Below, piece by piece: positions 1-64,000 of a stretch of 64,000 nucleotides of DNA (positions are counted from its first letter, which is position 1; each line of letters opens with the position of its first letter). Where the stretch lies: NCBI RefSeq assembly GCF_003952365.1, contig NZ_CP034443.1, positions 1,481,001 to 1,545,000 on the forward strand, given 5' to 3'. The position numbers and the translations under genes were made by a program. This stretch comes from Mesorhizobium sp. M9A.F.Ca.ET.002.03.1.2 (GTDB lineage Bacteria > Pseudomonadota > Alphaproteobacteria > Rhizobiales > Rhizobiaceae). Below the pieces are notes generated by a model, which was not told the origin of the DNA, searched no databases, and saw nothing but the letters and a program-made list of their open reading frames with translations.

Positions 1-16
1 GGACGTTCTTCACCGG

Positions 17-1180
17 CTACCGCGCCAGATCCGCCACCACGGCGTCGAGCACGATCATGCCGGCCGGCGTGGCGCGCAGGCGGGCATTGCCGATCGGCGC
101 CACCAGCCCCTCGCCCTGCAGCATCGACAGCCTGACGCTGGACAGGCCGCGCCCGGAAAACGCTTCGTAGCGTGAGAGGTCGATGCCTTCGGCCAGCCTC
201 AGCCCCATCAGCAGAAACTCGTCGGCCTCTTCCGAGCGCGTCAGGGTTTCGCCGCCGGTGATGCCATGGCCCTTTGCCTCGACCAGATTGGCCCAGGTTT
301 CCGGCATTTTCTCCGCGATCGTTACCACGCGGCGGCCATTCTCGACGAAACGGCCATGCGCGCCGGGACCGACGCCGACATATTCGCCATAGCGCCAGTA
401 GGTCAGATTGTGCCGGCTTTCGGCGCCAGGCTTCGCGTGGTTGGAAATCTCGTAGGCCGGAAGCCCATGGGCGGCGGTGATCTCCTGCGTCAGCGCGTAG
501 AGATCGGCGGCATGGTCGTTGTCGGGAATGGCGAATTTCTTGGCCGCATGCAGTGCATGGAACGGCGTGCCTTCCTCGATGGTGAGCTGATAGAGCGACA
601 GATGGTCGGCGGCGTGGCCAATCGCCTGCACGAGCTCGGCCTGCCAGGCGTCCAGTGTCTGGCCGGGCCGCGCGTAGATCAGGTCGAAGGACAGCCGCGG
701 AAAGATCTCGCGCGCCAGGCCAATCGCATGCAGTGCTTCATCGACATTATGCAAGCGGCCGAGGAAGCGCAGATCCTTGTCGTTCAGCGCCTGCACGCCG
801 AGCGACACCCGGTTGACGCCCGCTGCCCGGTAGCCGCGAAAGCGCTCGGCCTCGACCGAGGAGGGGTTGGCTTCCAACGTCACCTCGATGCCCGCGGGCA
901 CTGCCCAGTTCTTCGCCACCGCGTCCAGCACCGTCGCCACGGTTTGCGGCTTCATCAGCGACGGTGTGCCGCCGCCGAGAAAAATGCTGGTCACCTCGCG
1001 CGGCCCGGTGCGGTCGCGCATCGTCGCAAGCTCGGTCTCGAAGGCGCGCGCGAAACGCTCCTGGTCGACCGGCTGGTGGCGGACATGGCTGTTGAAGTCG
1101 CAATAGGGGCATTTGGCCGCGCAGAACGGCCAGTGGATGTAGACGCCGAAGCCGGGGCTGCGGTCGAGCAGCATGGTCAT
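17..1180 (-). CDS. hemW: Radical SAM heme chaperone HemW (HemN-like)
   Basis: HemW binds heme and delivers it to target proteins; it was long annotated as an oxygen-independent coproporphyrinogen oxidase. The 387-residue product carries the radical-SAM cluster motif CX3CX2C at Cys20, Cys24 and Cys27, followed by Phe29. HemN proper has a fourth cysteine at that place, so Phe points to HemW. A GGGTPS motif at about residues 69-74 fits SAM binding. I chose the ATG at 1180 because it overlaps the rdgB stop as ATGA, and the protein then begins just before the conserved YIHWPFC segment. A much longer reading frame upstream lies inside rdgB and is not expected to be coding. It is the last gene of a minus-strand run rph, VOC, rdgB, hemW; the rdgB-hemW pairing is common in alphaproteobacteria. 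Confidence 0.95.
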
Positions 1181-1839
1181 GCCGAGCCCGATCGTGCCAA
1201 ATCCAGTCTGGCCTGCGCGAACTTCTGGAAGGCGCGGGCGCGGTGCGACAATGCCGTCGGCTGGCCGGGCTTCCAGCCATGTTTTTCCTCTGCGGTCATC
1301 TCGCCGAAGGTCTTTTCGAAACCGCCCGGCACGAACACCGGGTCGTAGCCGAAGCCCAGTTCGCCGCGCGGCGGCCACACCAGCGTGCCCTCGACCTCGC
1401 CACGAAAGTATTCGGCCGCGCCGTCGGGAAAGGCAAGGCAGATGACGGCGACGAAACGGCCCTTGCGCTGGGCAGGCGCGACCGCGCCGACATCCTGCAA
1501 CGCCATTTCCGCTCGCTGCATCGCCATGCCGAAGTCGCGGGAACCGTCCAGCGCCTCGGCCCAATTGGCGGTGTAGACGCCGGGCGCTCCGCCCAGCGCA
1601 TCGACACAGAGGCCGGAATCGTCCGACAATGCCGGCAGGCCTGTCGCCTTGGCGGCGGCAACAGCCTTGATATAGGCGTTCTCCTCGAAGGTTGTGCCGG
1701 TCTCGTCCGGCTCCGGCAGCCCGTATTCCCTGGCCGACTTCGCTTCGATGCCGAATGGCGCCATCAGGTCGGCGAATTCACGCAATTTGCCGGCATTGTG
1801 GCTGGCGACGACAATTCTGTGCCCATCAAGCGAATGCAT
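1177..1839 (-). CDS. rdgB: XTP/dITP (Ham1-type) pyrophosphatase RdgB
   Basis: This enzyme hydrolyses non-canonical purine triphosphates (ITP, dITP, XTP) to monophosphates and so cleans the nucleotide pool. The 220-residue product has the family's N-terminal nucleotide-binding motif SHNAGK at residues 13-18, a TFEENA segment at about 50-55, and the acidic DDSG motif at about 73-76. The GFGYDPVF segment in the second half is also typical. I set the start at the ATG at 1839, giving a normal family length. Longer upstream starts would run into the preceding VOC gene. The start codon overlaps the VOC stop (TGATG) and the stop overlaps the hemW start (ATGA), so the three are probably translated from one message. 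Confidence 0.96.
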
Positions 1840-2249
1840 CAGATGCCCCAGATTCTTGGTTCGGCGAATTCGATCGAATTGCCGGAGGGATCGCGAATAT
1901 AGATCGAGCGGCCGCCTTGCGGCCATTCGAACTCGCTTTCGATGGCGATCTTCTTCGCTTCCAGATGCGCTTTCCAGCGCACGATCTCGTCGGTGCTTGC
2001 CGCAAAGCAGAGATGGCCGTCGCCGACAGCGCCGTGCGGCGGCACTTTCAGCCTGGCATCGGGTGCCGGCGGCACTTTGGTTGCCTCGGCGTTGAAGATG
2101 AGCAGCACGCCGTCGCCGCAGCGGAAGAAAAGGTGCCTGCCGCCGACCTTGCCCAGCAGATCGAGCCCAAGCACGCCGGAATAGAAGTCTTCCGCAGCAT
2201 CGAGGTCGGTCACGTAGAGGGCTGATTCGAGGATGGCTGAGGGTGTCAT
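1839..2249 (-). CDS. VOC (glyoxalase/bleomycin-resistance/dioxygenase) superfamily protein
   Basis: A 136-residue single-module vicinal-oxygen-chelate protein. It begins with the typical beta strand '[22 protein letters not shown]' pattern (only the start quoted here: [14 protein letters not shown]) and ends with [13 protein letters not shown], the usual second metal-ligand strand with a terminal Glu. Potential ligands include His79-region and the late Glu. Substrate cannot be told from sequence; members act as lyases, isomerases, dioxygenases or antibiotic-binding proteins. It lies 13 bp after rph and overlaps rdgB by one base, so it is embedded in a housekeeping operon. That placement argues for a metabolite-damage role rather than a resistance role, but this is inference. 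Confidence 0.85.
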
Positions 2250-2262
2250 GGCGAACCGCAGG

Positions 2263-2979
2263 CTAACCTACAGCCATCTGCTGCAGGCTGACCAGTCGCT
2301 GAATGCCTTTCTTGGCCAATTCCATCAGCGCCGTGAACTGCTCTTCCGAGAAAGGCTCGCCCTCGGCCGTGCCCTGGATCTCGACGATGCCGCCCTTGCC
2401 TGTCATGACGAAATTGGCGTCGGTGCCGGCCGAGGAATCCTCGATGTAGTCGAGGTCGATGACCGGCTGGCCGTCATGGATGCCGCAGGAAATCGCTGCG
2501 ACATGATCCTTCAGCACCTTGGCGACGCTGGCCATCTGCCGGGCCTCCATCCAGCGCAGGCAATCGTAAAGCGCCACCCAGCCGCCGGTGATCGAGGCGG
2601 TGCGCGTGCCGCCATCGGCCTGGATCACGTCGCAGTCGACGGTGATCTGCTGCTCGCCGAGCGCCTGCAGATCGACCACGGCACGCAGGGAGCGGCCGAT
2701 CAGCCGCTGGATTTCCAGCGTGCGGCCGCCTTGCTTGCCTGCCGAAGCCTCGCGGCGCATGCGCTCGCCGGTCGAGCGCGGCAGCATGCCGTATTCCGCC
2801 GTCACCCAGCCCTTGCCGGAATTGCGCATCCAGCCCGGCACTTTCTCTTCCAGGCTGGCCGTGCACAGCACATGCGTGTCGCCGAACTTCACCAGGCACG
2901 AGCCTTCCGCGTGCTTGGAGACGCCACGCTCGAAGGAGATGGCGCGCATTTCGTCGAATTGGCGTTTGGAAGGGCGCAT
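2263..2979 (-). CDS. rph: Ribonuclease PH
   Basis: Phosphorolytic 3'-to-5' exoribonuclease that trims tRNA 3' ends. The 238-residue product is the standard length and collinear with the family: it starts [12 protein letters not shown], has the [14 protein letters not shown] strand, the [12 protein letters not shown] segment, and the [11 protein letters not shown] phosphate-binding region. The start at 2979 is the only ATG that gives the canonical N-terminus, with a purine-rich AAGAAAGAAG upstream. It is the first gene of the minus-strand operon and is divergent from hrcA, with 135 bp between their start codons; this rph/hrcA divergent pair is widely conserved in Rhizobiales. Confidence 0.97.
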
Positions 2980-3114
2980 TCAGGCTTCTTTCTTGTCATT
3001 TTTCGGAATCGTGGCCGGCTTGTAGCCGCATGGGGCGCATGGCGCAAAGGAAAATGGCCGGTTGCGCGGGCGCGGCCGAAGTCTATATCCTTGGGCCGGA
3101 GGTTTTTGGCCCGA

Positions 3115-4212
3115 ATGACCAAAGCAGTCGATCCCGGTTCGCAGTCGCCCGTGCTCCAGTCGCCCGCACTTCAATCGCTTGACATGCGTTCGCGCGACAT
3201 CTTTCGGCGCATCGTCGATTCCTATCTGAAGGACGGCGAGCCGGTCGGCTCTCGCAGCCTGTCGCGGATCCTGCCGTCGTCGCTGTCGCCGGCCACCATC
3301 CGCAACGTGATGAGCGATCTCGAGCATCTCGGCCTGATCTATGCACCGCATATCTCGGCCGGCCGGCTGCCGACCCAGGCCGGCCTGCGCTTCTTCGTCG
3401 ATGCCTTCATGGAGCTTGGCGACCTCTCCGACGACGAGCGCCGCATCATCGAGGCGCAGGTGCGCGCCTCCGGCTCTGGCGCGACGCTGGAGCATATGCT
3501 CACCGAAGCCAGCCAGATGCTATCCGGCATGTCGCGCGGTGCCGGTCTCGTGCTTGCCGCCAAGAACGAGGTGGCGCTCAAGCACATCGAATTCATCCAG
3601 CTTGAGCCGACCAAGGCGCTGGCCGTGCTGGTGTCGCAGAACGGCGACGTCGAAAATCGCGTCGTCGACCTGCCCGCCGGCATCACCATCTCGCAATTGC
3701 ACGAAGCCTCGAACTTCCTCAATGCCCACATCCGCGGCCGCACGCTGGCCGAGGCGCGGATCGAGATCGCCCGCATCAAGGAAGAGACCAGGGCCGCCCT
3801 CGACACGCTGTCGCAGGACCTGGTCGAGAAGGGCCTTGCGGTCTGGGCCGGCGCCGAAAGCGGCCTGCCGGCGCGTCTCATCGTGCGCGGCCGCGCCAAT
3901 CTGCTGGAAAACGTCACCGCCCAGGCCGACATCGAGCTGTTACGGCATTTGTTCGAGGATCTGGAGACGCAGGACGGGCTGATCCAGCTTCTCGACCTTG
4001 CCGAGGAAGGGTCCGGCGTGCGCATCTTCATCGGCTCGGAAAACAAGCTGTTTTCGCTGTCGGGCTCGTCGCTGGTCGTGGCGCCTTATCGCGATAAGGA
4101 TGCCCGGGTCATCGGCGCGCTCGGCGTCATCGGCCCGACCCGGCTGAACTACGCTCGCATCGTGCCGATGGTCGACTATACCGCGCAGCTTATTTCCCGC
4201 ATGCTGCGATAA
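3115..4212 (+). CDS. hrcA: Heat-inducible transcription repressor HrcA
   Basis: HrcA binds CIRCE operators to repress chaperone operons and depends on GroEL for activity. The 365-residue product has an N-terminal winged helix (about residues 25-95, including the VGSRSLS and ATIRNVMSDLE recognition segments and ISAGRLPT) and a C-terminal dimerisation region ending RIVPMVDYTAQLISRML. The ATG at 3115 was chosen because GGAGG lies about 12 bases upstream; in-frame codons further upstream lie inside rph. I see no CIRCE inverted repeat in its own upstream region. In many rhizobia grpE follows hrcA directly, but here the next gene is a 65-residue protein of unknown function. Confidence 0.96.
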   Translation: MTKAVDPGSQSPVLQSPALQSLDMRSRDIFRRIVDSYLKDGEPVGSRSLSRILPSSLSPATIRNVMSDLEHLGLIYAPHISAGRLPTQAGLRFFVDAFMELGDLSDDERRIIEAQVRASGSGATLEHMLTEASQMLSGMSRGAGLVLAAKNEVALKHIEFIQLEPTKALAVLVSQNGDVENRVVDLPAGITISQLHEASNFLNAHIRGRTLAEARIEIARIKEETRAALDTLSQDLVEKGLAVWAGAESGLPARLIVRGRANLLENVTAQADIELLRHLFEDLETQDGLIQLLDLAEEGSGVRIFIGSENKLFSLSGSSLVVAPYRDKDARVIGALGVIGPTRLNYARIVPMVDYTAQLISRMLR

Positions 4213-4297
4213 CGATATGCATAAAACAAGGAACTAAAGCGCGTCGCAGGTTCCCTTCGAACGCGAAGCGCTCAGGGCGGACCTCAAGGAGAAAGAA

Positions 4298-4495
4298 ATG
4301 GCGCTGGAATCATTCAAAGCCCAGATCAGCCTGTTGCTCGAGCAGATGATCAACCAGCCCGAGGATCAGCATGAAGTGCAGGAACAGCTGCGCGAAAAGC
4401 TGAGGGAAATGCGCGCCATGGGCCTGCCGCTGCCGGCCGATCTCGTCGAACTGGAAAAGCGCCTCGACGACGATTTTTACGCGGCCGGGAACTGA
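4298..4495 (+). CDS. Small conserved protein of unknown function
   Basis: A 65-residue, highly charged, cysteine-free soluble protein. The middle (about residues 15-40) is rich in Glu, Gln and Arg with a heptad-like pattern and probably forms a helical hairpin or short coiled coil. A strong ribosome-binding site (AAGGAGAAAGAA) sits directly before the ATG, and codon use is like that of its neighbours, so I regard it as real. It follows hrcA by 85 bp. I cannot assign a function; an adaptor-like or structural role would be a guess. Confidence 0.75.
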   Translation: MALESFKAQISLLLEQMINQPEDQHEVQEQLREKLREMRAMGLPLPADLVELEKRLDDDFYAAGN

Positions 4496-4516
4496 GCTTC
4501 GAAACGGAGCCGAGAT

Positions 4517-4588
4517 CCCTTCAAATCTGCGGTGGCCAAGGACGGCGCGCTGATCGTCACCGAGGACGGCATCATCTGGCGCGTCACC
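4517..4588 (+). pseudogene. Possible remnant of a PQQ (sorbosone-type) dehydrogenase C-terminus
   Basis: Read in one frame, this stretch encodes KDGALIVTEDGIIWRVT. That closely resembles the last beta-propeller strand of sorbosone or aldose-sugar dehydrogenases, which typically end in a 'DGALLV-dd-G-IWRV' pattern. No start codon, no upstream coding and no downstream continuation of the family are present. I read it as the last trace of a deleted gene between the small protein gene and lysE. A chance match is possible. Confidence 0.35.
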
Positions 4589-4704
4589 TGCGGTGGCAGC
4601 CCGTGCCGACCGGCGGGTTCGCCCGGCCGGCGGCGCTGGTGCAATCGAATCCGGCCTCAGGGGGTACACGCCTGCCCGCCCTCGTGCGACAAGGCGCAGT
4701 CTTA

Positions 4705-4736
4705 AAAAGTCGATTCCGATTTTCGGGGTCATGCGC
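4705..4736. repeat. Half copy of a 'gaccccaaga/tcttggggtca' intergenic palindrome
   Basis: The stretch ATTCCGATTTTCGGGGTCAT lies just before lysE and matches the right half of the palindromic element seen complete at 31098-31136 (TCGATTTCGATCTTGGGATCATG). Both end in the same TCATGCGC tail. Such short palindromes are scattered between genes in rhizobial genomes. Confidence 0.5.
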
Positions 4737-4749
4737 TGAGGCCGAAACC

Positions 4750-5367
4750 ATGACTCTCACCGGATTCCTCGCCTATAGCGCGGCCCTCGCCATCGCCGCG
4801 GCGATCCCTGGCCCAGGGCTCACCGCGCTTATTGCTCGCGCACTTGGGTCCGGCTTTCGCTCGGCGCTCGCGATGTCCTTCGGGCTGATGCTCGGCGATC
4901 TCACCTATCTCACAGCCGTGGTGCTCGGCCTCGCCTTCGTCGCGCAGACCTTCGGCATGGCCTTCCTAGCCATCAAATGGCTGGGCGTCGCCTATCTCGC
5001 CTTCCTTGGCTGGCGTTTCTGGACCAGCGGCATCACGCCGGAAACGGTCGAGGCGAAGAAAGGCAAGGGCGGGCTGATTTCGAGCTTTATTGCCGGCCTC
5101 GCCGTCACGCTCGGCAATCCGAAGACGATGCTCTTCTATCTCGCCATCACGCCGACCATCGTCGATCTGAAGACCATAACGCTCGCCGACTATGGCATCC
5201 TCGTCGCGCTCACGCTCGTCGTGCTCCTGGTCGTGCTGGTGCCCTATCTGGCGCTGGCGGCCAAGGCGCGCGGGCTCCTGAAGTCGCCGCGCGCGCTGAG
5301 GGCGCTGAACCGCACCGCCGCCGGTTTCATGGTCGGAGCGGCAGCTGCCATCGCCGCCCGGCAATAG
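4750..5367 (+). CDS. LysE/RhtB-family amino-acid exporter
   Basis: A 205-residue inner-membrane protein with about six hydrophobic segments and the LysE-family N-terminal signature AAIPGPGLTALIARALGSGF (residues about 17-36). The second half has the GNPKTMLFYLA motif shared by LysE and RhtB transporters. Members export basic amino acids, homoserine, threonine or related metabolites using the proton gradient. The ATG at 4750 gives the canonical N-terminus; the ribosome-binding site is weak (GCCGAAACC). The gene stands alone, with a hairpin after it at 5416-5445. The exact substrate cannot be read from sequence. Confidence 0.88.
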   Translation: MTLTGFLAYSAALAIAAAIPGPGLTALIARALGSGFRSALAMSFGLMLGDLTYLTAVVLGLAFVAQTFGMAFLAIKWLGVAYLAFLGWRFWTSGITPETVEAKKGKGGLISSFIAGLAVTLGNPKTMLFYLAITPTIVDLKTITLADYGILVALTLVVLLVVLVPYLALAAKARGLLKSPRALRALNRTAAGFMVGAAAAIAARQ

Positions 5368-5415
5368 GCATTTCGCAGCCAAGCCGTTCCTAAGACAGGC
5401 CTGAAATGCTTTTCC

Positions 5416-5445
5416 GGGGCGAAGCATGTTTTCAGCATGCGCCCC
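5416..5445. terminator. Hairpin downstream of lysE, possible terminator
   Basis: GGGGCG and GCATG in the left arm pair with CATGC and GCCCC in the right arm around a TTTTCA loop, with two unpaired bases. It begins about 49 bp after the lysE stop. There is no run of T after the stem, so it may stabilise the message rather than terminate it. Confidence 0.4.
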
Positions 5446-5506
5446 ACTCGATAATTTCAATCGACAGACTATCTTGCGCGGCGGATGGCCCTATCTTATG
5501 CCCGCC

Positions 5507-5560
5507 TGACTTTGCCCGGCTGACTCTTGCTTGACTGACTCTTGCTTGACTGACTCTGGC
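5507..5560. repeat. 15-bp tandem repeat upstream of cysK
   Basis: The unit TGACTCTTGCTTGAC occurs perfectly at 5521-5535 and 5536-5550, then partially as TGACTCTGG, and is preceded by a degenerate TGACTTTGCCCGGC at 5507-5520. The array ends about 26 bp before the cysK start, so it lies in the probable promoter or 5' leader. Copy number could vary by slippage. Confidence 0.75.
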
Positions 5561-5586
5561 CCATCTCATTCTGGGGAGCGAAACCA

Positions 5587-6567
5587 ATGAACAAGCCCGC
5601 CACCACCGCGCACACGCCCGGCCGCGGCCGAATCTACAATTCGATCACCGAGACGATCGGCGACACGCCGCTGGTGCGGCTCGACAAGTTCGCCGGGGAA
5701 AAGGGCGTCGTTGCCAATCTCCTGGCCAAGCTCGAATTCTTCAACCCGATCGCCTCGGTCAAGGATCGCATCGGCGTCTCGATGATCGAGGCACTGGAGG
5801 CATCGGGCAGGATTGCACCCGGCAGGACCACGCTGATCGAGCCGACCTCGGGCAATACCGGCATCGCGCTCGCTTTCGCAGCCGCCGCCAAGGGTTACAA
5901 GCTGATCCTGACCATGCCCGAAACCATGTCTGTCGAACGCAGGAAAATGCTGGCGCTGCTCGGCGCCGAACTGGTGCTGACCGAAGGGCCGAAAGGCATG
6001 AAGGGCGCCATCGCCAAGGCCGACGAGCTGGCCGCGACGCTGCCCGATGCCATCATTCCGCAACAGTTCGAGAATCCCGCCAATCCGGAAATCCACCGCC
6101 GCACCACCGCCGAGGAAATCTGGAACGACACCCATGGCGAAGTCGACATCTTCGTCGCCGGCATCGGCACCGGTGGCACCATCACCGGCGTCGGCCAGGT
6201 GCTGAAGCAGCGCAAACCCTCCGTGCATGTCGTCGCCGTCGAGCCGGAAGCCTCGCCGGTCCTGTCGGGCGGCCAGCCCGGTCCGCACAAGATCCAGGGC
6301 ATTGGCGCCGGCTTCGCGCCGAAAATCCTAGACACGACGATCTATGACGAGATCGTCAAGGTCTCCAACGAGGATTCGGTCGCCAATGCGCGGCTCGTCG
6401 CCCGCCTCGAAGGCGTGCCGGTCGGAATCTCGTCGGGCGCTGCCCTGCAGGCGGCGATCGTCGTCGGCTCGCGGCCGGAGAACAAGGGCAAGAACCTCGT
6501 CGTGATCATCCCGTCCTTCGCCGAGCGCTATCTGTCTACGATCCTGTTCGAGGGGCTGGGGGCTTAG
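5587..6567 (+). CDS. cysK: Cysteine synthase A (O-acetylserine sulfhydrylase)
   Basis: PLP enzyme that makes cysteine from O-acetylserine and sulfide in the cytoplasm. The 326-residue protein has the PLP lysine Lys59 in [11 protein letters not shown], the substrate loop TSGNTGIAL at about residues 83-91, and the phosphate-binding glycine loop GTGGTITG at about 196-203. GGGGAGCG lies upstream of the ATG. Length and motifs are standard for CysK. No cysE is adjacent. A 15-bp tandem repeat in the leader is unusual and might affect its expression. Confidence 0.96.
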
Positions 6568-6735
6568 GTCCTCGACACAGGTATTGCGATCGGCAAGGGG
6601 GCTGTCGCCCGGCATCAAAAGCATCGACGGCCTGGACCGCTGGAAAAAGTCCTGTGACAGCGGACGCCCGCTTGAGCAGGGCGGTGCTTCTGGTTCAAAT
6701 CGCCACCGGCCCTATGCAGGCTGGCGGAGGATTTC

Positions 6736-7362
6736 ATGTACAAGCTCTATACGCGTCCCAACACCGGCGGCTTTGTCGTCGAGGCGGCGCTCGCTTTGGC
6801 GGGCGTGCCTTTCGACCAGATCGACGTTCCGAAGTCGACCTCACCCGCCCCGGCCTTCCTCGACATCAGCCCCTTGAACCAGGTGCCGGTCCTGGTCTTG
6901 CCGGACGGAAGCTCGATGACCGAATCGGCGGCGATCTGCATCCTGCTTGCCGAACGCCACCCGGAAGCAGCTCTGGCGCCGGCGGTGGGTTCGCCCGCCC
7001 GTGCCGATTTCCTGCGCTGGATGACCTTCATGTCGTCGGTCGTCTATCCGGCCGACCTGCGGTTCTATTACGCCCATCGCTACACCGCCGATCCCAGCGG
7101 CATGGACGCGGTGAAGGAGGCCGCGGTTGCCGAAATGGACCGCGGCTTCGCCATTCTCGATGCTGCCCTCGAAAGCCGAGACTGGCTGGTCGGCGACCGG
7201 CTCTCGCTGGCCGACATCTATCTCGTCATGCTGGTGGCCTGGCATCCCGAGATTGAAAAGGTCCCCAGCGCCTGGCCGAACATCGAACGCCTGTGGGCCA
7301 AGTTACGGGAGCATCAGGTGATGAGGAAGCTGAACACTTCCCACGCCATGTGGCCGGCCTGA
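6736..7362 (+). CDS. Glutathione S-transferase family protein
   Basis: A 208-residue two-domain GST. The N-terminal thioredoxin-like domain starts MYKLYTRPNTGG and contains the cis-proline segment NQVPVLVLPDGSSMTESAAI with the glutathione-binding Glu-Ser pair. The helical C-terminal domain has the N-capping motif LSLADIYLVML at about residues 154-164. GGAGG precedes the ATG at 6736. Catalysis could be conjugation or peroxide reduction; substrate unknown. It is followed, tail to tail, by the ECF sigma factor gene. Confidence 0.88.
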   Translation: MYKLYTRPNTGGFVVEAALALAGVPFDQIDVPKSTSPAPAFLDISPLNQVPVLVLPDGSSMTESAAICILLAERHPEAALAPAVGSPARADFLRWMTFMSSVVYPADLRFYYAHRYTADPSGMDAVKEAAVAEMDRGFAILDAALESRDWLVGDRLSLADIYLVMLVAWHPEIEKVPSAWPNIERLWAKLREHQVMRKLNTSHAMWPA

Positions 7363-7377
7363 ATCGATCGCCTCGTC

Positions 7378-8637
7378 TCAGGCATTTTTCGTGCGGCCGA
7401 GCCCCGCCCGTCGTTCCTGCAGGAACCGGCGCACGGTCGGGTCGCGTTCAAGGCCGATCGCCCGGTCATAGGCCTCAGTTGCTTCCCGGGTTTTGCCGAG
7501 CTTGGCCAGAAGATCGGCGCGCGCCGCCCAATAGGGCTGGTAGTCTGCAAGCCGCTTGTCGTCGCCAAGCTCATCAAGTGCGCTCAATCCCGCCGCAGCA
7601 CTCTCGGCCTCGGCAATGGCCACCGCGCGATTGATCGACACCACCGGCGAGCCGGCAATCACCGACAGCGCGTCGTAGAGATGTTTGATCGCAACCCAGT
7701 CGGTCCGGCCGGTCAGCCGCCTTGTCGTATGGGCGGATTGCACGGCTGCCTCGAGCTGATAGCGGCCGACAACGCCCTTGGTCGCGGCGCGCCTCAGCAG
7801 CGTCTCCGCTTCGTCGATCAAGGCGCCGTCCCACAGCGCAAGCTCCTGCTCGGCCAAGGGCACATAGTCTCCTGCGGCATTGCGCCGCGCCGCTCGCCGC
7901 GCCTCGGCAAACAGCATCAGCGCCAGCAGACCAAGCGCTTCCGGCTCGTCCGGCATCAGCGAGGCCACGAGCCGGCCGAGCCAGATGCCTTCGGTCGCGA
8001 GATTGCGGCGTCGGGTTTCGGTGCCGGCCGGGTCGGACCAACCCTCGGCGAATGCGGCGTAGATCGCTTCCAGCACCGCGTCCAACCGCTCGCCGAGCTC
8101 GGCTCTTTCAGACACGCGGAACGGGATGCCGGTCTCGCGGATACGGGCCTTGGCGCGCACCAGGCGCTGGCCCATCGTTGTCGGCGACACCAGGAAGGCG
8201 GAGGCGATCGTTGCCGCGTCGAAGCCGAGGATGGTCTGCAGAATCAGCGGCGCGCGCACGCCGGCTTCGATTGCCGGATGGGCGCAGGCAAACATCAGCC
8301 TGAGCCGCTCGTCGGGCAGGTCTTCGTCGGTCATGCGTGCCTCCATCTCCTCGGCGATCAGCCTGAGATGGTCGCGGCTGGCCTCGCTGGTCAGCCGCCG
8401 CCGGATCGCGTCGACGCGGCGTCTGCGCGCCACCGCAAGCAGCCAGGCTTCCGGCTTGTGCGGCACGCCGGCCTGCGGCCAACGCTCCAGCGCTGCCGCA
8501 AAGGCATCGGCCAGCGCATCCTCGGCGCCGGCGACGTCGCGCGTGCGGGCCGCGAGATAAGCGACCAGCTTGCCGTAGCTTTGCCGGGCAGCCGCTTCCG
8601 CCGCCGCCCGCGCGTTGTCGGGCTCTTGCCCCGTCAC
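7378..8637 (-). CDS. ECF RNA polymerase sigma factor with TPR-like C-terminal extension (ECF42-like)
   Basis: A 419-residue sigma-70-family factor of the group paired with YCII/DGPF proteins. Region 2 spans about residues 15-80 (EDALADAFAAALERWP; AWLLAVARRRRVDAIRRR) and region 4 about 120-180 with the helix-turn-helix ATIASAFLVSPTTMGQRLVRAK. The remaining half is a long helical extension with tetratricopeptide-like repeats, which replaces an anti-sigma factor in this group. The GTG at 8637 overlaps the stop of the YCII gene as GTGA, so the two are translationally coupled; an in-frame opening further upstream runs antisense-free through the YCII gene and is not the true N-terminus. Known group members respond to antibiotic or stress signals; the signal here is unknown. 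Confidence 0.9.
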   Translation of the reverse strand: MTGQEPDNARAAAEAAARQSYGKLVAYLAARTRDVAGAEDALADAFAAALERWPQAGVPHKPEAWLLAVARRRRVDAIRRRLTSEASRDHLRLIAEEMEARMTDEDLPDERLRLMFACAHPAIEAGVRAPLILQTILGFDAATIASAFLVSPTTMGQRLVRAKARIRETGIPFRVSERAELGERLDAVLEAIYAAFAEGWSDPAGTETRRRNLATEGIWLGRLVASLMPDEPEALGLLALMLFAEARRAARRNAAGDYVPLAEQELALWDGALIDEAETLLRRAATKGVVGRYQLEAAVQSAHTTRRLTGRTDWVAIKHLYDALSVIAGSPVVSINRAVAIAEAESAAAGLSALDELGDDKRLADYQPYWAARADLLAKLGKTREATEAYDRAIGLERDPTVRRFLQERRAGLGRTKNA

Positions 8638-8987
8638 ATGGTCAATTCCCAAATCGGCCGAACCTCGACCGTGCCGGTGCTGGCACCCGGGCAGCGCGCT
8701 GCCCAGGCAATCGCAGCGTCGACATCCTCCGCCTCGATCATATAGAAACCGGCAAGCTGTTCCTTGGTGTCGGCATAAGGGCCGTCGAGCACGTTGGTCT
8801 TGCCATCGGTTATCCGCACCGAGGTGGCGGATTGCGTCGGCTTCAACCGGTCGCCTGCGAGCCAGGCGCCGGATTTCTTCAACGCTTCCGTATAGGCGAC
8901 GTAGGCGCTCGACATTTGTGTCACCGCGTCCGCCGGCGCTGCCGCCATCCCGGCTTCGTTTCCGTAGATCAAAAGCATGTATCGCAT
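8634..8987 (-). CDS. YCII-related (DGPF-type) protein, sigma-factor partner
   Basis: A 117-residue ferredoxin-like fold protein. It begins MRYMLLIYGNEA and carries the DGPYADTKEQLAGFYMIEAE block, equivalent to the DGPF motif of this family. It ends GTVEVRPIWELTM. GGGAGA lies a few bases before the ATG at 8987. Proteins of this family sit next to ECF42 sigma factors and are their usual targets or partners; enzymatic function is not established. It is the first gene of the two-gene operon and is divergent from the TRAP binding-protein gene. Confidence 0.9.
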   Translation of the reverse strand: MRYMLLIYGNEAGMAAAPADAVTQMSSAYVAYTEALKKSGAWLAGDRLKPTQSATSVRITDGKTNVLDGPYADTKEQLAGFYMIEAEDVDAAIAWAARCPGASTGTVEVRPIWELTM

Positions 8988-9247
8988 GGTCTTCTCCCAT
9001 ATTTTCGAAGGCCGCATCGTTGCGAGCCGGACGTATGTCGTGCGGCCTCGTTCGATTTCGACAGGCGTTGTGAAAATCTTTCGTCTGCGGTGGCGTCTTG
9101 TGCAAGCGGGCATATGTTTCGCACCCACTCAACCGTTCGTCTAATGGCGGCAATTGCGGGTTGGCATTTCCCGCCCGCTGTCTAAACTCGCCTTGGCTCG
9201 TGCTGGGGAGGGCGGTACGGGCGCTGACATTTCAGGGAGGAAATCAC

Positions 9248-10204
9248 ATGTTTAATTTCAGGACGAAGTTTGTTGCCGGCGCGCTCGCGCTGTCGCTTGG
9301 CCTTGGCGCGGTGTCGGCCAAGGCGCAGGAATTCATCAACGTGCTGACCGGCGGCACTTCGGGCGTCTATTATCCGCTCGGCGTCGCGCTGTCGGAAATC
9401 TACGGTAAGGGCATCGAAGGCGCCCGCACCCAGGTGCAGGCGACGAAAGCTTCGGTCGAGAACCTCAATTTGCTTCAGCAGGGCAAGGGCGAGATCGCCT
9501 TCGCGCTCGGCGATTCCGTCAAGCTGGCCGCCGAGGGCAACACCGAAGCCGGCTACCCAGGCAAGCTCGACAAGCTGCGCGGCATCGCCGCCATCTATCC
9601 CAACTACATCCAGATCGTTGCCAGCAAGGAGTCCGGCATCAAGACGCTCGCAGACCTCAAGGGCAAGAGCCTGTCGGTCGGCGCGCCGGCCTCCGGCACT
9701 GAGATCAACGCCCGCGCCATCTTCGCCGCCGCCGGGCTGAAATACGAGGATCTCGGACGGGTCGAGTACCTGCCCTTCGCCGAATCGGTCGAGTTGATCA
9801 AGAACCGCCAGCTCGACGCCACGCTGCAATCGGCCGGCCTCGGCGTCGCCTCGATCCGCGATCTCGCCACATCGGTGCCCATCAACGTCGTTGCCGTGCC
9901 GGCGCAGGACGTCGCGAAGATCGGCTCGCCCTATCTTTCGGTGACCATTCCCAAGGGCACCTATGAGGGCCAGGCCGAGGATGTCGCTACCGCCGCCGTC
10001 GGCAATTTCCTCATCACCAGCGCCGATGTCTCCGACGAGGCCGCCTATCAGATGACCAAGCTACTGTTCGAAAATCTCGACCAGCTCACTGCTGCCCACG
10101 CCGCCGCCAAGGCGATCGATCCGGCCAAGGCGCTCGACGGCATGCCGGTGCCGCTGCATCCAGGCGCCGAGCGGTATTACAAGGAGAAGGGGCTGGTGAA
10201 GTAG
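9248..10204 (+). CDS. TAXI-family TRAP transporter solute-binding protein
   Basis: Periplasmic binding protein of a tripartite ATP-independent transporter. The 318-residue product has a clear Sec signal peptide (basic MFNFRTK, hydrophobic core, cleavage near SAKA-QEF at about residue 26). It then shows the TAXI signature GGTSGVYYPLGVALSEIY, and SVGAPASGTEINARAI in the middle. AGGGAGGAAA before the ATG at 9248 fixes the start. TAXI proteins have been linked to glutamate and related dicarboxylates, but the ligand here is not determined. The fused permease follows after a 158-bp gap filled by a palindromic repeat. Confidence 0.92.
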   Translation: MFNFRTKFVAGALALSLGLGAVSAKAQEFINVLTGGTSGVYYPLGVALSEIYGKGIEGARTQVQATKASVENLNLLQQGKGEIAFALGDSVKLAAEGNTEAGYPGKLDKLRGIAAIYPNYIQIVASKESGIKTLADLKGKSLSVGAPASGTEINARAIFAAAGLKYEDLGRVEYLPFAESVELIKNRQLDATLQSAGLGVASIRDLATSVPINVVAVPAQDVAKIGSPYLSVTIPKGTYEGQAEDVATAAVGNFLITSADVSDEAAYQMTKLLFENLDQLTAAHAAAKAIDPAKALDGMPVPLHPGAERYYKEKGLVK

Positions 10205-10208
10205 GGCC

Positions 10209-10347
10209 GCTCCCTCCCTCTTGAGGGGAGGGTGGACAGCCGCCGGAGGTGGATGGACGGGTGGGGTCGCTGCGGCAGTGCGCGGCCTGAACCGACCCCA
10301 CCCGCCTCGCTTCGCTCGGCACCCTCCCCTCGAGGGGAAGGGGCGCC
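10209..10347. repeat. Nested palindromic intergenic element within the TRAP operon
   Basis: Outer arms GAGGGGAGGGTG (10223-10234) and CACCCTCCCCTC (10320-10331) are perfectly complementary, as are inner arms CGGGTGGGGTCG (10258-10269) and CGACCCCACCCG (10293-10304). A further self-complementary CCCCTCGAGGGG lies at the right end. The layout matches repetitive extragenic palindromes seen in Mesorhizobium. It fills nearly the whole gap between the binding-protein and permease genes and could fold in the mRNA, raising binding protein over permease output. Confidence 0.8.
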
Positions 10348-10362
10348 CGCCAGGAACCGCCA

Positions 10363-12465
10363 ATGACCGACGCCCATCGCGAAACCCCGACCATTCTTTC
10401 CCCCACCGCCGAAGCCCCGGTCGAAGGCCTGCCGCCGGGTTTCGGCGAAGGGCTCGCCGGCAAGGCCGCCTTTCTCATCGCCATCGCCTTCTCCATTTTC
10501 CAGATCTACATCGCCGCTTATGGCAGCCTGCCGAGCCAGGTGGTGCGTGCCATGCATGTCGGTTTCTTGCTGCTGCTCGGCTTTGCCCTGATCGCCAATC
10601 TGCACGCCAAAAGCGTCCCGGCGAAAGCAGTGTTCTGGACGCTCGGTGTGCTCGGCTTCGCCACCGGCCTCTACAATTGGGTGTTTTATGCCGACCTCAT
10701 CCGCCGGTCCGGCTTCCTCACCACGCCGGACCTGATCATCGGCGCGGTGCTGGTCGTGCTGGTCTTCGAGGCCGCTAGACGGCTGATGGGGCTGCCGCTT
10801 GCCCTGATCGCCTTGATCTTCCTCGCCTACGCATTCTTCGGCAATCGCCTGCCGCCGCCCTTCATCCATCGCGGCTATGATTTCGCCCAGCTCGTCGAGA
10901 CCTTCGCCTTTGGCACTGAAGGCATATACGGCACACCGGTCTACGTCTCGGCCGCTTACATCTTCATCTTTGTCGTCTTCGCCGCCTTTCTCGAACGCGC
11001 CGGCATGATCGCGCTGTTCAACGATTTCGCCCTTGGCCTGGTCGGCACATGGCGCGGTGGCCCGGCCCAGGTCTGCGTTCTGTCCTCGGCGCTGATGGGT
11101 ACCATTTCCGGCTCCGGCGTCGCCAATGTGGTGGCCTCCGGCCAGTTCACCATTCCGCTGATGAAGCGCTTCGGCTTCCGTTCGGCCTTCGCCGGCGCCG
11201 TCGAGGCGACCTCTTCGATGGGCGGCCAGATCATGCCGCCGGTGATGGGCGCGGTCGCCTTCATTATGGCCGAGACGCTGAACATCCCCTATGCCGAGGT
11301 GGTCAAGGCGGCGATCATCCCGGCGCTGCTCTATTTCGGCGCCTGCTTCTGGCAGGTCTACCTGGAAGCCGGCAAGGCCGGCCTGCGGGGAATGGCCAAG
11401 GCGGACCTGCCCAATCCGTGGGAGGCGGTGAGAAGACATTGGCCGCTGGTGCTGCCGCTGGCCGCTCTCATCTATCTGCTGTTTGCCGGCTATACGCCGA
11501 TCTTCGCCGGCACCATGGGCCTGGCGCTGACCATTGTGCTCATCCTCGGCACGCCGCTGGCGGCGTTGATCGGGCCGCTTGCCTTCCGCATCGTCTTCTG
11601 GCTGGCGCTGGGACTTGCCGCCGCCTCTTTCCTAGAGTTCGGCGTCAACATCCTCGGCCTTGTGATCGCTGGGCTAATTGTCGCCTGCGTCGCCTTCAAG
11701 GGCGGCCGGGAGACGCTGCGTATATGCGTGGACTCGCTTGCCGAGGGAGCAAAGAACGCGCTGCCGGTCGGCATCGCCTGCGCCATCGTCGGCATCGTCA
11801 TCGGCACGTTGACGCTCACCGGCATCGCCTCCACCTTCATCGGCTGGATCATCTCCATCGGCGAGAACAATCTGTTCCTGTCGCTGGTGCTGACGATGCT
11901 CACCTGCCTGGTGCTTGGCATGGGCATACCGACGATCCCCAATTACATCATCACCTCGTCGTTGGCCGGGCCCGCACTGCTGTCGCTCGGCGTGCCGCTG
12001 GTGGTCAGCCATATGTTCGTCTTCTATTTCGGCATCATGGCCGATCTCACACCGCCGGTGGCGCTGGCCGCCTTCGCCGCCGCGCCCATGGCCAAGGAGA
12101 GCGGCCTCAAGATCGGTATCCAGGCCACCAAGCTTGCCGTCGCCGGCTTCGTCGTGCCGTTCATGGCGGTCTACACGCCGGCACTGATGTTGCAGGACGC
12201 CGGTCCGATCGCCGCCCAGTTCGGCTATCCCGTCGAGGTCGCCTATATCGTCGGCAAGGCTTGCATGGCCATAGTCCTGTGGGGCGCGGCCGCTGTCGGT
12301 TTCCTCGCCCGGCGCATGGCCTGGTGGGAACGTGTCGGCGCCTTCGCCGCCGGCGTGCTGCTGGTTGCCGCGCTGCCTGTCACCGACGAAGCCGGCTGGG
12401 CGCTCTCTGTCGCCTGGATCGGCTGGCACTGCTGGCGCGCGCGGCAGGCGTCCGCTACCGCATGA
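10363..12465 (+). CDS. TRAP transporter fused permease (4TM/12TM, DctQ-DctM fusion)
   Basis: A 700-residue integral membrane protein that combines the small (DctQ-like) and large (DctM-like) TRAP subunits, as usual for TAXI systems. After a soluble N-terminus of about 35 residues it has many hydrophobic segments. The large-subunit signature GTISGSGVANVVASGQFTIP and the EATSSMGGQIMPPVMGAVAF block lie at about residues 246-305, and a second, related repeat (GMGIPTIPNYIITSS) at about 522-536. The stop overlaps the DUF1850 start as ATGA. Transport is driven by an ion gradient; substrate unknown. Confidence 0.93.
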   Translation: MTDAHRETPTILSPTAEAPVEGLPPGFGEGLAGKAAFLIAIAFSIFQIYIAAYGSLPSQVVRAMHVGFLLLLGFALIANLHAKSVPAKAVFWTLGVLGFATGLYNWVFYADLIRRSGFLTTPDLIIGAVLVVLVFEAARRLMGLPLALIALIFLAYAFFGNRLPPPFIHRGYDFAQLVETFAFGTEGIYGTPVYVSAAYIFIFVVFAAFLERAGMIALFNDFALGLVGTWRGGPAQVCVLSSALMGTISGSGVANVVASGQFTIPLMKRFGFRSAFAGAVEATSSMGGQIMPPVMGAVAFIMAETLNIPYAEVVKAAIIPALLYFGACFWQVYLEAGKAGLRGMAKADLPNPWEAVRRHWPLVLPLAALIYLLFAGYTPIFAGTMGLALTIVLILGTPLAALIGPLAFRIVFWLALGLAAASFLEFGVNILGLVIAGLIVACVAFKGGRETLRICVDSLAEGAKNALPVGIACAIVGIVIGTLTLTGIASTFIGWIISIGENNLFLSLVLTMLTCLVLGMGIPTIPNYIITSSLAGPALLSLGVPLVVSHMFVFYFGIMADLTPPVALAAFAAAPMAKESGLKIGIQATKLAVAGFVVPFMAVYTPALMLQDAGPIAAQFGYPVEVAYIVGKACMAIVLWGAAAVGFLARRMAWWERVGAFAAGVLLVAALPVTDEAGWALSVAWIGWHCWRARQASATA

Positions 12466-12845
12466 GCCTTTGCATCCTTGCCGCCGGCAAGACGGTGACG
12501 ATCGCAGTCACCGCTTTCACACTTTCCTGGACCCATTCGGTGGAAAAGATGCATTGGCAGGAAGACTGGAAGGTGATGCCCTCTGGCTTGCAAGTCGTCG
12601 AGGCACGGATCAAGGGTTCGGGCGCCGGCATGGAGCCGCCGGAAGGCTCAGTGCTGAGAGACGGCTGGTGGGCCTATACACCCCGGATCGGCCCTCAGCC
12701 GCACCTTGTGCTCGCGGCCTCTGGCGCGACGGGTGAAGGGTGGACGCTATGCACGGTTCAGGGCTGCCGCGAATTGGGCAAGGCGGCAGGCGACACGATC
12801 TTGCTGGAGCCGTGCGGGCCGGAAGGTTCGAGCCAGCCGCGGTAG
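12462..12845 (+). CDS. DUF1850 protein associated with TAXI TRAP transporters
   Basis: A 127-residue protein beginning with a hydrophobic stretch (LAAGKTVTIAVTAFTLSWTHSV). DUF1850 members usually contain the pattern SWTHSVE and a later WKV, both visible here (SWTHSVEKMHWQEDWKV). They are found next to TAXI-type fused permeases, and this gene overlaps the permease stop by ATGA. No biochemical role is established; an accessory role in assembly or periplasmic ligand delivery is inference from context. Confidence 0.85.
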   Translation: MSLCILAAGKTVTIAVTAFTLSWTHSVEKMHWQEDWKVMPSGLQVVEARIKGSGAGMEPPEGSVLRDGWWAYTPRIGPQPHLVLAASGATGEGWTLCTVQGCRELGKAAGDTILLEPCGPEGSSQPR

Positions 12846-12917
12846 CGGACGATCGGCAAGGTGGTGCCGACGCGCCCGCGATATCGGACAGAAGAGAAGT
12901 TTTCCAGCGGCCGGCGT

Positions 12918-13169
12918 CTAGCCAATCAGCCTCGCCTTCAATTCGGCGGAAGGGATCTCGCAGCTCTCCTTCCTGCCGAACAAGGCGTAGCGGTTCTTCG
13001 CGAAGCGGTCGTAGAGCCAGTCGCGAACAGGCCGCGGCAAGAGCAGCAGCAATCTCGCCGCCCGCCACGGCCAGCCCAGCTCGGCCATGACGGCAACGAA
13101 ACTGTCCAGGCGGGTGAAGGCGCCGTCGAAGGCGGGCTTTTCAGGAGGATGGTTCAGCTTGATGGTCAC
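12918..13169 (-). pseudogene. Truncated DCC-family (DUF393) thiol-disulfide oxidoreductase
   Basis: The 83 codons encode only the C-terminal half of a DCC protein: a segment like WPWRAARLLLLLPRPVRDWLY followed by NRYALFGRKESC is typical of the family's end. The first 60-70 residues, which should carry the DGVCxLC redox motif that names the family, are absent, and I do not find them in another frame upstream. The opening residues (MTIKLNHPPEKPAF) do not look like the family. It may be a decayed gene, or a short protein that uses the remaining helices. Confidence 0.55.
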
Positions 13170-13348
13170 GTGGCGCCCGGCAGCTTATGTCCTGGGACAC
13201 TAAGCCTGCCGGCGGCGGGATCAAAGTCCCAGTGTTGTCGTACGCCGCCTGTCGGCCAGCGCAGGACGCTCCGCACGGTAGGTGGTTGCGCGATGATTTG
13301 TGGCCGGCCTGCAGATCCGGCTGTCGTGACGGCTTTCCATGGCCGTCA

Positions 13349-13495
13349 TCAGTGTGCGCTGATGCCGAGCGTGTTGCCGCGGCGGGCGCAAGCGGGACCC
13401 GGGCCGCGCATGTAATAGCGCTCCGGCCGATAGGTCGGCGCGACGAATTCGCGGATGGCGGCAGCATAGCCGGCGATGTGATTCCAGAAGTGCAT
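13349..13495 (-). CDS. Small hypothetical protein (48 residues)
   Basis: An open frame of 48 codons starting MHFWNHIAGYAAAIREF and containing APTYRPERYYMRGPGPACARRGN, with a bias to aromatic and arginine residues. The upstream sequence GGGACAGGGACAGG gives a possible ribosome-binding site 5-10 bases before the ATG. Codon use resembles coding DNA of this genome, and it sits in an otherwise empty 735-bp gap. I do not recognise a family. It could be a small stress or membrane-interacting protein, but nothing in the sequence proves that. Confidence 0.4.
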   Translation of the reverse strand: MHFWNHIAGYAAAIREFVAPTYRPERYYMRGPGPACARRGNTLGISAH

Positions 13496-13776
13496 TTTAC
13501 CTGTCCCTGTCCCGATTTCGGATGTCCCTTCCGAATTGCGAGGATCATAGCGTCGAGGCGTGAATAGTCGGTGAACACGATGTTAATATCTGGTCGAAAA
13601 TGCCTTGGTTCGTGGCCGCAATGCGGCTGATTCGGGGTCTTTCCATGCAGTTCGTCGACATATCGGTCGATGTGACTTTTGCATCACATATGTTTCGTTT
13701 GGATGTCGCTGCGGCGCGCTTCTGTTTCAGCCTTGGCCGGCGCCGCGAAATTTCCGTACTTGCCGCGGGAAAGTCA

Positions 13777-13802
13777 GGAACCCCTCCCGGCACAAGCACG
13801 TT
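13777..13802 (+). promoter_or_regulatory. EcfG-type general stress promoter upstream of the DUF892 gene
   Basis: GGAAC at 13777-13781 and CGTT at 13799-13802 are separated by 17 bases. This matches the GGAAC-N16/17-CGTT consensus used by the alphaproteobacterial general stress sigma factor EcfG. It lies 102 bp before the start codon of the ferritin-like gene, on the correct strand. Confidence 0.7.
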
Positions 13803-13904
13803 GACCGCAGGAGCCGGGACCAACCCCGCCCAGCAGGCAGGCGGCTTCCGTGGGAACCGCCGCCGCAACCCCGACACAGCAAGAACAATGGAAAGGCAAA
13901 AGCC

Positions 13905-14411
13905 ATGGGTTTCTTTTCGAAAGACATCAAGACGCTGGACGACCTCTTCGTCCACACGCTGCGCGACATCTATTACGCCGAAAAACAGATCGAGAAGTCG
14001 CTGCCGAAGATGATCGACAAGGCGACCGATCCGCAATTGAAAGCCGGCCTGGAGAAGCATCTCGGTCAGACCAAGGGCCATATCGAGCGCGTCGAGAAGG
14101 TGTTCGAACTGCATGGCGTGAAGGCCAAAACGGTCAACTGTCCGGCCATCGACGGCATTCTCGAGGAGGCCGATGAAGTCAGCGGCGACATCGACGACAA
14201 GGACGTTCTCGACGCCGCCCTGATCGCATCCGCGCAAGCGGTCGAGCACTATGAGATAACCCGTTACGGCACGTTGATCGCCTGGGCCAAGCAGCTTGGC
14301 CGCAGCGACTGCGCCAATGTCCTGGCCAACAACATCAAGGAAGAGCAGGCGACCGATCGCAAGCTTACCGAGATCGCGGAAGCCAAGGTCAACCTCCAGG
14401 CCGCCGAATAA
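13905..14411 (+). CDS. Ferritin-like DUF892 (YciE/YciF) stress protein
   Basis: A 168-residue four-helix bundle of the DUF892 family. It begins FFSKDIKTLDDLFVHTLRDIYYAEKQI, the conserved first helix with candidate di-metal ligands Glu and Tyr, and later has ASAQAVEHYEITRYGTLIAWA with the EHYE motif, and EEQATDRKL in the last helix. Family members are general-stress proteins that form dimers with a ferritin-like metal site; their substrate is not settled. An EcfG-type promoter 102 bp upstream agrees with stress induction. It precedes ligD, which has its own EcfG-type promoter. Confidence 0.92.
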   Translation: MGFFSKDIKTLDDLFVHTLRDIYYAEKQIEKSLPKMIDKATDPQLKAGLEKHLGQTKGHIERVEKVFELHGVKAKTVNCPAIDGILEEADEVSGDIDDKDVLDAALIASAQAVEHYEITRYGTLIAWAKQLGRSDCANVLANNIKEEQATDRKLTEIAEAKVNLQAAE

Positions 14412-14470
14412 AAGACTCTCGATCAGGGCAACGTCGGACAAATCCGGCTTTGCCGTGCTTTGCGGTGCCC

Positions 14471-14495
14471 GGAACTGAAACTGTTTCTATCCGTT
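14471..14495 (+). promoter_or_regulatory. EcfG-type general stress promoter upstream of ligD
   Basis: GGAAC at 14471-14475 and CGTT at 14492-14495 are separated by 16 bases, again the EcfG consensus spacing. The motif ends 60 bp before the ligD start and lies in the 144-bp gap after the DUF892 gene. Two such motifs in front of neighbouring stress-type genes make chance unlikely. Confidence 0.7.
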
Positions 14496-14555
14496 CAAGT
14501 GCGCCGGCGCCGCGGAGTCCTCGACGCCATATCAATCGGCATAGGATCGCGTGCG

Positions 14556-17075
14556 ATGGCCAGTCTCGAACAATATCACGCAAAGCGAGATTTCAAGAAG
14601 ACCGACGAGCCGGTTGGCAAGGTTTCACGTGGCAAGAAGGGCCATGCCGGCGGCATCTTCGTCATCCACAAGCATGCCGCCACAAGGCTGCATTATGACC
14701 TCCGCCTTGAGCATGGCGGCGTGCTCTGGAGCTGGGCGGTGACGCGAGGTCCTAGCCTCGACCCGCACGAGAAGCGGCTTGCCGTCCACGTCGAGGACCA
14801 TCCGATCGACTATGCTCCGTTCGAAGGCATCATTCCCAAGGGCGAATATGGCGGCGGCTCGGTCATCGTCTGGGACGAGGGGACATGGACACCGGCGACC
14901 GATCCGGCCAAGGCGATGAAGAAAGGCCATATCAGCTTCGAGCTCAACGGCCACAAATTGCACGGCCTTTGGCATCTAGTCCGGCTGAAGCCGCGTCCCC
15001 GCGAAAAGCGCGACAACTGGCTGCTGATCAAGTCCGACGATGCTGCCGCCCGGCCCGGCGAGGATATATTGCAGGAAGCGCCGGAATCGGTGAAGTCCGG
15101 CCTGACGATCGAGGAGGTCGGCGAAGGTAAGACCGCCGATGGCAAGAAGGCGAAGGTCTGGCATTCCAACAGACCGGCCGCCGGCAAGGCGAAGGCCAGG
15201 ACGGGGAAACGGCTTGAATTCATCGAACCGTGTCTCGCCACCCTGCAGAGAGATGCCCCTCCCGGCAAGGAATGGCTGCACGAGGTGAAGTTCGACGGCT
15301 ATCGCATGCAGGCGCAGCTTGCCGGCACCGAAGTGCGGCTGTTGACGCGCACCGGTCTCGACTGGACCGAGAAATTCGGCGGCGAGATTGTTGCAGAGCT
15401 CAGGCGTCTGAAATGCACCGATGCCATCATCGACGGTGAGATCGTCGTGCTGGCGGATAGCGGCGTCTCGTCCTTCGCACTGCTGCAGGCTGACCTGTCG
15501 GCGGGCCGAACGGACCGTTTTCTCTATTACGTCTTTGACCTGATGCGACTCGACGGCGAAGACCTGCGCACAGAGCCGCTGGTCGAGCGCAAGCAGGCTT
15601 TGCAGGACTTGCTTGGCAAACAGCCGGGCAACCCGGCAGTCCGCTTCAGCGACCATTTTGCCGAACCCGGCAAGGTCATGCTGGAGCACGCCTGCCGCAT
15701 GGGGCTGGAAGGCCTCGTCTCCAAGCGCGCCGACGCGCCCTATCGCAGCGGCCGCGGCTTGTCTTGGGTGAAGTCGAAATGCACGCTGCGCCAGGAATTC
15801 GTCATTGGCGGCTATATGCCGTCGGACAAAACCGGGCGTGGGCTGCGCTCGCTGCTGGTCGGCTATTACGAGGGCGGCAAGCTGCGTTATGCCGGCCGCG
15901 TCGGAACCGGGTTCACGACCAAGAGCACCAACGAGCTGAAGAAAAAGCTCGATGCGCTGAAGGCGAAAACCTCGCCCTTCGACAGGGCGGTGCCGAGGGG
16001 CAAGGGGCTGGTCTGGGTGAAGCCCGAACTTGTCGGCGAGGTGGAGTTCCGCAGCTGGACGTCCGACCGTATAATACGTCACGCCTCGTTCCAGGGATTG
16101 CGCGAGGACAAGCCGGCGGAGGAGGTCATGCAGGAAAAGCCGAAGGCACCCGCAGGCAAGGCAAAGCCTGCCGACGGCAAGGGGGAGAAATCCACCTCTG
16201 TCAAATCCATGGGCGTGGCAAAAACCGACGTAAAGCTCTCCAACCACGACAAGCTTCTGTGGCCTCAGGAGAAGATATCGAAGCAGGATCTGCTCGATCA
16301 CTATGCGCTCGTCTGGCCACGCATGAAGCAGTTCGTCGTCAACCGGCCGCTCAGCCTTGTGCGGGCGCCGGACGGCATCGGCGGCCAGCGCTTCTTCCAG
16401 AAGCATGCCTCGGCAGGCATGCATTACAAAATCGCCATGATGAAAGATCCGACCGACGGCGAGGAGATTTTGTTCGTTCGCGATTTCGACGGCATCGCTG
16501 CGTTGGTGCAGCTCGGTGTGGTCGAGATCCACATCTGGGGCTGCACCGCAGACGAACTGGAGAAACCCGACCAGATCATCTTCGATCTCGATCCCGATGA
16601 GGGTGTCGATGTGAAAGCGGTGCGCGCGGCGGCGCTCGAAATTCGCGGCCAGCTCGATGAGCTGTCCTTGCCGAATTTCGTCAAGACGTCAGGCGGCAAG
16701 GGCTATCATGTCGTCGTGCCGCTGAAGCCGTCGGCGGATTGGGATGAGGTGAAAGGCTTCGCCCATGATTTCGCCCGTGCCCTCGAACAGGCGGCACCCG
16801 AGCGCTACACTGCGACGCTGTCGAAGAAAGCGCGCACCGGCAAGATTTTCGTCGACTATCTGCGCAATGGCCGCGGCTCGACCACGGTCGCGCCGTACTC
16901 GTCACGGGCCAAGAAGGGCGCGACCGTCTCGATGCCGGTGACCTGGGCGGAGATCGAGGGCGGGCTGGCGCCGAACGCCTTTCCGATCGGCGACAGGACG
17001 ACGCTGAAGCGCCTGGCCGAGGCCGATCCTTGGAAAGACTTCTTCAAGCAAGGCAAGCCGCTCAAGCACGGCTAG
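14556..17075 (+). CDS. ligD: ATP-dependent DNA ligase LigD (phosphoesterase-ligase-polymerase)
   Basis: Multidomain enzyme of bacterial non-homologous end joining, working with Ku. The 839-residue product has an N-terminal 3'-phosphoesterase domain (about residues 30-160; HKHAATRLHYDLRLEHGG), a central ATP-dependent ligase domain with the nucleotide-accepting Lys245 in EVKFDGYRM, and a C-terminal primase-polymerase domain (about 550-835) with the metal-binding DLDPDEG at 677-683 and KTSGGKGYHV. Domain order PE-ligase-polymerase is the rhizobial/Pseudomonas type. A Lys/Ala-rich linker separates ligase and polymerase. No ku gene is in the window. An EcfG-type promoter precedes it, fitting repair in stressed or stationary cells. 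Confidence 0.95.
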   Translation: MASLEQYHAKRDFKKTDEPVGKVSRGKKGHAGGIFVIHKHAATRLHYDLRLEHGGVLWSWAVTRGPSLDPHEKRLAVHVEDHPIDYAPFEGIIPKGEYGGGSVIVWDEGTWTPATDPAKAMKKGHISFELNGHKLHGLWHLVRLKPRPREKRDNWLLIKSDDAAARPGEDILQEAPESVKSGLTIEEVGEGKTADGKKAKVWHSNRPAAGKAKARTGKRLEFIEPCLATLQRDAPPGKEWLHEVKFDGYRMQAQLAGTEVRLLTRTGLDWTEKFGGEIVAELRRLKCTDAIIDGEIVVLADSGVSSFALLQADLSAGRTDRFLYYVFDLMRLDGEDLRTEPLVERKQALQDLLGKQPGNPAVRFSDHFAEPGKVMLEHACRMGLEGLVSKRADAPYRSGRGLSWVKSKCTLRQEFVIGGYMPSDKTGRGLRSLLVGYYEGGKLRYAGRVGTGFTTKSTNELKKKLDALKAKTSPFDRAVPRGKGLVWVKPELVGEVEFRSWTSDRIIRHASFQGLREDKPAEEVMQEKPKAPAGKAKPADGKGEKSTSVKSMGVAKTDVKLSNHDKLLWPQEKISKQDLLDHYALVWPRMKQFVVNRPLSLVRAPDGIGGQRFFQKHASAGMHYKIAMMKDPTDGEEILFVRDFDGIAALVQLGVVEIHIWGCTADELEKPDQIIFDLDPDEGVDVKAVRAAALEIRGQLDELSLPNFVKTSGGKGYHVVVPLKPSADWDEVKGFAHDFARALEQAAPERYTATLSKKARTGKIFVDYLRNGRGSTTVAPYSSRAKKGATVSMPVTWAEIEGGLAPNAFPIGDRTTLKRLAEADPWKDFFKQGKPLKHG

Positions 17076-17097
17076 CTACGAAGTCACCGGCAAACCA

Positions 17098-17772
17098 TCA
17101 CGCCAGAAACACCTTCTCGAATTCCTGCCTGCCTGGTGGCGAAAAGATCACCGCGCGGCTGTCCTTGTCGCGTCGCGCCCATTTCTCCAGAAGGATCTTG
17201 TCGAGGATGGCGGCCCCCAGCGTGCCGGCAAGATGCGAGCGCCGCACGCTCCAGTCGAGGCAGGCCCGGCACACCGGTCGCCGCGCCTTGCTGTCGATGT
17301 CGATGCCGAGCGCGGCAAAGTGCGAGGCGGCCGACTGCCCAAGCCGGATCTCCTTGTCGTCGCGCAAAAGGACTTTTTTGTCGACAAGGCGATCCAGCAT
17401 CGCCACCGCCTGTTCGCCGGCGAGGTGGTCGTAGCAGACCCGCGCCACGCGCATCGCCGCGTCGCGGGGGCCTGGCCGCACCCGCTGCGGCCCGACCGAA
17501 GCGGCGACGCCGGTGATGGCCTCGATCATGCCGGCCACCTGCGGCCCGGCGAGACCGTAATAGCGGTGCCGCCCCTGGCTTGCCAGCGTCAGCAATCCGC
17601 CCTCCATTAGTTTCGATAGATGCGAACTGGCGGTCGGCAGCGACACGCCGGCTTCCAGCGCCAGTTCGCTCGCGGTCAGCGCGGTACCGCCCATCAGCGC
17701 GCTCAGCATGTTTGCCCGCGCCGGATCGCCGACAAGACTGGCGATGCGGGCTATGTCGGGTCCTTCACGCAT
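17098..17772 (-). CDS. ArsR-family winged-helix transcriptional regulator with C-terminal extension
   Basis: A 224-residue regulator, roughly twice the length of a minimal ArsR protein. The winged helix covers residues 5-85: LVGDPARANMLSALMGGTALTASELA then AGVSLPTASSHLSKLMEGGLL and the wing QGRHRYYGL. The second half contains two cysteines in RRPVCRACLDWSVRRSHLAG; the same arrangement occurs in ArsR-like proteins near NIPSNAP genes. These cysteines could sense metal or redox state, but this is inference. The gene is divergent from the DUF1127/NIPSNAP/ABM genes across 68 bp and most likely controls them and itself. Confidence 0.88.
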   Translation of the reverse strand: MREGPDIARIASLVGDPARANMLSALMGGTALTASELALEAGVSLPTASSHLSKLMEGGLLTLASQGRHRYYGLAGPQVAGMIEAITGVAASVGPQRVRPGPRDAAMRVARVCYDHLAGEQAVAMLDRLVDKKVLLRDDKEIRLGQSAASHFAALGIDIDSKARRPVCRACLDWSVRRSHLAGTLGAAILDKILLEKWARRDKDSRAVIFSPPGRQEFEKVFLA

Positions 17773-17840
17773 AGTTCGTTCCTCATCGAAGCATTCTTGT
17801 CAGATAACCACTATTCTCCGATCGGATCAAGGAGATGACG

Positions 17841-18068
17841 ATGACCTCAAGAACCGCTTCCAACGCCGTGCCTGTCGGTCCCGCTGGCCGCCTGCCCTTC
17901 CCGTTCGTGATCCTGCGCCGGCTCCATCCGCGGCTCCTGGCGCGGTGGTACGACCGCCATCTGCAGCGCCTCGACCTCGCCGCGATCGACGATCATCTCT
18001 TGCGCGATCTTGGCTTGACGCCCGAAGACGTGCGCCGGGAGTGCGCGAAATCGTTCTGGCAAGCATGA
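17841..18068 (+). CDS. DUF1127 small protein
   Basis: A 75-residue protein whose C-terminal half is a DUF1127 domain (RWYDRHLQRLDLAAIDDHLLRDLGLTPEDV, conserved core LRDLGLTPEDVRRE). Two ATG codons occur at 17835 and 17841; I prefer 17841 because AAGGAG ends six bases before it. DUF1127 proteins in rhizobia and Rhodobacter influence RNA turnover and phosphate or stress responses. Its position divergent from an ArsR regulator and before NIPSNAP and ABM genes suggests a shared regulon. Confidence 0.85.
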   Translation: MTSRTASNAVPVGPAGRLPFPFVILRRLHPRLLARWYDRHLQRLDLAAIDDHLLRDLGLTPEDVRRECAKSFWQA

Positions 18069-18165
18069 CCATTCCGGCAACTGCTTAGCAGATCGATCGA
18101 CGCGACGCTTCGACCTTGATCGAAGCTTCGACGTCAGGGAAATATTCAATTGTCAGGAGAAAAGA

Positions 18166-18498
18166 ATGACCATCACATGTTTCATCCGCTACGAGATCGA
18201 TCCGTTCGGCAAGGCGGCGTTCGAGGAATATGCCCGCAACTGGGGCCAGGCCATCCCGCGCTGTGGCGCCGATCTAATCGGCTATTTCGCGCCGCATGAA
18301 GGCTCGGCGACCACTGCCTATGCCGCCTACAACATCGACAGCCTTGCGGCCTACGAAGCCTACCGTATCAGGCTCGCCGCCGATCCGGCCGGCAAGGCGA
18401 ACTACGAATTCGCCCGGCGCGAAAAATTCATCCTTAAGGAGGATCGCATGTTCCTGAAACGGGCCTCCGGGCCACACGCGAAGTTGGTTAAGCCATGA
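18166..18498 (+). CDS. NIPSNAP-family protein
   Basis: A 110-residue dimeric alpha/beta-barrel (ferredoxin-like) protein. It starts MTITCFIRYEIDPFGKAAFEEYARNW and has the family-like GADLIGYFAPHEGSATTAYAAY segment. CAGGAGAAAAGA before the ATG is a strong ribosome-binding site. Function of bacterial NIPSNAP proteins is not established. The stop overlaps the ABM gene start as ATGA, so the two are co-translated and may form a complex. Confidence 0.88.
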   Translation: MTITCFIRYEIDPFGKAAFEEYARNWGQAIPRCGADLIGYFAPHEGSATTAYAAYNIDSLAAYEAYRIRLAADPAGKANYEFARREKFILKEDRMFLKRASGPHAKLVKP

Positions 18499-18839
18499 TC
18501 GCCGTCATCTTCGAGGTCGAGCCGGCGGCAGGCAGGCGCGATGCCTATCTCGGCATCGCCGCCGACCTCCGCCCGTTGCTCGACGGCATCGATGGGTTTC
18601 TCTCAATCGAGCGCTTTCAGAGCCTCGCCGACCCGAACCGCATCTTGTCGCTGTCGTTCTGGCGCGACGAGGAAGCGGTGCAAGTCTGGCGCAACACGGA
18701 GGAACACCGGCAGGCGCAGAAGGCCGGTCGCCGCGGCATCTTTGCCGGCTACCGTTTGCGCATCGCCCATGTCATACGCGACTATGGCCTCACCGAACGC
18801 GTTGAGGCACCGGCGGACAGCCGGGCGGTGAATGGATAA
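18495..18839 (+). CDS. Antibiotic biosynthesis monooxygenase (ABM)-domain protein
   Basis: A 114-residue single-domain ABM protein with the pattern MIAVIFEVEPAAGRRDAYL, DGFLSIERFQSLADPNRIL, and a conserved SFWRDEEAVQVWRNTEEH helix. Related small proteins include quinol monooxygenases and heme-degrading IsdG-type enzymes; the Asn and His needed for IsdG activity are not clearly recognisable, so I leave the activity open. It overlaps the NIPSNAP gene by four bases and is followed, tail to tail, by mbfA. Confidence 0.85.
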   Translation: MIAVIFEVEPAAGRRDAYLGIAADLRPLLDGIDGFLSIERFQSLADPNRILSLSFWRDEEAVQVWRNTEEHRQAQKAGRRGIFAGYRLRIAHVIRDYGLTERVEAPADSRAVNG

Positions 18840-18844
18840 AACAG

Positions 18845-19828
18845 CTAAGCGTTGCCGATCAGCACCCCCGCCGCAAACACCAGCGCACCGCCCAGCACCA
18901 CCTGGAAGGCGGCGCGCCAGAATGGCGTCTGCATGTAGCGGTTCTGCACGAAGGCGATTGCCCACAGTTCGAAGAACACCACCACCGCGGCGATAATCGT
19001 CGCCGTCCAGAAATACGGGATGAGGTAAGGCAGCGCATGGCCGAGGCCGCCCAGCGCCGTCATGACGCCTGTGGTGATGCCGCGTTTCACCGGTGAGCCG
19101 CGGCCTGACAGCTTGCCGTCGTCGGAGGCGACTTCGGTGAAGCCCATCGAGATGCCGGCGCCGATCGAGGCGGCAAGTCCAACCAGAAAGGTCTGGAAAG
19201 TGTCGTGCGTGGCAAAGGCTGCGGCAAAGATCGGCGCCAGCGTCGACACCGATCCGTCCATCAGCCCGGCCAGCCCCGGTTGCACATAGGTCAGGATGAA
19301 CTGGCGCTGCTCGGCCGCGGCTTCCTCGTCCTTCACGGTGCCCGGCACATGCTTTTGCTCCAGCCGCTGCGCCAGCGTCTCGTGGCCCTGTTCGGCCACC
19401 GCCAGATCGTCGAGCAGCTTTCGTGTCGAGGCATCGCTGGTGCGTTTCGCCGCCTCGACGTAGAACAGATAGGCCTGCCGCTCCATCGCCTCGGCTTGGC
19501 TGCGCACATGCTCGATGCCGAGCGGTCTGACCAGCCAGTCTGGCTTGCGCTCGTAGTAGCCTTTCACGTGCTCGCGCCGGATCAGCGGAATGCGTTCGCC
19601 GAAACGCTTGCGGTGAAGCTCGATCAGCGAGTCGCGATGGCCGTCCTCCTCCTCTGCCATCTTCTCGAACACCTTGGCCGAATGCGGAAAGCTATCCGCC
19701 AGCCCGTCGGCATAGGCACGGTAGATACGCCCGTCATCTTCCTCGGACGAGATGGCGAGCGCCAGGATCTCTTGCTCCGAGAGCGATTCGAAGGGACGGC
19801 GGCCGAAACCGAAAACACGGGAAAGCAT
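18845..19828 (-). CDS. mbfA: Membrane-bound ferritin MbfA (ferritin-like domain fused to VIT1 iron exporter)
   Basis: A 327-residue iron exporter. Residues about 15-165 form an erythrin/ferritin-like four-helix domain with EExxH-type ligands (EEDDGRIYRAYAD; MAEEEDGHRDSLIELH; MERQAYLFYVEAAKR; AVAEQGHETLAQRL). Residues about 180-327 form a VIT1/CCC1-type membrane domain with five hydrophobic segments and the GLMDGSVSTLAPIFAAAFAT signature. This is the domain order of Bradyrhizobium and Agrobacterium MbfA, which exports iron and protects against iron and peroxide stress. Expression is expected to be repressed by Irr, since a perfect iron control palindrome lies 17-33 bases before the ATG. Confidence 0.95.
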   Translation of the reverse strand: MLSRVFGFGRRPFESLSEQEILALAISSEEDDGRIYRAYADGLADSFPHSAKVFEKMAEEEDGHRDSLIELHRKRFGERIPLIRREHVKGYYERKPDWLVRPLGIEHVRSQAEAMERQAYLFYVEAAKRTSDASTRKLLDDLAVAEQGHETLAQRLEQKHVPGTVKDEEAAAEQRQFILTYVQPGLAGLMDGSVSTLAPIFAAAFATHDTFQTFLVGLAASIGAGISMGFTEVASDDGKLSGRGSPVKRGITTGVMTALGGLGHALPYLIPYFWTATIIAAVVVFFELWAIAFVQNRYMQTPFWRAAFQVVLGGALVFAAGVLIGNA

Positions 19829-19837
19829 GAGAAAATC

Positions 19838-19868
19838 ACCCTAGTTTAGAATAGTTCTAAACTAGGGT
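19838..19868 (-). promoter_or_regulatory. Iron control element (Irr box) of mbfA
   Basis: The core TTTAGAA-TAG-TTCTAAA (19845-19861) equals the Irr/ICE consensus described in Bradyrhizobium. It is extended by ACCCTAG and CTAGGGT, so the arms are 14 bp with a 3-bp centre. On the minus strand a -35-like TTGACC (19887-19882) is followed after 17 bases by TAGTTT, which lies inside the palindrome. Irr bound here would block RNA polymerase under iron limitation. Confidence 0.9.
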
Positions 19869-20005
19869 TTGGTGTGCCATTGGTCAATCGCGCCCGTCGC
19901 CGGACGTCGAAATTTATTGGCTCCGGGAATCCTCCTTCCACTCTTCATTATTGGTGAATGTTCGCCTATATAACTGAACCTAAGTGAAGAGAAAGGAATC
20001 CGTAA

Positions 20006-20329
20006 ATGCCGGCAAAACAGCCCACACATGCATTTGACCCGAAGCCCGTTCTCGACCTCATCGCCAGCATCGAGGCCGATCTGCAGCGCCTCAAAGGCCT
20101 GGTCGAGCAGCAGGTCGAGAAATTCGATCCGGCCAATCCGCACAATAAGGCCCCCGACGGCAAGCTGACGCAGGAGGGCGTCGAATGCTGCTACCGTATG
20201 TTCGACGAGGGCAAATCGCGCTATTCGGTTGCCCAGCAGATGAAGATTTCCTTCGCCGCCGCCACCCATCGCTTCAACACCTGGCGCAAGATGGGCGGCG
20301 CCAAACGGCAACGGACATTGCTCGGCTGA
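20006..20329 (+). CDS. Hypothetical protein with a possible helix-turn-helix
   Basis: A 107-residue soluble protein. The first half is helical with a heptad-like segment (LIASIEADLQRLKGLVEQQVEKF) that may dimerise. The second half, GVECCYRMFDEGKSRYSVAQ then MKISFAAATHRFNTWRKMGG, resembles a resolvase- or transposase-type helix-turn-helix (a 'grow, read, skip' pattern typical of DNA-binding recognition helices). GAGAAAGGA precedes the ATG. It is divergent from mbfA. I do not recognise a named family; a small DNA-binding regulator is the likeliest reading. Confidence 0.65.
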   Translation: MPAKQPTHAFDPKPVLDLIASIEADLQRLKGLVEQQVEKFDPANPHNKAPDGKLTQEGVECCYRMFDEGKSRYSVAQQMKISFAAATHRFNTWRKMGGAKRQRTLLG

Positions 20330-20490
20330 ACGGCTGGCCGCAGGCAGCAGGCCCCGGCCCGGGACGGGCAGGTGACAGGCACGCCCGTCTCCTGCTCAAA
20401 AGGCGAATTTGTAACGGTCACATTTTTCCAGTGGTGCGCGGCCCGATTTTCCGTGCACCATGGGCGATCTCATTTCTGCAGGGCCTCGCC

Positions 20491-21468
20491 ATGACCACGC
20501 CTCCCGGCATCGCCGATATCCGCCACGCTGCAACGCGGCTTTCCGGCCTGATCGTCGAAACGCCGCTGATCGAATCGCCGGAGTTGAACAAGCGCTTCGG
20601 CGCCAGGATCCTGTTCAAGCCGGAAACGCTGCAGCGCACCGGCTCGTTCAAGTTCCGCGGCGCCTACAACAAGCTGTCTTCGCTCAGCGCCGAGGAGCGC
20701 AGCCGCGGTGTCGTCGCCTTTTCGTCGGGCAACCATGCGCAAGGTGTCGCCGCGTCGGCGGCGATGTTCGGCGTCAAGGCGGTCATCGCCATGCCGACTG
20801 ACGCGCCGGCGATGAAGGTAGGCAATGTCAGGAAAATGGGAGCGGAAGTGGTTCCGTTCGACCGTTTCCGCGATGACCGCATGACGGTCGTTCGCCCTTA
20901 CATCGAAAGGGGCATGGTTCTGGTTCCGCCTTTCGACGATCCGGCCATCATCGCCGGCCAGGGCACGATCGGCCTCGAACTGATGGTGCAGGCGAAAGCG
21001 CTCGGCGCGACGCTCGATGCGGTCGTCATCCCCTGCGGCGGCGGCGGCTTGAGCAGCGGCATTTCCATCGCCGTCAAGGATGCCTCGCCAGGCACGGCCG
21101 TCTGGGCGGTGGAACCCGAGCATTTCGACGACACTTGTCGTTCCCTGGCCAACGGCACCCGGGTTTCGATCGAACCCGGCCACACTTCGATCTGCGACGC
21201 GCTCCTCACCGCCGAACCGGGCGCGATCACCTTCGAGATCAACCGCCGGAACCTCGCCGGCGGCATTGCCGTCTCCGACAGCGCCGCGGCACAGGCGATG
21301 CGCGACGCCATGGCCCATCTCAAGCTGGTGGTCGAGCCCGGCGGCTGCGTCGGGCTGGCTGCGCTGTCATCAGGCGAGATCGAGCTATCAGGCAAGTGCG
21401 TCGCCGTGGTGCTCTCCGGCGGCAATGTCGATTTCAACACCTATGCCGCGATCATGGCGGCGGCTTAG
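20491..21468 (+). CDS. Threonine/serine dehydratase (PLP fold-type II)
   Basis: A 325-residue PLP enzyme with the catalytic Lys54 in TGSFKFRGAYNK, the substrate loop SSGNHAQGVAASA, and the glycine-rich phosphate loop CGGGGLSSG. It lacks the C-terminal ACT-like regulatory domain of IlvA, so it is of the short catabolic class (TdcB-, serine racemase- or hydroxyaspartate-lyase-like) and would convert threonine or serine to a keto acid plus ammonia. The chosen ATG gives the canonical N-terminus PPGIADIRHAATRL; the upstream ribosome-binding site is weak. It is not in a biosynthetic operon, so the physiological substrate is uncertain. Confidence 0.88.
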   Translation: MTTPPGIADIRHAATRLSGLIVETPLIESPELNKRFGARILFKPETLQRTGSFKFRGAYNKLSSLSAEERSRGVVAFSSGNHAQGVAASAAMFGVKAVIAMPTDAPAMKVGNVRKMGAEVVPFDRFRDDRMTVVRPYIERGMVLVPPFDDPAIIAGQGTIGLELMVQAKALGATLDAVVIPCGGGGLSSGISIAVKDASPGTAVWAVEPEHFDDTCRSLANGTRVSIEPGHTSICDALLTAEPGAITFEINRRNLAGGIAVSDSAAAQAMRDAMAHLKLVVEPGGCVGLAALSSGEIELSGKCVAVVLSGGNVDFNTYAAIMAAA

Positions 21469-21562
21469 GTGGCGATCAGTTCCGGGTCACGCGCCGATTC
21501 AAAAGTGTCAAAGCGCGCCCAGCGCCCAGTCGACACCGGTACCATTCAAAGGCTGACATGGA

Positions 21563-22225
21563 ATGAAACTGTTCTTCAGCCGTAATCCCAATCCTCGCCT
21601 CGCGGTCGCGGTGGCGCGTTATCTCAACGCGAAGGTCGAGTTTGAATTCGCCTCCCCCTTCGCTTCGGGGCAGGCTGAGCGATTTCGCCCGCTAAATCCA
21701 AATCTTTCATTGCCCATACTTGTAGGCTCGGGAAAGAGCCTCTGGGAGGCCGACGCCATAGCGTGCCGGCTTTCGCGCGACGCGCATTCGGATCTCTGGC
21801 GCACCGGCGAGGACGAACCCGAGATGATCCGATGGCTCAGTTGGGGCAAAGAGAACTTCGCAAGAGCTTGCGACGTCGTGCATTTCGAACGCGGGACCAA
21901 ACAGCGGTATGGGCTCGGCCCGATTGATCAGGACCGCGTTGAGGAGGGGCTGAGAGACTTCCGCACTGCCGCTGCAACACTTGAGGCCGCGCTTTCCGAG
22001 CGAGAATGGCTGGTTGAAAATTCGGTTTCCTATGCCGACTTTCGAATGGCGACGTTTCTGCCCTTCAACGATGTCGCCAGATTGCCGCTCGAAGATTATC
22101 CTTCCGTCAGTCGCTGGTATCGCCAGCTTGAAGAAATCGACGCCTGGCGCGATCCCTTCAAAGGACTGGATGCGCCTGAATTGCCGCCGGTCCCGGGAAG
22201 CCCGCATGAATCTCGATCCGAATGA
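21563..22225 (+). CDS. Glutathione S-transferase-like protein
   Basis: A 220-residue GST. The N-terminal domain (MKLFFSRNPNPRLAVAVARY; LSLPILVGSGKSLWEADAIA) retains the cis-proline and the E-A/D binding turn, and the C-terminal helical domain has the VSYADFRMATFLPF capping motif. Base composition is slightly less GC-rich than neighbours. The ATG is at 21563, only weakly preceded by TGGAATG. Its catalytic serine or cysteine is not obvious, so it could be a GST-fold protein without transferase activity. Confidence 0.82.
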   Translation: MKLFFSRNPNPRLAVAVARYLNAKVEFEFASPFASGQAERFRPLNPNLSLPILVGSGKSLWEADAIACRLSRDAHSDLWRTGEDEPEMIRWLSWGKENFARACDVVHFERGTKQRYGLGPIDQDRVEEGLRDFRTAAATLEAALSEREWLVENSVSYADFRMATFLPFNDVARLPLEDYPSVSRWYRQLEEIDAWRDPFKGLDAPELPPVPGSPHESRSE

Positions 22226-22374
22226 TCATGCGAAACATTGGATCTGCCTGTCGCGGATACCGCAAGCACGACCTGCCACGCGGAAGTCGCGCCAATGGCG
22301 ATGTCCGCTTCGTCCACAAGCCGCTGTTCCGCGCGTTCGCGTTGGACATCCGCCCATCTGCGCTAGCTGTTTGA
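22222..22374 (+). CDS. Possible small open frame after the GST gene
   Basis: Fifty codons starting at an ATG that overlaps the GST stop as ATGA and ending before a run of T. The translation contains KHDLPRGSRANGDVRF and KPLFRAFALDIRPSALAV. I recognise no family. It may be the tail of a decayed gene or a random frame in GC-rich DNA; coupling to the GST stop is the main argument for it. Confidence 0.25.
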   Translation: MIMRNIGSACRGYRKHDLPRGSRANGDVRFVHKPLFRAFALDIRPSALAV

Positions 22375-22384
22375 TTTTTTGATC

Positions 22385-23533
22385 CTAGTCCAGCGTCCGT
22401 CGGAACCGCAGCAGTGCCGTGCCCGCAAATACCACCACGAACAACAGCAGCCAGCCAACCTCGGCCCCTATCGCACTGAAGTCGGCGCCTTTCAGCATCA
22501 CTGCCCGGGTAATGCGCAGGAAATGCGTCAGCGGGAAAATCTCGCCCAGGACCTGTGCCCAGCCCGGCATGCCGCGATAGGGAAACATAAAGCCGGACAG
22601 CAGCAACGATGGCAGGAAGAAGAAAAACGTAAGCTGCATCGCCTGCATTTGCGAACGCGCCATGGTCGAGATCGTGTAGCCGAGCAGCACCAGCGAAAGC
22701 ACGAAAACAAGCACGGTCGACAGAAGAAGCGTCAGGGAGCCGACGAACGGAATGCTGAACAGCAGCTTCGCCGCCACCAGCACCACCGCGACTTGCACCG
22801 CGCCGACGACAAGGAAAGGCAGCACCTTGCCCAACATGATTTCGGCTGGGCTGGACGGCATCGCCAGAAGATTCTCCATCGTGCCGCGTTCGGTTTCACG
22901 GGTAAGCGCTATTGCCGTCATCATCACCATGGTCATCTGCAAGATGACGCCGAGCAGGCCGGGCACGATGTTGTATTGCGAGATGCCTTCCGGATTGTAA
23001 CGCTGGTGCACCACCACCTGCAGCTGCTCCTTGGCGTTTTCAGCGGCGGTCGCTTGCATGCCCTGCGCACGCAGCAGTGCCTGGCTCGCCACCTTGCTCA
23101 GTGTCGAAACGGCGCCGCTCGCCGCCGATGGATCGGTTGCATCGGCCTCGATCAGGATTTGCGGGCTGTCGCCGCGCTCGACCCGTCGGGCGAAGTCGGC
23201 GGGGATGGTGACGACGAAAGAGACGGCGCCCTTGGCCATCAGCGCTTCGGCCTCGGCGGCGCTCTGCGCCACATGGTCGAAACGGTAGTAGCCTGTCATC
23301 TGCAGGGCGGAGGCCATGGCGCGCGTATACTGGTCGTTGCTCATCGCCACGAGCGCTGTCGGCAGGCTCTTGGGATCGCTGTTGATGGCAAATCCGAACA
23401 GCACCAGCTGCATCAGCGGCACGCCCAGCATCATGGCGAAGGTGATGCGGTCGCGCCGCATCTGGATGAACTCCTTGATCAGCAGCGCGCCGAGCCGAGC
23501 GAAGGAGAAGACGCTGTTTATCCCGTTTTTCAT
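22385..23533 (-). CDS. ABC-2-type transporter permease (YbhR/YhhJ-like)
   Basis: A 382-residue permease with one N-terminal membrane segment (about residues 30-55), a large periplasmic domain (about 55-180) and five membrane segments in the C-terminal half. The MTAIALTRETERGTMENLLA motif before the second segment is characteristic of ABC-2 drug exporters. It ends the minus-strand operon tetR, HlyD, ATPase, permease. The start overlaps the ATPase stop by four bases. E. coli ybhGFSR, controlled by the TetR-type CecR, is the closest known arrangement, but it has two permeases and this has one. Confidence 0.9.
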   Translation of the reverse strand: MKNGINSVFSFARLGALLIKEFIQMRRDRITFAMMLGVPLMQLVLFGFAINSDPKSLPTALVAMSNDQYTRAMASALQMTGYYRFDHVAQSAAEAEALMAKGAVSFVVTIPADFARRVERGDSPQILIEADATDPSAASGAVSTLSKVASQALLRAQGMQATAAENAKEQLQVVVHQRYNPEGISQYNIVPGLLGVILQMTMVMMTAIALTRETERGTMENLLAMPSSPAEIMLGKVLPFLVVGAVQVAVVLVAAKLLFSIPFVGSLTLLLSTVLVFVLSLVLLGYTISTMARSQMQAMQLTFFFFLPSLLLSGFMFPYRGMPGWAQVLGEIFPLTHFLRITRAVMLKGADFSAIGAEVGWLLLFVVVFAGTALLRFRRTLD

Positions 23534-24450
23534 CCCATGTTGTCCTTCGAGCCGGACATGAACTGGATGAACACATCCTCCAGACTGGTCTCGCCCGGCG
23601 TCACCGTCACGCTCTTGTGCTGTTTTTCAACATCGGCAAGCGCGGCCTGAAGCGCCTCCTTGTCGGAGCCGACGACATGCAGAGTGGCGCCGAACGGCGC
23701 TACCTGGTCGACGCCGGGGCGGCCTTCGAGCGCGGCCGCAACCTTATCGAGGCGCGGGCCTTGCACGACGAATGTCGTCAGACCGGCATTCCTGACCACC
23801 TCGTCGACCGTGCCGGTGGCCAGCAGCTTGCCATAGGAGATATAGCTGATGCGGTGGCAGCGCTCGGCCTCGTCCATGTAATGGGTGGAGACCAGCACGG
23901 TCAGTCCGCCGCTGGCCAGCCGATGGATCTCATCCCAGAATTCGCGCCGCGCCTTCGGATCGACGCCCGCCGTCGGCTCATCGAGCAGCAGCAATTTCGG
24001 CTGGTGCATGATGCAGGCGGCCAGCGCCAGCCGCTGCTTCCATCCGCCGGACAGCGTGCCGGCCAGCTGGTCCTTGCGCGAGGCGAGGCCGAGCTCCTCC
24101 AGCGTCCTGCCGACGTGTCCGTCGAGCGGCTTCAACCCGTAGAGCCGCGCCACGAATTCGAGATTCTCGGCGATGGTCAGATCCTCGTAGAACGAGAACT
24201 TCTGCGTCATGTAGCCGACTTCGCGCTTGATCTTCAAACTGTCGGTGCGGATGTTGAAGCCGAGCACCGTGCCCTCGCCCTCATCCGGCGTCAGCAGGCC
24301 ACACATGATGCGGATGGTCGTCGTCTTGCCCGAACCGTTCGGGCCGAGGAAGCCGACGATCTCGCCTTCGGCCACCGTCATCGTCACATGGTCGACGACG
24401 GTCTTGTCGCCAAAGCGCTTGACCAGGCCATGGACATCGATGGCGTTCAT
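23530..24450 (-). CDS. ABC transporter ATP-binding protein of the exporter operon
   Basis: A 306-residue ATPase with Walker A GPNGSGKTT at about residues 36-44, a Q-loop in YMTQKFSFYEDLT, signature LSGGWKQRLALA (Trp in place of the usual Gln), Walker [13 protein letters not shown] and a switch His in VSTHYMDEAE. The last 80 residues are the extra C-terminal domain of drug-export ATPases. Its start overlaps the HlyD stop and its stop overlaps the permease start, each by ATGA. It would power export through the adjacent permease and periplasmic adaptor. Confidence 0.93.
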   Translation of the reverse strand: MNAIDVHGLVKRFGDKTVVDHVTMTVAEGEIVGFLGPNGSGKTTTIRIMCGLLTPDEGEGTVLGFNIRTDSLKIKREVGYMTQKFSFYEDLTIAENLEFVARLYGLKPLDGHVGRTLEELGLASRKDQLAGTLSGGWKQRLALAACIMHQPKLLLLDEPTAGVDPKARREFWDEIHRLASGGLTVLVSTHYMDEAERCHRISYISYGKLLATGTVDEVVRNAGLTTFVVQGPRLDKVAAALEGRPGVDQVAPFGATLHVVGSDKEALQAALADVEKQHKSVTVTPGETSLEDVFIQFMSGSKDNMG

Positions 24451-25400
24451 TTGCTGGTATCCGCAAGATCGACATCGACGATCTGCCCCGGCTGCAGCAC
24501 GCTGGCCTCGCCTTCCGGCCGCGCCTCGACGAGATAGACCAGCTTCTGCCGGGTCTCGAGCGAGTAAATCACCGGCGGCGTGAATTCCGGGTCCGGCGAC
24601 ACGTAGCTGACCCGTGCCTTCACGTCAGGTCCGCAGCCGTCGCAACGGACATTAAGCAGCGCTCCGACCCTTATCGACGAGAACGCATTTTCCGGCACAT
24701 AGACGCTGAGCTTCATGGCACCGTCCGGCAACATCGAAATGACCGGCGCGGTCGGGCCGGCCGTGTCGCCCGGATTGCGGATCACGTCGTTGACACGGCC
24801 GGGCGACGGCGCCGCCAGTACGCGCTTCGACAGCCGCCATCGCGCTTGCTCCAGCGCCGATTGCGCTTGATTGACCTGATTCTCGGCGGCCTTGATCGTC
24901 TCCGGCCGTGCCGGCAGGCCGCCGACGGCGAGATTGGCCTCCGCCTGGCCGACCTGCGCGTTGGCCGTTTCCAGCGTGGCGGAAGCCGTGTCGTAATCGG
25001 CCTGCGTGCCGGTGCCCCGTTTGAACAGGTCGCTGGCGCGGCTGTATCTGCGTTTGGCATCGGCGGCCTGCGCCTTGGCCATGTCGACCTGCGCCTTGAG
25101 CACCTCGATCTCTTCCGGCCGCTTGCCGACCTGCAGATCGGCGAGTTGCGCCTGCGCCTGGGCAAGGGCCGCCTCGGCTTGCGCGACAGCTATTCTTGCG
25201 TCGGCGCTTTCCAGCGTCACCACCGGCGTGCCTGGTTCGACGCGGTCGCCGCGCTTGACCGCGACCGTCTCGACCTGCGCCACCTCGATCGGCGCGAGCA
25301 GCACATAGTCGCCCTCGACATAGCCGACGGCGAGCGGCGCCGCCGGTGCGCAGGCGCTGAAAAGCAGGGCGGCGAGCGGTAGGGAGCAAAGAAAACTCAT
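24447..25400 (-). CDS. HlyD-type periplasmic adaptor protein (YbhG-like)
   Basis: A 317-residue membrane-fusion protein. Residues 1-17 form a short signal ending LFSAC, a possible lipobox with Cys17. A biotinyl-lipoyl half (VKRGDRVEPGTPVVTLES) follows, then a long coiled-coil hairpin (about 75-190, rich in A/Q/E/K) and the second lipoyl half (RVLAAPSPGRVNDVIRNPGD) with a beta-barrel domain. The CDGC pair near residue 250 is unusual. Start overlaps the tetR stop and its stop overlaps the ATPase start. It would link the inner-membrane ABC exporter to an outer-membrane channel encoded elsewhere. Confidence 0.92.
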   Translation of the reverse strand: MSFLCSLPLAALLFSACAPAAPLAVGYVEGDYVLLAPIEVAQVETVAVKRGDRVEPGTPVVTLESADARIAVAQAEAALAQAQAQLADLQVGKRPEEIEVLKAQVDMAKAQAADAKRRYSRASDLFKRGTGTQADYDTASATLETANAQVGQAEANLAVGGLPARPETIKAAENQVNQAQSALEQARWRLSKRVLAAPSPGRVNDVIRNPGDTAGPTAPVISMLPDGAMKLSVYVPENAFSSIRVGALLNVRCDGCGPDVKARVSYVSPDPEFTPPVIYSLETRQKLVYLVEARPEGEASVLQPGQIVDVDLADTSK

Positions 25401-26080
25401 GATCTACGATCCTTCCGGGCGGCCAATATGGCCCCAAGGTTATCCGTCACCACAGTCACCACCTTGGCGGCCTCGTCATTGCCGATCCCGCGCCAGCCCA
25501 TGCGGCGCATCACCGCTTCGCGGCCGATGCGGAAATAGATGACCTGGCCGATCAGCGTGAACACGGTGAGCCGGGTAGCCTCGCTTTCTGCCGCTTCGCC
25601 CGTAGCCTGTTCCCAGATCAGGCAGAGCCGGCGATGCGTTGGCTCGAACACGCCGTCATAGATGCGGTCGAGGGCCGCCGTAGGATGCGAAAGCTCGCGC
25701 AGGACGAATTGCACGATCTCGCCGGCCTCCGGCCTTGCCACGACAAACATCACCATCCGCTCCAGCGCGGTGAAGAGTTGTGCCCGCGCCGCTTCGGGGT
25801 CGCTTGGCGCCTGCAGATTGCCGATCGCCTGGCCGGCAATGGTCTGGATGGTGTCGACGATATAATCGGCCGCTGCAGCGCGAAGTCCTTCCTTGCTGCC
25901 GAAGTGATAGGCAATCGAGCCGATATTGGCCTTGGCCTCAGCCGCGATCTCGCGCGTCGAGGTGCCGTCGAACCCTTGCCGTCCGAACAGCTTCAGCGCC
26001 GCGCGGACAAGTGCCGCGCGCGTCTTGTCGGCGGGAGATACCTCGCGACGCGGAATTTTGGCGTTTGTTGACTTGCTCAT
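25397..26080 (-). CDS. TetR-family regulator (CecR/DUF1956-type) of the exporter operon
   Basis: A 227-residue repressor. The helix-turn-helix lies at about residues 20-65: TRAALVRAALKLFGRQGFDG, then TSTREIAAEAKANIGSIAYHFGSKEGL. The C-terminal ligand domain resembles that of E. coli CecR, which controls ybhGFSR, a similar exporter. I chose the ATG at 26080 because longer starts lie within a palindrome that is probably the operator. It is the first gene of the operon it likely represses; the four stop/start overlaps make a single translational unit. The inducer is unknown. Confidence 0.92.
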   Translation of the reverse strand: MSKSTNAKIPRREVSPADKTRAALVRAALKLFGRQGFDGTSTREIAAEAKANIGSIAYHFGSKEGLRAAAADYIVDTIQTIAGQAIGNLQAPSDPEAARAQLFTALERMVMFVVARPEAGEIVQFVLRELSHPTAALDRIYDGVFEPTHRRLCLIWEQATGEAAESEATRLTVFTLIGQVIYFRIGREAVMRRMGWRGIGNDEAAKVVTVVTDNLGAILAARKDRRS

Positions 26081-26090
26081 GGTGAGCAAT

Positions 26091-26110
26091 TTAATCAATC
26101 GAATGATTAA
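26091..26110 (-). promoter_or_regulatory. Putative operator of the TetR-type regulator
   Basis: TTAATCA and TGATTAA form perfect 7-bp arms around six bases, starting 10 bp before the tetR start codon and in the 90-bp gap divergent to the CYTH gene. Position and symmetry suit a TetR-family autoregulatory site. Confidence 0.55.
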
Positions 26111-26170
26111 CGTCAACCCTAGCCTATCTCCACCTTGCCATCTCCAGCCGCACGCGCTTTAGTGCTGGCC

Positions 26171-26644
26171 ATGGTCAAGGAAATAGAGCGCAAGTTCCTG
26201 GTCTCCGGCAATGAGTGGCGGGATCTGGTCGAGGCGGACATCCGCATTCGCCAGTTCTATCTCGCTGCCGCGCCCGGCCGCTCGGTGCGCGTGCGCATCA
26301 GCGACGGCGCCTTGGCCAAGCTGACGCTCAAATTCGGCAGCGGACCCCGCGAACGCGACGAATTCGAATATCCGATCCCTCTGGCGGAGGCGCAAGAGAT
26401 GCTGGCCTTCGCGATCGGGCGTGTCATCGAGAAGACACGCCACCATGTTAGGCATCGCGGCTATCTCTATGAAGTCGATGTTTTCGGCGGGATGCTTAGC
26501 GGTCTGGTGGTCGCCGAGCTCGAGACGTCCGAGGACGTGCCGGACGAACTGCTGCCAGATTGGCTCGGCCGCGAAGTCACCGGCGAGCAGAGATTCTACA
26601 ACGCGTCGCTCGCCCTTGGGGGGATTCCGGAGATCGCCGCATGA
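26171..26644 (+). CDS. CYTH-domain protein (triphosphate tunnel metalloenzyme)
   Basis: A 157-residue single CYTH domain. The N-terminal ExExK triphosphate-binding motif is intact (Glu4, Glu6, Lys8 in KEIERKF), followed by RQFYLAAAPGRSVRVRISDG, LTLKFGSG and a C-terminal VAELETSED acidic strand that supplies metal ligands. Such enzymes hydrolyse inorganic triphosphate or thiamine triphosphate or bind polyphosphate. The ATG at 26171 directly precedes the motif, as usual. The stop overlaps the CHAD gene as ATGA, giving a split version of the CYTH-CHAD fusion known in other bacteria. Confidence 0.92.
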   Translation: MVKEIERKFLVSGNEWRDLVEADIRIRQFYLAAAPGRSVRVRISDGALAKLTLKFGSGPRERDEFEYPIPLAEAQEMLAFAIGRVIEKTRHHVRHRGYLYEVDVFGGMLSGLVVAELETSEDVPDELLPDWLGREVTGEQRFYNASLALGGIPEIAA

Positions 26645-27588
26645 GCTATCGCATCGATCCACGCCTGCCGTTGACCGGGGAAGTCAGGCGCATTCTCGCC
26701 GAGGAGATCGGCAAGGCGCTTGTTCATCTGGACGCGGCGCGCGACAGGCCGGAACAAGGGCTGCACAAGTGCCGTAAGCGGCTGAAGAACGTCCGCGCCC
26801 TGCTGCGCCTGGTCCGTTCCGGAGACGAAACATTCTGCGTGACCGAAAACCAGTGCTACCGACAGGTGGCGGCTCTGCTTGCCGGTCCGCGCGAGGCGAC
26901 TGCGCTGGTTGAAACAATCGACCGGCTGGCGGCAAGCTTTCCCGAACAGAGCGCCGGCGGCGGTCTCGATGCCGTTCGCGAGACGGTCGTCGCGCGCCAG
27001 CACGAATTGCATAGCGGTGCCGGCCTCGACGCTGCGATAAACGCCGCGATCGCCGCTTGCGAGGAGGGCATCAGCCGGACCGACAGGTTGGCCTTGCCCG
27101 ACCAGCCCGAACAGGCCGCCGATGTGCTTGCCGAAGGCGCCCGCATCACCTTGCGTCGTGCCAAAAAGGCGCTGGACAAGGCCGGCTCCCGCGGCGAGGC
27201 CGACGATTTCCACGATCTGCGTAAGGCGGCAAAGACCCACGGCATGCACCTGTCGCTGCTCGGAAGGCTATGGCCGACGCCGATCAAGGCGCGGCGCAAG
27301 GCGGTTGACGAACTCGGCGAAAAACTGGGCGAACTGCATGATGTGTTCGTCATGCGTGCACTTCTCGATGCCGACGACCGGCCGCTCGGCTCTCCTCAAG
27401 AAACGCGGCTCCTGGGCAAGCTTTTGAAACGTTCGGAGAAAAGCCTGAAAAAGGCCTGTCTCGCCGCGGCAGCTGATCTGTTCGGCGACAGCCCCAAGCG
27501 CTCGACAAGGAAACTTGCGCGCAAGGCGCGCGACGATCTGGCCGCCGCGCCGTGCGAAGACGCCAGCGCGCCCGGCACCGCTGGCTGA
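26641..27588 (+). CDS. CHAD-domain protein
   Basis: A 315-residue all-helical protein with the conserved histidine and basic residues of CHAD domains: LHKCRKRLKNVRALLRLVR near residue 40 and FHDLRKAAKTHGMHLSLLG in the second half, each carrying the HxxRKxxK-type pattern. CHAD domains bind inorganic polyphosphate and localise to polyphosphate granules. It overlaps the CYTH gene by four bases, so the pair probably acts together on polyphosphate or a related triphosphate. A C-terminal Lys/Arg-rich tail could add to anion binding. Confidence 0.9.
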   Translation: MSYRIDPRLPLTGEVRRILAEEIGKALVHLDAARDRPEQGLHKCRKRLKNVRALLRLVRSGDETFCVTENQCYRQVAALLAGPREATALVETIDRLAASFPEQSAGGGLDAVRETVVARQHELHSGAGLDAAINAAIAACEEGISRTDRLALPDQPEQAADVLAEGARITLRRAKKALDKAGSRGEADDFHDLRKAAKTHGMHLSLLGRLWPTPIKARRKAVDELGEKLGELHDVFVMRALLDADDRPLGSPQETRLLGKLLKRSEKSLKKACLAAAADLFGDSPKRSTRKLARKARDDLAAAPCEDASAPGTAG

Positions 27589-27649
27589 CGCGTTCCTCCG
27601 GTTCGGGATCATGGTCTAGACCGCCGGCTTGTGGTAATCGCCGTCTGGC

Positions 27650-28456
27650 ATGATCGAGACCGGTGACACGCTTCTGGACCGACTTGGGCGCTGGCTTGCC
27701 GGCCGGCTGCAGGAGGAATCGTCCGGCTACGAGCCTTACACGCCGTCCGATGCCGAAACGCTGCGCCGAACGCTCGAGCCCGGCGACATCCTGCTCATCG
27801 AGGGCAACCAGAAGATCTCGGCGGCGATCAAATACCTGACCCAGTCGACCTGGTCGCATGCGGCCTTCTATGTCGGCGATGCCTTGCCCGAACCGGCGGA
27901 CGGATCGGAACGACGGCGCCTGATCGAGGTCACGCTTGGCGAGGGCTGCATCGCTGTGCCGCTGTCGCGCTACCGCACCTACAACACGCGCATCTGCCGG
28001 GCGAGCGGCCTGGCGCCGGAAGATCGCGACAAGGTCGTTGCCTTCATGATCGGCAAGCTTGGCCTCAGATACGACCTCAAGAACATCTTCGACATGCTGC
28101 GTTATTTCTTGCCAACGCCGCCGGTACCGGTGCGCTGGCGCCGCCGCATGCTGGCTTTCGGCTCCGGCGATCCGACACGGGCCATCTGCTCGTCACTGAT
28201 TGCCGAGGCCTATGGCCAGATCCGCTATCCCATCCTGCCCGAGATCACCCAGGCGCCCGGCCGCGCCTCGGCCCAGTCGAACTATTCGCGCAAGGAAATC
28301 CTGCACATCCGCCACCACTCGCTCTACACGCCGCGCGATTTCGACCTGTCGCCCTACTTCCGCATCGTCAAGCCGACGCTGGAATACGGGTTCGACTACC
28401 GGCAGATGATTTGGGGCGACAAGGCTGCCGGTGCGGAGACCAAGGTCACCGAATAG
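27650..28456 (+). CDS. YiiX/YebB-like permuted papain-fold cysteine hydrolase
   Basis: A 268-residue NlpC/P60-superfamily protein of the circularly permuted type. The candidate catalytic His70 lies in STWSHAAFYVGD, after the GDILLIEGNQK strand, and the candidate Cys180 lies in AICSSLIAEAYG. No signal peptide is visible, so it is predicted cytoplasmic. Relatives include peptidases, amidases and lipid-modifying enzymes; the substrate here is unknown. It follows the CHAD gene by about 60 bp on the same strand and could be in the same transcript. Confidence 0.85.
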   Translation: MIETGDTLLDRLGRWLAGRLQEESSGYEPYTPSDAETLRRTLEPGDILLIEGNQKISAAIKYLTQSTWSHAAFYVGDALPEPADGSERRRLIEVTLGEGCIAVPLSRYRTYNTRICRASGLAPEDRDKVVAFMIGKLGLRYDLKNIFDMLRYFLPTPPVPVRWRRRMLAFGSGDPTRAICSSLIAEAYGQIRYPILPEITQAPGRASAQSNYSRKEILHIRHHSLYTPRDFDLSPYFRIVKPTLEYGFDYRQMIWGDKAAGAETKVTE

Positions 28457-28464
28457 TAGCTCGT

Positions 28465-29271
28465 CTATGCTAGCAGCGGGTGTCGTCCCTTCGCGGCGGC
28501 AGCGGACCGGTCATTCGCTTGCGCGCCGGCATCGCGTGGATGCGGCCCGATCGGCATGATCACTGGGAACGGCGTTGCACCAAAAGCAAAAGTCCATTTG
28601 TAACCGACCAGCCCGTCTTCGGGCGTCGTGTGCTGGTCGTGATGGGCAAGCAGCTTGGCGCGGTCCGCCAGTTCCTCCGCCTCGCGCCTCACCATTTCCG
28701 CCGTCTCCGGCCGCATCCGCCTGGAGAAGCTGACGAACGTCGCCTCACGCTCCAGATGCGTGATCGCCCAGCCGACGAAATTCTTGTTGGTCATCTCGAA
28801 AAGCGGCCTGAGCGGCCCTTCGAAATTCCACTGGATGGGCGTCTCGACCAGTAGCCGGGCCGACAGGCCACGGCCGAGCGCGACTAGGCCCAGTTCCTCC
28901 AGGTCACGCAGATAGAGGAACATCGAAGCCTCGCTCAACCCTTGTGAGCGCATGATGCCTTCGGGCGTGAATTTTTCGGAAAGCATGACGAAGATGAAGA
29001 GCAGCGCCGGCCGACCGGCGAGCTTGCGTTCGATCTCCGGCGCGATGTGATTGACGGGGCCAGGCCCCCTGTTCATCGAGCCGAGCACGTTTTCCAGCTC
29101 GACGCCGGCAGCGGTGCAGATCTCCATCAGCCGGTCGAGTTTGCAGTTGCGTTCGTGAAACATACGCTTCACCGTCGGCTCGGAAACGCCCATGCGCTCG
29201 GCAAGCACACGATAGCTGACGCCTTTGGCCTTCAGCGTCCGCTTCAGCGCCTCGAAGATCAGGCCGTTCAT
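28465..29271 (-). CDS. XRE-family helix-turn-helix regulator with C-terminal sensor domain
   Basis: A 268-residue regulator. Residues 1-70 form a Cro/CI-type helix-turn-helix (LIFEALKRTLKAKGVSYRVL, RMGVSEPTVKRMFHERNCKL). The remaining 200 residues have no family I recognise; related proteins carry this domain after an XRE head. A GTG at 29280 is possible, but the ATG at 29271 has GAGG about eight bases upstream and is preferred. It is divergent from the SMP-30 gene across a region with a perfect GTATCGA palindrome and one extra half-site, so it probably autoregulates and controls its neighbour. Confidence 0.85.
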   Translation of the reverse strand: MNGLIFEALKRTLKAKGVSYRVLAERMGVSEPTVKRMFHERNCKLDRLMEICTAAGVELENVLGSMNRGPGPVNHIAPEIERKLAGRPALLFIFVMLSEKFTPEGIMRSQGLSEASMFLYLRDLEELGLVALGRGLSARLLVETPIQWNFEGPLRPLFEMTNKNFVGWAITHLEREATFVSFSRRMRPETAEMVRREAEELADRAKLLAHHDQHTTPEDGLVGYKWTFAFGATPFPVIMPIGPHPRDAGAQANDRSAAAAKGRHPLLA

Positions 29272-29297
29272 GGGATGCACCTCGTTCGCGCGATTTG

Positions 29298-29346
29298 GTA
29301 TCGATATTCGATACTAGATGCAATCGACCTTCCAGAAAAGTATCGA
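29298..29346. promoter_or_regulatory. Putative operator region with GTATCGA/TCGATAC sites
   Basis: GTATCGA (29298-29304) and TCGATAC (29308-29314) are perfect arms around TAT. A third half-site GTATCGA occurs at 29340-29346, 42 bp after the first. The cluster lies between the divergent XRE and SMP-30 genes. Spacing of about four helical turns fits cooperative binding of a dimer plus monomer or a looped complex. Confidence 0.6.
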
Positions 29347-29385
29347 ATTGCCTAGCTCTTCGCCACCACGCAGGAGACTATAGCC

Positions 29386-30243
29386 ATGAAGACTTTCATC
29401 ACCTCGACATTCCTCGCCATCGTCGGTGCCGTGTCGCTGCCCGCTGCCCAGGCCGGCGAAATCTGGCGCGCCTCCGGTCTCGAACAGCCTGAATCGGCGC
29501 TCTTCGACGCAGCCAACAACCGCATCATCGTCTCCAACATCATCGGCAATCCTCTCGAGGCCGACGGCAACGGCTATTTGTCGGTGCTGTCCCCGGATGG
29601 CAAGACGATCACCCGGCACTGGACCGGGCGTATGGATGCGCCCAAAGGCATGGCGATCTCCGGCGGCAAGCTTTATGTCGCAGACATCACGAAAATCCGC
29701 GTCGTCGATCTCGCCAGCGGCAAGCTCGTCTCGACCATCGACGTACCGAATGCCGTCTTCCTCAACGACGTGACCGCAGACGCTTCCGGCAAAGTCTATG
29801 TCACCGACATGCTGGCCGATGCGATCTACCGCATCGATGGCGACAAGCCGGAACTGTTCGTCAGAGATGCGACACTTGCTTCGCCCAATGGCATTTTCGC
29901 CGATGGCGGCCGGTTGATCGTCGCGTCCTGGGGCAAGGGCATCAAATCAGACTTCAGCACCGCCGAGCCGGGCGGCCTGCTTGCAGTCGATCTCGCCACG
30001 AAGGCGGTCACGCCGCTGCCCGGCGCGCAAAAATTTGCCGACCTCGACGGCGTCATCGCCAACGGCGACAGCATCTACGCCACCGCCTACATGACCGGCA
30101 CGCTCTATCGCTACAAGGACGGCGGCACGCCCGAGGTGGTTGCGCATCTCAAGCCGGGCAGCGCCGACATCGGCACCGACGGCGAAAGGATCTTCGTGCC
30201 GTTGATGAGCGAGGGCGAGGTGGCGGCGCTGACGCTCGACTGA
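29386..30243 (+). CDS. Exported SMP-30/gluconolactonase-type beta-propeller protein
   Basis: A 285-residue protein with a Sec signal peptide cleaved near AAQA-GEIWR (about residue 23). The mature part has propeller blades with repeated 'DGxxYVxD' turns: PESALFDAANNRIIVSNIIG, KLYVADITKIRVVDL, GKVYVTDMLADAIYRI, SPNGIFADGGRLIVA. Lactonases of this fold use an Asn/Asp/Glu calcium site; I see N171-like and D/E candidates but not a decisive set, so it may be a structural or binding YncE-like propeller. CAGGAGAC precedes the ATG. Regulation is probably by the divergent XRE protein. Confidence 0.85.
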   Translation: MKTFITSTFLAIVGAVSLPAAQAGEIWRASGLEQPESALFDAANNRIIVSNIIGNPLEADGNGYLSVLSPDGKTITRHWTGRMDAPKGMAISGGKLYVADITKIRVVDLASGKLVSTIDVPNAVFLNDVTADASGKVYVTDMLADAIYRIDGDKPELFVRDATLASPNGIFADGGRLIVASWGKGIKSDFSTAEPGGLLAVDLATKAVTPLPGAQKFADLDGVIANGDSIYATAYMTGTLYRYKDGGTPEVVAHLKPGSADIGTDGERIFVPLMSEGEVAALTLD

Positions 30244-30328
30244 GAAATGCCTGATCGCTAGCCTGCCCCACGGCCGGCGATCAGATCGCGGACGGATCGC
30301 TGTTCTGAGCCGAAGCTCTCCCGTCGGT

Positions 30329-31021
30329 TCAGGCGTCATCTCCCTGCCCGCGCCGTCGCTGTAGCGTCCGTGCGGCGAGCCAGCACAGCATCGCCCAGGC
30401 GAAGCCGGCGCACCACCCGGCCAGCACGTCGGACGGCCAATGAACGCCGAGATAGATGCGGCTGATGCCGACCAGCACTGTCGTAAGCACGGCAAGTGCC
30501 AGCACATAGATCTTCGTCGTCCGCCCAGGCAGGAAGCGCGCCGCCATGCTGCCCAGCGTGAGATAGGTCACCGCCGACAGCATGGCATGGCCGCTCGGGA
30601 AGGAGAGCGACGCCACGTCGGCGAGATGCGAGACGAGCTCCGGGCGCGGCCGGTCGATACCGGCTTTCAGCAGGCTCGACAGAGCCTGACCACCCGCCAC
30701 CGCCACGAAGATGAGAAGCGCTGTTCCCTGCCTGCGGATCAGGAGCAGATAGACGGTCACTGCCACTGTGATTAGCCCGAGCACGCTGACGCTGCCGAGA
30801 CTGGTGATGTCGCGCATCGCCCCTTCCAGCCACGCCGGGCCGACCGGATTGTCGGGCTGGCCGGCTTCGCGGAAGGCGAGCAGGATTTCGGTATCGAAGG
30901 CGTGCGGGGTGGTGGCTAGCGCCGCCTCCATCAGCTCCTCGAACCCCCACAACCCGCCGGCAATGACCAGCCCGGCCAGCAACACCGGGAATTCGATCCA
31001 GTTGAGCAGCGGGTTCTTCAT
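30329..31021 (-). CDS. PAP2-family membrane phosphatase
   Basis: A 230-residue protein with about six membrane segments and the three-part PAP2 phosphatase signature: KAGIDRPRPE (KxxxxxxRP-like), PSGHAMLS (catalytic His) and SRIYLGVHWPSDVLAG (SRxxxxxHxxxD with the second His). The active site would face the periplasm. Such enzymes dephosphorylate phosphatidic acid, undecaprenyl diphosphate or phosphatidylglycerophosphate; substrate not determined. It is convergent with the SMP-30 gene. Confidence 0.92.
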   Translation of the reverse strand: MKNPLLNWIEFPVLLAGLVIAGGLWGFEELMEAALATTPHAFDTEILLAFREAGQPDNPVGPAWLEGAMRDITSLGSVSVLGLITVAVTVYLLLIRRQGTALLIFVAVAGGQALSSLLKAGIDRPRPELVSHLADVASLSFPSGHAMLSAVTYLTLGSMAARFLPGRTTKIYVLALAVLTTVLVGISRIYLGVHWPSDVLAGWCAGFAWAMLCWLAARTLQRRRGQGDDA

Positions 31022-31097
31022 CGAGCCGATCGTCCCCTAACGCCGCGCATCCTTTTTGGACATGCAAAAGGACGCTGTAGCGCTTTGATTCTTGTGC

Positions 31098-31136
31098 CAT
31101 GACCCCAAGAAAATCGATTTCGATCTTGGGATCATG
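31098..31136. repeat. Intergenic palindrome 'CATGACCCCAAGA/TCTTGGGATCATG'
   Basis: The arms CATGACCCCAAGA (31098-31110) and TCTTGGGATCATG (31124-31136) pair with one mismatch around AAATCGATTTCGA. It lies between the EamA-like and PAP2 genes, both minus strand. A half copy lies before lysE. On RNA it would form a stable hairpin and may end transcription of the upstream gene. Confidence 0.7.
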
Positions 31137-31141
31137 CGCAA

Positions 31142-31552
31142 CTACAGTCTTTGCAGATAGGGACCGAGCGTGATCAGCGCTACTGCCGCGACAGCGAGCA
31201 CAATGCCGGTCGCCTGCAAGGCGTTGACGCGCTCGCCGAAGAAAGCCAGTGCCACCGCGTTCACCGACACCAGCTGAATCACCGCCGACAGGCTGAACGA
31301 CACCGACATGCCGAATTCCCGGATCAGCCTCAGCATGACCAGATTGCCCAGCGAATAGAGCACCAGCGTGAGCGCGATCTTGCCGAAGCTTGGCGCCAGT
31401 CCCCATTGCTTCGCCGCCGTCGCCGCCAGCAGGAAGATCACTGTCGAAATGCCGAGCTGCACAGTCCCCAGAAACTCACTTTTCACCCCTCCTGATGCGG
31501 CCTTTGCCGCGCCTGCCGCAGATCTTGTTTCCGAAGCGTCGGTCGCGGTCAA
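31142..31552 (-). CDS. EamA/SMR-like four-segment membrane protein
   Basis: A 136-residue protein with four hydrophobic segments, the size of one EamA half or an SMR unit: GTVQLGISTVIFLLAATAA, IALTLVLYSLGNLVMLRLI, VSFSLSAVIQLVSVNAVALA, ALQATGIVLAVAAVALITLG. The GERVNALQATGIVLAVAAV ending is typical of DMT-superfamily proteins. The start is unclear: the longest frame uses TTG at 31552, while a GTG at 31486 has AGGAGG right beside it. Probable substrates are small metabolites or lipids; unknown. Confidence 0.75.
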   Translation of the reverse strand: MTATDASETRSAAGAAKAASGGVKSEFLGTVQLGISTVIFLLAATAAKQWGLAPSFGKIALTLVLYSLGNLVMLRLIREFGMSVSFSLSAVIQLVSVNAVALAFFGERVNALQATGIVLAVAAVALITLGPYLQRL

Positions 31553-31682
31553 GCGGGCTGATCAAGGACACGAATCGGAGGTGGAAATTGGCCGGCAACG
31601 TCATCAAACTGTGATCTGCTGGCGATACGCGGTCGGATAGGCAGCACGCTCCAGCCATCCCGAAGAAGCCAGAGGCAAGCCC

Positions 31683-33674
31683 ATGACCGGACATCTTTCC
31701 CCAAACGCCCATTTCCGCACCAGCCTGCTTGAGGAAAACGATGGGCCAGGAGCCAATCGTACCGACAACCGCACGATGGGTGAGATCATCGCCGCGCGTT
31801 TCTCGCGCCGTGGCTTCCTGCAGGGATCGCTCGCGGCAACCGCCATCGCCGTTACCGTCAGCCCGCTCGCGCTGATCCTCGCCGACGATGCCCGCGCCGG
31901 CGGCGGCTCGGCCTTCACCTTCGACGAGGTCGAGGCGGGCATCGATGACAAGCACCATGTCGCCGCCGGGTACGACGCCGACGTGCTGTTGCGCTGGGGC
32001 GATCCGCTGTTTGCCGATTCGCCGGAATTCGATCCGACAAAACAGTCGTCGGACGCCCAGGCCAAACAATTCGGCTACAACAACGACTATGTCGGCTATA
32101 TTCCGCTCGACGGATCGGCCGAGCATGGCCTGCTGGTGGTCAACCACGAATACACCAACCCGCATCTGATGTTCCCGGGCCTCGTCACCATCGTCGAGGG
32201 CGAGGCCAAGCAGGCGCCGCTGAGCAAGGAACAGGTCGATGTCGAGATGGCCGCGCATGGCGGCACCATCGTCGAGATCCGCAAGGTATCAGGCAAATGG
32301 CAAGTGGTGCGCGACGGCAAGCTCAACCGCCGCATCACCTCCAATACCGAGATGGCGCTGTCCGGCCCGGTCGCCGGCCACGACCGCGTCAAGACCAGTG
32401 CGGACCCGACAGGGACGAAAGTCATCGGCACCGTCAATAATTGCGCCGGCGGCGTCACGCCGTGGGGCACCTATGTCATGGCCGAGGAAAACATCCATGG
32501 CTATTTCTCGGGCGAGCTGCCGGAAGGCCACAAGGAAGCGGCCAATAACAAGCGCCTGGGCATTCCTGAAGGCTCCTATGAATGGGCGGCGCATTACGAC
32601 CGTTTCGACATCGGCAAAGAACCGAACGAGCCCAACCGCTTCGGCTGGATCGTCGAGGTCGACGTCGACGATCCGACCTCGATGCCAAAGAAGCGCACCG
32701 CTATGGGCCGCTTCAAGCACGAGGGCGCCGAATCGATCGTCGCCGGGGATGGCCGGGTCGTCTTCTATCTCGGCGACGACGAGCGCTTCGACTATGTCTA
32801 CAAGTTCGTCACTACAGGCACGTTCAACCCCGATGATCGCACCGCCAACATGGATCTTCTCGACGACGGCACGCTCTACGTCGCCAAATTCGCCGAGGAC
32901 GGTACGCTTGAATGGCTACCGCTGGCTCACGGCCAGGGCCCGTTGACCGCCGAAAACGGCTTTGCCAGCCAAGCCGACGTGTTGATCGAAACGCGCCGTG
33001 CCGCCGATCTGCTTGGCGCCACCAAGATGGACCGCCCCGAGGACATCCAGCCCAATGCCGCCAATGGCAAGGTCTATGTCATGCTGACCAACAATTCGAA
33101 GCGCAAGGCCGACCAGGTCGACGCCGCCAACCCGCGCGCCGAAAACGCCTTCGGCCACATCATCGAGATCGTTGAGGACGGTGGCGATTTCACCGCCACC
33201 AAGGGCAAGTGGGAAGTGCTCCTGAAATGCGGCGATCCTTCGGTGGCTGAGGTCGGCGCCACCTTCTCGACGGCAACCAGCGCCAACGGCTGGTTCGGCA
33301 TGCCGGACAATTGCGCCGTCGATTCGGCCGGCCGTCTCTGGGTCGCCACCGACGGCCAGGGTCCGAAAGCCACCGGCCGCACCGACGGCCTGTGGGCGGT
33401 CGATACGGAAGGACCGGCGCGAGCCACCTCGAAGCTGTTCTTCCGCGTACCGATCGGCGCCGAAATGTGCGGTCCGCTGTTCGCGCCGGACGACCAGACC
33501 GCCTTCGTCGCCGTCCAGCATCCGGCCGACGGCGGCGAAGACTGGGAGGCTTTTGGCCGTCCCTCCTATTATGAGGACTTGTCGACCCGCTGGCCCGACT
33601 TCAAACCCGATATGCCGGTGCGGCCGTCGGTCGTCGCCATCACCAAACAGGGCGGCGGCAAGATCGCGGTCTAG
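31683..33674 (+). CDS. phoX: PhoX-family phosphatase (DUF839), Tat-exported
   Basis: A 663-residue alkaline phosphatase of the PhoX/DUF839 type, which uses calcium and iron rather than zinc. The Tat motif SRRGFLQGS (Arg42-Arg43) is followed by a hydrophobic stretch and AGGGSAF, so the protein is exported folded. The body has the family features NHEYTNPHLM, NNCAGGVTPWGTYVMAEENIH, a GHDRVKTSADPTGT block, and a late DNCAVDSAGRLWVATDGQ. I see no convincing PHO box upstream, although phoX genes are usually phosphate-regulated. A strong terminator follows at 33713-33749. Confidence 0.9.
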   Translation: MTGHLSPNAHFRTSLLEENDGPGANRTDNRTMGEIIAARFSRRGFLQGSLAATAIAVTVSPLALILADDARAGGGSAFTFDEVEAGIDDKHHVAAGYDADVLLRWGDPLFADSPEFDPTKQSSDAQAKQFGYNNDYVGYIPLDGSAEHGLLVVNHEYTNPHLMFPGLVTIVEGEAKQAPLSKEQVDVEMAAHGGTIVEIRKVSGKWQVVRDGKLNRRITSNTEMALSGPVAGHDRVKTSADPTGTKVIGTVNNCAGGVTPWGTYVMAEENIHGYFSGELPEGHKEAANNKRLGIPEGSYEWAAHYDRFDIGKEPNEPNRFGWIVEVDVDDPTSMPKKRTAMGRFKHEGAESIVAGDGRVVFYLGDDERFDYVYKFVTTGTFNPDDRTANMDLLDDGTLYVAKFAEDGTLEWLPLAHGQGPLTAENGFASQADVLIETRRAADLLGATKMDRPEDIQPNAANGKVYVMLTNNSKRKADQVDAANPRAENAFGHIIEIVEDGGDFTATKGKWEVLLKCGDPSVAEVGATFSTATSANGWFGMPDNCAVDSAGRLWVATDGQGPKATGRTDGLWAVDTEGPARATSKLFFRVPIGAEMCGPLFAPDDQTAFVAVQHPADGGEDWEAFGRPSYYEDLSTRWPDFKPDMPVRPSVVAITKQGGGKIAV

Positions 33675-33712
33675 AGTCCATGTCGCTCTAAGGCGCACGC
33701 CGATAATCGTGA

Positions 33713-33749
33713 AGGAGGGGTTCGGCTCGACCGAAGCCCCTCCTTTTTT
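33713..33749 (+). terminator. Rho-independent terminator after phoX
   Basis: GGAGGGG plus TTCGG pairs with CCGAA plus GCCCCTCC around a CTCGA loop, with one bulged base, followed by a run of six T. It lies 39 bp after the phoX stop. Confidence 0.85.
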
Positions 33750-33944
33750 ATGCCCAATTGTCAGGTTTTATGCTCCCGCTCAAGTATCGCTGCCGCCAAT
33801 TCATCGGTGTTCACCGCGCCGGTTGCGTTCTGTTGGGCACATGCGCGATATGATCGACAATCAGACCGCCCAAAGCGATTGATTCGGAGCCCGCGGGCTG
33901 GCGGGTATTCTTAATACCGAAGCGCGGCACGCGGAATCTCGATC

Positions 33945-34982
33945 ATGCCCTCCTTGCGCATCCATTTCGATCGCCTGCTCGAAGGCGCCGCGCCCAAGGT
34001 CCCCCGGCAGGAGCTGACGCATATCGAGCGCTTGGCGCTGGTCCGCCGGCACGGCGATTTTTCGCTCGCCTATTCGACCGCCGTCCAGCGCAGCCTATCC
34101 TATTTCGGCGATGCCGATGGCTACATCGCCTTCGGCACCAAGATGAAGCAGCATTTCGCGCTCGGCGATCCGGTGGTTCGCCCGCCCGACAGGCCCGGCT
34201 ACATCAGGCGTTTCGTCGAAAGTGCCGGCAACCCCTGGTTCGTGCAGATCGGCGAGCAGACGGCGCGCGTTCTGGCTGGACTCGGATACCGGGTCAATCG
34301 TCTCGGTGTCGATACGCGGCTGCTCCTGCCCGCCCACGACTTTTCCGGAAAGCGCAACGAAACCGTGCGCTACTCCGAGCGCTGGCTCTTGAAGAAAGGG
34401 TTTTCCTTTGCCGAGGACAAGCGCACCATCTTTCCCGACGAGATCCGGCGGCTCTCGCAGAATTGGCGGGCCGACCGCATCGTCAAACGATGGGAGATGG
34501 CCTTCCTCAACCGCCCCTTTGACGATCATTTTGGCGTCGATATGCGCCGCTTCGTCCTGCATGGCCCGGATGGCGAGCTCGTTGCCTTGCTCGACTTCGA
34601 TCCCCTGTTCAGCGGCGGCAAGGTGATCGGCTACACCACCTCGTTCAAGCGCAAGCATGTCGATGCCACGTCGCATGCCGAGATCGGCTTGACCAAATTC
34701 GCGGTCGACCGCTTCCGCGAGCAAGGCGTCTCCATCGTCACGCTCGGCCTGTCGCCGCTTGTCGACATCGGACCCAGCGGATTTACCGAAAGCGACTTCT
34801 GGCGCGCCACCTTCCGGCGCGCCTATGACTCGCCATGGATCAATCGCCGCAAGTTCAACCTGCAGGGGCAGGCTGCCTTCAAGCGCCGCTTCCACGGCAT
34901 CGAGGAGCCGACCTACGTCGCCTTCCGCAAGGGGACCCCCATCGAGATGCTGGGATTGCTCCGCCTGGTCAAGGCAATTTGA
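33945..34982 (+). CDS. Stand-alone DUF2156 (MprF/LPG synthetase C-terminal-like) GNAT-fold protein
   Basis: A 345-residue soluble protein homologous to the cytoplasmic domain of MprF/LysX, which transfers an aminoacyl group to phosphatidylglycerol. Two GNAT-like folds are visible; telling stretches are GDFSLAYSTAVQRSLSYFGD, GDPVVRP, and SIVTLGLSPLVDIG near residue 265. MprF normally has a large N-terminal flippase with 14 membrane segments; here there is none and no signal peptide. Stand-alone forms occur in rhizobia and may use other lipid or peptide acceptors. The gene is convergent with the ABC-2 exporter. Function is inferred by homology only. Confidence 0.75.
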   Translation: MPSLRIHFDRLLEGAAPKVPRQELTHIERLALVRRHGDFSLAYSTAVQRSLSYFGDADGYIAFGTKMKQHFALGDPVVRPPDRPGYIRRFVESAGNPWFVQIGEQTARVLAGLGYRVNRLGVDTRLLLPAHDFSGKRNETVRYSERWLLKKGFSFAEDKRTIFPDEIRRLSQNWRADRIVKRWEMAFLNRPFDDHFGVDMRRFVLHGPDGELVALLDFDPLFSGGKVIGYTTSFKRKHVDATSHAEIGLTKFAVDRFREQGVSIVTLGLSPLVDIGPSGFTESDFWRATFRRAYDSPWINRRKFNLQGQAAFKRRFHGIEEPTYVAFRKGTPIEMLGLLRLVKAI

Positions 34983-34988
34983 ACGTTT

Positions 34989-35750
34989 TTAGTTCCGCAA
35001 CCGGTAGCCGGTCCTGAAGATCCACGCGACGATCGCTATGCAGGCCAGCAGGAAGACGACCGTCATGCCGAGGCTGATGCCGATCGAGACGTCGGACTTG
35101 CCGTAGAAACTCCAGCGAAAGCCGCTGACCAGATAGAGGACAGGGTTGAACAACGTCACCGTGCGCCAGATGCCGGGCAGCATGTCGATCGAATAGAAGC
35201 TGCCGCCAAGGAAGGTCAGCGGCGTGATGATCAACAGCGGCACTAGCTGCAGCTGCTCGAAGCTCTTCGCCCAGATGCCGATGATGAAACCGAACAGGCT
35301 GAAGGTCACCGCCGTCAGCACCAGGAAGGCGAGCATCCAGACCGGATGCTCGATGGTCAGCGGCACGAACAACCCTGCGGTCGCCAGGATGATCAGGCCG
35401 AGTATGATCGACTTGGTCGCCGCACCCCCGACATAGGCAAGGATGATCTCCAGATAGGACACCGGCGCCGACAGCAGCTCGTAGATCGAGCCGACGAATT
35501 TCGGGAAATAGATGGCGAAGGACGCATTGGAGATCGACTGCGTCAGCAGCGACAGCATGATCAGCCCCGGCACGATGAAGGCGCCGTAGCTGACGCCGTC
35601 GATCTCGGTAATACGCGAGCCGATGGCCGAGCCGAAGACGACGAAATAGAGCGATGTCGAGATGACGGGCGAGACGATGCTCTGCAGCACGGTCCGAAAG
35701 GCGCGCGCCATCTCCATCTTGTAGATCGCCCAGACTGCTCGCAGGTTCAT
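34989..35750 (-). CDS. ABC-2-type transporter permease (drug/polysaccharide exporter type)
   Basis: A 253-residue permease with six hydrophobic segments: [20 protein letters not shown] opening, then [20 protein letters not shown] and so on. The architecture is like NodJ/DrrB permeases. Its start overlaps the ATPase stop by four bases, so they form one ABC exporter. No accessory adaptor is adjacent. Substrate unknown. Confidence 0.88.
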
Positions 35751-36673
35751 GCGTCCTTCCTCACCAGGTTGACGAAGATCTCCTCGAGCGAGCTGTTTTG
35801 CGTGTCGATATCGCGGAACTGGATGCCGGCCGCTTCGATGTCGCGGAGCAGCGAGGCGACGCCCGGCCGTTCGCTCTGGTTGTCATAGGTGTATGTCAGC
35901 CGATCACCGTCCGGCGAAAGCTCCAGCGCATAGCGCGAAAACGTCTCGGGTATGGTGGCGAGCGGGCTCCGCAGTTCCAGCAACAGCCGCTTGCGGCCGA
36001 GCGTGCGCATCAGTTCGGCCTTGTCCTCGACCAACACGATCTCGCCGCGATTGATGACGCCGACCCGGTCGGCCATCGCCTCGGCCTCCTCGATATAGTG
36101 CGTGGTCAGAATGATGGTGACGCCATCCTCGCGCAGCCGGCGCACCATCGCCCACATATCCTGGCGCAGCTCGACGTCGACGCCGGCCGTCGGCTCGTCG
36201 AGGAACAGCACCCTCGGTTCGTGCGACAGCGCCTTGGCGATCATCAGCCGCCGCTTCATGCCGCCGGACAGCGTGATCGCCTTGGCGTCCTTCTTGTCCC
36301 ACAACGACAGGTCGCGCAGCACTTTCTCGACGAAGGCATGGTCAGCCGGCTTGCCGAACAGGCCGCGGCTGTAGTTGACCGTCGCCCACACGCTCTCGAA
36401 TGCGTCGATGGTCAGTTCCTGCGGCACCAGCCCGATCAGGCTGCGCGCGGTGCGATAATCCCGGCTGATGTCGCTGCCGTCCACGGTGACCGTGCCCGAC
36501 GAGCGGTTGACGATACCGCAGACGATCGAGATCAGCGTCGTCTTGCCGGCGCCGTTCGGCCCGAGCAGCGCAAAGATCTCGCCGCGCTCGATATCGAGGT
36601 TGATCTCCTTCAGCGCCTTGAAACCGGTCGCGTAGGTCTTGGTGACCCCGGAAATGGAAATGATGGATGGCAT
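35747..36673 (-). CDS. ABC transporter ATP-binding protein (NatA/DrrA-like)
   Basis: A 308-residue ATPase with Walker [11 protein letters not shown]-loop LVPQELTID, signature [15 protein letters not shown], Walker [13 protein letters not shown] and switch His in [11 protein letters not shown]. The C-terminal 80 residues are the DrrA-type regulatory extension ([20 protein letters not shown] end). The ATG at 36673 gives the canonical N-terminus; upstream frame is intergenic. It powers the adjacent ABC-2 permease. It is divergent from cydA over 268 bp but is not of the CydDC type. Confidence 0.9.
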
Positions 36674-36941
36674 GACTGAAAAACGGCTGCTTGAAAGAAG
36701 AACTGTTGATTTTGGTCCGCTGAATGTCGGTGCGCGCAGCCGGAAGTCAATGGCACTCCTGACAGTTCTGGACATTGGCGGCGCAAGAGACTGATCGGAA
36801 GATGTAAATTTGCATTTCCATATCCTTTGACCCCAAGATCCCCATGACCCTGCGGCGTTCCGCCTCGCGTGACGCCACGCCGCTTTGACGTTTGACGCAT
36901 CCGGCATATCTTCCTTGATATAACCGCAGCCGGAGCCCGCC

Positions 36942-38300
36942 ATGGACCCGCTCATGTTGTCGCGCATTCAGTTCGGCGCGAACATCTCGTTCCACATCCT
37001 GTTTCCGGCCATCACCATCGCGCTTGGCTGGGTGCTGCTGTTCTTCAAGCTTCGCTACAACGCCACCGGCGATTCCGCCTGGATGCGCGCCTATTTCACC
37101 TGGGTGAAGGTGTTCGCGTTGTCATTCGCCATGGGCGTGGTTTCGGGCGTCACCATGAGCTTCCAGTTCGGCACCAACTGGCCCGGTTACATGGAGACTG
37201 TCGGCAACATCGCCGGCCCACTGCTCGCCTATGAGGTCCTCACCGCCTTCTTCCTCGAGGCAGCGTTCCTTGGAATCATGCTGTTCGGCTTTCGCCGCGT
37301 CTCCAATCGCATCCACACGCTGGCAACCGTGCTGGTGGCTGGCGGCACCACTTTGTCCGCCTTCTGGATCATCGCGCTCAATTCGTGGATGCAGACGCCG
37401 GTCGGCTTCGAGATGCGCGATGGCGTAGCGCACGCCACCGACTGGTGGGCGATCGTCTTCAACCCGTCCATGCCCTACCGGCTCGTCCACATGCTGCTTG
37501 CCTCGGGCTTGACGGTTTCGTTCCTGGTCGGCGGCCTGTCGGCGCTGCGCTATCTCTATGGCGACCGCTCGGAATCGATGTGGAAGGCATTACGCACCGG
37601 TGTCTTCACCGCGGCAATCCTGATCCCCATCCAGATCTTCGCCGGTGACCAGCATGGCCTCAACACGCTGGAGCATCAGCCGCAGAAGATCGCCGCCATG
37701 GAGGCCAACTGGAACACCGGTCCCAACGTGCCGCTGATCCTTTTCGCGCTCCCGGACGAAGCGGCAAGGGAGAACAGATTCGAAGTCACCATCCCCGACG
37801 GCGCCAGCCTCATCCTCAGGCACAGCGCCAGCGGCGTCGTGCCGGGGCTGAACGACTATGCCGGCGACCACCCGCCGGTCTTTCCGGTGTTCTGGGGTTT
37901 TCGCATCATGGTTGGTGTCGGGGTTCTTATGCTCGTCGTCTCCTGGTCGGCCGCCTTTTTCTTGAAGCGCCGTCACAGCCTGCCGAAGCCGCTGGCGCTG
38001 GTGATGGTGCCGATGGCGCTGTCCGGCTGGCTGGCGACGCTGGCCGGCTGGTACACCACCGAGATCGGCCGCCAGCCCTGGCTGGTCACCGGCGTGCTCA
38101 AGACCGCCGACGCAGTCGGCCCGGTCGCCGGCAGCCAGGTCGCGCTGTCGCTTGCGGTCTATCTCATCCTCTACGCGCTGCTCTTGATCGCCTATCTCGG
38201 CGTGCTGGTGCATCTGGCGCTGAAGGCGGCGAAGGACGGCGATGCCTCGCCGCTGCCGGGCGTCATGAACGCGGCGCTGTCGCAGCCGGCGGCGAAGTAG
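36942..38300 (+). CDS. cydA: Cytochrome bd (cyanide-insensitive type) ubiquinol oxidase subunit I
   Basis: Subunit I of a terminal oxidase that reduces oxygen with quinol and resists cyanide and sulfide. The 452-residue protein has nine or so membrane segments and starts [20 protein letters not shown] with the heme b595 His ligand in SFHILFP. The loop after segment six (the Q-loop, about residues 250-330) is short, as in CioA-type enzymes. [20 protein letters not shown] is the conserved late motif. cydB follows after 10 bp. No cydDC genes, which assemble E. coli-type bd, are adjacent; Cio-type enzymes often lack them. Confidence 0.93.
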
Positions 38301-38310
38301 GAGAACGGTG

Positions 38311-39315
38311 ATGACGCTTCCCTGGCCGACATTGCTCCCCCTCATCTTCGCCGGCCTGATGGGCCTTGCCATCCTGATCTACGTCATCCTCGACGGCTTC
38401 GATCTCGGCATCGGCATCCTGTTCGCGGTCGCCGAAGACGCCGAGCAGGACACGATGATCGCGGCAATAGGCCCATTCTGGGACGCCAACGAGACCTGGC
38501 TGGTGCTGGCCGTCGGCCTGCTGCTGGTCGCCTTCCCGCTGGCACACGGCACCATCCTCACCGCGCTCTACATTCCGGTCTTCCTGCTCCTTGTCGGTCT
38601 GATCTTGCGCGGCGTCGCCTTCGATTTTCGTGCCAAGGTGCCGGCCGGCAGGAAGCATCGCTGGAACCGTATCTTCTTCCTGGGCTCGGTCATCGCCTCG
38701 CTGGCGCAGGGCTACATGCTGGGGATTTATGTGCTCGGCCTGGATGTCGGCTTCGGCGGTATCACCTTCGGCGCGCTGGTGGCACTCTGCCTTGCCGCCG
38801 CCTATGCGGCGATGGGCGCAGCCTGGGTCATCTACAAGACGGAAGGCGAATTGCAGAGGAAGGCGGTGCTCTGGCTGCGCCGGGCGCTGGTGCTGACCGC
38901 GCTCGGCATGGTCGCCGTCTCGCTGGCCACGCCGCTCGCCAGTCCGCGCATTTTCGACAAATGGTTCGTCTGGCCCGCCATGCTCTATCTGTCGCCGCTG
39001 CCGATCCTGTCGGCGGTGCTGTTCCTGTGGCTGTGGCGGCAAACATTCCATCTGCCCACGGCGGACGACCGCCATGCGCTGACGCCGTTCCTGACACTGG
39101 CCGCCATCTTCACGCTGGGCTTTGCCGGCTTGGCCTGGTCGTTCTATCCCTTCGTGGTGCCCGACAGGCTGACCATCTGGCAGGCGGCGTCCGCACCCGA
39201 AAGCCTCGCCATCATCCTGGCCGGCACAGTGGTCGTGCTGCCGATCATCATCTTCTATTCGTTCTACGCCTACCGCGTCTTCGGCGGCAAGGCGACGGAT
39301 CTGACCTACGACTGA
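38311..39315 (+). CDS. cydB: Cytochrome bd (cyanide-insensitive type) ubiquinol oxidase subunit II
   Basis: Subunit II of the same oxidase, 334 residues with about eight membrane segments. Typical start: PWPTLLPLIFAGLMGLAILIYVILDGFDLGIG, with the conserved LDGFDLGIG turn, followed by FWDANETWLVLA. A GTG at 38308 is also in frame, but the ATG at 38311 is better spaced from GGAGA. It is co-transcribed with cydA. No small cydX-like subunit is recognisable downstream. Confidence 0.92.
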   Translation: MTLPWPTLLPLIFAGLMGLAILIYVILDGFDLGIGILFAVAEDAEQDTMIAAIGPFWDANETWLVLAVGLLLVAFPLAHGTILTALYIPVFLLLVGLILRGVAFDFRAKVPAGRKHRWNRIFFLGSVIASLAQGYMLGIYVLGLDVGFGGITFGALVALCLAAAYAAMGAAWVIYKTEGELQRKAVLWLRRALVLTALGMVAVSLATPLASPRIFDKWFVWPAMLYLSPLPILSAVLFLWLWRQTFHLPTADDRHALTPFLTLAAIFTLGFAGLAWSFYPFVVPDRLTIWQAASAPESLAIILAGTVVVLPIIIFYSFYAYRVFGGKATDLTYD

Positions 39316-39542
39316 CCGACAAGCGCTGCAACGCGCTGGGGTTGTGGCTTCGCTCACAGCGATTCCAGCACATCAATTATCTGCATATATTTTAGGCACA
39401 TCTGCCATATGGGCGGCATCAAGGTCGTTACGGCGGCTTTCGGGCTGCGCCATAAGGCTTCGATTCAGCATGGTTTCGATGGTTTGGCATGTCTGTTGCT
39501 TTGCCCTGACGACCAATCGGTTTTGTTCAGTCAAAGGGGAAA

Positions 39543-40337
39543 ATGATGAATCGTCGCAATGCGTGCATGCTGGCCTTCGCCGCCGTGGCTGGAATGGCCA
39601 TGGCTCCGTCTCCGCAGGCGCGGGCTGACGCCCTGAGCGACATCGGGGCGCGAGGCACCGTCCGCATCGCCGTTCCACAGGATTTCCCACCCTTCGGCAG
39701 TGTCGGCGCCGACATGACGCCGCAGGGCTACGACATCGACATGGCCAACCTCATTGGCGAAAAGCTGGGCGCCAAGGTTGAGATCGTCCCGGTCACCAGC
39801 GCCAACCGCATTCCCTATCTTCAGACCAACAAGGTCGACCTGGTCATATCGAGCCTCGGCAAGAACCCCGATCGCGAGAAGGTCATCGACTTTTCCGAAG
39901 CCTACGCCCCCTTCTACAACGGCGTGTTCGCTCCGGCCGACATTGCGGTCGCGAAGGCGGAAGACCTCGCCGGCAAGACCGTTGGCGTCACCCGCGGCGC
40001 GATCGAAGACCTCGAACTGACCAAAGTCGCGCCCGCGAGCGTCGAGATCAAGCGCTACGAGGACAACAACGGCACTATCTCCGCTTTCCTTTCGGGCCAG
40101 GTCGAAGTGATCGCGACCGGGAATGTCGTCGCCGCCGCCATCCTCGAAAAGAACCCGCCTAAGCGGCCCGAGCTCAAATTCCTGATCAAGAACTCGCCCT
40201 GCTACATCGGCATGAACAAGGAGGAGCCGGCGTTGATGGCCAAGATCAACGGGATTATCGCCGCTGCCAGGTCCGACGGCGCCCTCAACGCGATTTCGCA
40301 AAAATGGCTGAAGGTGGACCTGCCGGCGGATTTGTGA
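39543..40337 (+). CDS. Amino-acid ABC transporter substrate-binding protein (family 3)
   Basis: A 264-residue periplasmic protein with signal peptide (MMNRRNACMLAFAAVAGMAM, cleavage near ARA-DALSD). The mature part shows family-3 features: GTVRIAVPQDFPPFGSVGAD, MTPQGYDIDMANLIGEKLG, NRIPYLQTNKVDLVISSLG and DREKVIDFSEAYAPFY. AAAGGGGAAA precedes two adjacent ATG codons. Ligand probably a polar amino acid (glutamate, glutamine, lysine or similar), not resolvable here. First gene of a four-gene importer operon. Confidence 0.92.
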   Translation: MMNRRNACMLAFAAVAGMAMAPSPQARADALSDIGARGTVRIAVPQDFPPFGSVGADMTPQGYDIDMANLIGEKLGAKVEIVPVTSANRIPYLQTNKVDLVISSLGKNPDREKVIDFSEAYAPFYNGVFAPADIAVAKAEDLAGKTVGVTRGAIEDLELTKVAPASVEIKRYEDNNGTISAFLSGQVEVIATGNVVAAAILEKNPPKRPELKFLIKNSPCYIGMNKEEPALMAKINGIIAAARSDGALNAISQKWLKVDLPADL

Positions 40338-40372
40338 GCGCCCGTCGCGTGCAGCACGCCGGGTAGCAGACT

Positions 40373-41044
40373 GTGACCTATCATTTCGATTTCGGTTGGC
40401 TGATCGACTATGTGCCGGTGCTGCTCAAGGGCATCCGCATCACCATGCAGCTCAGCCTGATCGGCGCGGTGTTCGGCGTGGCATTGGGCATTGCCTGCGC
40501 CTGGGTGCGCGCGCTCGGTCCGAGATGGCTGAAGCCCGTCGTCGCGACCTATGTCGAGCTGATCCGCAACACGCCCTTTCTCATCCAGCTGTTCTTCATC
40601 TTCTTCGGCCTGCCGTCGCTTGGCATCAAGATGTCGGAATTGACCGCCGCCAACCTCGCCATGATCGTGAACCTCGGCGCCTACAGCTGCGAGATCATCC
40701 GCGCCGGCATCCAGGCCACGCCACGCGGCCAGTTCGAGGCCGGCGCGAGCCTCGCCATGACCCCGTTCCAGGCCTTCTGGTACGTGGTTCTGGTCCCGGC
40801 GCTCCAGCGCATCTGGCCTGCTCTGTCGTCGCAGATCGTCATCGTCATGCTGGGGTCGGCCGTCGTTTCGCAGATTGCCGCCGAGGACCTGACCTTCGCC
40901 GCCAACTTTATCCAGTCGCGCAATTTCAGGGCCTTCGAGACCTACATCGTCTCCACCTTGATCTATCTGGCCCTCGCGATCCTCCTGCGCCAGCTGCTGG
41001 CCGGCCTGGGCTGGATGCTGTTTCCAAGGAAGGCGTCGCGATGA
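40373..41044 (+). CDS. Polar amino-acid ABC transporter permease (first)
   Basis: A 223-residue HisM/GlnP-type permease with about five membrane segments. The coupling loop EIIRAGIQATPRGQFEAGASLAMT is the EAA motif that contacts the ATPase. It uses a GTG start at 40373, 35 bp after the binding-protein gene. It pairs with the next permease to form the membrane channel. Confidence 0.92.
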   Translation: MTYHFDFGWLIDYVPVLLKGIRITMQLSLIGAVFGVALGIACAWVRALGPRWLKPVVATYVELIRNTPFLIQLFFIFFGLPSLGIKMSELTAANLAMIVNLGAYSCEIIRAGIQATPRGQFEAGASLAMTPFQAFWYVVLVPALQRIWPALSSQIVIVMLGSAVVSQIAAEDLTFAANFIQSRNFRAFETYIVSTLIYLALAILLRQLLAGLGWMLFPRKASR

Positions 41045-41054
41045 GGCACGCGCC

Positions 41055-41714
41055 ATGACCGAGTTCAGCTTCTGGGACATCCTGCGCAACCTGCTCTTGG
41101 CCGCGCGCTGGACCGTCCTGCTCTCGCTTGTCTCCTTTGTCGGTGGCGGCGTCGTCGGCGCGGCGCTGCTTTTCCTGCGCATCGGCGGCCGGCGTTGGAT
41201 GCGGCTTCTGTCGCGCGGCTACATCCAACTGTTCCAGGGCACGCCGCTCTTGATGCAGCTCTTTCTCGCTTTCTTCGGCCTTGGCCTGTTCGGCATCGAC
41301 GTTCCCGCCTGGCTTGCCGCTTGTGTCGCCCTCATCCTGTGGACCGCCGCCTTCCTCGCCGAGATCTGGCGCGGCTGCGTCGAGAGCATCGCCAAGGGGC
41401 AATGGGAAGCGTCCGCCAGCCTTGGAATGGGTTATCTCCAGCAGATGCGTTACGTCATCCTGCCGCAGGCGCTGAAAGTGGCGGTGCCGCCGACGGTCGG
41501 CTTCTCGGTGCAGGTGGTGAAGGGCACCGCGCTCACCTCCATCATCGGCTTCGTCGAACTGTCGAAGGCCGGTTCGATCGTCACCAACGCGACGTTCCAG
41601 CCGTTCACCGTCTATGGCCTGGTCGCGCTCATCTACTTTGCTTTGTGCTGGCCGCTGTCGAAATCGAGCCAGCTCCTGGAAAGGAAGCTCAATGTCGCTC
41701 ATCGCAATCACTGA
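41055..41714 (+). CDS. Polar amino-acid ABC transporter permease (second)
   Basis: A 219-residue homologue of the previous permease. EIWRGCVESIAKGQWEASASLGMG is its EAA coupling loop and FQGTPLLMQLFLAFFGLGLFG an early membrane segment. It lies 10 bp after the first permease gene and its end overlaps the ATPase start by 23 bp. Two different permeases indicate a heterodimeric channel. Confidence 0.92.
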   Translation: MTEFSFWDILRNLLLAARWTVLLSLVSFVGGGVVGAALLFLRIGGRRWMRLLSRGYIQLFQGTPLLMQLFLAFFGLGLFGIDVPAWLAACVALILWTAAFLAEIWRGCVESIAKGQWEASASLGMGYLQQMRYVILPQALKVAVPPTVGFSVQVVKGTALTSIIGFVELSKAGSIVTNATFQPFTVYGLVALIYFALCWPLSKSSQLLERKLNVAHRNH

Positions 41715-42417
41715 GGTGAAGAAGCGCTTCGGCGACAACGAGGTGCTGAAGGGAATTTCCATCGACGTCGCGCCGGGCGAGGTCGTCGCCATCATCGGCA
41801 AGAGCGGTTCGGGCAAGTCGACGCTGCTGCGCTGCATCAACGGGCTGGAGACCATCGATGAAGGCTCGATCGTCGTCGCCGGCGCCCAGTTCCTGCCCGA
41901 CGAGGTTCATCTCAAGGCCTTGCGGCTGAAGGTCGGCATGATCTTCCAGCAATTCAACCTGTTCCCGCATCTCACGGCTGGCGGCAATGTCATGCTGTCG
42001 CAGATGGTGGTGAAGAAGACGCCGAAAAAGGACGCCGAAGCGGTGGCGCGAAAAATGCTCGACCGGGTCGGTCTCGCCCACAAGTTCGACGCATTGCCGG
42101 ATGAACTGTCCGGCGGCCAGCAGCAGCGCGTGGCGATCGCGCGGGCGCTCGCCATGCAGCCTATCGCGCTCCTATGCGACGAGATCACCTCGGCGCTCGA
42201 TCCCGAACTCGTCGCCGAAGTGCTGGCTGTCGTCAAGGAGCTGGCCGCGGAAGGCATGACGCTGGTGATGGTCACGCACGAGATGCGCTTCGCCCGTGAC
42301 GTCTGCTCGCGCGTCGTCTTCATGCATCAGGGCCGCGTCCACGAGATCGGCGCCCCCGAGGACGTCTTCGCCAACCCCAGGACGCCGGAGCTCAGGCAGT
42401 TTCTTGGCGTGCAATAG
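41692..42417 (+). CDS. Polar amino-acid ABC transporter ATP-binding protein
   Basis: A 241-residue GlnQ/HisP-type ATPase: Walker A GKSGSGKST, Q-loop MIFQQFNLFPHLTA, signature LSGGQQQRVAIARAL, Walker B IALLCDEITSALDP and switch His in MVTHEMRFARDV. GGAAAGGAA lies before the ATG at 41692, which is inside the permease gene. It completes the importer. A GC-rich hairpin overlaps its stop codon at 42416-42437. Confidence 0.94.
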   Translation: MSLIAITEVKKRFGDNEVLKGISIDVAPGEVVAIIGKSGSGKSTLLRCINGLETIDEGSIVVAGAQFLPDEVHLKALRLKVGMIFQQFNLFPHLTAGGNVMLSQMVVKKTPKKDAEAVARKMLDRVGLAHKFDALPDELSGGQQQRVAIARALAMQPIALLCDEITSALDPELVAEVLAVVKELAAEGMTLVMVTHEMRFARDVCSRVVFMHQGRVHEIGAPEDVFANPRTPELRQFLGVQ

Positions 42418-42437
42418 GCGGGCGTCGCCGCCCGCCT
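42416..42437. terminator. Hairpin between convergent ABC ATPase and msrA genes
   Basis: AGGCGGGCG and CGCCCGCCT are perfectly complementary around TCGC. It starts at the ATPase stop codon and ends 15 bp before the msrA stop on the other strand, the expected place for a shared bidirectional terminator, though no T-run follows. Confidence 0.6.
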
Positions 42438-42451
42438 GGCCCAGCGAAAAA

Positions 42452-43192
42452 TCAGCTCTTGTTGGCGGCCAGCACCAGCACCGGCTTGTCGCTGTAAAGG
42501 CTGGGGAATAGCGTCTTTAGATTCTCGACCTTGGGCAGGTCGTTGTAGACGATATAGGGATAGGTCGGGTTCAGCGTCAGGAAATCCTGGTGATAGTCCT
42601 CGGCGCGATAGAAGGGTTTTTCGGTCTCCAGCGTGGTCACGATCGGCTCCGGAAAGACCTTGGCCTTGTCGAGTTGGGCGATGTAGCTCTCGGCGATCTT
42701 CTTCTGGGCGTCGCTTTCGGCAAAGATCGTCGAACGGTACTGCGGGCCGCGGTCCGGGCCCTGATAGTTCAGCTGCGTCGGGTTGTGCGCGACCGAGAAA
42801 TACACCTGCAGCAGCTGGCCGTAGGTCACCTCTGACGGTTCATAGGTGATCTCGACGGCTTCGGCGTGCCCGGTCCGGCCGGTGCCGACCGTCTCGTAGA
42901 CAGCCGTGTCCTCGGTCCCGCCGGCATAGCCGGAGACGGCGCTGGTCACGCCCTTGACGTGCTGGAACACGCCTTGCACGCCCCAGAAGCAGCCGCCGGC
43001 GAAGACCGCCTTCGCGGTGCCGCCGGCGGCTTTCTCGTCCATCGCCGGCGGCGGGATCACCACCGCGTCCTCGGCCGAGACCGCCGGCGTCTGCCACAAG
43101 GCGGCGCCGGCCGCCGCGAGGATCAGCGCCGCAAGCACGCCCCTGGCGAAGCTCGTCGACGGCCTTGCAATGGATACTCGTATACCGGTCAT
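42452..43192 (-). CDS. msrA: Peptide methionine sulfoxide reductase MsrA, exported or membrane-anchored
   Basis: Reduces methionine-S-sulfoxide in proteins. The catalytic Cys68 lies in AGGCFWGVQGVF, followed by VTSAVSGYAGGTEDTAVYETVGTGRTGHAEAVEI (quoted only in part: YAGGTE, GRTGHAE). The first 40 residues are a signal peptide or anchor (basic start, FARGVLAALILAAAGAALW, then TPAVSA), unusual for MsrA, which is mostly cytoplasmic. This places it in the periplasm, where it would need a reducing partner. The next minus-strand genes upstream encode a Met-rich repeat protein and a CxxC protein, both exported. Confidence 0.92.
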   Translation of the reverse strand: MTGIRVSIARPSTSFARGVLAALILAAAGAALWQTPAVSAEDAVVIPPPAMDEKAAGGTAKAVFAGGCFWGVQGVFQHVKGVTSAVSGYAGGTEDTAVYETVGTGRTGHAEAVEITYEPSEVTYGQLLQVYFSVAHNPTQLNYQGPDRGPQYRSTIFAESDAQKKIAESYIAQLDKAKVFPEPIVTTLETEKPFYRAEDYHQDFLTLNPTYPYIVYNDLPKVENLKTLFPSLYSDKPVLVLAANKS

Positions 43193-43362
43193 GTCTGATC
43201 TCCCATGAAGGTGTTGTGACTATAGAACATATAGGTCCGCCAGCGTCTCACATTGCCGTGCGCCGCTCAGGCCGGAACGGTGCTCCGGCGCAGGGTTGAG
43301 CCGCCGCGCCGGTGCCACAAGGGTCCTTGGCCTGGACAGGGACTGCCGGAGCCGGACCAGAC

Positions 43363-43641
43363 CTACTTGGCCATCGCGTCGCAGGCCTTTGTCGCCTCGT
43401 CCTTCTTCATCGCGTCGGTCTCCATGGCTGCCTTGTCCATGCAGTCCTTCACCTTTTCGGCGGCCATCGGGTCGGCCGGCTTCATCGCCTCGGTGGCCAT
43501 CGCATCGGCGGGCTTCATGGCATCCGTGGCCATCGGGTCCGCGGGCTTCATCGCATCCTCGGCGCGGGCGATGCCGCCGGCAAAAAGCGCCGTCGAGCAA
43601 AGCGCGAAGGCAAGCGCCGGCAGCGTTAGGCGGTTGGTCAT
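43363..43641 (-). CDS. Exported methionine-rich MXKDX-repeat-type protein
   Basis: A 92-residue protein with a signal peptide (MTNRLTLPALAFALCSTALF, cleaved near ARA-EDAM) and a mature part made of near repeats of the pattern DAMKPADPMATDAMKPADAM: three copies of an 11-residue unit, then CMDKAAMETDAMKKDEATKACDAM with two cysteines. AGGAG precedes the ATG at 43641. It resembles the pentapeptide MXKDX family. Alternating Met and Asp/Lys side chains suggest metal or oxidant sensing or buffering, which is inference. It lies upstream of msrA on the same strand. Confidence 0.75.
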   Translation of the reverse strand: MTNRLTLPALAFALCSTALFAGGIARAEDAMKPADPMATDAMKPADAMATEAMKPADPMAAEKVKDCMDKAAMETDAMKKDEATKACDAMAK

Positions 43642-43726
43642 GGTGGTCTCCTCTGGGGTTGATGGCGCGCTGATGCGGCCGGCATGTGCGGCGCCGCTCA
43701 TGCGGCGTTGCGCAAATCTCGAGAGT

Positions 43727-44437
43727 CTAGTTGGTGGCGGCGGCCAGGATCGGCCCGCCATCCGGCACCTGCACCAGCACCGCGGTGCTCAGACCGCCGG
43801 ACGCGGCGGGCAGCCGCAGTGTCGTGGCGTCGCCGGTCCAGCTGCCGAGTTTTTTCAGCGAGCGCACGACATTGGCGTGCGGCAGCGTGCGGCCGGTGTT
43901 TTCGCCGCGCGCCACCGGCACCTCGACGACGCCCCGGTGGTAACGCACCAGCCACACATCGGCCTTGCCGCCCGGCACCGCGCCGGCGCCGATGGCGATC
44001 TTGCCGCCGTCGAGCGACAGCGACGGCCCTTTTGCATGGCTGCTGCTCGAAATCAGCTGCTCGATCTCACCGGGCCGGGCGCCGACCGCGTCGGCATTGC
44101 CATTGACCACCACTTGCGGCGTGAACGGACCCGAACGTCCGAGCGACGGCTCGTAGCGGACCTGGCGCTGGGTGAATTCCTCCCTGCCGAAAGTGTCCTT
44201 CCAGCCGAGATAGTCCCAGTAGGTGACGTTGAAGGAGAGCGCCAGCACGTCAGGCCGGTCCTTGACCTTGATCAGATTGGCGTTGGCCGGCGGGCACGAC
44301 GAGCAGCCCTGGCTGGTGAACAGCTCGACCACGGTGAGCGGCTGGGCCAAGGCAGCACCGGTCGCGGCGAGAGCGATCAGGGCGGCGCCGGCGCCGGCCA
44401 GCCACGCCTTGCCGGGTTTTGCTTTCGATCCGGTCAT
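43727..44437 (-). CDS. DUF1223 exported thioredoxin-like protein
   Basis: A 236-residue protein with a signal peptide (LAGAGAALIALAATGAALA, cleaved near ALA-QPLTV) followed directly by VVELFTSQGCSSCPPANANL, the CxxC motif (Cys45 and Cys48) of DUF1223. The rest has TYWDYLGWKDTFGREEFTQRQ and YTPQVVVNG-like features (here FTPQVVVNGNADAVG). Family members are thioredoxin-fold periplasmic proteins of unclear substrate. It could supply electrons to exported MsrA, but no experiment in the sequence supports this. Confidence 0.88.
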   Translation of the reverse strand: MTGSKAKPGKAWLAGAGAALIALAATGAALAQPLTVVELFTSQGCSSCPPANANLIKVKDRPDVLALSFNVTYWDYLGWKDTFGREEFTQRQVRYEPSLGRSGPFTPQVVVNGNADAVGARPGEIEQLISSSSHAKGPSLSLDGGKIAIGAGAVPGGKADVWLVRYHRGVVEVPVARGENTGRTLPHANVVRSLKKLGSWTGDATTLRLPAASGGLSTAVLVQVPDGGPILAAATN

Positions 44438-44822
44438 CTAGGGTCTCCGTTGCGGCGGCCGGTTGCCGGCCATGTCCACAATTCGCCGCCGCCACGGGCT
44501 TCGTTACAGCCTTCACCGCTTCGTGATCGGAAGGCTGGCTATCTTTGCGAGGTTGGAGATTGGCGAAGGCCGTCACGACAGCCGATCTCCCCCACGAGGG
44601 GGAGATGTCCGGCAGGACAGAGGGGGCGTCGTAGAGCACCAACAGAGCCCCGGCTCCACGAGTTTCGTCGTGCAACGCTGGAATGATGCTCAGATAATCA
44701 GGGCCTCCGGGTATCGGAGGCGGAGATCATGGATCCTGGCAAAGCCGGCGGGACAATGCCACCCTCTGGCCTGCCGGCCATCTCCCCACGAGGGAGGAGG
44801 TTGGCAGCTCAGGCGCCTGCCC
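44438..44822. other. Gene-free stretch with two RPE-like palindromes
   Basis: No coding frame with family features is visible in this 385-bp gap. It holds the hairpin ATCTCCCCC-ACGA-GGGGGAGAT at 44585-44606 and a similar, shorter CATCTCCCCACGAGGGAGGA near 44780. Both belong to the Mesorhizobium intergenic repeat family also seen at 45988-46045. Nothing else is recognised. Confidence 0.7.
44585..44606. repeat. RPE-like hairpin 'ATCTCCCCC/GGGGGAGAT'
   Basis: Perfect 9-bp arms around ACGA, in the gap between the DUF1223 and TadG-like genes. Same motif family as at 44780 and 45998-46025. Confidence 0.75.
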
Positions 44823-45872
44823 TTACTGTGTAAGCACAGTTTCCGAAGGCCGCTGATTGAAATCGCACCTGCCGGTCACGGTATAGAAGAAATCGGCGTT
44901 GGACACCGGAGCCGGTACGGCGTTTCCGCCGTCTTCCCAGGCCTGCTGGCTGGGTTGGCCGCACGGCACCGCGGTGAAGATGTCCACCTTTTCGCCGTTC
45001 GCGACTTCAACGTCGTCGATGTACAGCCGGTTCGATGTGTTCGGGTCATTCGACTTGAGTCTGGTCAGCTGGGCCGATGGCACGTCCATCTGCAAATACA
45101 GCGTGTCCATCAGGCTGACGTCGACCACCGCGCCGGCGCCGTTCGCGGGGTACATGGTGTTGGTGCAGGTGGTCAGGTATCTCTTGCTGCCGCTAACCTG
45201 TGTAATCGCCCCGGTAGGCAGGCTGTTGAAATTCTTCACAGTCTTGGTTGTGCATTTTTGTTCCTGGACCTTGGTGTTCGTCGATCCATTGACCGTATAC
45301 ACTGTCGACGTGCCGTAGCCTTTCGGGTCACCGAAATCGTTGTACGCATAGGTGATCTTCATCAGCGGGTTGACCGCCGTTTCGCCGAACTTCGTGCCGT
45401 AGAGCGTCATCGTCTTGTCCCAATGGCCCGAAACCAGGTCGACCTTGAACGTGGTCTGCACCAGCGCCGGCCTCTTGCGCGCCGCCGACTTCACGCCGAT
45501 CTTCACCGTGTCGATGCGAGCGATCTGCAAGAAGTTCGTCGGCATGGCAAACCTGGCTGAGGCATCGATGCTGGCGGTGCCGTCGGCGGCGACGACGAAG
45601 CTGTCGAGCTTGGCGGTGCCTTGCCCGCTATTGGCCGCAAACGACTCCTGCAGCTTCACCTGACGGTCCGCCAACGACGTGCTGGTTGGCAGCGTCGTGA
45701 TCGACAGAGCCGCGGCATCGAGCGCATTCTGCATCGATGCCCTAGTCTCGATAGCCGCGTTATAGTCGACCGAAATGCCCAGAGCGGCACACATCGGGAT
45801 AAGCATGATGGCGAGTATCGGCGCAAGCGAGCCGTCCTCGGAACTGAGGAAATGGCCTCCAGACAGTGACAT
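44823..45872 (-). CDS. TadG-like pilus-assembly (Flp pseudopilin family) protein, orphan
   Basis: A 349-residue protein with the TadE/TadG N-terminus: GSLAPILAIMLIPMCAALGI as the single membrane segment, then DYNAAIETRASMQNALDAAALS, the usual helix of von Willebrand-type TadG proteins. The body is beta-rich (VAADGTASIDASARFAMPT) with cysteines in QEQKCTTK and TTCTNTM. A Flp/Tad pilus locus is not in the window, so it may serve elsewhere-encoded pili or another envelope role. The start uses AAGGA three bases before ATG. Confidence 0.75.
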   Translation of the reverse strand: MSLSGGHFLSSEDGSLAPILAIMLIPMCAALGISVDYNAAIETRASMQNALDAAALSITTLPTSTSLADRQVKLQESFAANSGQGTAKLDSFVVAADGTASIDASARFAMPTNFLQIARIDTVKIGVKSAARKRPALVQTTFKVDLVSGHWDKTMTLYGTKFGETAVNPLMKITYAYNDFGDPKGYGTSTVYTVNGSTNTKVQEQKCTTKTVKNFNSLPTGAITQVSGSKRYLTTCTNTMYPANGAGAVVDVSLMDTLYLQMDVPSAQLTRLKSNDPNTSNRLYIDDVEVANGEKVDIFTAVPCGQPSQQAWEDGGNAVPAPVSNADFFYTVTGRCDFNQRPSETVLTQ

Positions 45873-45987
45873 TCCTTGAAACCCCCAAACGGTGACAGGT
45901 GCGGCCTATCACGCAGGGCGCGAATTATGCTCTAATCTGATGGATTAAAGTTTAACGACGTTCGAGCCCCCGCAAGCAGGCGCCGTC

Positions 45988-46045
45988 GGCGAAACTGCCG
46001 ATCTCCCCGCATGGAGGGAGATCGGATGTCGCTTCGGCTTTCGCC
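45988..46045. repeat. RPE-like nested palindrome upstream of lepA
   Basis: Inner arms CCGATCTCCC (45998-46007) and GGGAGATCGG (46016-46025), and outer arms GGCGAAA (45988-45994) and TTTCGCC (46039-46045), are perfectly complementary. It ends about 105 bp before the lepA start and belongs to the same family as the copies at 44585 and 44780. Confidence 0.75.
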
Positions 46046-46150
46046 AATCACCAACGCCGGAACACAGCTGGCTGGGCAGCGCAAACCTCAAGCGGTTGCC
46101 CAGCCGCCCGCCGCTTGCCCGGGCAAGCTGCCCCTGCTAAAGCGCGCGGC

Positions 46151-47956
46151 ATGACCACGCCGATCAAGAACATCCGCAATTTCTCCATCGTCGCCCATAT
46201 CGACCATGGCAAATCCACGCTTGCCGACCGGCTGATCCAGCTGACCGGCGGGCTGGAGCTGCGCGACATGAAGGAGCAGGTGCTGGACTCGATGGACATC
46301 GAGCGCGAGCGCGGCATCACCATCAAGGCGCAGACCGTCAGGCTGAAATACCGCGCTAAAAATGGCGAGGACTATATCCTCAACCTGATCGACACGCCCG
46401 GCCATGTCGACTTCGCCTATGAAGTGTCGCGTTCGCTGGCCGCCTGCGAGGGCTCGCTGCTGGTCGTCGACGCCTCGCAAGGCGTCGAGGCGCAGACGCT
46501 GGCCAATGTCTATCAGGCCATCGACAACAACCATGAGATTGTCGTGGTGCTGAACAAGGTCGACCTGCCGGCGGCCGAGCCCGAGCGCATCCGCGAGCAG
46601 GTCGAGGAGGTGATCGGCATTGACGCCTCCAACGCCGTGCTGATCTCGGCCAAGACGGGCCTCGGCATTCCCGACGTGCTGGAGGCCATCGTCAACGACC
46701 TGCCGCCGCCGCGCGAGGGCGACATCACGGCCCCGCTGAAGGCGATGCTGGTCGACAGCTGGTACGACGCCTATCTCGGCGTCATCGTGCTGGTCCGCAT
46801 CATCGACGGCGTGCTGAAGAAGGGCCAGACCATCCGCATGATGGGCACCGGCGCAAAATACCTGGTCGAGCGCACCGGCGTCTTCACGCCTGCCCGCATC
46901 AATGTCGACGAGCTCGGCCCCGGCGAGTTCGGCTTCTTCACCGGCTCGATCAAGGAAGTCGCCGACACCCGCGTCGGCGACACCATCACCGAGGACAAGC
47001 GCCAGACGGCACACGCGCTGCCCGGCTTCAAGCCGGCGCAGCCGGTGGTGTTCTGCGGCCTGTTCCCGGTCGATGCCGCCGATTTCGAGGATCTGCGCGC
47101 CGCAGTCGGCAAGCTGCGCCTCAACGACGCTTCCTTCTCCTTCGAAATGGAAACCAGCGCCGCGCTCGGCTTCGGCTATCGCTGCGGCTTCCTTGGCCTG
47201 CTGCATCTGGAAATCATCCAGGAGCGGCTGGAGCGCGAGTTCAACCTCGACCTCATCGCCACCGCACCCAGCGTCGTCTACCGCCTGGCTCTGACCGACG
47301 GCACGGTCAAGGAATTGCACAACCCGGCCGACATGCCCGACGTGGTCAAGATCGCGGCCATCGAGGAGCCATGGATCCGCGCCACCATCCTCACCCCCGA
47401 CGATTATCTCGGCGGCATCCTCAAACTCTGCCAGGACCGGCGCGGCATCCAGGCCGATCTCTCCTATGTCGGCAAGCGCGCCATGCTGACCTACGATTTG
47501 CCGCTCAACGAAGTCGTCTTCGATTTTTATGACCGCCTAAAATCGATCTCCAAGGGCTACGCCTCCTTCGACTATCATTTGACCGACTATCGCGAGGGCG
47601 ACCTGGTCAAGATGTCGATCCTGGTCAATGAGGAGCCGGTCGACGCGCTGTCGATGCTGGTCCACCGCACGGCTGCGGAAAAGCGCGGCCGCCAGATGTG
47701 CGAGAAGCTGAAGGAGCTGATACCCCACCATCTGTTCAAGATCCCCATCCAGGCCGCCATCGGCGGCAAGGTCATCGCCCGCGAGACCATCTCGGCGCTG
47801 CGCAAGGACGTCACCGCCAAATGCTACGGCGGCGACGTCTCGCGCAAGCGCAAGCTGCTCGACAAGCAGAAAGAGGGCAAGAAGCGGATGCGCCAGTTCG
47901 GCAAGGTGGATATCCCGCAGGAGGCGTTTATCCAGGCGCTGAAGATGGGCGATTGA
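46151..47956 (+). CDS. lepA: Elongation factor 4 (ribosome back-translocase LepA)
   Basis: Universal bacterial GTPase that back-translocates stalled ribosomes. The 601-residue protein starts with [20 protein letters not shown] (P-loop AHIDHGKS), DTPGHVDF and NKVDLP GTPase motifs, two beta domains and the EF-G-like [15 protein letters not shown] and C-terminal domain ending [17 protein letters not shown] chose ATG 46151 to fit the family N-terminus. The last 104 codons and 127 bp of 3' flank recur as a diverged direct repeat at 49416-49842. Confidence 0.97.
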
Positions 47957-48083
47957 GAAGCCGGTCGGGCGTCCGCGCGCAGCGCGGCGCCGAGACATCG
48001 ATCCGGTGGATCGATGGCAGCCTTCGAAAGCGGGGGAGCTGCCGGAGGCAGCCGGCCCCACCACCGCGACGCTGAAGCTGCAC
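47644..48083 (+). repeat. lepA 3'-end direct repeat, copy 1
   Basis: This 440-bp stretch (lepA codons 498-601 plus 127 bp after the stop) recurs in the same orientation at 49416-49842 with scattered substitutions and a single 13-bp deletion. It ends three bases before the stop codon of the potassium channel gene, so the channel module begins exactly at the repeat boundary. Confidence 0.9.
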
Positions 48084-48085
48084 GA

Positions 48086-49150
48086 TCAAGCCGTCGGTGC
48101 CGCGCCACGCCGCTCAAGCGCGGTCTTGCGGATGATTTCCGCGATCTCCGGGCTGCTGCTGCACAGCATCTGGAAATCCGCCGCGTGCAGCGACAGGAGT
48201 GAGACCGCTGTTGCGGCGCTGACGGTCGCCATACGCGGTTCGCCGCTGATCAGCGCCATCTCACCGAAGAAGGCGCCAGGGCCAAGCTCCACCGGGTTCG
48301 GCATCACGACGCTGACGCGCCCCTCCACGACGAAGAACATCCGATCACCGGTCTCGCCACTGCGGCAGATCACGGCGCCCGCCGGCAAATTACGAGGTCT
48401 TAACGCTCGCACGATCTCGACCAGCGCAGCCGGGCCAAGCTTCTGAAACAACGGCACGCCGGCAACCAATTGCCAATTGCGGACGAAATCCTCGCGACGG
48501 ATTTCTTGATAGAAGCCGGAGGCAAGAATGCCAGCCCAGAGCGCGAAGATGCCGATGCCACACATCATGACCGCCCCGGCAAGGACGCGGCCGTCGAAGC
48601 TTTGCGGAATAGCGTCGCCATAGCCGGTGGTGGACAGCGTGACCACCGCCCACCACATTGCCTGGGGGATGCTGCCGAACTTTTCCGGTTGGATGTCGCG
48701 CTCGATGACATAGGCCGCGAGCGCGACACCGAACAGAACGACGCCGAAGAGCGTGGTGACGCCGATCAGGTTGCGCGCTTCGTTGGCCAGCACCCTGCCC
48801 AGCACCGGGAAGAAGGTCGAGTCGCGCAGCGGCTTCAGCAGCCAGACAGCACAGTAGAGGCTCCGGTCGGGCGTGCCGTCGAGCAGAAATGCGGCGAGTG
48901 GAACCAAAACCGCGAGCACATCAATGGCGATTGCCGGCGTCCTGTCCCGAAGGTCTCCCGCCCGGCGCTTGAGCAGCGTCTCGGCCATCTGCAGAAGATA
49001 GGCGCCCCAAATGACAGCGAGCACGGCAGTCAGAGCCAGTCTGCTTCGTCCGGACATGTTCGGCATCGTGAGCGTAGCCACCGCCACAAGCCCAATGGCA
49101 GCCAGCAGCGTGTTGAGCGGCGCGTAAATTCTTAAAGGTAGTACCGACAT
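48086..49150 (-). CDS. Cyclic-nucleotide-gated potassium channel (MloK1-like)
   Basis: A 354-residue tetrameric membrane channel very close to M. loti MloK1, a structural model for CNG and HCN channels. Six membrane segments (S1-S6) lie in residues 1-215; the pore helix and potassium filter TLSTTGYGD lie at about 170-178, and S6 ends GIFALWAGILASGFYQEIRR. The cyclic-nucleotide-binding domain (about 230-350) has the phosphate cassette FFGEMALISGEPRMATV with the conserved Glu and the Arg that binds the cAMP phosphate. cAMP would open the channel. The gene is inserted between two copies of the lepA 3' end and reads against lepA. I see no direct ligand gene nearby. Confidence 0.95.
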   Translation of the reverse strand: MSVLPLRIYAPLNTLLAAIGLVAVATLTMPNMSGRSRLALTAVLAVIWGAYLLQMAETLLKRRAGDLRDRTPAIAIDVLAVLVPLAAFLLDGTPDRSLYCAVWLLKPLRDSTFFPVLGRVLANEARNLIGVTTLFGVVLFGVALAAYVIERDIQPEKFGSIPQAMWWAVVTLSTTGYGDAIPQSFDGRVLAGAVMMCGIGIFALWAGILASGFYQEIRREDFVRNWQLVAGVPLFQKLGPAALVEIVRALRPRNLPAGAVICRSGETGDRMFFVVEGRVSVVMPNPVELGPGAFFGEMALISGEPRMATVSAATAVSLLSLHAADFQMLCSSSPEIAEIIRKTALERRGAAPTA

Positions 49151-49415
49151 TCTATGCCCACGAGCGGCTACTGCCCTCCAAAATAGGATGCCTTCGAGGC
49201 AAGCGTAAAGGTACTTACTGTCGCCGCGATGCGCCGATATCGGTTCTCGGGCAAGGCTAACTTGGTCGACTGTGGGCGTTGCGGACCGTTCTCTCGATAG
49301 TCCTCGCTTTTTTTCTCCTTCACTCCCTTGTCAATTTCGAGCTGACGCCGGAGCCGCGTCGGCAAGTCAAACAGGCGCCTCGCCATCGGCGGCGCCTTGG
49401 GCTTTGCCGGCACTT

Positions 49416-49842
49416 CGCGCTGTCGATGCTGGTCCACCGCACCGCGGCGGAAAAGCGCGGCCGCCAGATGTGCGAAAAGCTGAAGAAGCTGATCCCGCAT
49501 CATCTGTTCAAGATCCCGATCCAGGCCGCGATTTGCGGCAAGGTCATCGCCCGCGAAACCATCTCGGCCCTGCGCAAGGACGTCACGGCGGCGACGTCTG
49601 GCGCAAGCGCAAGCTGCTCGACAAGCAGAAAGAGGGCAAGAAGCGGATGAGGCAGTTCGGCAAAGTGGATATCCCGCAGGAGGCGTTTATCCAGGCGCTG
49701 AAGATGGGGGATTGAGAAGCCGGTCGGCGTTCGCGCGCAGCGCGGAGCCGAGACATCGATCCGGTGGATCGATGTCAGGCTTCGAAAGCGGGGGAACTGC
49801 CGGAGGCAGCGGGCCCTCGCCAGCGCGGCGCTGACACTGCAC
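49416..49842 (+). pseudogene. Frameshifted duplicate of the lepA 3' end (copy 2)
   Basis: A degraded copy of lepA codons 498-601 and its 3' flank. It begins abruptly at TCGCGCTGTCGATGCTGG without the rest of lepA. A 13-bp deletion, relative to the intact gene, in the codons for TAKCYGG shifts the reading frame, so it cannot encode the LepA C-terminus. Nucleotide divergence is spread across the copy, as expected between strains or species rather than for a recent tandem duplication. The repeat ends with CTGCAC, the same base as copy 1. Confidence 0.9.
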
Positions 49843-50070
49843 GGTGGAGATTACTCTCCAGGAGGCGCCTACTTCATCCAGATACATCCGATATATGAGG
49901 CCACAATGGCCGCATCTTGAAAAAGGGTGGCAGGGGCGACCCATCTAAAGGACGAAAGCCTAAGAAGGCCGCGCCCAAAACCGGTCGTTCGAAACAAGAG
50001 ATGAGCTTTCCCGTACTGCAACAATTCGTGATTCACATGCCGATTCCATGTTGTGAATCAATCTGTTATG
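49843..50070. other. Gap after the lepA repeat, no gene supported
   Basis: An open frame from a TTG at about 49917 encodes a Lys/Arg-rich start (KKGGRGDPSKGRKPKK) but lacks codon bias and family features, and may be chance. Composition drops toward AT-rich DNA here, marking the start of the accessory patch. Confidence 0.5.
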
Positions 50071-50097
50071 AAAAATGGCCCCGCGCTAACGGGGCCA
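50071..50097 (-). terminator. Rho-independent terminator of the DUF1508 gene
   Basis: On the minus strand TTGGCCCCG pairs with CGGGGCCA around TTAGCG, followed by TTTTT. It lies 38 bp after the stop of the DUF1508 gene. A second, weaker hairpin (AGCTGACCCTGA/TCAGGGTCAGCT arms, 50124-50161) spans that stop. Confidence 0.75.
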
Positions 50098-50123
50098 AGT
50101 TGGTTTACTCGCTGTTAACCAAA

Positions 50124-50161
50124 TCAGGGTCAGCTTACTCTTTGATGGGAGCTGACCCTGA
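50124..50161. repeat. 12-bp inverted repeat over the DUF1508 stop codon
   Basis: TCAGGGTCAGCT (50124-50135) and AGCTGACCCTGA (50150-50161) are perfect arms around 14 bases. It may fold in the minus-strand mRNA as part of the termination region, or be the footprint of an element excised from the site. Confidence 0.6.
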
Positions 50162-50302
50162 ACCCTTCACAAGAGTGATTGCGGAGATGCAATCAGTCCT
50201 GTTGAAGTAGCCTTCGCCGGAATTGGCGATCTTTTTGGAATTGGCGGCGTACAGCGTCCAGCGCCAATAACCTGCAATATCCGTATAGAGGTGGAAGTGC
50301 AT
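50135..50302 (-). CDS. DUF1508 (YegP-like) small protein
   Basis: A 55-residue protein made of one DUF1508 repeat: MHFHLYTDIAGYWRWTLYAA, then NSKKIANSGEGYFNRTDCIS. The pattern 'F-x-Y-x-D-x-x-G-x-W-R-W-x-L-x-A-x-N-x-x-x-I-A-x-S-x-E-G-Y' is the family's hallmark. AAGGAAAC lies about ten bases before the ATG. Function is unknown; YegP-type proteins are small and dimeric. The start codon overlaps that of the divergent gene at 50301 (CATG), so the two are arranged head to head with no spacer. Confidence 0.8.
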   Translation of the reverse strand: MHFHLYTDIAGYWRWTLYAANSKKIANSGEGYFNRTDCISAITLVKGSGSAPIKE

Positions 50303-50540
50303 GTCTGATGTTTCCTTCTCGGGTTCAGACGTTGAGTTTAACCGGTACCTGTTCGAGTACCGGCACGGTGGAGCGGAATGGGGTGTCGAGATAGTCGCCC
50401 GTTCGCCGGAAGAGGCTAAAGAGCGCATCAAATCCTTGGGCTGGGCTCGCTATCAAGGCGAGATCAAGACCACGGTCCACATTCCGACCGTCGGGCTCTT
50501 CAAACGAATTGCCAGACGATTCTTTCAAACGACCTTGTAA
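50301..50540 (+). CDS. Small conserved protein of unknown function, head to head with DUF1508
   Basis: A 79-residue protein, MSDVSFSGSDVEFNRYLFEY, then RHGGAEWGVEIVARSPEEAKERIKSLGWARYQGEI: a beta-sheet followed by a helix, resembling other small rhizobial proteins that end with a basic tail (FKRIARRFFQTTL). GAGGTGG lies seven bases before the ATG. Its start codon shares two bases with that of the DUF1508 gene on the other strand. The ribosome-binding site and 5' region of each gene therefore fall inside the other's coding sequence. Confidence 0.65.
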   Translation: MSDVSFSGSDVEFNRYLFEYRHGGAEWGVEIVARSPEEAKERIKSLGWARYQGEIKTTVHIPTVGLFKRIARRFFQTTL

Positions 50541-50910
50541 ATCCTGTAGACGCCTCGGTTGCTCTGGATGGCAACCTTATTTAGCGCTAATCATACCTGC
50601 AAACACTAAATATAGCGTTAACAGACAATTTATTCCCAGTCCGACAATTTTCCCTTTCCTGCCAGACTCCAACAATCCACGCGCGCTTCCGCCACCGCCC
50701 AAGTGGCGGAAATGCGGGGCAAAACGCACATAATCCGGGAAAAAGACCGGGCTCAGAACTCCGGTCGCGCTCTCAACAGAAACGCATAGCCTATAAAGGG
50801 CGACTCGTTTTCGCCCGTCAAGGATTCGTTTGTAGCTTTTATGTCCCAACGTCTTGGGCGTCTGAAATGTGAAGACTGGGGATAGAAAAGCGCCTCGCGC
50901 TCATCTCCAC
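50541..50910. other. Gene-free stretch with one hairpin
   Basis: This 370-bp gap has no supported coding frame. It contains the perfect hairpin TTCCGCCAC (50687-50695) / GTGGCGGAA (50703-50711). Base composition is lower in GC than the core regions. No promoter or repeat family is recognised. Confidence 0.6.
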
Positions 50911-51144
50911 TTATGAAGGGTTCGGCGGTCCGTGCAATTGGGTAGTGCGGAATCTTCCGGAAGCGACCTGTTCAAAAAGTTCCGTGGTTCCGCTCGGATT
51001 GCCAACCCTGTGCTTGGACAGGAAATTTGAATAGGTGCGATCTGCCCAGCCAGGACAGGCCCTTTTCACATCGGCAGCGTTGAAGGGCTCAGAGAGACGG
51101 CCCGAGCGCACAGCTTGGTAAATTTGGGAGGCAAATTCTTTCAT
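50911..51144 (-). CDS. Hypothetical protein
   Basis: A 77-residue basic protein MKEFASQIYQAVRSGRLSEP, with AADVKRACPGWADRTYSNFL and a basic C-terminus. A central helix pair with TYSNFLSKH looks like a small winged-helix or nucleic-acid-binding fold, but no family is recognised. The ATG at 51144 has AAGGCAG upstream and is preferred over one at 51186. Lower GC than neighbours points to transfer. Confidence 0.55.
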   Translation of the reverse strand: MKEFASQIYQAVRSGRLSEPFNAADVKRACPGWADRTYSNFLSKHRVGNPSGTTELFEQVASGRFRTTQLHGPPNPS

Positions 51145-51202
51145 TCTGCCTTGACGTGTCAATTGCTGCAAAAGGCGACCCCTCATGAGCTGGCGTAAAA
51201 GG

Positions 51203-51646
51203 TTAGGAAAATAATATTGACGCTACGGCGAAGAGAAACCGAACGCCCGCCGCCAGGCAGAAAAACAATGATATCGAGCACAGAATCCCAATGCTTCGAA
51301 GCCTAACGAAATTTGTCTTGGGAGCATGGGGAGGAAGAATGCCCATCGTAAAAATAGCCAGTCCTAGCGCCACAACCGCCCAAACAGCAGCATAGAGTAT
51401 GTGATATTTTTCGGGGCCATCGATAGGTCTATTTTCTAGTGCAACAAATGCCCCGATGCCAGCCAGGATAACTGACGAGCCGGTGATAACCGAGCTCAGT
51501 TGCCCCATAATCACAGATGCTCCTAAAGCTCGCTCGTCGGGTGCTTCCAGTTTGTTTTCTAGCTTGTAGCCTACCCAATAATTGAGAGAAATAAGCAGCC
51601 AAATAGCAGCAATACCGATGTCAGGCACTGGGAGGTCATTTGACAT
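51203..51646 (-). CDS. Hypothetical four-segment membrane protein
   Basis: A 147-residue membrane protein: IGIAAIWLLISLNYWVGYKL, VITGSSVILAGIGAFVAL, ILYAAVWAVVALGLAIFTMG and ILCSISLFFCLAAGVRFLFA. No conserved catalytic or transporter motif. Its first 11 bases overlap the end of the upstream gene for a secreted protein, so they are probably translated together and may act as a pair, for example toxin and immunity or receptor and anchor. This is inference. Base composition is AT-richer than the genome core. Confidence 0.6.
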   Translation of the reverse strand: MSNDLPVPDIGIAAIWLLISLNYWVGYKLENKLEAPDERALGASVIMGQLSSVITGSSVILAGIGAFVALENRPIDGPEKYHILYAAVWAVVALGLAIFTMGILPPHAPKTNFVRLRSIGILCSISLFFCLAAGVRFLFAVASILFS

Positions 51647-52163
51647 CGCTCAAACTTTCAAGATTTAGAACATTACTGAAATAGGTTTTTGGGTCTTTCG
51701 GCCACTGGGTTTCAATCACCTGTTGGGCTTGGCCGTCTTCGATAAAGGCGGGGAACTGCGTCACCAAAGGTCCAACAGCAGCGCGAATTTCGTCTCGGAC
51801 GCTTTCGTTGCCGAAAGCAGCATATGCTTTCGGCCAGTATGGCTCTGCGATCGGCGGCTTATTTGGCCACAGGCACCATGCAGCGAGTCCCGCCTCATAG
51901 TCCTCGTCAGAAGGAGTCTCGCGACCATTCTTAAGCGCAACGACACGGGCTACTTCGTTCGCGGCCGCCAGAAGGCCCATGTAACGCCCAATTTCTTCGG
52001 GCGAGACAGATCCCCAGTTCACCCCCAATCGTTCTGCCAGCTGGGAGCTAGAAGCTATCCTCTGAAGGCGCTCTGGAATAACGATCGGGCCGTTTTCCTG
52101 CGCTCTAACAATTGAAGCAGAAATGATTGAAACTAAGAAAGCAATAACAGCTACGCGAAACAT
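51636..52163 (-). CDS. Hypothetical secreted protein
   Basis: A 175-residue protein with a Sec signal peptide (MFRVAVIAFLVSIISASIVR, cleaved near VRA-QENGP). The mature part is acidic and helical (ASSSQLAERLGVNWGSVSPEEIGRYMGLLAAANEVA is typical; only GVNWGSVSPEEIGRYMG quoted here as a landmark), with AAWCLWPNKPPIAEPYWPKAY in the middle. I recognise no family. It overlaps the membrane protein gene by 11 bp and is its likely partner. Both are in the lower-GC patch. Confidence 0.6.
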   Translation of the reverse strand: MFRVAVIAFLVSIISASIVRAQENGPIVIPERLQRIASSSQLAERLGVNWGSVSPEEIGRYMGLLAAANEVARVVALKNGRETPSDEDYEAGLAAWCLWPNKPPIAEPYWPKAYAAFGNESVRDEIRAAVGPLVTQFPAFIEDGQAQQVIETQWPKDPKTYFSNVLNLESLSDVK

Positions 52164-52327
52164 CGCCTCTCCCCCATCCTAAGACCACGCATCTTGTGGC
52201 GCGTGGAGCGACCGAGTCAATGACTCTGGGAGACTGCGCCCTGACTCTTGTCTGAGGCGCCGCCACGCAGCACCCGAGGCAGCAGGCCCCCTCGACTTGC
52301 GCCTCTCTTTCCGCTTCACTTCCGCCC

Positions 52328-52837
52328 GTGTCTTCGCGCGTCGAAATCCGCAACAGCCCCACCGGAAAGCTCTTTCCCGCGATCGGGCCGTTGCTGATCG
52401 CGGCGATCTTCGGCTTCTTCGCGCTGAAGGGGCTTGCGTCAGGTGCTGCGGGCCAAGGGCTGTTCGTGGTGGCGGTGCTTGCGCTTGGCTGCCTGGGGCT
52501 TGGTCTGTTCCTGGCGCGCGGGGCGTTCGACACCGGCGTCCAGGTGGTGCTCGACGCCAGCGGTTTTCGCGACCGGCGCGGCGGCGACGTGCTGGTGCCG
52601 TGGCAGAGGGTGCGCAGCGTGCGCCTCACCTCCGGCAAGGGCGCGGCGATGATCAGCTTCGAGCTGACCGAGCCGCCTCCCGATGCGATCAAATACGCGC
52701 CGGCCAACGCGCTTGCCCTCTTGCTGCCCTTCGGCAAGAACATCGTCCACATGGAGATCTCCTCGCTCGACATCACCGGCGCCGACATGATCGCGGCGAT
52801 CCGGCGGCTCGCGCCGCATGTGGCGGTCGACGGCTGA
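52328..52837 (+). CDS. Hypothetical membrane protein
   Basis: A 169-residue protein starting with GTG. Two hydrophobic segments near the N-terminus (AIGPLLIAAIFGFFALKGLA and LFVVAVLALGCLGLGLFLA) precede a soluble domain (VVLDASGFRDRRGGDVLVPW, RVRSVRLTSGKGAAMISFEL) that looks like a PH- or STM3941-type fold with a beta-sandwich. No clear ribosome-binding site. Back to core-like base composition. Confidence 0.6.
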   Translation: MSSRVEIRNSPTGKLFPAIGPLLIAAIFGFFALKGLASGAAGQGLFVVAVLALGCLGLGLFLARGAFDTGVQVVLDASGFRDRRGGDVLVPWQRVRSVRLTSGKGAAMISFELTEPPPDAIKYAPANALALLLPFGKNIVHMEISSLDITGADMIAAIRRLAPHVAVDG

Positions 52838-52942
52838 GCGCCCAGCCTTTTCCCACAAACAAGGGGAGAAGGGTATCGCGGACGCCGGCTTGACGCCGTC
52901 CCGGCCACCGCCATAGCGTGAGGCTTGAGCAAGGAGCACAGC

Positions 52943-53569
52943 ATGGCAGGCATGGTCCAAGGCGAGAAAATCGATGTTGGCTTTTCCGGCCGGCGCTGCA
53001 TCCATTCGCGCAATTGCGTGCTGGGCGATCCGCATGTCTTTGAGCCCAACGCGCCCGGCCAGTGGATCCATCCCGAGGCGGCCAGCGTCGAGAAGATCGT
53101 GGCGATCGCCGAAAGCTGCCCGTCGGGCGCCATCACCTATGTCAGGAAGGATGGCGGCCCGCAGGAACAGCCGCCGGTGGTCAACACCGTGCGCCTGCGG
53201 GAAAACGGCCCGCTGGCGCTGCACGCCGAAATCGTGCTGGACGGCGAGACGTTCTTCCGCGCCACGCTCTGCCGCTGCGGCGCTTCGGAGAACAAGCCGT
53301 TCTGCGACGGCAGTCACGCTAAATCAGGTTTTGCCGCCACCGGCGAGCCGCCGCTGAAGGACACGCCGGCGCTGGAGACGCGGGACGGGCCGTTGAAGGT
53401 AACCCCGACGACCAACGGCCCGCTCAAGCTCGAGGGCAATCTCGAGATCGTCACCGGCACCGGGCATACGGTCGACCGGACGACGCGAACCTTCCTCTGC
53501 CGCTGCGGCCATTCGGCCAACAAGCCGTTCTGCGATGGCTCGCATAAAAGGGTGGGGTTCGTGGCATGA
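52943..53569 (+). CDS. Iron-sulfur protein with Fer4_19-type and two CDGSH domains
   Basis: A 208-residue protein with three cluster-binding modules. Residues about 10-70 form the divergent Fer4_19 domain with Cys19, Cys25 and Cys59. Two CDGSH iron-sulfur domains follow: CRCGASENKPFCDGSH at 110-125 (Cys110, Cys112, Cys121, His125) and CRCGHSANKPFCDGSH at 186-201. CDGSH clusters are 2Fe-2S, redox-active and acid-labile. Such tandem forms occur in bacteria but their role is not known. AAGGAG precedes the ATG at 52943. A cupredoxin gene follows. Confidence 0.93.
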   Translation: MAGMVQGEKIDVGFSGRRCIHSRNCVLGDPHVFEPNAPGQWIHPEAASVEKIVAIAESCPSGAITYVRKDGGPQEQPPVVNTVRLRENGPLALHAEIVLDGETFFRATLCRCGASENKPFCDGSHAKSGFAATGEPPLKDTPALETRDGPLKVTPTTNGPLKLEGNLEIVTGTGHTVDRTTRTFLCRCGHSANKPFCDGSHKRVGFVA

Positions 53570-53629
53570 ACGGCCGTGTGCCGACGTTAGTGTAGCATGA
53601 GCCTTCTCGCGCTTAGGAGGAAATCCACC

Positions 53630-53932
53630 ATGCGTACCGCACTCGTCCTTGCTTTGCTTGTTTTCGCCATGCCCGCCTACGCCGCCAACCATGCGGTCCA
53701 GATCAAGGGCATGAAATTCAACCCGGCGAAAATCAGTGTCGCCGTCGGCGACACCATCACCTTCACCAATGCCGGTCCCAAGACGCACACCGCCACCGCG
53801 CTGGACGGTTCCTTCGACACCGGCCAGCTCGCCAAGGGCAAGAGCGCCAAGGTCAAGATATCAGCCGCTGGCGCTCACCCCTTCAAATGCTCGATCCACG
53901 CGTCAATGAAGGGCACTGTCACGGCGAAATAG
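53630..53932 (+). CDS. Cupredoxin (pseudoazurin/amicyanin-type)
   Basis: A 100-residue type-1 copper protein. Signal peptide MRTALVLALLVFAMPAYA, mature start ANHAVQIKGMKFNPAKISVA. Copper ligands fit His53, Cys87, His90 and Met93 in PFKCSIHASMKG. AGGAGG lies nine bases before the ATG at 53630, a near-ideal site. As a periplasmic electron carrier it could link to an oxidase or nitrite reductase; no partner is in the window except the CDGSH gene 60 bp upstream. Confidence 0.9.
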   Translation: MRTALVLALLVFAMPAYAANHAVQIKGMKFNPAKISVAVGDTITFTNAGPKTHTATALDGSFDTGQLAKGKSAKVKISAAGAHPFKCSIHASMKGTVTAK

Positions 53933-54014
53933 CGCGCGACAGACGCTCGCGGCTTTATCGGCCGGTCCGTATCGGCTAAGGGCGGAGAACAAAATCTCCG
54001 GACCGCGCCAAGAA

Positions 54015-56036
54015 ATGACCGCCAAGCCAAAACCTCTCTTCCTCGGCATCGACACCGGCGGCACCTACACCGACGCCGTGCTGTGGTCGGAAGCCGGTGG
54101 CCCCCAAGGCAAAGTGCTGGCCAAGGCCAAGGCGCTCACCACCCGCCATGACCTTGCGGTCGGCATCTCGGGCGCGGTCGATGCGGTGCTGCAAAAAGCC
54201 GGCACCGATCCTGCGGCGATAAAACTTGTCTCGATGTCGACGACGCTCGCCACCAACGCGCTGGTCGAGGGCCAGGGCGGGCGCGTGGCGCTGGTGATGA
54301 TCGGCTTTTCCGAAGGTGATCTGGCGCGCGACGGGCTGAAGGCCGCGCTCGGCACCGACCCGGTGGTGTTCTGCCCCGGCGGCCACGATGTCCACGGCAA
54401 TGCGGCCAAGCTCGACCTGTCCGGACTGGAGGCGGCGATGCCGGAACTCGGCGCCTCGGTGTCCGGCTTTGCCGTCTGCGCCTACTTTGCTACTCGCAAC
54501 CCGGCGCATGAGATCGCGGCTCGTGACCTGATCCGCGAAAGGACCGGCCTGCCGGTCACCGCCAGCCACGAGCTGTCGGCCAAGCTCGGCGGTCCGCGCC
54601 GGGCGCTGACGACGCTGCTCAACGCCCGGCTGATCTCGATGATCGACCGGCTGGTGGCGGCGACCGAAGGCTTTCTTGGCCAGCGCGGCATTGCCGCACC
54701 GCTGATGGTGGTGCGCGGCGATGGCGCGCTGGTCTCGGCGGCGTTTGCCCGCCAGCGGCCGATCGAGACGATTCTTTCAGGCCCGGCCGCCAGCCTCGTC
54801 GGCGCCCGCCACATGACCGGCCTCGACGATGCGGTGGTCTCCGACATCGGCGGCACCACCACCGACGTCGCCGTGCTCGACGGGGGCCGTCCCAGGCTCG
54901 ATCCGGAAGGCGCCACCGTCGGCGGCTTCCGCACCATGGTCGAGGCCGTCGCCATGCGCACCTTCGGCCTCGGCGGCGATTCCGAAGTGGCGCTGGAGGA
55001 TGGCGCGCTCAATCCAAGAATCCTGCTCGGGCCGCGCCGCCTGGTGCCGCTGGCGCTGGCCGGCATGGTGCATGGCGAGGCCGTCACATCAGAGCTGGAA
55101 CGTCAGCTGCGCGCGCCAAATCCCGGCCGCATGGACGGCCGCTTCGCCGTCCGCACCGGCGTGCCGGAGCGGCTCGCCGCCGGCTTGACCGGCGCCGAAG
55201 CAAAACTCTACGAGTTGATAGGTGCTGTGCCGCTCGCCCTCGACAGGCTGCTCACCTCGAACGCCCAGAACGCCACCTTGAACCGGCTGGTCGCGCGCGG
55301 GCTGGTGCACATCTGCGGCTTCACCCCGTCCGATGCCGCCCATGTGCTGGGCAAGCAGGCCAACTGGGATGCGGCGACGGCCCGCCTCGGCGCCGAATTG
55401 TTCGCCCGCAAGCGCGACGGCCGCGGCCAGTTCATCGCCGCCACGCCGGAGGCGCTGTCGGAACGCGTGCTGCTGACGCTGACCCGCTGGTCGGCCGAAT
55501 GCATCCTTGAAACCGCCTTCGCCGAGGATGGGCTCGATGGCGCGGCGACTGTCGCCCATGCGCTGGTGCAGCGCGCCGTTGACGCGCACCCCGGCATCGC
55601 CCGGCTCAGCGTCGCGCTCGACCGTCCGGTCATCGGCCTCGGCGCCTCGGCACCGCTGCACTATGCGGGGCTGCCGCCGCTAGTCGGCAATGGCTGCGTC
55701 GTGCCGGAGGATACCGATGTCGCCAACGCGCTCGGCGCCGTCGTCGGCCAGGTCAGGGTCTCGGCGGAGGCGCGAGTCAGCCAACCCAAGGAGGGGCTGT
55801 TTCGCGTCGCCTCGGGCGAGAATGTGCGCGATTTCCTTAGCGAGGCGGCGGCGATCGAGGCGGCGCAAACCGATGTCCGCGCCATTGCCGCCGGACGGGC
55901 GAAGGACGCCGGCACCGACAGCGCCGAGATCGAGGTCGCCAGCGAATTCCGCGTCTCCACCGTAGAAGGCCAGCGCATGTTCATCGAGGCGCATGTGGTG
56001 GCGGTGGCGTCCGGCAGGCCAAGGATTGCGGTGTGA
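54015..56036 (+). CDS. Hydantoinase/oxoprolinase A-type subunit
   Basis: A 673-residue HyuA-type ATPase of the acetone carboxylase/hydantoinase/oxoprolinase superfamily. The actin-like ATP-binding fold shows GIDTGGTYTDAVL at residues 11-23 and VSDIGGTTTDVAVLDGG at about 275. A STTLATNALVEG segment is also typical. The HyuB subunit that completes most such enzymes is not adjacent, nor are transport genes for hydantoins. It is one long frame with no break. Substrate unknown. Confidence 0.88.
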   Translation: MTAKPKPLFLGIDTGGTYTDAVLWSEAGGPQGKVLAKAKALTTRHDLAVGISGAVDAVLQKAGTDPAAIKLVSMSTTLATNALVEGQGGRVALVMIGFSEGDLARDGLKAALGTDPVVFCPGGHDVHGNAAKLDLSGLEAAMPELGASVSGFAVCAYFATRNPAHEIAARDLIRERTGLPVTASHELSAKLGGPRRALTTLLNARLISMIDRLVAATEGFLGQRGIAAPLMVVRGDGALVSAAFARQRPIETILSGPAASLVGARHMTGLDDAVVSDIGGTTTDVAVLDGGRPRLDPEGATVGGFRTMVEAVAMRTFGLGGDSEVALEDGALNPRILLGPRRLVPLALAGMVHGEAVTSELERQLRAPNPGRMDGRFAVRTGVPERLAAGLTGAEAKLYELIGAVPLALDRLLTSNAQNATLNRLVARGLVHICGFTPSDAAHVLGKQANWDAATARLGAELFARKRDGRGQFIAATPEALSERVLLTLTRWSAECILETAFAEDGLDGAATVAHALVQRAVDAHPGIARLSVALDRPVIGLGASAPLHYAGLPPLVGNGCVVPEDTDVANALGAVVGQVRVSAEARVSQPKEGLFRVASGENVRDFLSEAAAIEAAQTDVRAIAAGRAKDAGTDSAEIEVASEFRVSTVEGQRMFIEAHVVAVASGRPRIAV

Positions 56037-56050
56037 GTACCCTGCGCCTT

Positions 56051-56260
56051 CGTCATCCTAGGGCGAAGCAGGAGCGAAGCGACGTCGCGGAGACCCTAGG
56101 ATCCATGCCGATACCTTCGAGCTTCGCCACGCCTGCAGAACTGAAGCTTGTGAGGCACTGATGGTCACCTCATTCTGGATCGCAGCGACTCTCACTCCCG
56201 TCACGGCATGGATCCTAGGGTCTGCGCTCCGCTTCGCGTTCGCTCCGCCCTAGGATGACG
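56051..56260. repeat. Large intergenic inverted repeat between hydantoinase and glcB genes
   Basis: Outer arms CGTCATCCTAGGGCG (56051-56065) and CGCCCTAGGATGACG (56246-56260) are perfect. Inner arms AGACCCTAGGATCCATGCCG (56091-56110) and CGGCATGGATCCTAGGGTCT (56204-56223) are perfect over 20 bp. The whole 210-bp element is a nested palindrome of a type found many times in Mesorhizobium intergenic DNA. It could fold into a long hairpin in RNA from either strand. Confidence 0.9.
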
Positions 56261-56349
56261 AAATGATCCCTACACCCTAAGCTGAATTGACCCTGCCACC
56301 CTGACATGCCAAAGGCCCGGCCAAAGCCTTTCATCTTGGAGAAGCCCTG

Positions 56350-58524
56350 ATGACCGATCGCGTCGAGATCGCCGGATTGCAGATTGCCCGCGAGCTTCAT
56401 GATTTCATCGTGAACGAGGCGCTGCCGGGCACGGGCATTGCAGCCGACGCCTTCTGGACCGGCTTCTCGGCCATCGTTAGCGATCTGGCGCCCAAGAACC
56501 GGGCGCTGCTCGAAAAGCGCGACGCCATGCAGGACAAGCTCGACCGCTGGTACCGCGATAATGGCGCGCCGGTCGACATGGAAGCCTACAAAGGGTTCCT
56601 GAAGGAGATCGGCTATCTCGTGCCGGAAGGGCCGGCCTTCTCGGTCGCGACCGGCAATGTCGACCCGGAGATCTCGGTGGTCGCCGGGCCGCAGCTGGTG
56701 GTGCCGGTGATGAACGCGCGCTATGCGCTGAACGCCGCCAATGCGCGCTGGGGCTCGCTCTACGACGCGCTCTACGGCACCGACGCCATTCCCGAGACCG
56801 GCGGCGCCGAAAAGGGCGGGAGGTTCAATCCCGAGCGCGGCGCCAGGGTGATCGCCTGGGCGAAGAGTTTTCTCGACGAGTCGGTGCCGCTGACCTCGGG
56901 CAAATGGGCAGGGGTGAACGGGCTTTCGGTTGCCAACGGCATGTTGCGGCTGGGCGAGGGCGCCGGCGCAACGACGCTTGCCGATCCCGGACAGTTTGCC
57001 GGCTATCGCGGCGACGCCGCCAATCCCGAAGCCGTCCTGCTCACCAGGAACGGCCTGCACATCGAGATATCAATCGATCGCAGCAACCAGATCGGCAAGA
57101 CCGATCCCGCCGGCATCGCCGATGTCATCCTGGAATCGGCGCTGACCACCATCCAGGATTGCGAGGATTCGGTCGCCGCGGTCGATGCTGAGGACAAGGT
57201 CGTGGTCTACCGCAACTGGCTCGGGCTGATGAAGGGCGACCTTGCCGAGGAGATCACCAAGGGCGGCAAGACTTTTACCCGCAAGCTCAATCCAGACCGG
57301 TCGTATACCGCGCCCGATGGCGGCGCGCTGTCGCTGCCCGGCCGCTCGCTAATGCTGGTCAGGAATGTCGGTCACCTCATGACCAATCCGGCGATAGCGG
57401 ACCGCGACGGCAACGATGTGCCGGAAGGCATCATGGATGCGGCGATGACGGCGCTGATCGCGCTGCATGACGTCGGGCCGGGCGGACGCCGGCAAAACTC
57501 CCGCGCCGGCTCTATGTATGTCGTCAAACCCAAGATGCATGGGCCGGAAGAGGTCGCCTTCGCCGTCGAGATATTCGATCGTGTCGAGGCGCTGCTGGGG
57601 ATGGCAAAAAATACCATCAAGATGGGCATCATGGACGAGGAGCGGCGCACCACCGTTAACCTCAAGGAGGCGATCCGCGCCGCCAAGGACCGCGTCGTCT
57701 TCATCAACACCGGCTTCCTCGACCGCACCGGCGACGAGATTCACACCTCGATGGAAGCCGGCCCGATGATCCGCAAGGGCGACATGAAGCAGGCCGCCTG
57801 GATTGCCGCCTACGAGGCCTGGAACGTCGACACCGGGCTGGAATGCGGGCTGGCCGGCCACGCCCAGATCGGCAAGGGCATGTGGGCGATGCCCGACCTT
57901 ATGGCGGCGATGCTGGCGGAAAAGATCGCCCACCCCAAGGCCGGCGCCAACACCGCCTGGGTGCCGTCGCCGACGGCAGCGACGCTGCACGCCACCCACT
58001 ATCACAAGGTCGATGTCCACGCCGTGCAGCAAGCGCTGAAGAGCCGGCCCAAGGCCAAGCTCGACGACATCCTGTCGGTGCCGGTCGCCGTGCGGCCGAA
58101 CTGGTCGCAGGCGGATATCCAGAAGGAGCTCGACAACAACGCGCAAGGCATTCTGGGTTATGTCGTGCGCTGGATCGACCAGGGCGTCGGCTGCTCGAAA
58201 GTGCCTGACATCAATGACGTCGGCCTGATGGAGGACCGCGCCACGCTGCGCATCTCCTCGCAGCACATCGCCAACTGGCTGCACCATGGCGTCTGCGCCT
58301 CAGACCAGGTGATGGAGACGATGAAGCGCATGGCGGCGATCGTCGACCGCCAGAACACAGGCGATCCGCTCTACCGGCCGATGGCGCCCGACTTCGACGG
58401 TTCCATCGCCTTCCTCGCCGCCTGCGATCTCGTCTTCAAGGGCCGGGTCCAGCCCAACGGCTACACCGAGCCGGTCCTGCACGCGCGGCGGCTGGAGCTG
58501 AAGGCGAAGGAAAGGGCTGGATAG
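56350..58524 (+). CDS. glcB: Malate synthase G
   Basis: Condenses glyoxylate with acetyl-CoA to malate in the glyoxylate shunt. The 724-residue length is that of isoform G. Landmarks: [24 protein letters not shown] region (here QTDSGKW- pattern absent; [10 protein letters not shown] seen), [24 protein letters not shown] [20 protein letters not shown], and [20 protein letters not shown] with the catalytic Asp and Glu. GGAGAAGCC precedes the ATG. No aceA (isocitrate lyase) is in the window. A palindromic repeat precedes the promoter region. Confidence 0.95.
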
Positions 58525-58847
58525 CAGCCCGCCGTTGCCAAGGCGCGGTCTCAAGATACGAGGCGCGAAATAGAAAATCGTCCGACGCATGTTTGAGATG
58601 CGTCGCTGACGCCTGACCTCGCTCTGGATGTTTCCAGTGAGGTAGAAATTGTGCGCCTATCCGTGCGCTCAGGCCGAAGGCGCGTTGCAGACATGCGCAG
58701 CCTGAATCATCCGACAGACATTAGAGATCGCTAAAGCATCATTGTCCCGATGCATGCGATCTGCTAGGATTTGATTACCGACAAACGGCTCTGGGAGGCC
58801 GTGCGTCCGACATCATGCACAAGATCAACTCAAACCGGAGAACGGCC
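58525..58847. other. Gene-free stretch with one hairpin
   Basis: A 323-bp gap after glcB. It contains the perfect hairpin CGACGCAT (58583-58590) / ATGCGTCG (58598-58605) around GTTTGAG, which could reduce read-through from glcB although no T-run follows on the plus strand. Nothing else is recognised; the promoter of the next gene must lie here. Confidence 0.6.
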
Positions 58848-59390
58848 ATGAAACGGCTTCTGACGGTCGCTGCCCTTTTGGCGGCGGGTAGTTTGTTTGC
58901 GATGCAAGGCGCAGCCGCCGATGACGCTGCGATGATCAAGAGCGCTGAATCCGCCGCGCCCCCCGCTGTGGCAAGCGGCGCCACGATCCACGCCATGGAT
59001 GAGAAGGGCGCGATGCGCACATTGCGCGAGGGCACAAACGGCTTCTGGTGCATGCCGGACAACCCGGCCTCGCCGGGCCCGGATCCAATGTGTGGCGATG
59101 CCAACGCGATGGAATGGGCGGTGGCGTGGATCGGAAAAAAGGAACCGCCCAAGGGCAAGGTCGGCTTCATGTATATGCTGTCCGGCGGCACCGACGGGAG
59201 CAACACCGATCCTTATGCGACGAAGCCCGAGGAAGGCAACAATTGGGTGGAGACTGGCCCGCACGTGATGATCGTCAATGCAACGGATATGATGCAGGGC
59301 TATCCGACGGACCCCAAGCCGGACACGTCGAGTCCCTATGTGATGTGGGCGGGCACTCCCTACGCACATCTCATGATCCCGGTTAAGTAG
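58848..59390 (+). CDS. Hypothetical exported protein
   Basis: A 180-residue periplasmic protein with signal peptide (MKRLLTVAALLAAGSLFAMQ, cleaved near AAA-DD). The mature part is acidic and Met-rich (KGAMRTLREGTNGFWCMPDN; GGTDGSNTDPYATKPEEGNN) with two cysteines about 17 residues apart (FWCMPD and PMCGDAN), possibly a disulfide. ACCGGAGAACGGCC precedes the ATG at 58848. No family recognised. It ends just before the decayed comM copy. Confidence 0.65.
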   Translation: MKRLLTVAALLAAGSLFAMQGAAADDAAMIKSAESAAPPAVASGATIHAMDEKGAMRTLREGTNGFWCMPDNPASPGPDPMCGDANAMEWAVAWIGKKEPPKGKVGFMYMLSGGTDGSNTDPYATKPEEGNNWVETGPHVMIVNATDMMQGYPTDPKPDTSSPYVMWAGTPYAHLMIPVK

Positions 59391-59391
59391 C

Positions 59392-59494
59392 TGCCGCGAA
59401 ATGGATGGCGATAGCGATCAGGCGTGGCGTCAGACTGTCGAGTTCCTTGCCGGCCCGGGCCGCTTCCAGCCCGCCGGCGAGGGAGCGGATCCCT
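59392..59494 (-). pseudogene. Decayed copy of an internal comM segment
   Basis: Read on the minus strand, this stretch encodes EAARAGKELDSLTPR, matching EAAWAGKDFDILAPR inside comM (60521-60625), and the nucleotide identity extends over about 100 bp with a few short gaps. It lies directly after the comM stop codon and in the same orientation, with no other part of comM. It is the remnant of a partial tandem duplication or of exchange with a diverged comM. Confidence 0.75.
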
Positions 59495-59495
59495 G

Positions 59496-61028
59496 TCACG
59501 CTGCCTGCGCCATCCGTTCCGAGCTCATGCGGTAGGATATCGCCTCGGCCAGATGGATGCGGCCGACCGTCTCGCTGGCTTCGAGATCGGCCAGCGTGCG
59601 TGCCACCTTCAGCACCCGGTGGTAGGCTCGCGCGGAAAAGCCGAGTTTTTCGCTGGCATCCTTGAGCAGCGACAGGCCTGATTCATCCGGCATGGCGACC
59701 TCCTCGATGACGGAGGGCGAGCAATGCGCGTTGGTGGTAGCGGAGGTGGCGCCGAGCCGTTCGAAACGTTCGCGCTGGATCGTCCGGGCGCGTGCCACAC
59801 GCAGCGCGACATCGGCACTCTTCTCCGCCCTATCAGGCCGGATCAGATCGCTGGCCGAGACCGCCGGCACTTCGATCCGGAGATCGATGCGGTCGAGCAG
59901 CGGGCCTGATATCCGCGCCTGGTAGTCGGTGCGGCAACGCTCGCCGCGCAGGCAGCGATAGCCCGGCTCGCCGGCCATGCCGCAGCGGCACGGGTTCATC
60001 GCCGCGACCAGCTGGATGCGCGCCGGATAGGTGACGCGATGGTTGGCTCGGGCGATCATGCAGTCGCCGGTCTCCAGCGGCTGGCGCAGCGCGTCGAGCG
60101 CCTGCGGCGAGAATTCTGGGAATTCATCGAGGAACAGCACGCCGTGATGGGCAAGCGACGCCTCGCCCGGCCGCACGCGCAGGCCGCCGCCGACCATCGC
60201 CGCCATCGAGGCCGAATGGTGCGGGGCGCGGAACGGCCGCCGGTCGGTGAGTTTTCCTTCGCCCAGTTCGCCGGCCACCGACGCGATCATCGAGACTTCG
60301 AGCAATTCCTTCGGCGCCAGCGGCGGCAGGATCGACGGCAGCCGCTGCGCCAGCATCGATTTGCCGGATCCCGGCGGTCCGATCATCAGCAGGTTGTGGC
60401 CGCCGGCCGCCGCCACTTCGAGGGCCCGCTTGGCGGTCTCCTGACCCTTGATGTCGGCGAGATCAGGCAGGTCGCGCGCCGAGGCACGGATGCCGGCTTC
60501 CGGCCGCGACAGGACCTGCGTGCCGCGAAAATGATTGGCGATGGCGATCAGGCTGCGTGGCGCCAATATGTCGAAATCCTTGCCGGCCCAGGCCGCTTCC
60601 GGCCCGCAGGCGAAAGGGCAGATCAGCCCCTTGCCTTCGGCATTGGCGCCGATCGCCGCCGGCAGCGCGCCGGCCACCGCGGCGATGGTGCCGTCGAGCG
60701 ACAATTCGCCAAGCACGACATAGCCGGCCAGCATGTCGCCCGGAATGGCGCCAAGCGCCGCCATCAGGCCGAGCGCGATCGGCAGGTCGTAATGGCTGCC
60801 TTCCTTGGGCAGGTCGGCCGGCGCCAGATTGACCGTGACCTTCTTCGACGGCATCGACAGGCCCGACGCATGCAGTGCCGCCTGCACCCGCTCGCGGCTT
60901 TCGGCCACCGCCTTGTCGGCCAGGCCGACGATGTGCATGTTGACCTTGCCCGGCGCGATCATCACCTGCACGTCGACCGGCACGGCTTCGATGCCCTGGA
61001 AAGCGACCGTGCGGACCCGCGCAACCAT
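59496..61028 (-). CDS. comM: Branch-migration AAA+ helicase ComM (Mg-chelatase ChlI-like)
   Basis: A 510-residue protein of the ComM/YifB family, which extends D-loops in natural transformation and recombination. The N-terminal Lon-protease-like domain starts MVARVRTVAFQGIEAVPVDV and has VNLAPADLPKEGSHYDLPIA. The AAA+ core has Walker A GPPGSGKSMLAQR at about 218, Walker B VLFLDEFPEF and a zinc-finger-like CRCGMAGEPGYRCLRGERC. The C-terminal Mg-chelatase-type lid ends ISYRMSSERMAQAA. ATG 61028 has GGGGTGAAAAA upstream. A decayed copy of part of it lies just downstream. Confidence 0.93.
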   Translation of the reverse strand: MVARVRTVAFQGIEAVPVDVQVMIAPGKVNMHIVGLADKAVAESRERVQAALHASGLSMPSKKVTVNLAPADLPKEGSHYDLPIALGLMAALGAIPGDMLAGYVVLGELSLDGTIAAVAGALPAAIGANAEGKGLICPFACGPEAAWAGKDFDILAPRSLIAIANHFRGTQVLSRPEAGIRASARDLPDLADIKGQETAKRALEVAAAGGHNLLMIGPPGSGKSMLAQRLPSILPPLAPKELLEVSMIASVAGELGEGKLTDRRPFRAPHHSASMAAMVGGGLRVRPGEASLAHHGVLFLDEFPEFSPQALDALRQPLETGDCMIARANHRVTYPARIQLVAAMNPCRCGMAGEPGYRCLRGERCRTDYQARISGPLLDRIDLRIEVPAVSASDLIRPDRAEKSADVALRVARARTIQRERFERLGATSATTNAHCSPSVIEEVAMPDESGLSLLKDASEKLGFSARAYHRVLKVARTLADLEASETVGRIHLAEAISYRMSSERMAQAA

Positions 61029-61210
61029 TTTTTCACCCCGGATGCAGGCTTGCCTAAGCCTGTGCGATCATGCCGTGAACGGCGGCAGGAGAAGACAACC
61101 ACAGATTTCAGGCGAAGGCAAGAACATTACGGGAACAGGTGGGAGCCCGCGGCTGCAACGGGGCTGCGTTGCGTTGTTGGTCGGGAACGCTGGTTCCGAG
61201 AGCGATGGAG

Positions 61211-62152
61211 TTACTTGCGTTTGTCCTCGACCGCGTCCCAGAACAGGCTGGCGATGTCGGCGCCGCCGAAGCGCTGCACCTCGCGAATGCCGGTCGGCGA
61301 CGTCACGTTGATCTCGGTCATGTAGTCACCGATCACGTCGATGCCGACGAGGATAAAACCGCGCTCTTTCAGCGACGGGCCGATGCGGGCGCAGATCTCG
61401 CGCTCGCGCTTCGTCAGTTCGGTTTTTTCGGCGCGGCCGCCGACATGCATGTTGGAGCGTGAATCATGCTCGGCCGGCACCCGGTTGATGGCGCCGACCG
61501 GCTCGCCGTCGATCAGGATGATGCGCTTGTCGCCCTTGCGCACGTCCATCAGGTAGCGCTGCACGATATAGGGCTCGCGGAACATCTGGCCGAACATCTC
61601 GAGCAGCGAGGCAAGGTTGCGGTCGGCCTCGTGCAGGTGGAAGATGCCAGCGCCGCCATTGCCGTAGAGCGGCTTGACGATGATGTCGCCGAACTCCTTG
61701 CGGAAGGCGGCGACCTCTTGGCTGTCCTTGGTGATCAGCGTTTCCGGCATCAGGTCGGAAAACTCGGTGACGAAGATCTTTTCCGGGCTGTTGCGCACCC
61801 AGGCCGGGTCGTTGACCACCAGTGTCCTGGGATGGATGCGCTCGAGGATGTGCGTGGTGGTGATGTAGTTCATGTCGAACGGCGGATCCTGCCTGAGCAG
61901 GACGACATCCATCTCCGACAGGTCGGTGCGCACTTGTTCGCCCAGCGAATAGTGATTGCCCTTCTCGTCGCGGACCTGCATTTCCTCGATGCGGACAAAC
62001 ACCTTGCCGTCGCGCAGCGACAGCCGGTCGGGCGTGTAGTGGAAGAGCTGATGGCCACGACGCTGTGCTTCCAGCGACAGCGCGAAGGACGTGTCGCCGG
62101 CAATCGAGACGGTGGAGATGTGGTCCATCTGGACGGCGATTTTCAGAGGCAT
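61211..62152 (-). CDS. gshB: Glutathione synthetase
   Basis: Ligates glycine to gamma-glutamylcysteine with ATP. The 313-residue ATP-grasp enzyme starts [20 protein letters not shown], with the substrate-binding [18 protein letters not shown], the ATP-loop [13 protein letters not shown] and late [13 protein letters not shown] chose ATG 62152 to match the family N-terminus; a further upstream frame adds 20 unconserved residues. No gshA is adjacent. It serves the GST enzymes encoded elsewhere in the window. Confidence 0.95.
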
Positions 62153-62387
62153 GGCGGATCTCCGGCGGATCGGATGGGCAGCTGTGCTTGCCTGTACAGG
62201 CTTGCCGGTCATCTGCCAATCGCGACATTTTGAGGATTGCCAGCTGCAGGCCGGGCGCCGGTCGGTCGGTTGGAGACAAAGCGAGGCTGTGCGTCATCGT
62301 TTTCTTAAGCCTTGTCGTGCAAGGATAGGCACCAAATGCTCTCCGGCCGGACTAACGCCCATACCGGGAGCTCCCGATGGAACAACG

Positions 62388-63632
62388 ATGAACGCCGTCA
62401 CCACCATCCGCGCCGCCTCGACCAGACCGCTCGAGCTCACCATCCTCATGCCATGCCTCAACGAGGCCGAGACGCTAGCCATCTGCATCGGCAAGGCCAA
62501 GGCCTTTCTCGACAAGGCGCAGATCTCGGGCGAGGTGCTGATCGCCGACAACGGCAGCACCGACGGCTCGCAGCAGATCGCAGCCGCAAAGGGTGCCCGC
62601 GTCGTGCAGGTGGCGCGGAAGGGTTATGGCGCCGCGATCCTGGGCGGTATCGCCGCCGCCAGGGGCCGCTTCATCATCATGGGCGATGCCGACGACAGCT
62701 ATGATTTCGGCGCCCTGGAAGCGTTCGTCTCGCGCCTGCGCGACGGCGCCGATCTGGTCATGGGCAATCGTTTCCAGGGCGGCATCGAGGCCGGCGCCAT
62801 GCCGCCGCTGCACCGCTATCTCGGCAATCCGGTGCTCAGTTTCGTCGGTCGCCTGTTCTTCCGCATCAAGACAGGTGATTTCCACTGTGGCCTGCGTGGG
62901 TTCAACACCGAGAGCATCAGGAAGCTCGACCTGCAGACGACTGGCATGGAATTCGCGAGCGAGATGGTGGTGCGCGGCGCTCTTGCCGGCCTGCGCATCG
63001 AGGAAGTGCCGACCACACTCAAGCCTGACGGTCGCAGCCGGCCGCCGCATCTCAGGACCTGGCGCGACGGCTGGCGGCACCTGAAGTTTCTGCTGGTGTA
63101 CAATCCACGCTGGATGTTCTTCATTCCGGGCACGGTTCTGTGCGGTCTTGGCACGCTGTTTGCGGCGCTGCTTGTGTTCGGGCCGCTTAGAGTGATCGAC
63201 AATCTGTCGCTCGACCTGAACACCTTCGTCGCCGCCTGTTTCATGGTGGTGACCGGCGTCCAGCTCGTCACCTTCGGCGCCATTTCGCGCTACTATGCCG
63301 AGATAACCGGCATCCTGCCGCGCAGTCGGCATTCCGGCTGGTTGACCAGAACCATCAGCACCGACCGTCTCGCCGCCAACGCCGGCATCTGCTTTGCCGG
63401 CGGCGTGCTGTTCTTCGGCTATGCCGTTCTGCGCTGGGCACATCTCGGTTTCGGTGCTCTGGATGATTCCGAAATCCCCCGCATCGTCGTGTTGGGATTG
63501 AGCCTGATCGTCGTTTCGTTCCAGGCCTTCTTCTCGGCATTTCTGCTCGGGGTCCTTGAAATACCGGTTACGCGGCTGAAAGCTGGCTCCGCCGGCCAAT
63601 CCGACAATTCGTCGGTGCGCGAAGACGCATGA
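62388..63632 (+). CDS. Family-2 glycosyltransferase with C-terminal membrane segments (DPM/ArnC-like)
   Basis: A 414-residue enzyme. The GT-A domain (residues 15-230) has LTILMPCLNEAETL, the nucleotide-sugar segment IADNGSTDGSQQIA, the DxD-like GDADDSYDF and GFNTESIRKLDL. Four hydrophobic segments in the last 170 residues anchor it to the membrane, as in polyprenyl-phosphate mannosyl/glucosyl transferases. Its stop overlaps the GtrA-like gene start by ATGA, the classic pair for making and flipping a lipid-linked sugar. The lipid and sugar are not determined. Confidence 0.9.
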   Translation: MNAVTTIRAASTRPLELTILMPCLNEAETLAICIGKAKAFLDKAQISGEVLIADNGSTDGSQQIAAAKGARVVQVARKGYGAAILGGIAAARGRFIIMGDADDSYDFGALEAFVSRLRDGADLVMGNRFQGGIEAGAMPPLHRYLGNPVLSFVGRLFFRIKTGDFHCGLRGFNTESIRKLDLQTTGMEFASEMVVRGALAGLRIEEVPTTLKPDGRSRPPHLRTWRDGWRHLKFLLVYNPRWMFFIPGTVLCGLGTLFAALLVFGPLRVIDNLSLDLNTFVAACFMVVTGVQLVTFGAISRYYAEITGILPRSRHSGWLTRTISTDRLAANAGICFAGGVLFFGYAVLRWAHLGFGALDDSEIPRIVVLGLSLIVVSFQAFFSAFLLGVLEIPVTRLKAGSAGQSDNSSVREDA

Positions 63633-64000
63633 GCCAAGCGCCGCCAGTTTTCGTCCAGACGCGCCTGTTCCGCTTCCTGACGGTCGGCCTCGGCGCCGCC
63701 CTGCTGCTGTTCGTTCTTTCGTGGCTCCTGGTTTCACTCGGCCTTTCGCCCTTCATCGGCAGTGTCGTCGCCTATGCGATCACGGTCCTTGTTGCGTATT
63801 CGGCGCAGCGCGGCTGGACATTTGGTGGAAAGCACGACCATGCCCGCGCCATGCCGCGTTATCTTGCGCTGCAGGCTGGGTGCGCGGGGTTTTCGGGCCT
63901 TGTGTCGCATGTGGCGGTAACACGTTTCGGCATGTCGCCTCTTTCCATGTCCGCGTTGATGACGATCGCAGCGAGCGCTGTAAGCTTCGTCCTGTCCTCC
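63629..64000 (+). CDS. GtrA-like flippase (incomplete, runs off the window)
   Basis: The open frame begins at the ATG overlapping the glycosyltransferase stop and continues to the window end (124 codons so far). It encodes RLFRFLTVGLGAALLLFVLS, then SPFIGSVVAYAITVLVAYSA and further hydrophobic segments, as in GtrA proteins with four membrane helices. GtrA proteins move undecaprenyl-phosphate sugars across the membrane, often next to a family-2 glycosyltransferase. The C-terminus lies outside the window. Confidence 0.85.
   Translation, partial: MSQAPPVFVQTRLFRFLTVGLGAALLLFVLSWLLVSLGLSPFIGSVVAYAITVLVAYSAQRGWTFGGKHDHARAMPRYLALQAGCAGFSGLVSHVAVTRFGMSPLSMSALMTIAASAVSFVLSS

Follow-up and report, generated by a model that had tools for sequence, protein, structure and literature searches.

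A displaced lepA 3' end beside a predicted MloK1-type channel gene in Mesorhizobium as the likely scar of a one-sided recombination

Homology-facilitated illegitimate recombination (HFIR) is described in passages of PMC3240628 for three naturally competent species and for conjugation in E. coli, and the same passages report single crossovers by ligated circles in E. coli. A mechanism akin to HFIR is proposed, in the portions of PMC5361080 that concern displaced genes, for the T6SS orphan immunity-gene arrays of Vibrio cholerae and for orphaned Rhs 3' regions; there the authors argue against duplication since the alleles of one genome do not cluster. For small variable genome segments, a part of PMC2884548 credits largely illegitimate recombination and discusses a homology-assisted form. 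Our search for literature on a partial duplication of lepA with horizontal gene transfer found none, and the titles and abstract openings listed for HFIR, MloK1 transfer and Mesorhizobium recombination or islands hold no account of the arrangement described below.

We analysed a window of 64,000 nucleotides from contig NZ_CP034443.1 of Mesorhizobium sp. M9A.F.Ca.ET.002.03.1.2, in which a channel gene lies between an intact lepA and a second copy of the lepA 3' end (Table 1). The lepA frame runs from the ATG at 46151 to the stop codon at 47954-47956 and comprises 601 sense codons. As originally predicted, the lepA 3' end recurs as a direct repeat: in a pairwise alignment the copies have the same direction and are 90.0% identical over 442 columns with 29 mismatches. 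The copies were said to differ in length by exactly one 13-bp deletion. This deletion is real, but the net difference of 13 between their 441 and 428 bp also involves two compensating 1-bp gaps past the stop codon. Copy 2 lacks the lepA start and is frameshifted. The longest exact runs shared by the copies, 49 and 44 nt, both lie 3' of the deletion. The repeats could indeed loop the channel out, as had been suggested, but lepA would end up frameshifted after a crossover 5' of the deletion and would stay intact only after one 3' of it. Among the candidates scored (11 of 153 and 4 of 100), the two copies are the sole matches at E ≤ 0.001 to the lepA end in the 6.4-Mb genome, copy 2 with an E value of 2.7e-171. 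When the window was compared with itself (blastn, plus strand, E ≤ 1e-10, at least 100 columns), one further repeat pair appeared, of 104 columns.

Table 1. Features of the lepA locus, with their positions in the window
Feature	Position	Strand	Basis
lepA (EF4), intact, 601 codons	46151..47956	+	Pfam LepA_C, GTP_EFTU, EFG_C; reading frame
Copy 1: lepA codons 498-601 and about 128 bases past the stop	47644..48084	+	alignment
MloK1-type cyclic-nucleotide-modulated potassium channel (predicted), 354 aa	48086..49150	-	Pfam and PDB 2zd9 alignment
Channel upstream region	49151..49376		comparison of channel loci
Scar: 5' piece of the conserved gene for a 171-aa membrane protein (g171), start codon lost	49377..49415	+	36/39 identity
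Copy 2: 5'-truncated lepA 3' end and post-stop sequence, 13-bp deletion between 49584/49585	49416..49843	+	alignment
Ordinary post-lepA continuation	49844..49867	+	alignment behind the lepA of relatives (reaching 49866-49867 in L116, L121)
Variable DNA, small ORFs and 310-bp copy of nrdJ-like upstream region	49868..52303		sequence comparison
Conserved downstream gene	52328..52837	+	conservation in relatives; no Pfam family
CDGSH / Fer4_19 iron-sulfur protein gene, conserved downstream	52925..53569	+	Pfam; conservation

The post-lepA sequence of both copies contains the near-palindrome ACATCGATCCGGTGGATCGATG (47995-48016 and 49753-49774), which was also found behind lepA in several relatives and is possibly a terminator or a dispersed repeat. 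Rfam gave one match in the window stretch, far below the gathering score and inside lepA, which was disregarded, and ARAGORN detected no tRNA-type gene in the window; thus neither search points to a tRNA-type integration site.

The differences between the copies resemble those between functional alleles. In the coding part, 14 of 18 fall at third codon positions (one-sided p = 1.4e-4 against 1/3), a bias indicating that both copies probably diverged as working alleles. When 133 other loci are considered, copy 2's base is present in lepA elsewhere at 16 of the 18 sites and the copy 1 base is private at three, which argues that copy 2 did not decay from the present copy 1. Judged from these sequences, most of the divergence probably arose while both were parts of working genes, in different strains. 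Bearing on the predicted origin of one copy in a related strain is a tree of 310-nt lepA ends, which omits L221, whose segment holds stop codons, and L086, whose lepA runs off its contig. An AU test does not reject the copies as sisters (p-AU 0.8) and the likelihood is higher with the copies together, from ends that are too short for a well-resolved tree (10 of 134 inner branches are starred). This counts against a firm claim of two source strains and leaves some probability to a duplication and divergence within one lineage. The median identity to the lepA of relatives is 92.6% for copy 1 and 91.2% for copy 2. One and the same group of relatives is nearest to both copies, and neither can therefore be named as the native or the foreign one.

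The predicted channel contains the domains Ion_trans, Ion_trans_2 and cNMP_binding, all above the Pfam cut-offs, and aligns near full-length with Mll3241/MloK1 (PDB 2zd9; 660 bits, residues 1-353), with the motif TTGYGD visible. It thereby fits an MloK1-type CNG K+ channel with a transmembrane module and a C-terminal cyclic-nucleotide-binding domain. Within the window region there is one channel match only. The original prediction had the channel gene begin beside copy 1; it is encoded on the minus strand with its 3' end towards lepA, and it is the stop codon (48086-48088) that adjoins copy 1. Behind the lepA stop codon, copy 1 follows the sequence of G010 and G092 until near the channel stop and then runs into the channel. 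Copy 2 follows the same two genomes and then passes into the ordinary continuation seen behind lepA elsewhere. The left limit of the channel segment is thus the point at which two related post-lepA sequences part, and to speak of a 1.3-kb module framed with base precision was too strong.

Within the variable DNA further downstream, PADLOC detected nothing in the six small ORFs between copy 2 and 52303. The stretch 50577-50890 is an approximately 82% identical copy of the 310-bp region upstream of an nrdJ-like gene elsewhere in the genome, which from its sequence we take to be a B12-dependent ribonucleotide reductase gene. Similar extra copies of this region lie downstream of lepA in G153, G036 and G147.

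The right boundary is not neat either. The channel upstream region is common to G014, G030, G031, G074, G065 and G081 up to about 49375-49400, and none of these six genomes has a lepA end at that flank; in the five other channel loci compared, where the channel is not near lepA, it is shared only to about 49234. The region had been predicted to run up to copy 2, but its last 39 bases (49377-49415) correspond to the coding start of g171, with 36 of 39 positions identical and the first 15 bases also present in the channel upstream region of G014. None of 500 random 39-mers from the window scores as high against 94 g171 starts, and none of 500 24-mers scores as high as the last 24 bases of the stub, that is, without the 15-base word. 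No further part of g171 was detected in the window region. Thus the channel is not neatly framed, and a neighbouring gene is broken at the join. At this illegitimate junction (49415/49416) g171 codons are joined to lepA codon 498, with little shared sequence there by eye.

An undisturbed order is seen in G014, where lepA is followed by the convergent channel gene and then, from the divergent upstream region, by a full g171. The lepA of G014 is split by a contig end, one contig stopping at w47696 and the other starting at w47695; the two pieces would represent one gene. In G030 lepA and the channel adjoin on one contig, and both genomes are without a second lepA end. In G030 the g171 lacks approximately 54 codons at its start, the same place being damaged in another way.

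We then consider lepA loci across the genus. Of 145 other genomes surveyed, 141 gave a match to the lepA end and 134 were compared, yielding 135 loci (G113 is represented twice); G024, G070, G075, G085, G110, G135 and G164 were left out. A second, 5'-truncated lepA end downstream of an intact lepA occurs in at least five of these loci (G020, G092, G125, G162 and G153), a lower bound since the downstream sequence of 488-14,907 bases is short in some loci (below 2 kb in 3, below 5 kb in 21). The channel is absent between lepA and the remnant in all five. Instead, the intervening DNA of G020 and G092 encodes a 226/239-aa membrane protein, that of G125 a 178-aa protein (by first ATG) and that of G162 a small protein; in G153 the interval is short and holds a tRNA-Ser and a copy resembling the nrdJ upstream region. 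The same arrangement in every Mesorhizobium, which would have spoken for an old vertical duplication, is therefore not what the genus presents. The remnants start at varying lepA positions (-309, -268, -188, -131 and -126), and those of G020 and G092, with the same start and the same neighbour gene, look like one event. Third positions account for 10 of 15 differences in the lepA pair of G125 (p 0.009), 6 of 9 in G162 (p 0.04) and 19 of 37 in G153 (p 0.018), the bias not being significant in G020 (8/17, p 0.17) and G092 (6/13, p 0.24); these p values are uncorrected for 11 tests. The sister test for the pair of G125 has the same outcome as in the window (p-AU 0.94). Beyond the five loci, a more sensitive search for decayed lepA ends returned weak reverse-strand matches only, of 57-100 columns in six loci, which were not counted.

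Directly after its lepA remnant, G153 (L096, 878-3085) encodes a reverse transcriptase that matches best with type II-A retrons (E 6e-73), and a weak NDT_II-A-like partner lies beyond it. Partial local repeats are present downstream of lepA in many of the 135 loci, for which the window alone was scanned for comparison. The lepA repeat is thus not unique in kind, and the region downstream of lepA may be unusually prone to rearrangement.

When the best candidates of each genome (up to 14) are scored, a strong channel match (E below 1e-150) is found in 58 of the 145 other genomes. In at least six of the 58 the channel start lies within 4.1 kb after lepA, and contig ends may hide more. With the same scoring, a strong match is absent from all 14 closest relatives (G166, G134, G129, G127, G092, G087, G164, G169, G167, G020, G072, G016, G089 and G135), whose best E values of 7e-10 to 2e-7 correspond, among the matches listed, to the cyclic-nucleotide-binding stretch. 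The matched flank pieces are 89-95% identical to these relatives (part of the upstream piece only for G134, upstream only for G135). Collinearity with close relatives extends over lepA and the two flanks, and the repeat offers approximately 440 bp of homology. In G031, G074, G065 and G081 the channel is flanked by a g171 fragment on one side and a full g171 on the other, mirroring the scar in the window. Third positions make up 18 of 28 differences in the g171 pair of G031, 9 of 24 in G074 (not significant), 25 of 53 in G065 and 13 of 22 in G081. In a tree of 32 channel sequences the seven lepA-near channels fall into two separate clades, and one clade is rejected (AU p 2e-67). Either the position was filled repeatedly or channel genes were exchanged in place, and a single transfer is too simple a history for the cassette. 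On the basis of this tree, one common origin of the channel's lepA-near position was dropped.

From the sequence comparisons we consider the repeat rather likely to be a scar left when one-sided recombination brought together two lepA alleles of related strains, with an illegitimate join at 49415/49416. One allele would have been linked to the channel, in the order lepA, channel, g171 as in G014, and the other to ordinary post-lepA DNA. One end would have been joined via homology in lepA or its conserved flanks and the other illegitimately, g171 codons to lepA codon 498, leaving an intact lepA, the channel, a g171 stub and a stranded lepA 3' end. The mechanism would be HFIR; an identical layout would result if a ligated circle had integrated through one crossover within the repeat. 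What we infer from this layout concerns the origin from two strains, the mechanism and the direction of the event, and either the channel side or the copy 2 side may be the incoming one. Conjugation, transduction, a gene transfer agent and transformation are candidate routes of uptake. The reading is supported by the ordinary continuation after copy 2 with the channel after copy 1, by the g171 stub exactly before copy 2 and by the lepA-channel order without a second lepA end in G030 and G014. It is further supported by the third-position bias of the coding differences, by the lack of a strong channel match in the 14 closest relatives, by the order of intact lepA, other DNA and truncated lepA end in five other genomes, three of them with such a bias, and by the mirror-image g171 scars. 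No donor or exact pre-event strain was found among the genomes compared. In its general form, recombination around lepA between related strains, the original prediction is likely to hold: the layout is not genus-wide, the 14 closest relatives are without a strong channel match and the copies differ like alleles.

Other histories account for part of these data. Unequal recombination within one lineage could have doubled the lepA 3' end, and perhaps the channel, with subsequent loss of the second channel and drift of the copies. Such an internal tandem duplication is in keeping with the unrejected sister copies (AU p 0.8), with the same relatives being nearest to both copies and with the partial local repeats common in the region. 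We nevertheless find it unlikely, given that 14 of 18 coding differences lie at third positions despite the broken state of copy 2, that the window region has a single channel match and that copy 2 is followed by ordinary post-lepA sequence and not by channel sequence. The history originally put forward was that recombination in lepA brought in the 1.3-kb channel module as one piece, along with a foreign lepA 3' end, namely copy 2. The ordinary downstream continuation of copy 2, the g171 stub between channel and copy 2, and a channel flank that six genomes share up to 49375-49400 with no lepA end there make it quite unlikely, even though the strong channel match is absent from the 14 close relatives, the copies diverged like functional alleles and copy 2 is on average less like the relatives' lepA than copy 1.

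Site-specific elements leave behind a reconstituted gene 3' end and a displaced remnant, a layout like that of the lepA locus. That an integrase-type element inserted at the 3' end of lepA and used the repeats as attachment sites is nevertheless very improbable. Pfam identified no integrase among the 10 proteins scanned between 43.7 and 53.6 kb, a set that does not include every small ORF. The repeats, at 441/428 bp and 90% identity, are not short and exact, and remnants begin at differing lepA positions across genomes. An integrase-type genomic island at the lepA 3' end was accordingly rejected, with no integrase in the scanned proteins and no short near-exact repeats at a fixed position.

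Returning to the one-sided joining of two lepA alleles, we most likely observe an event of a known kind in an unusually legible and well-preserved case. Natural examples of apparent one-sided recombination at an alphaproteobacterial housekeeping gene are valuable at the nucleotide level, and here the anchor gene is still legible, as are the illegitimate join and the displaced end. The channel is accompanied by a lepA scar in one genome and by g171 scars in four more. From scars of this type the number and orientation of cassette exchanges could be read, and they go some way towards explaining why a well-studied channel gene occupies differing positions among related strains. A wider idea, which we put forward tentatively and hold to be somewhat doubtful, is that the lepA-g171 stretch of Mesorhizobium might act as an integrase-free docking site. 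Cassettes such as the MloK1 channel, or the retron beside one remnant, would there be exchanged again and again through one-sided recombination, with lepA or g171 as the anchor, and the stranded ends would record the number and direction of the exchanges.

Compared with MloK1 (Mll3241) itself, the channel has the same domains and a near full-length match, and differs in its location, which is near lepA in at least six of the 58 other genomes. The locus resembles the small variable segments treated in part of PMC2884548 in that short, strain-variable DNA lies between conserved sequence; those segments, as characterized there, are not defined by a retained partial copy of a flanking gene. The T6SS and Rhs loci, in the relevant portions of PMC5361080, come closer, since a conserved upstream region serves as the anchor for the incoming piece and the resident 3' part is retained at a displaced position downstream. 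The displaced T6SS genes are immunity genes (PMC5361080, same portions). At lepA the displaced piece is a broken housekeeping-gene 3' end for which no use is evident, and the tree test leaves copies 1 and 2 unseparated. HFIR events, in the passages of PMC3240628 that describe them, are laboratory events, whereas the lepA event is deduced from a genome; with these it would share one homologous and one illegitimate end and the addition of DNA beside a homologous anchor.
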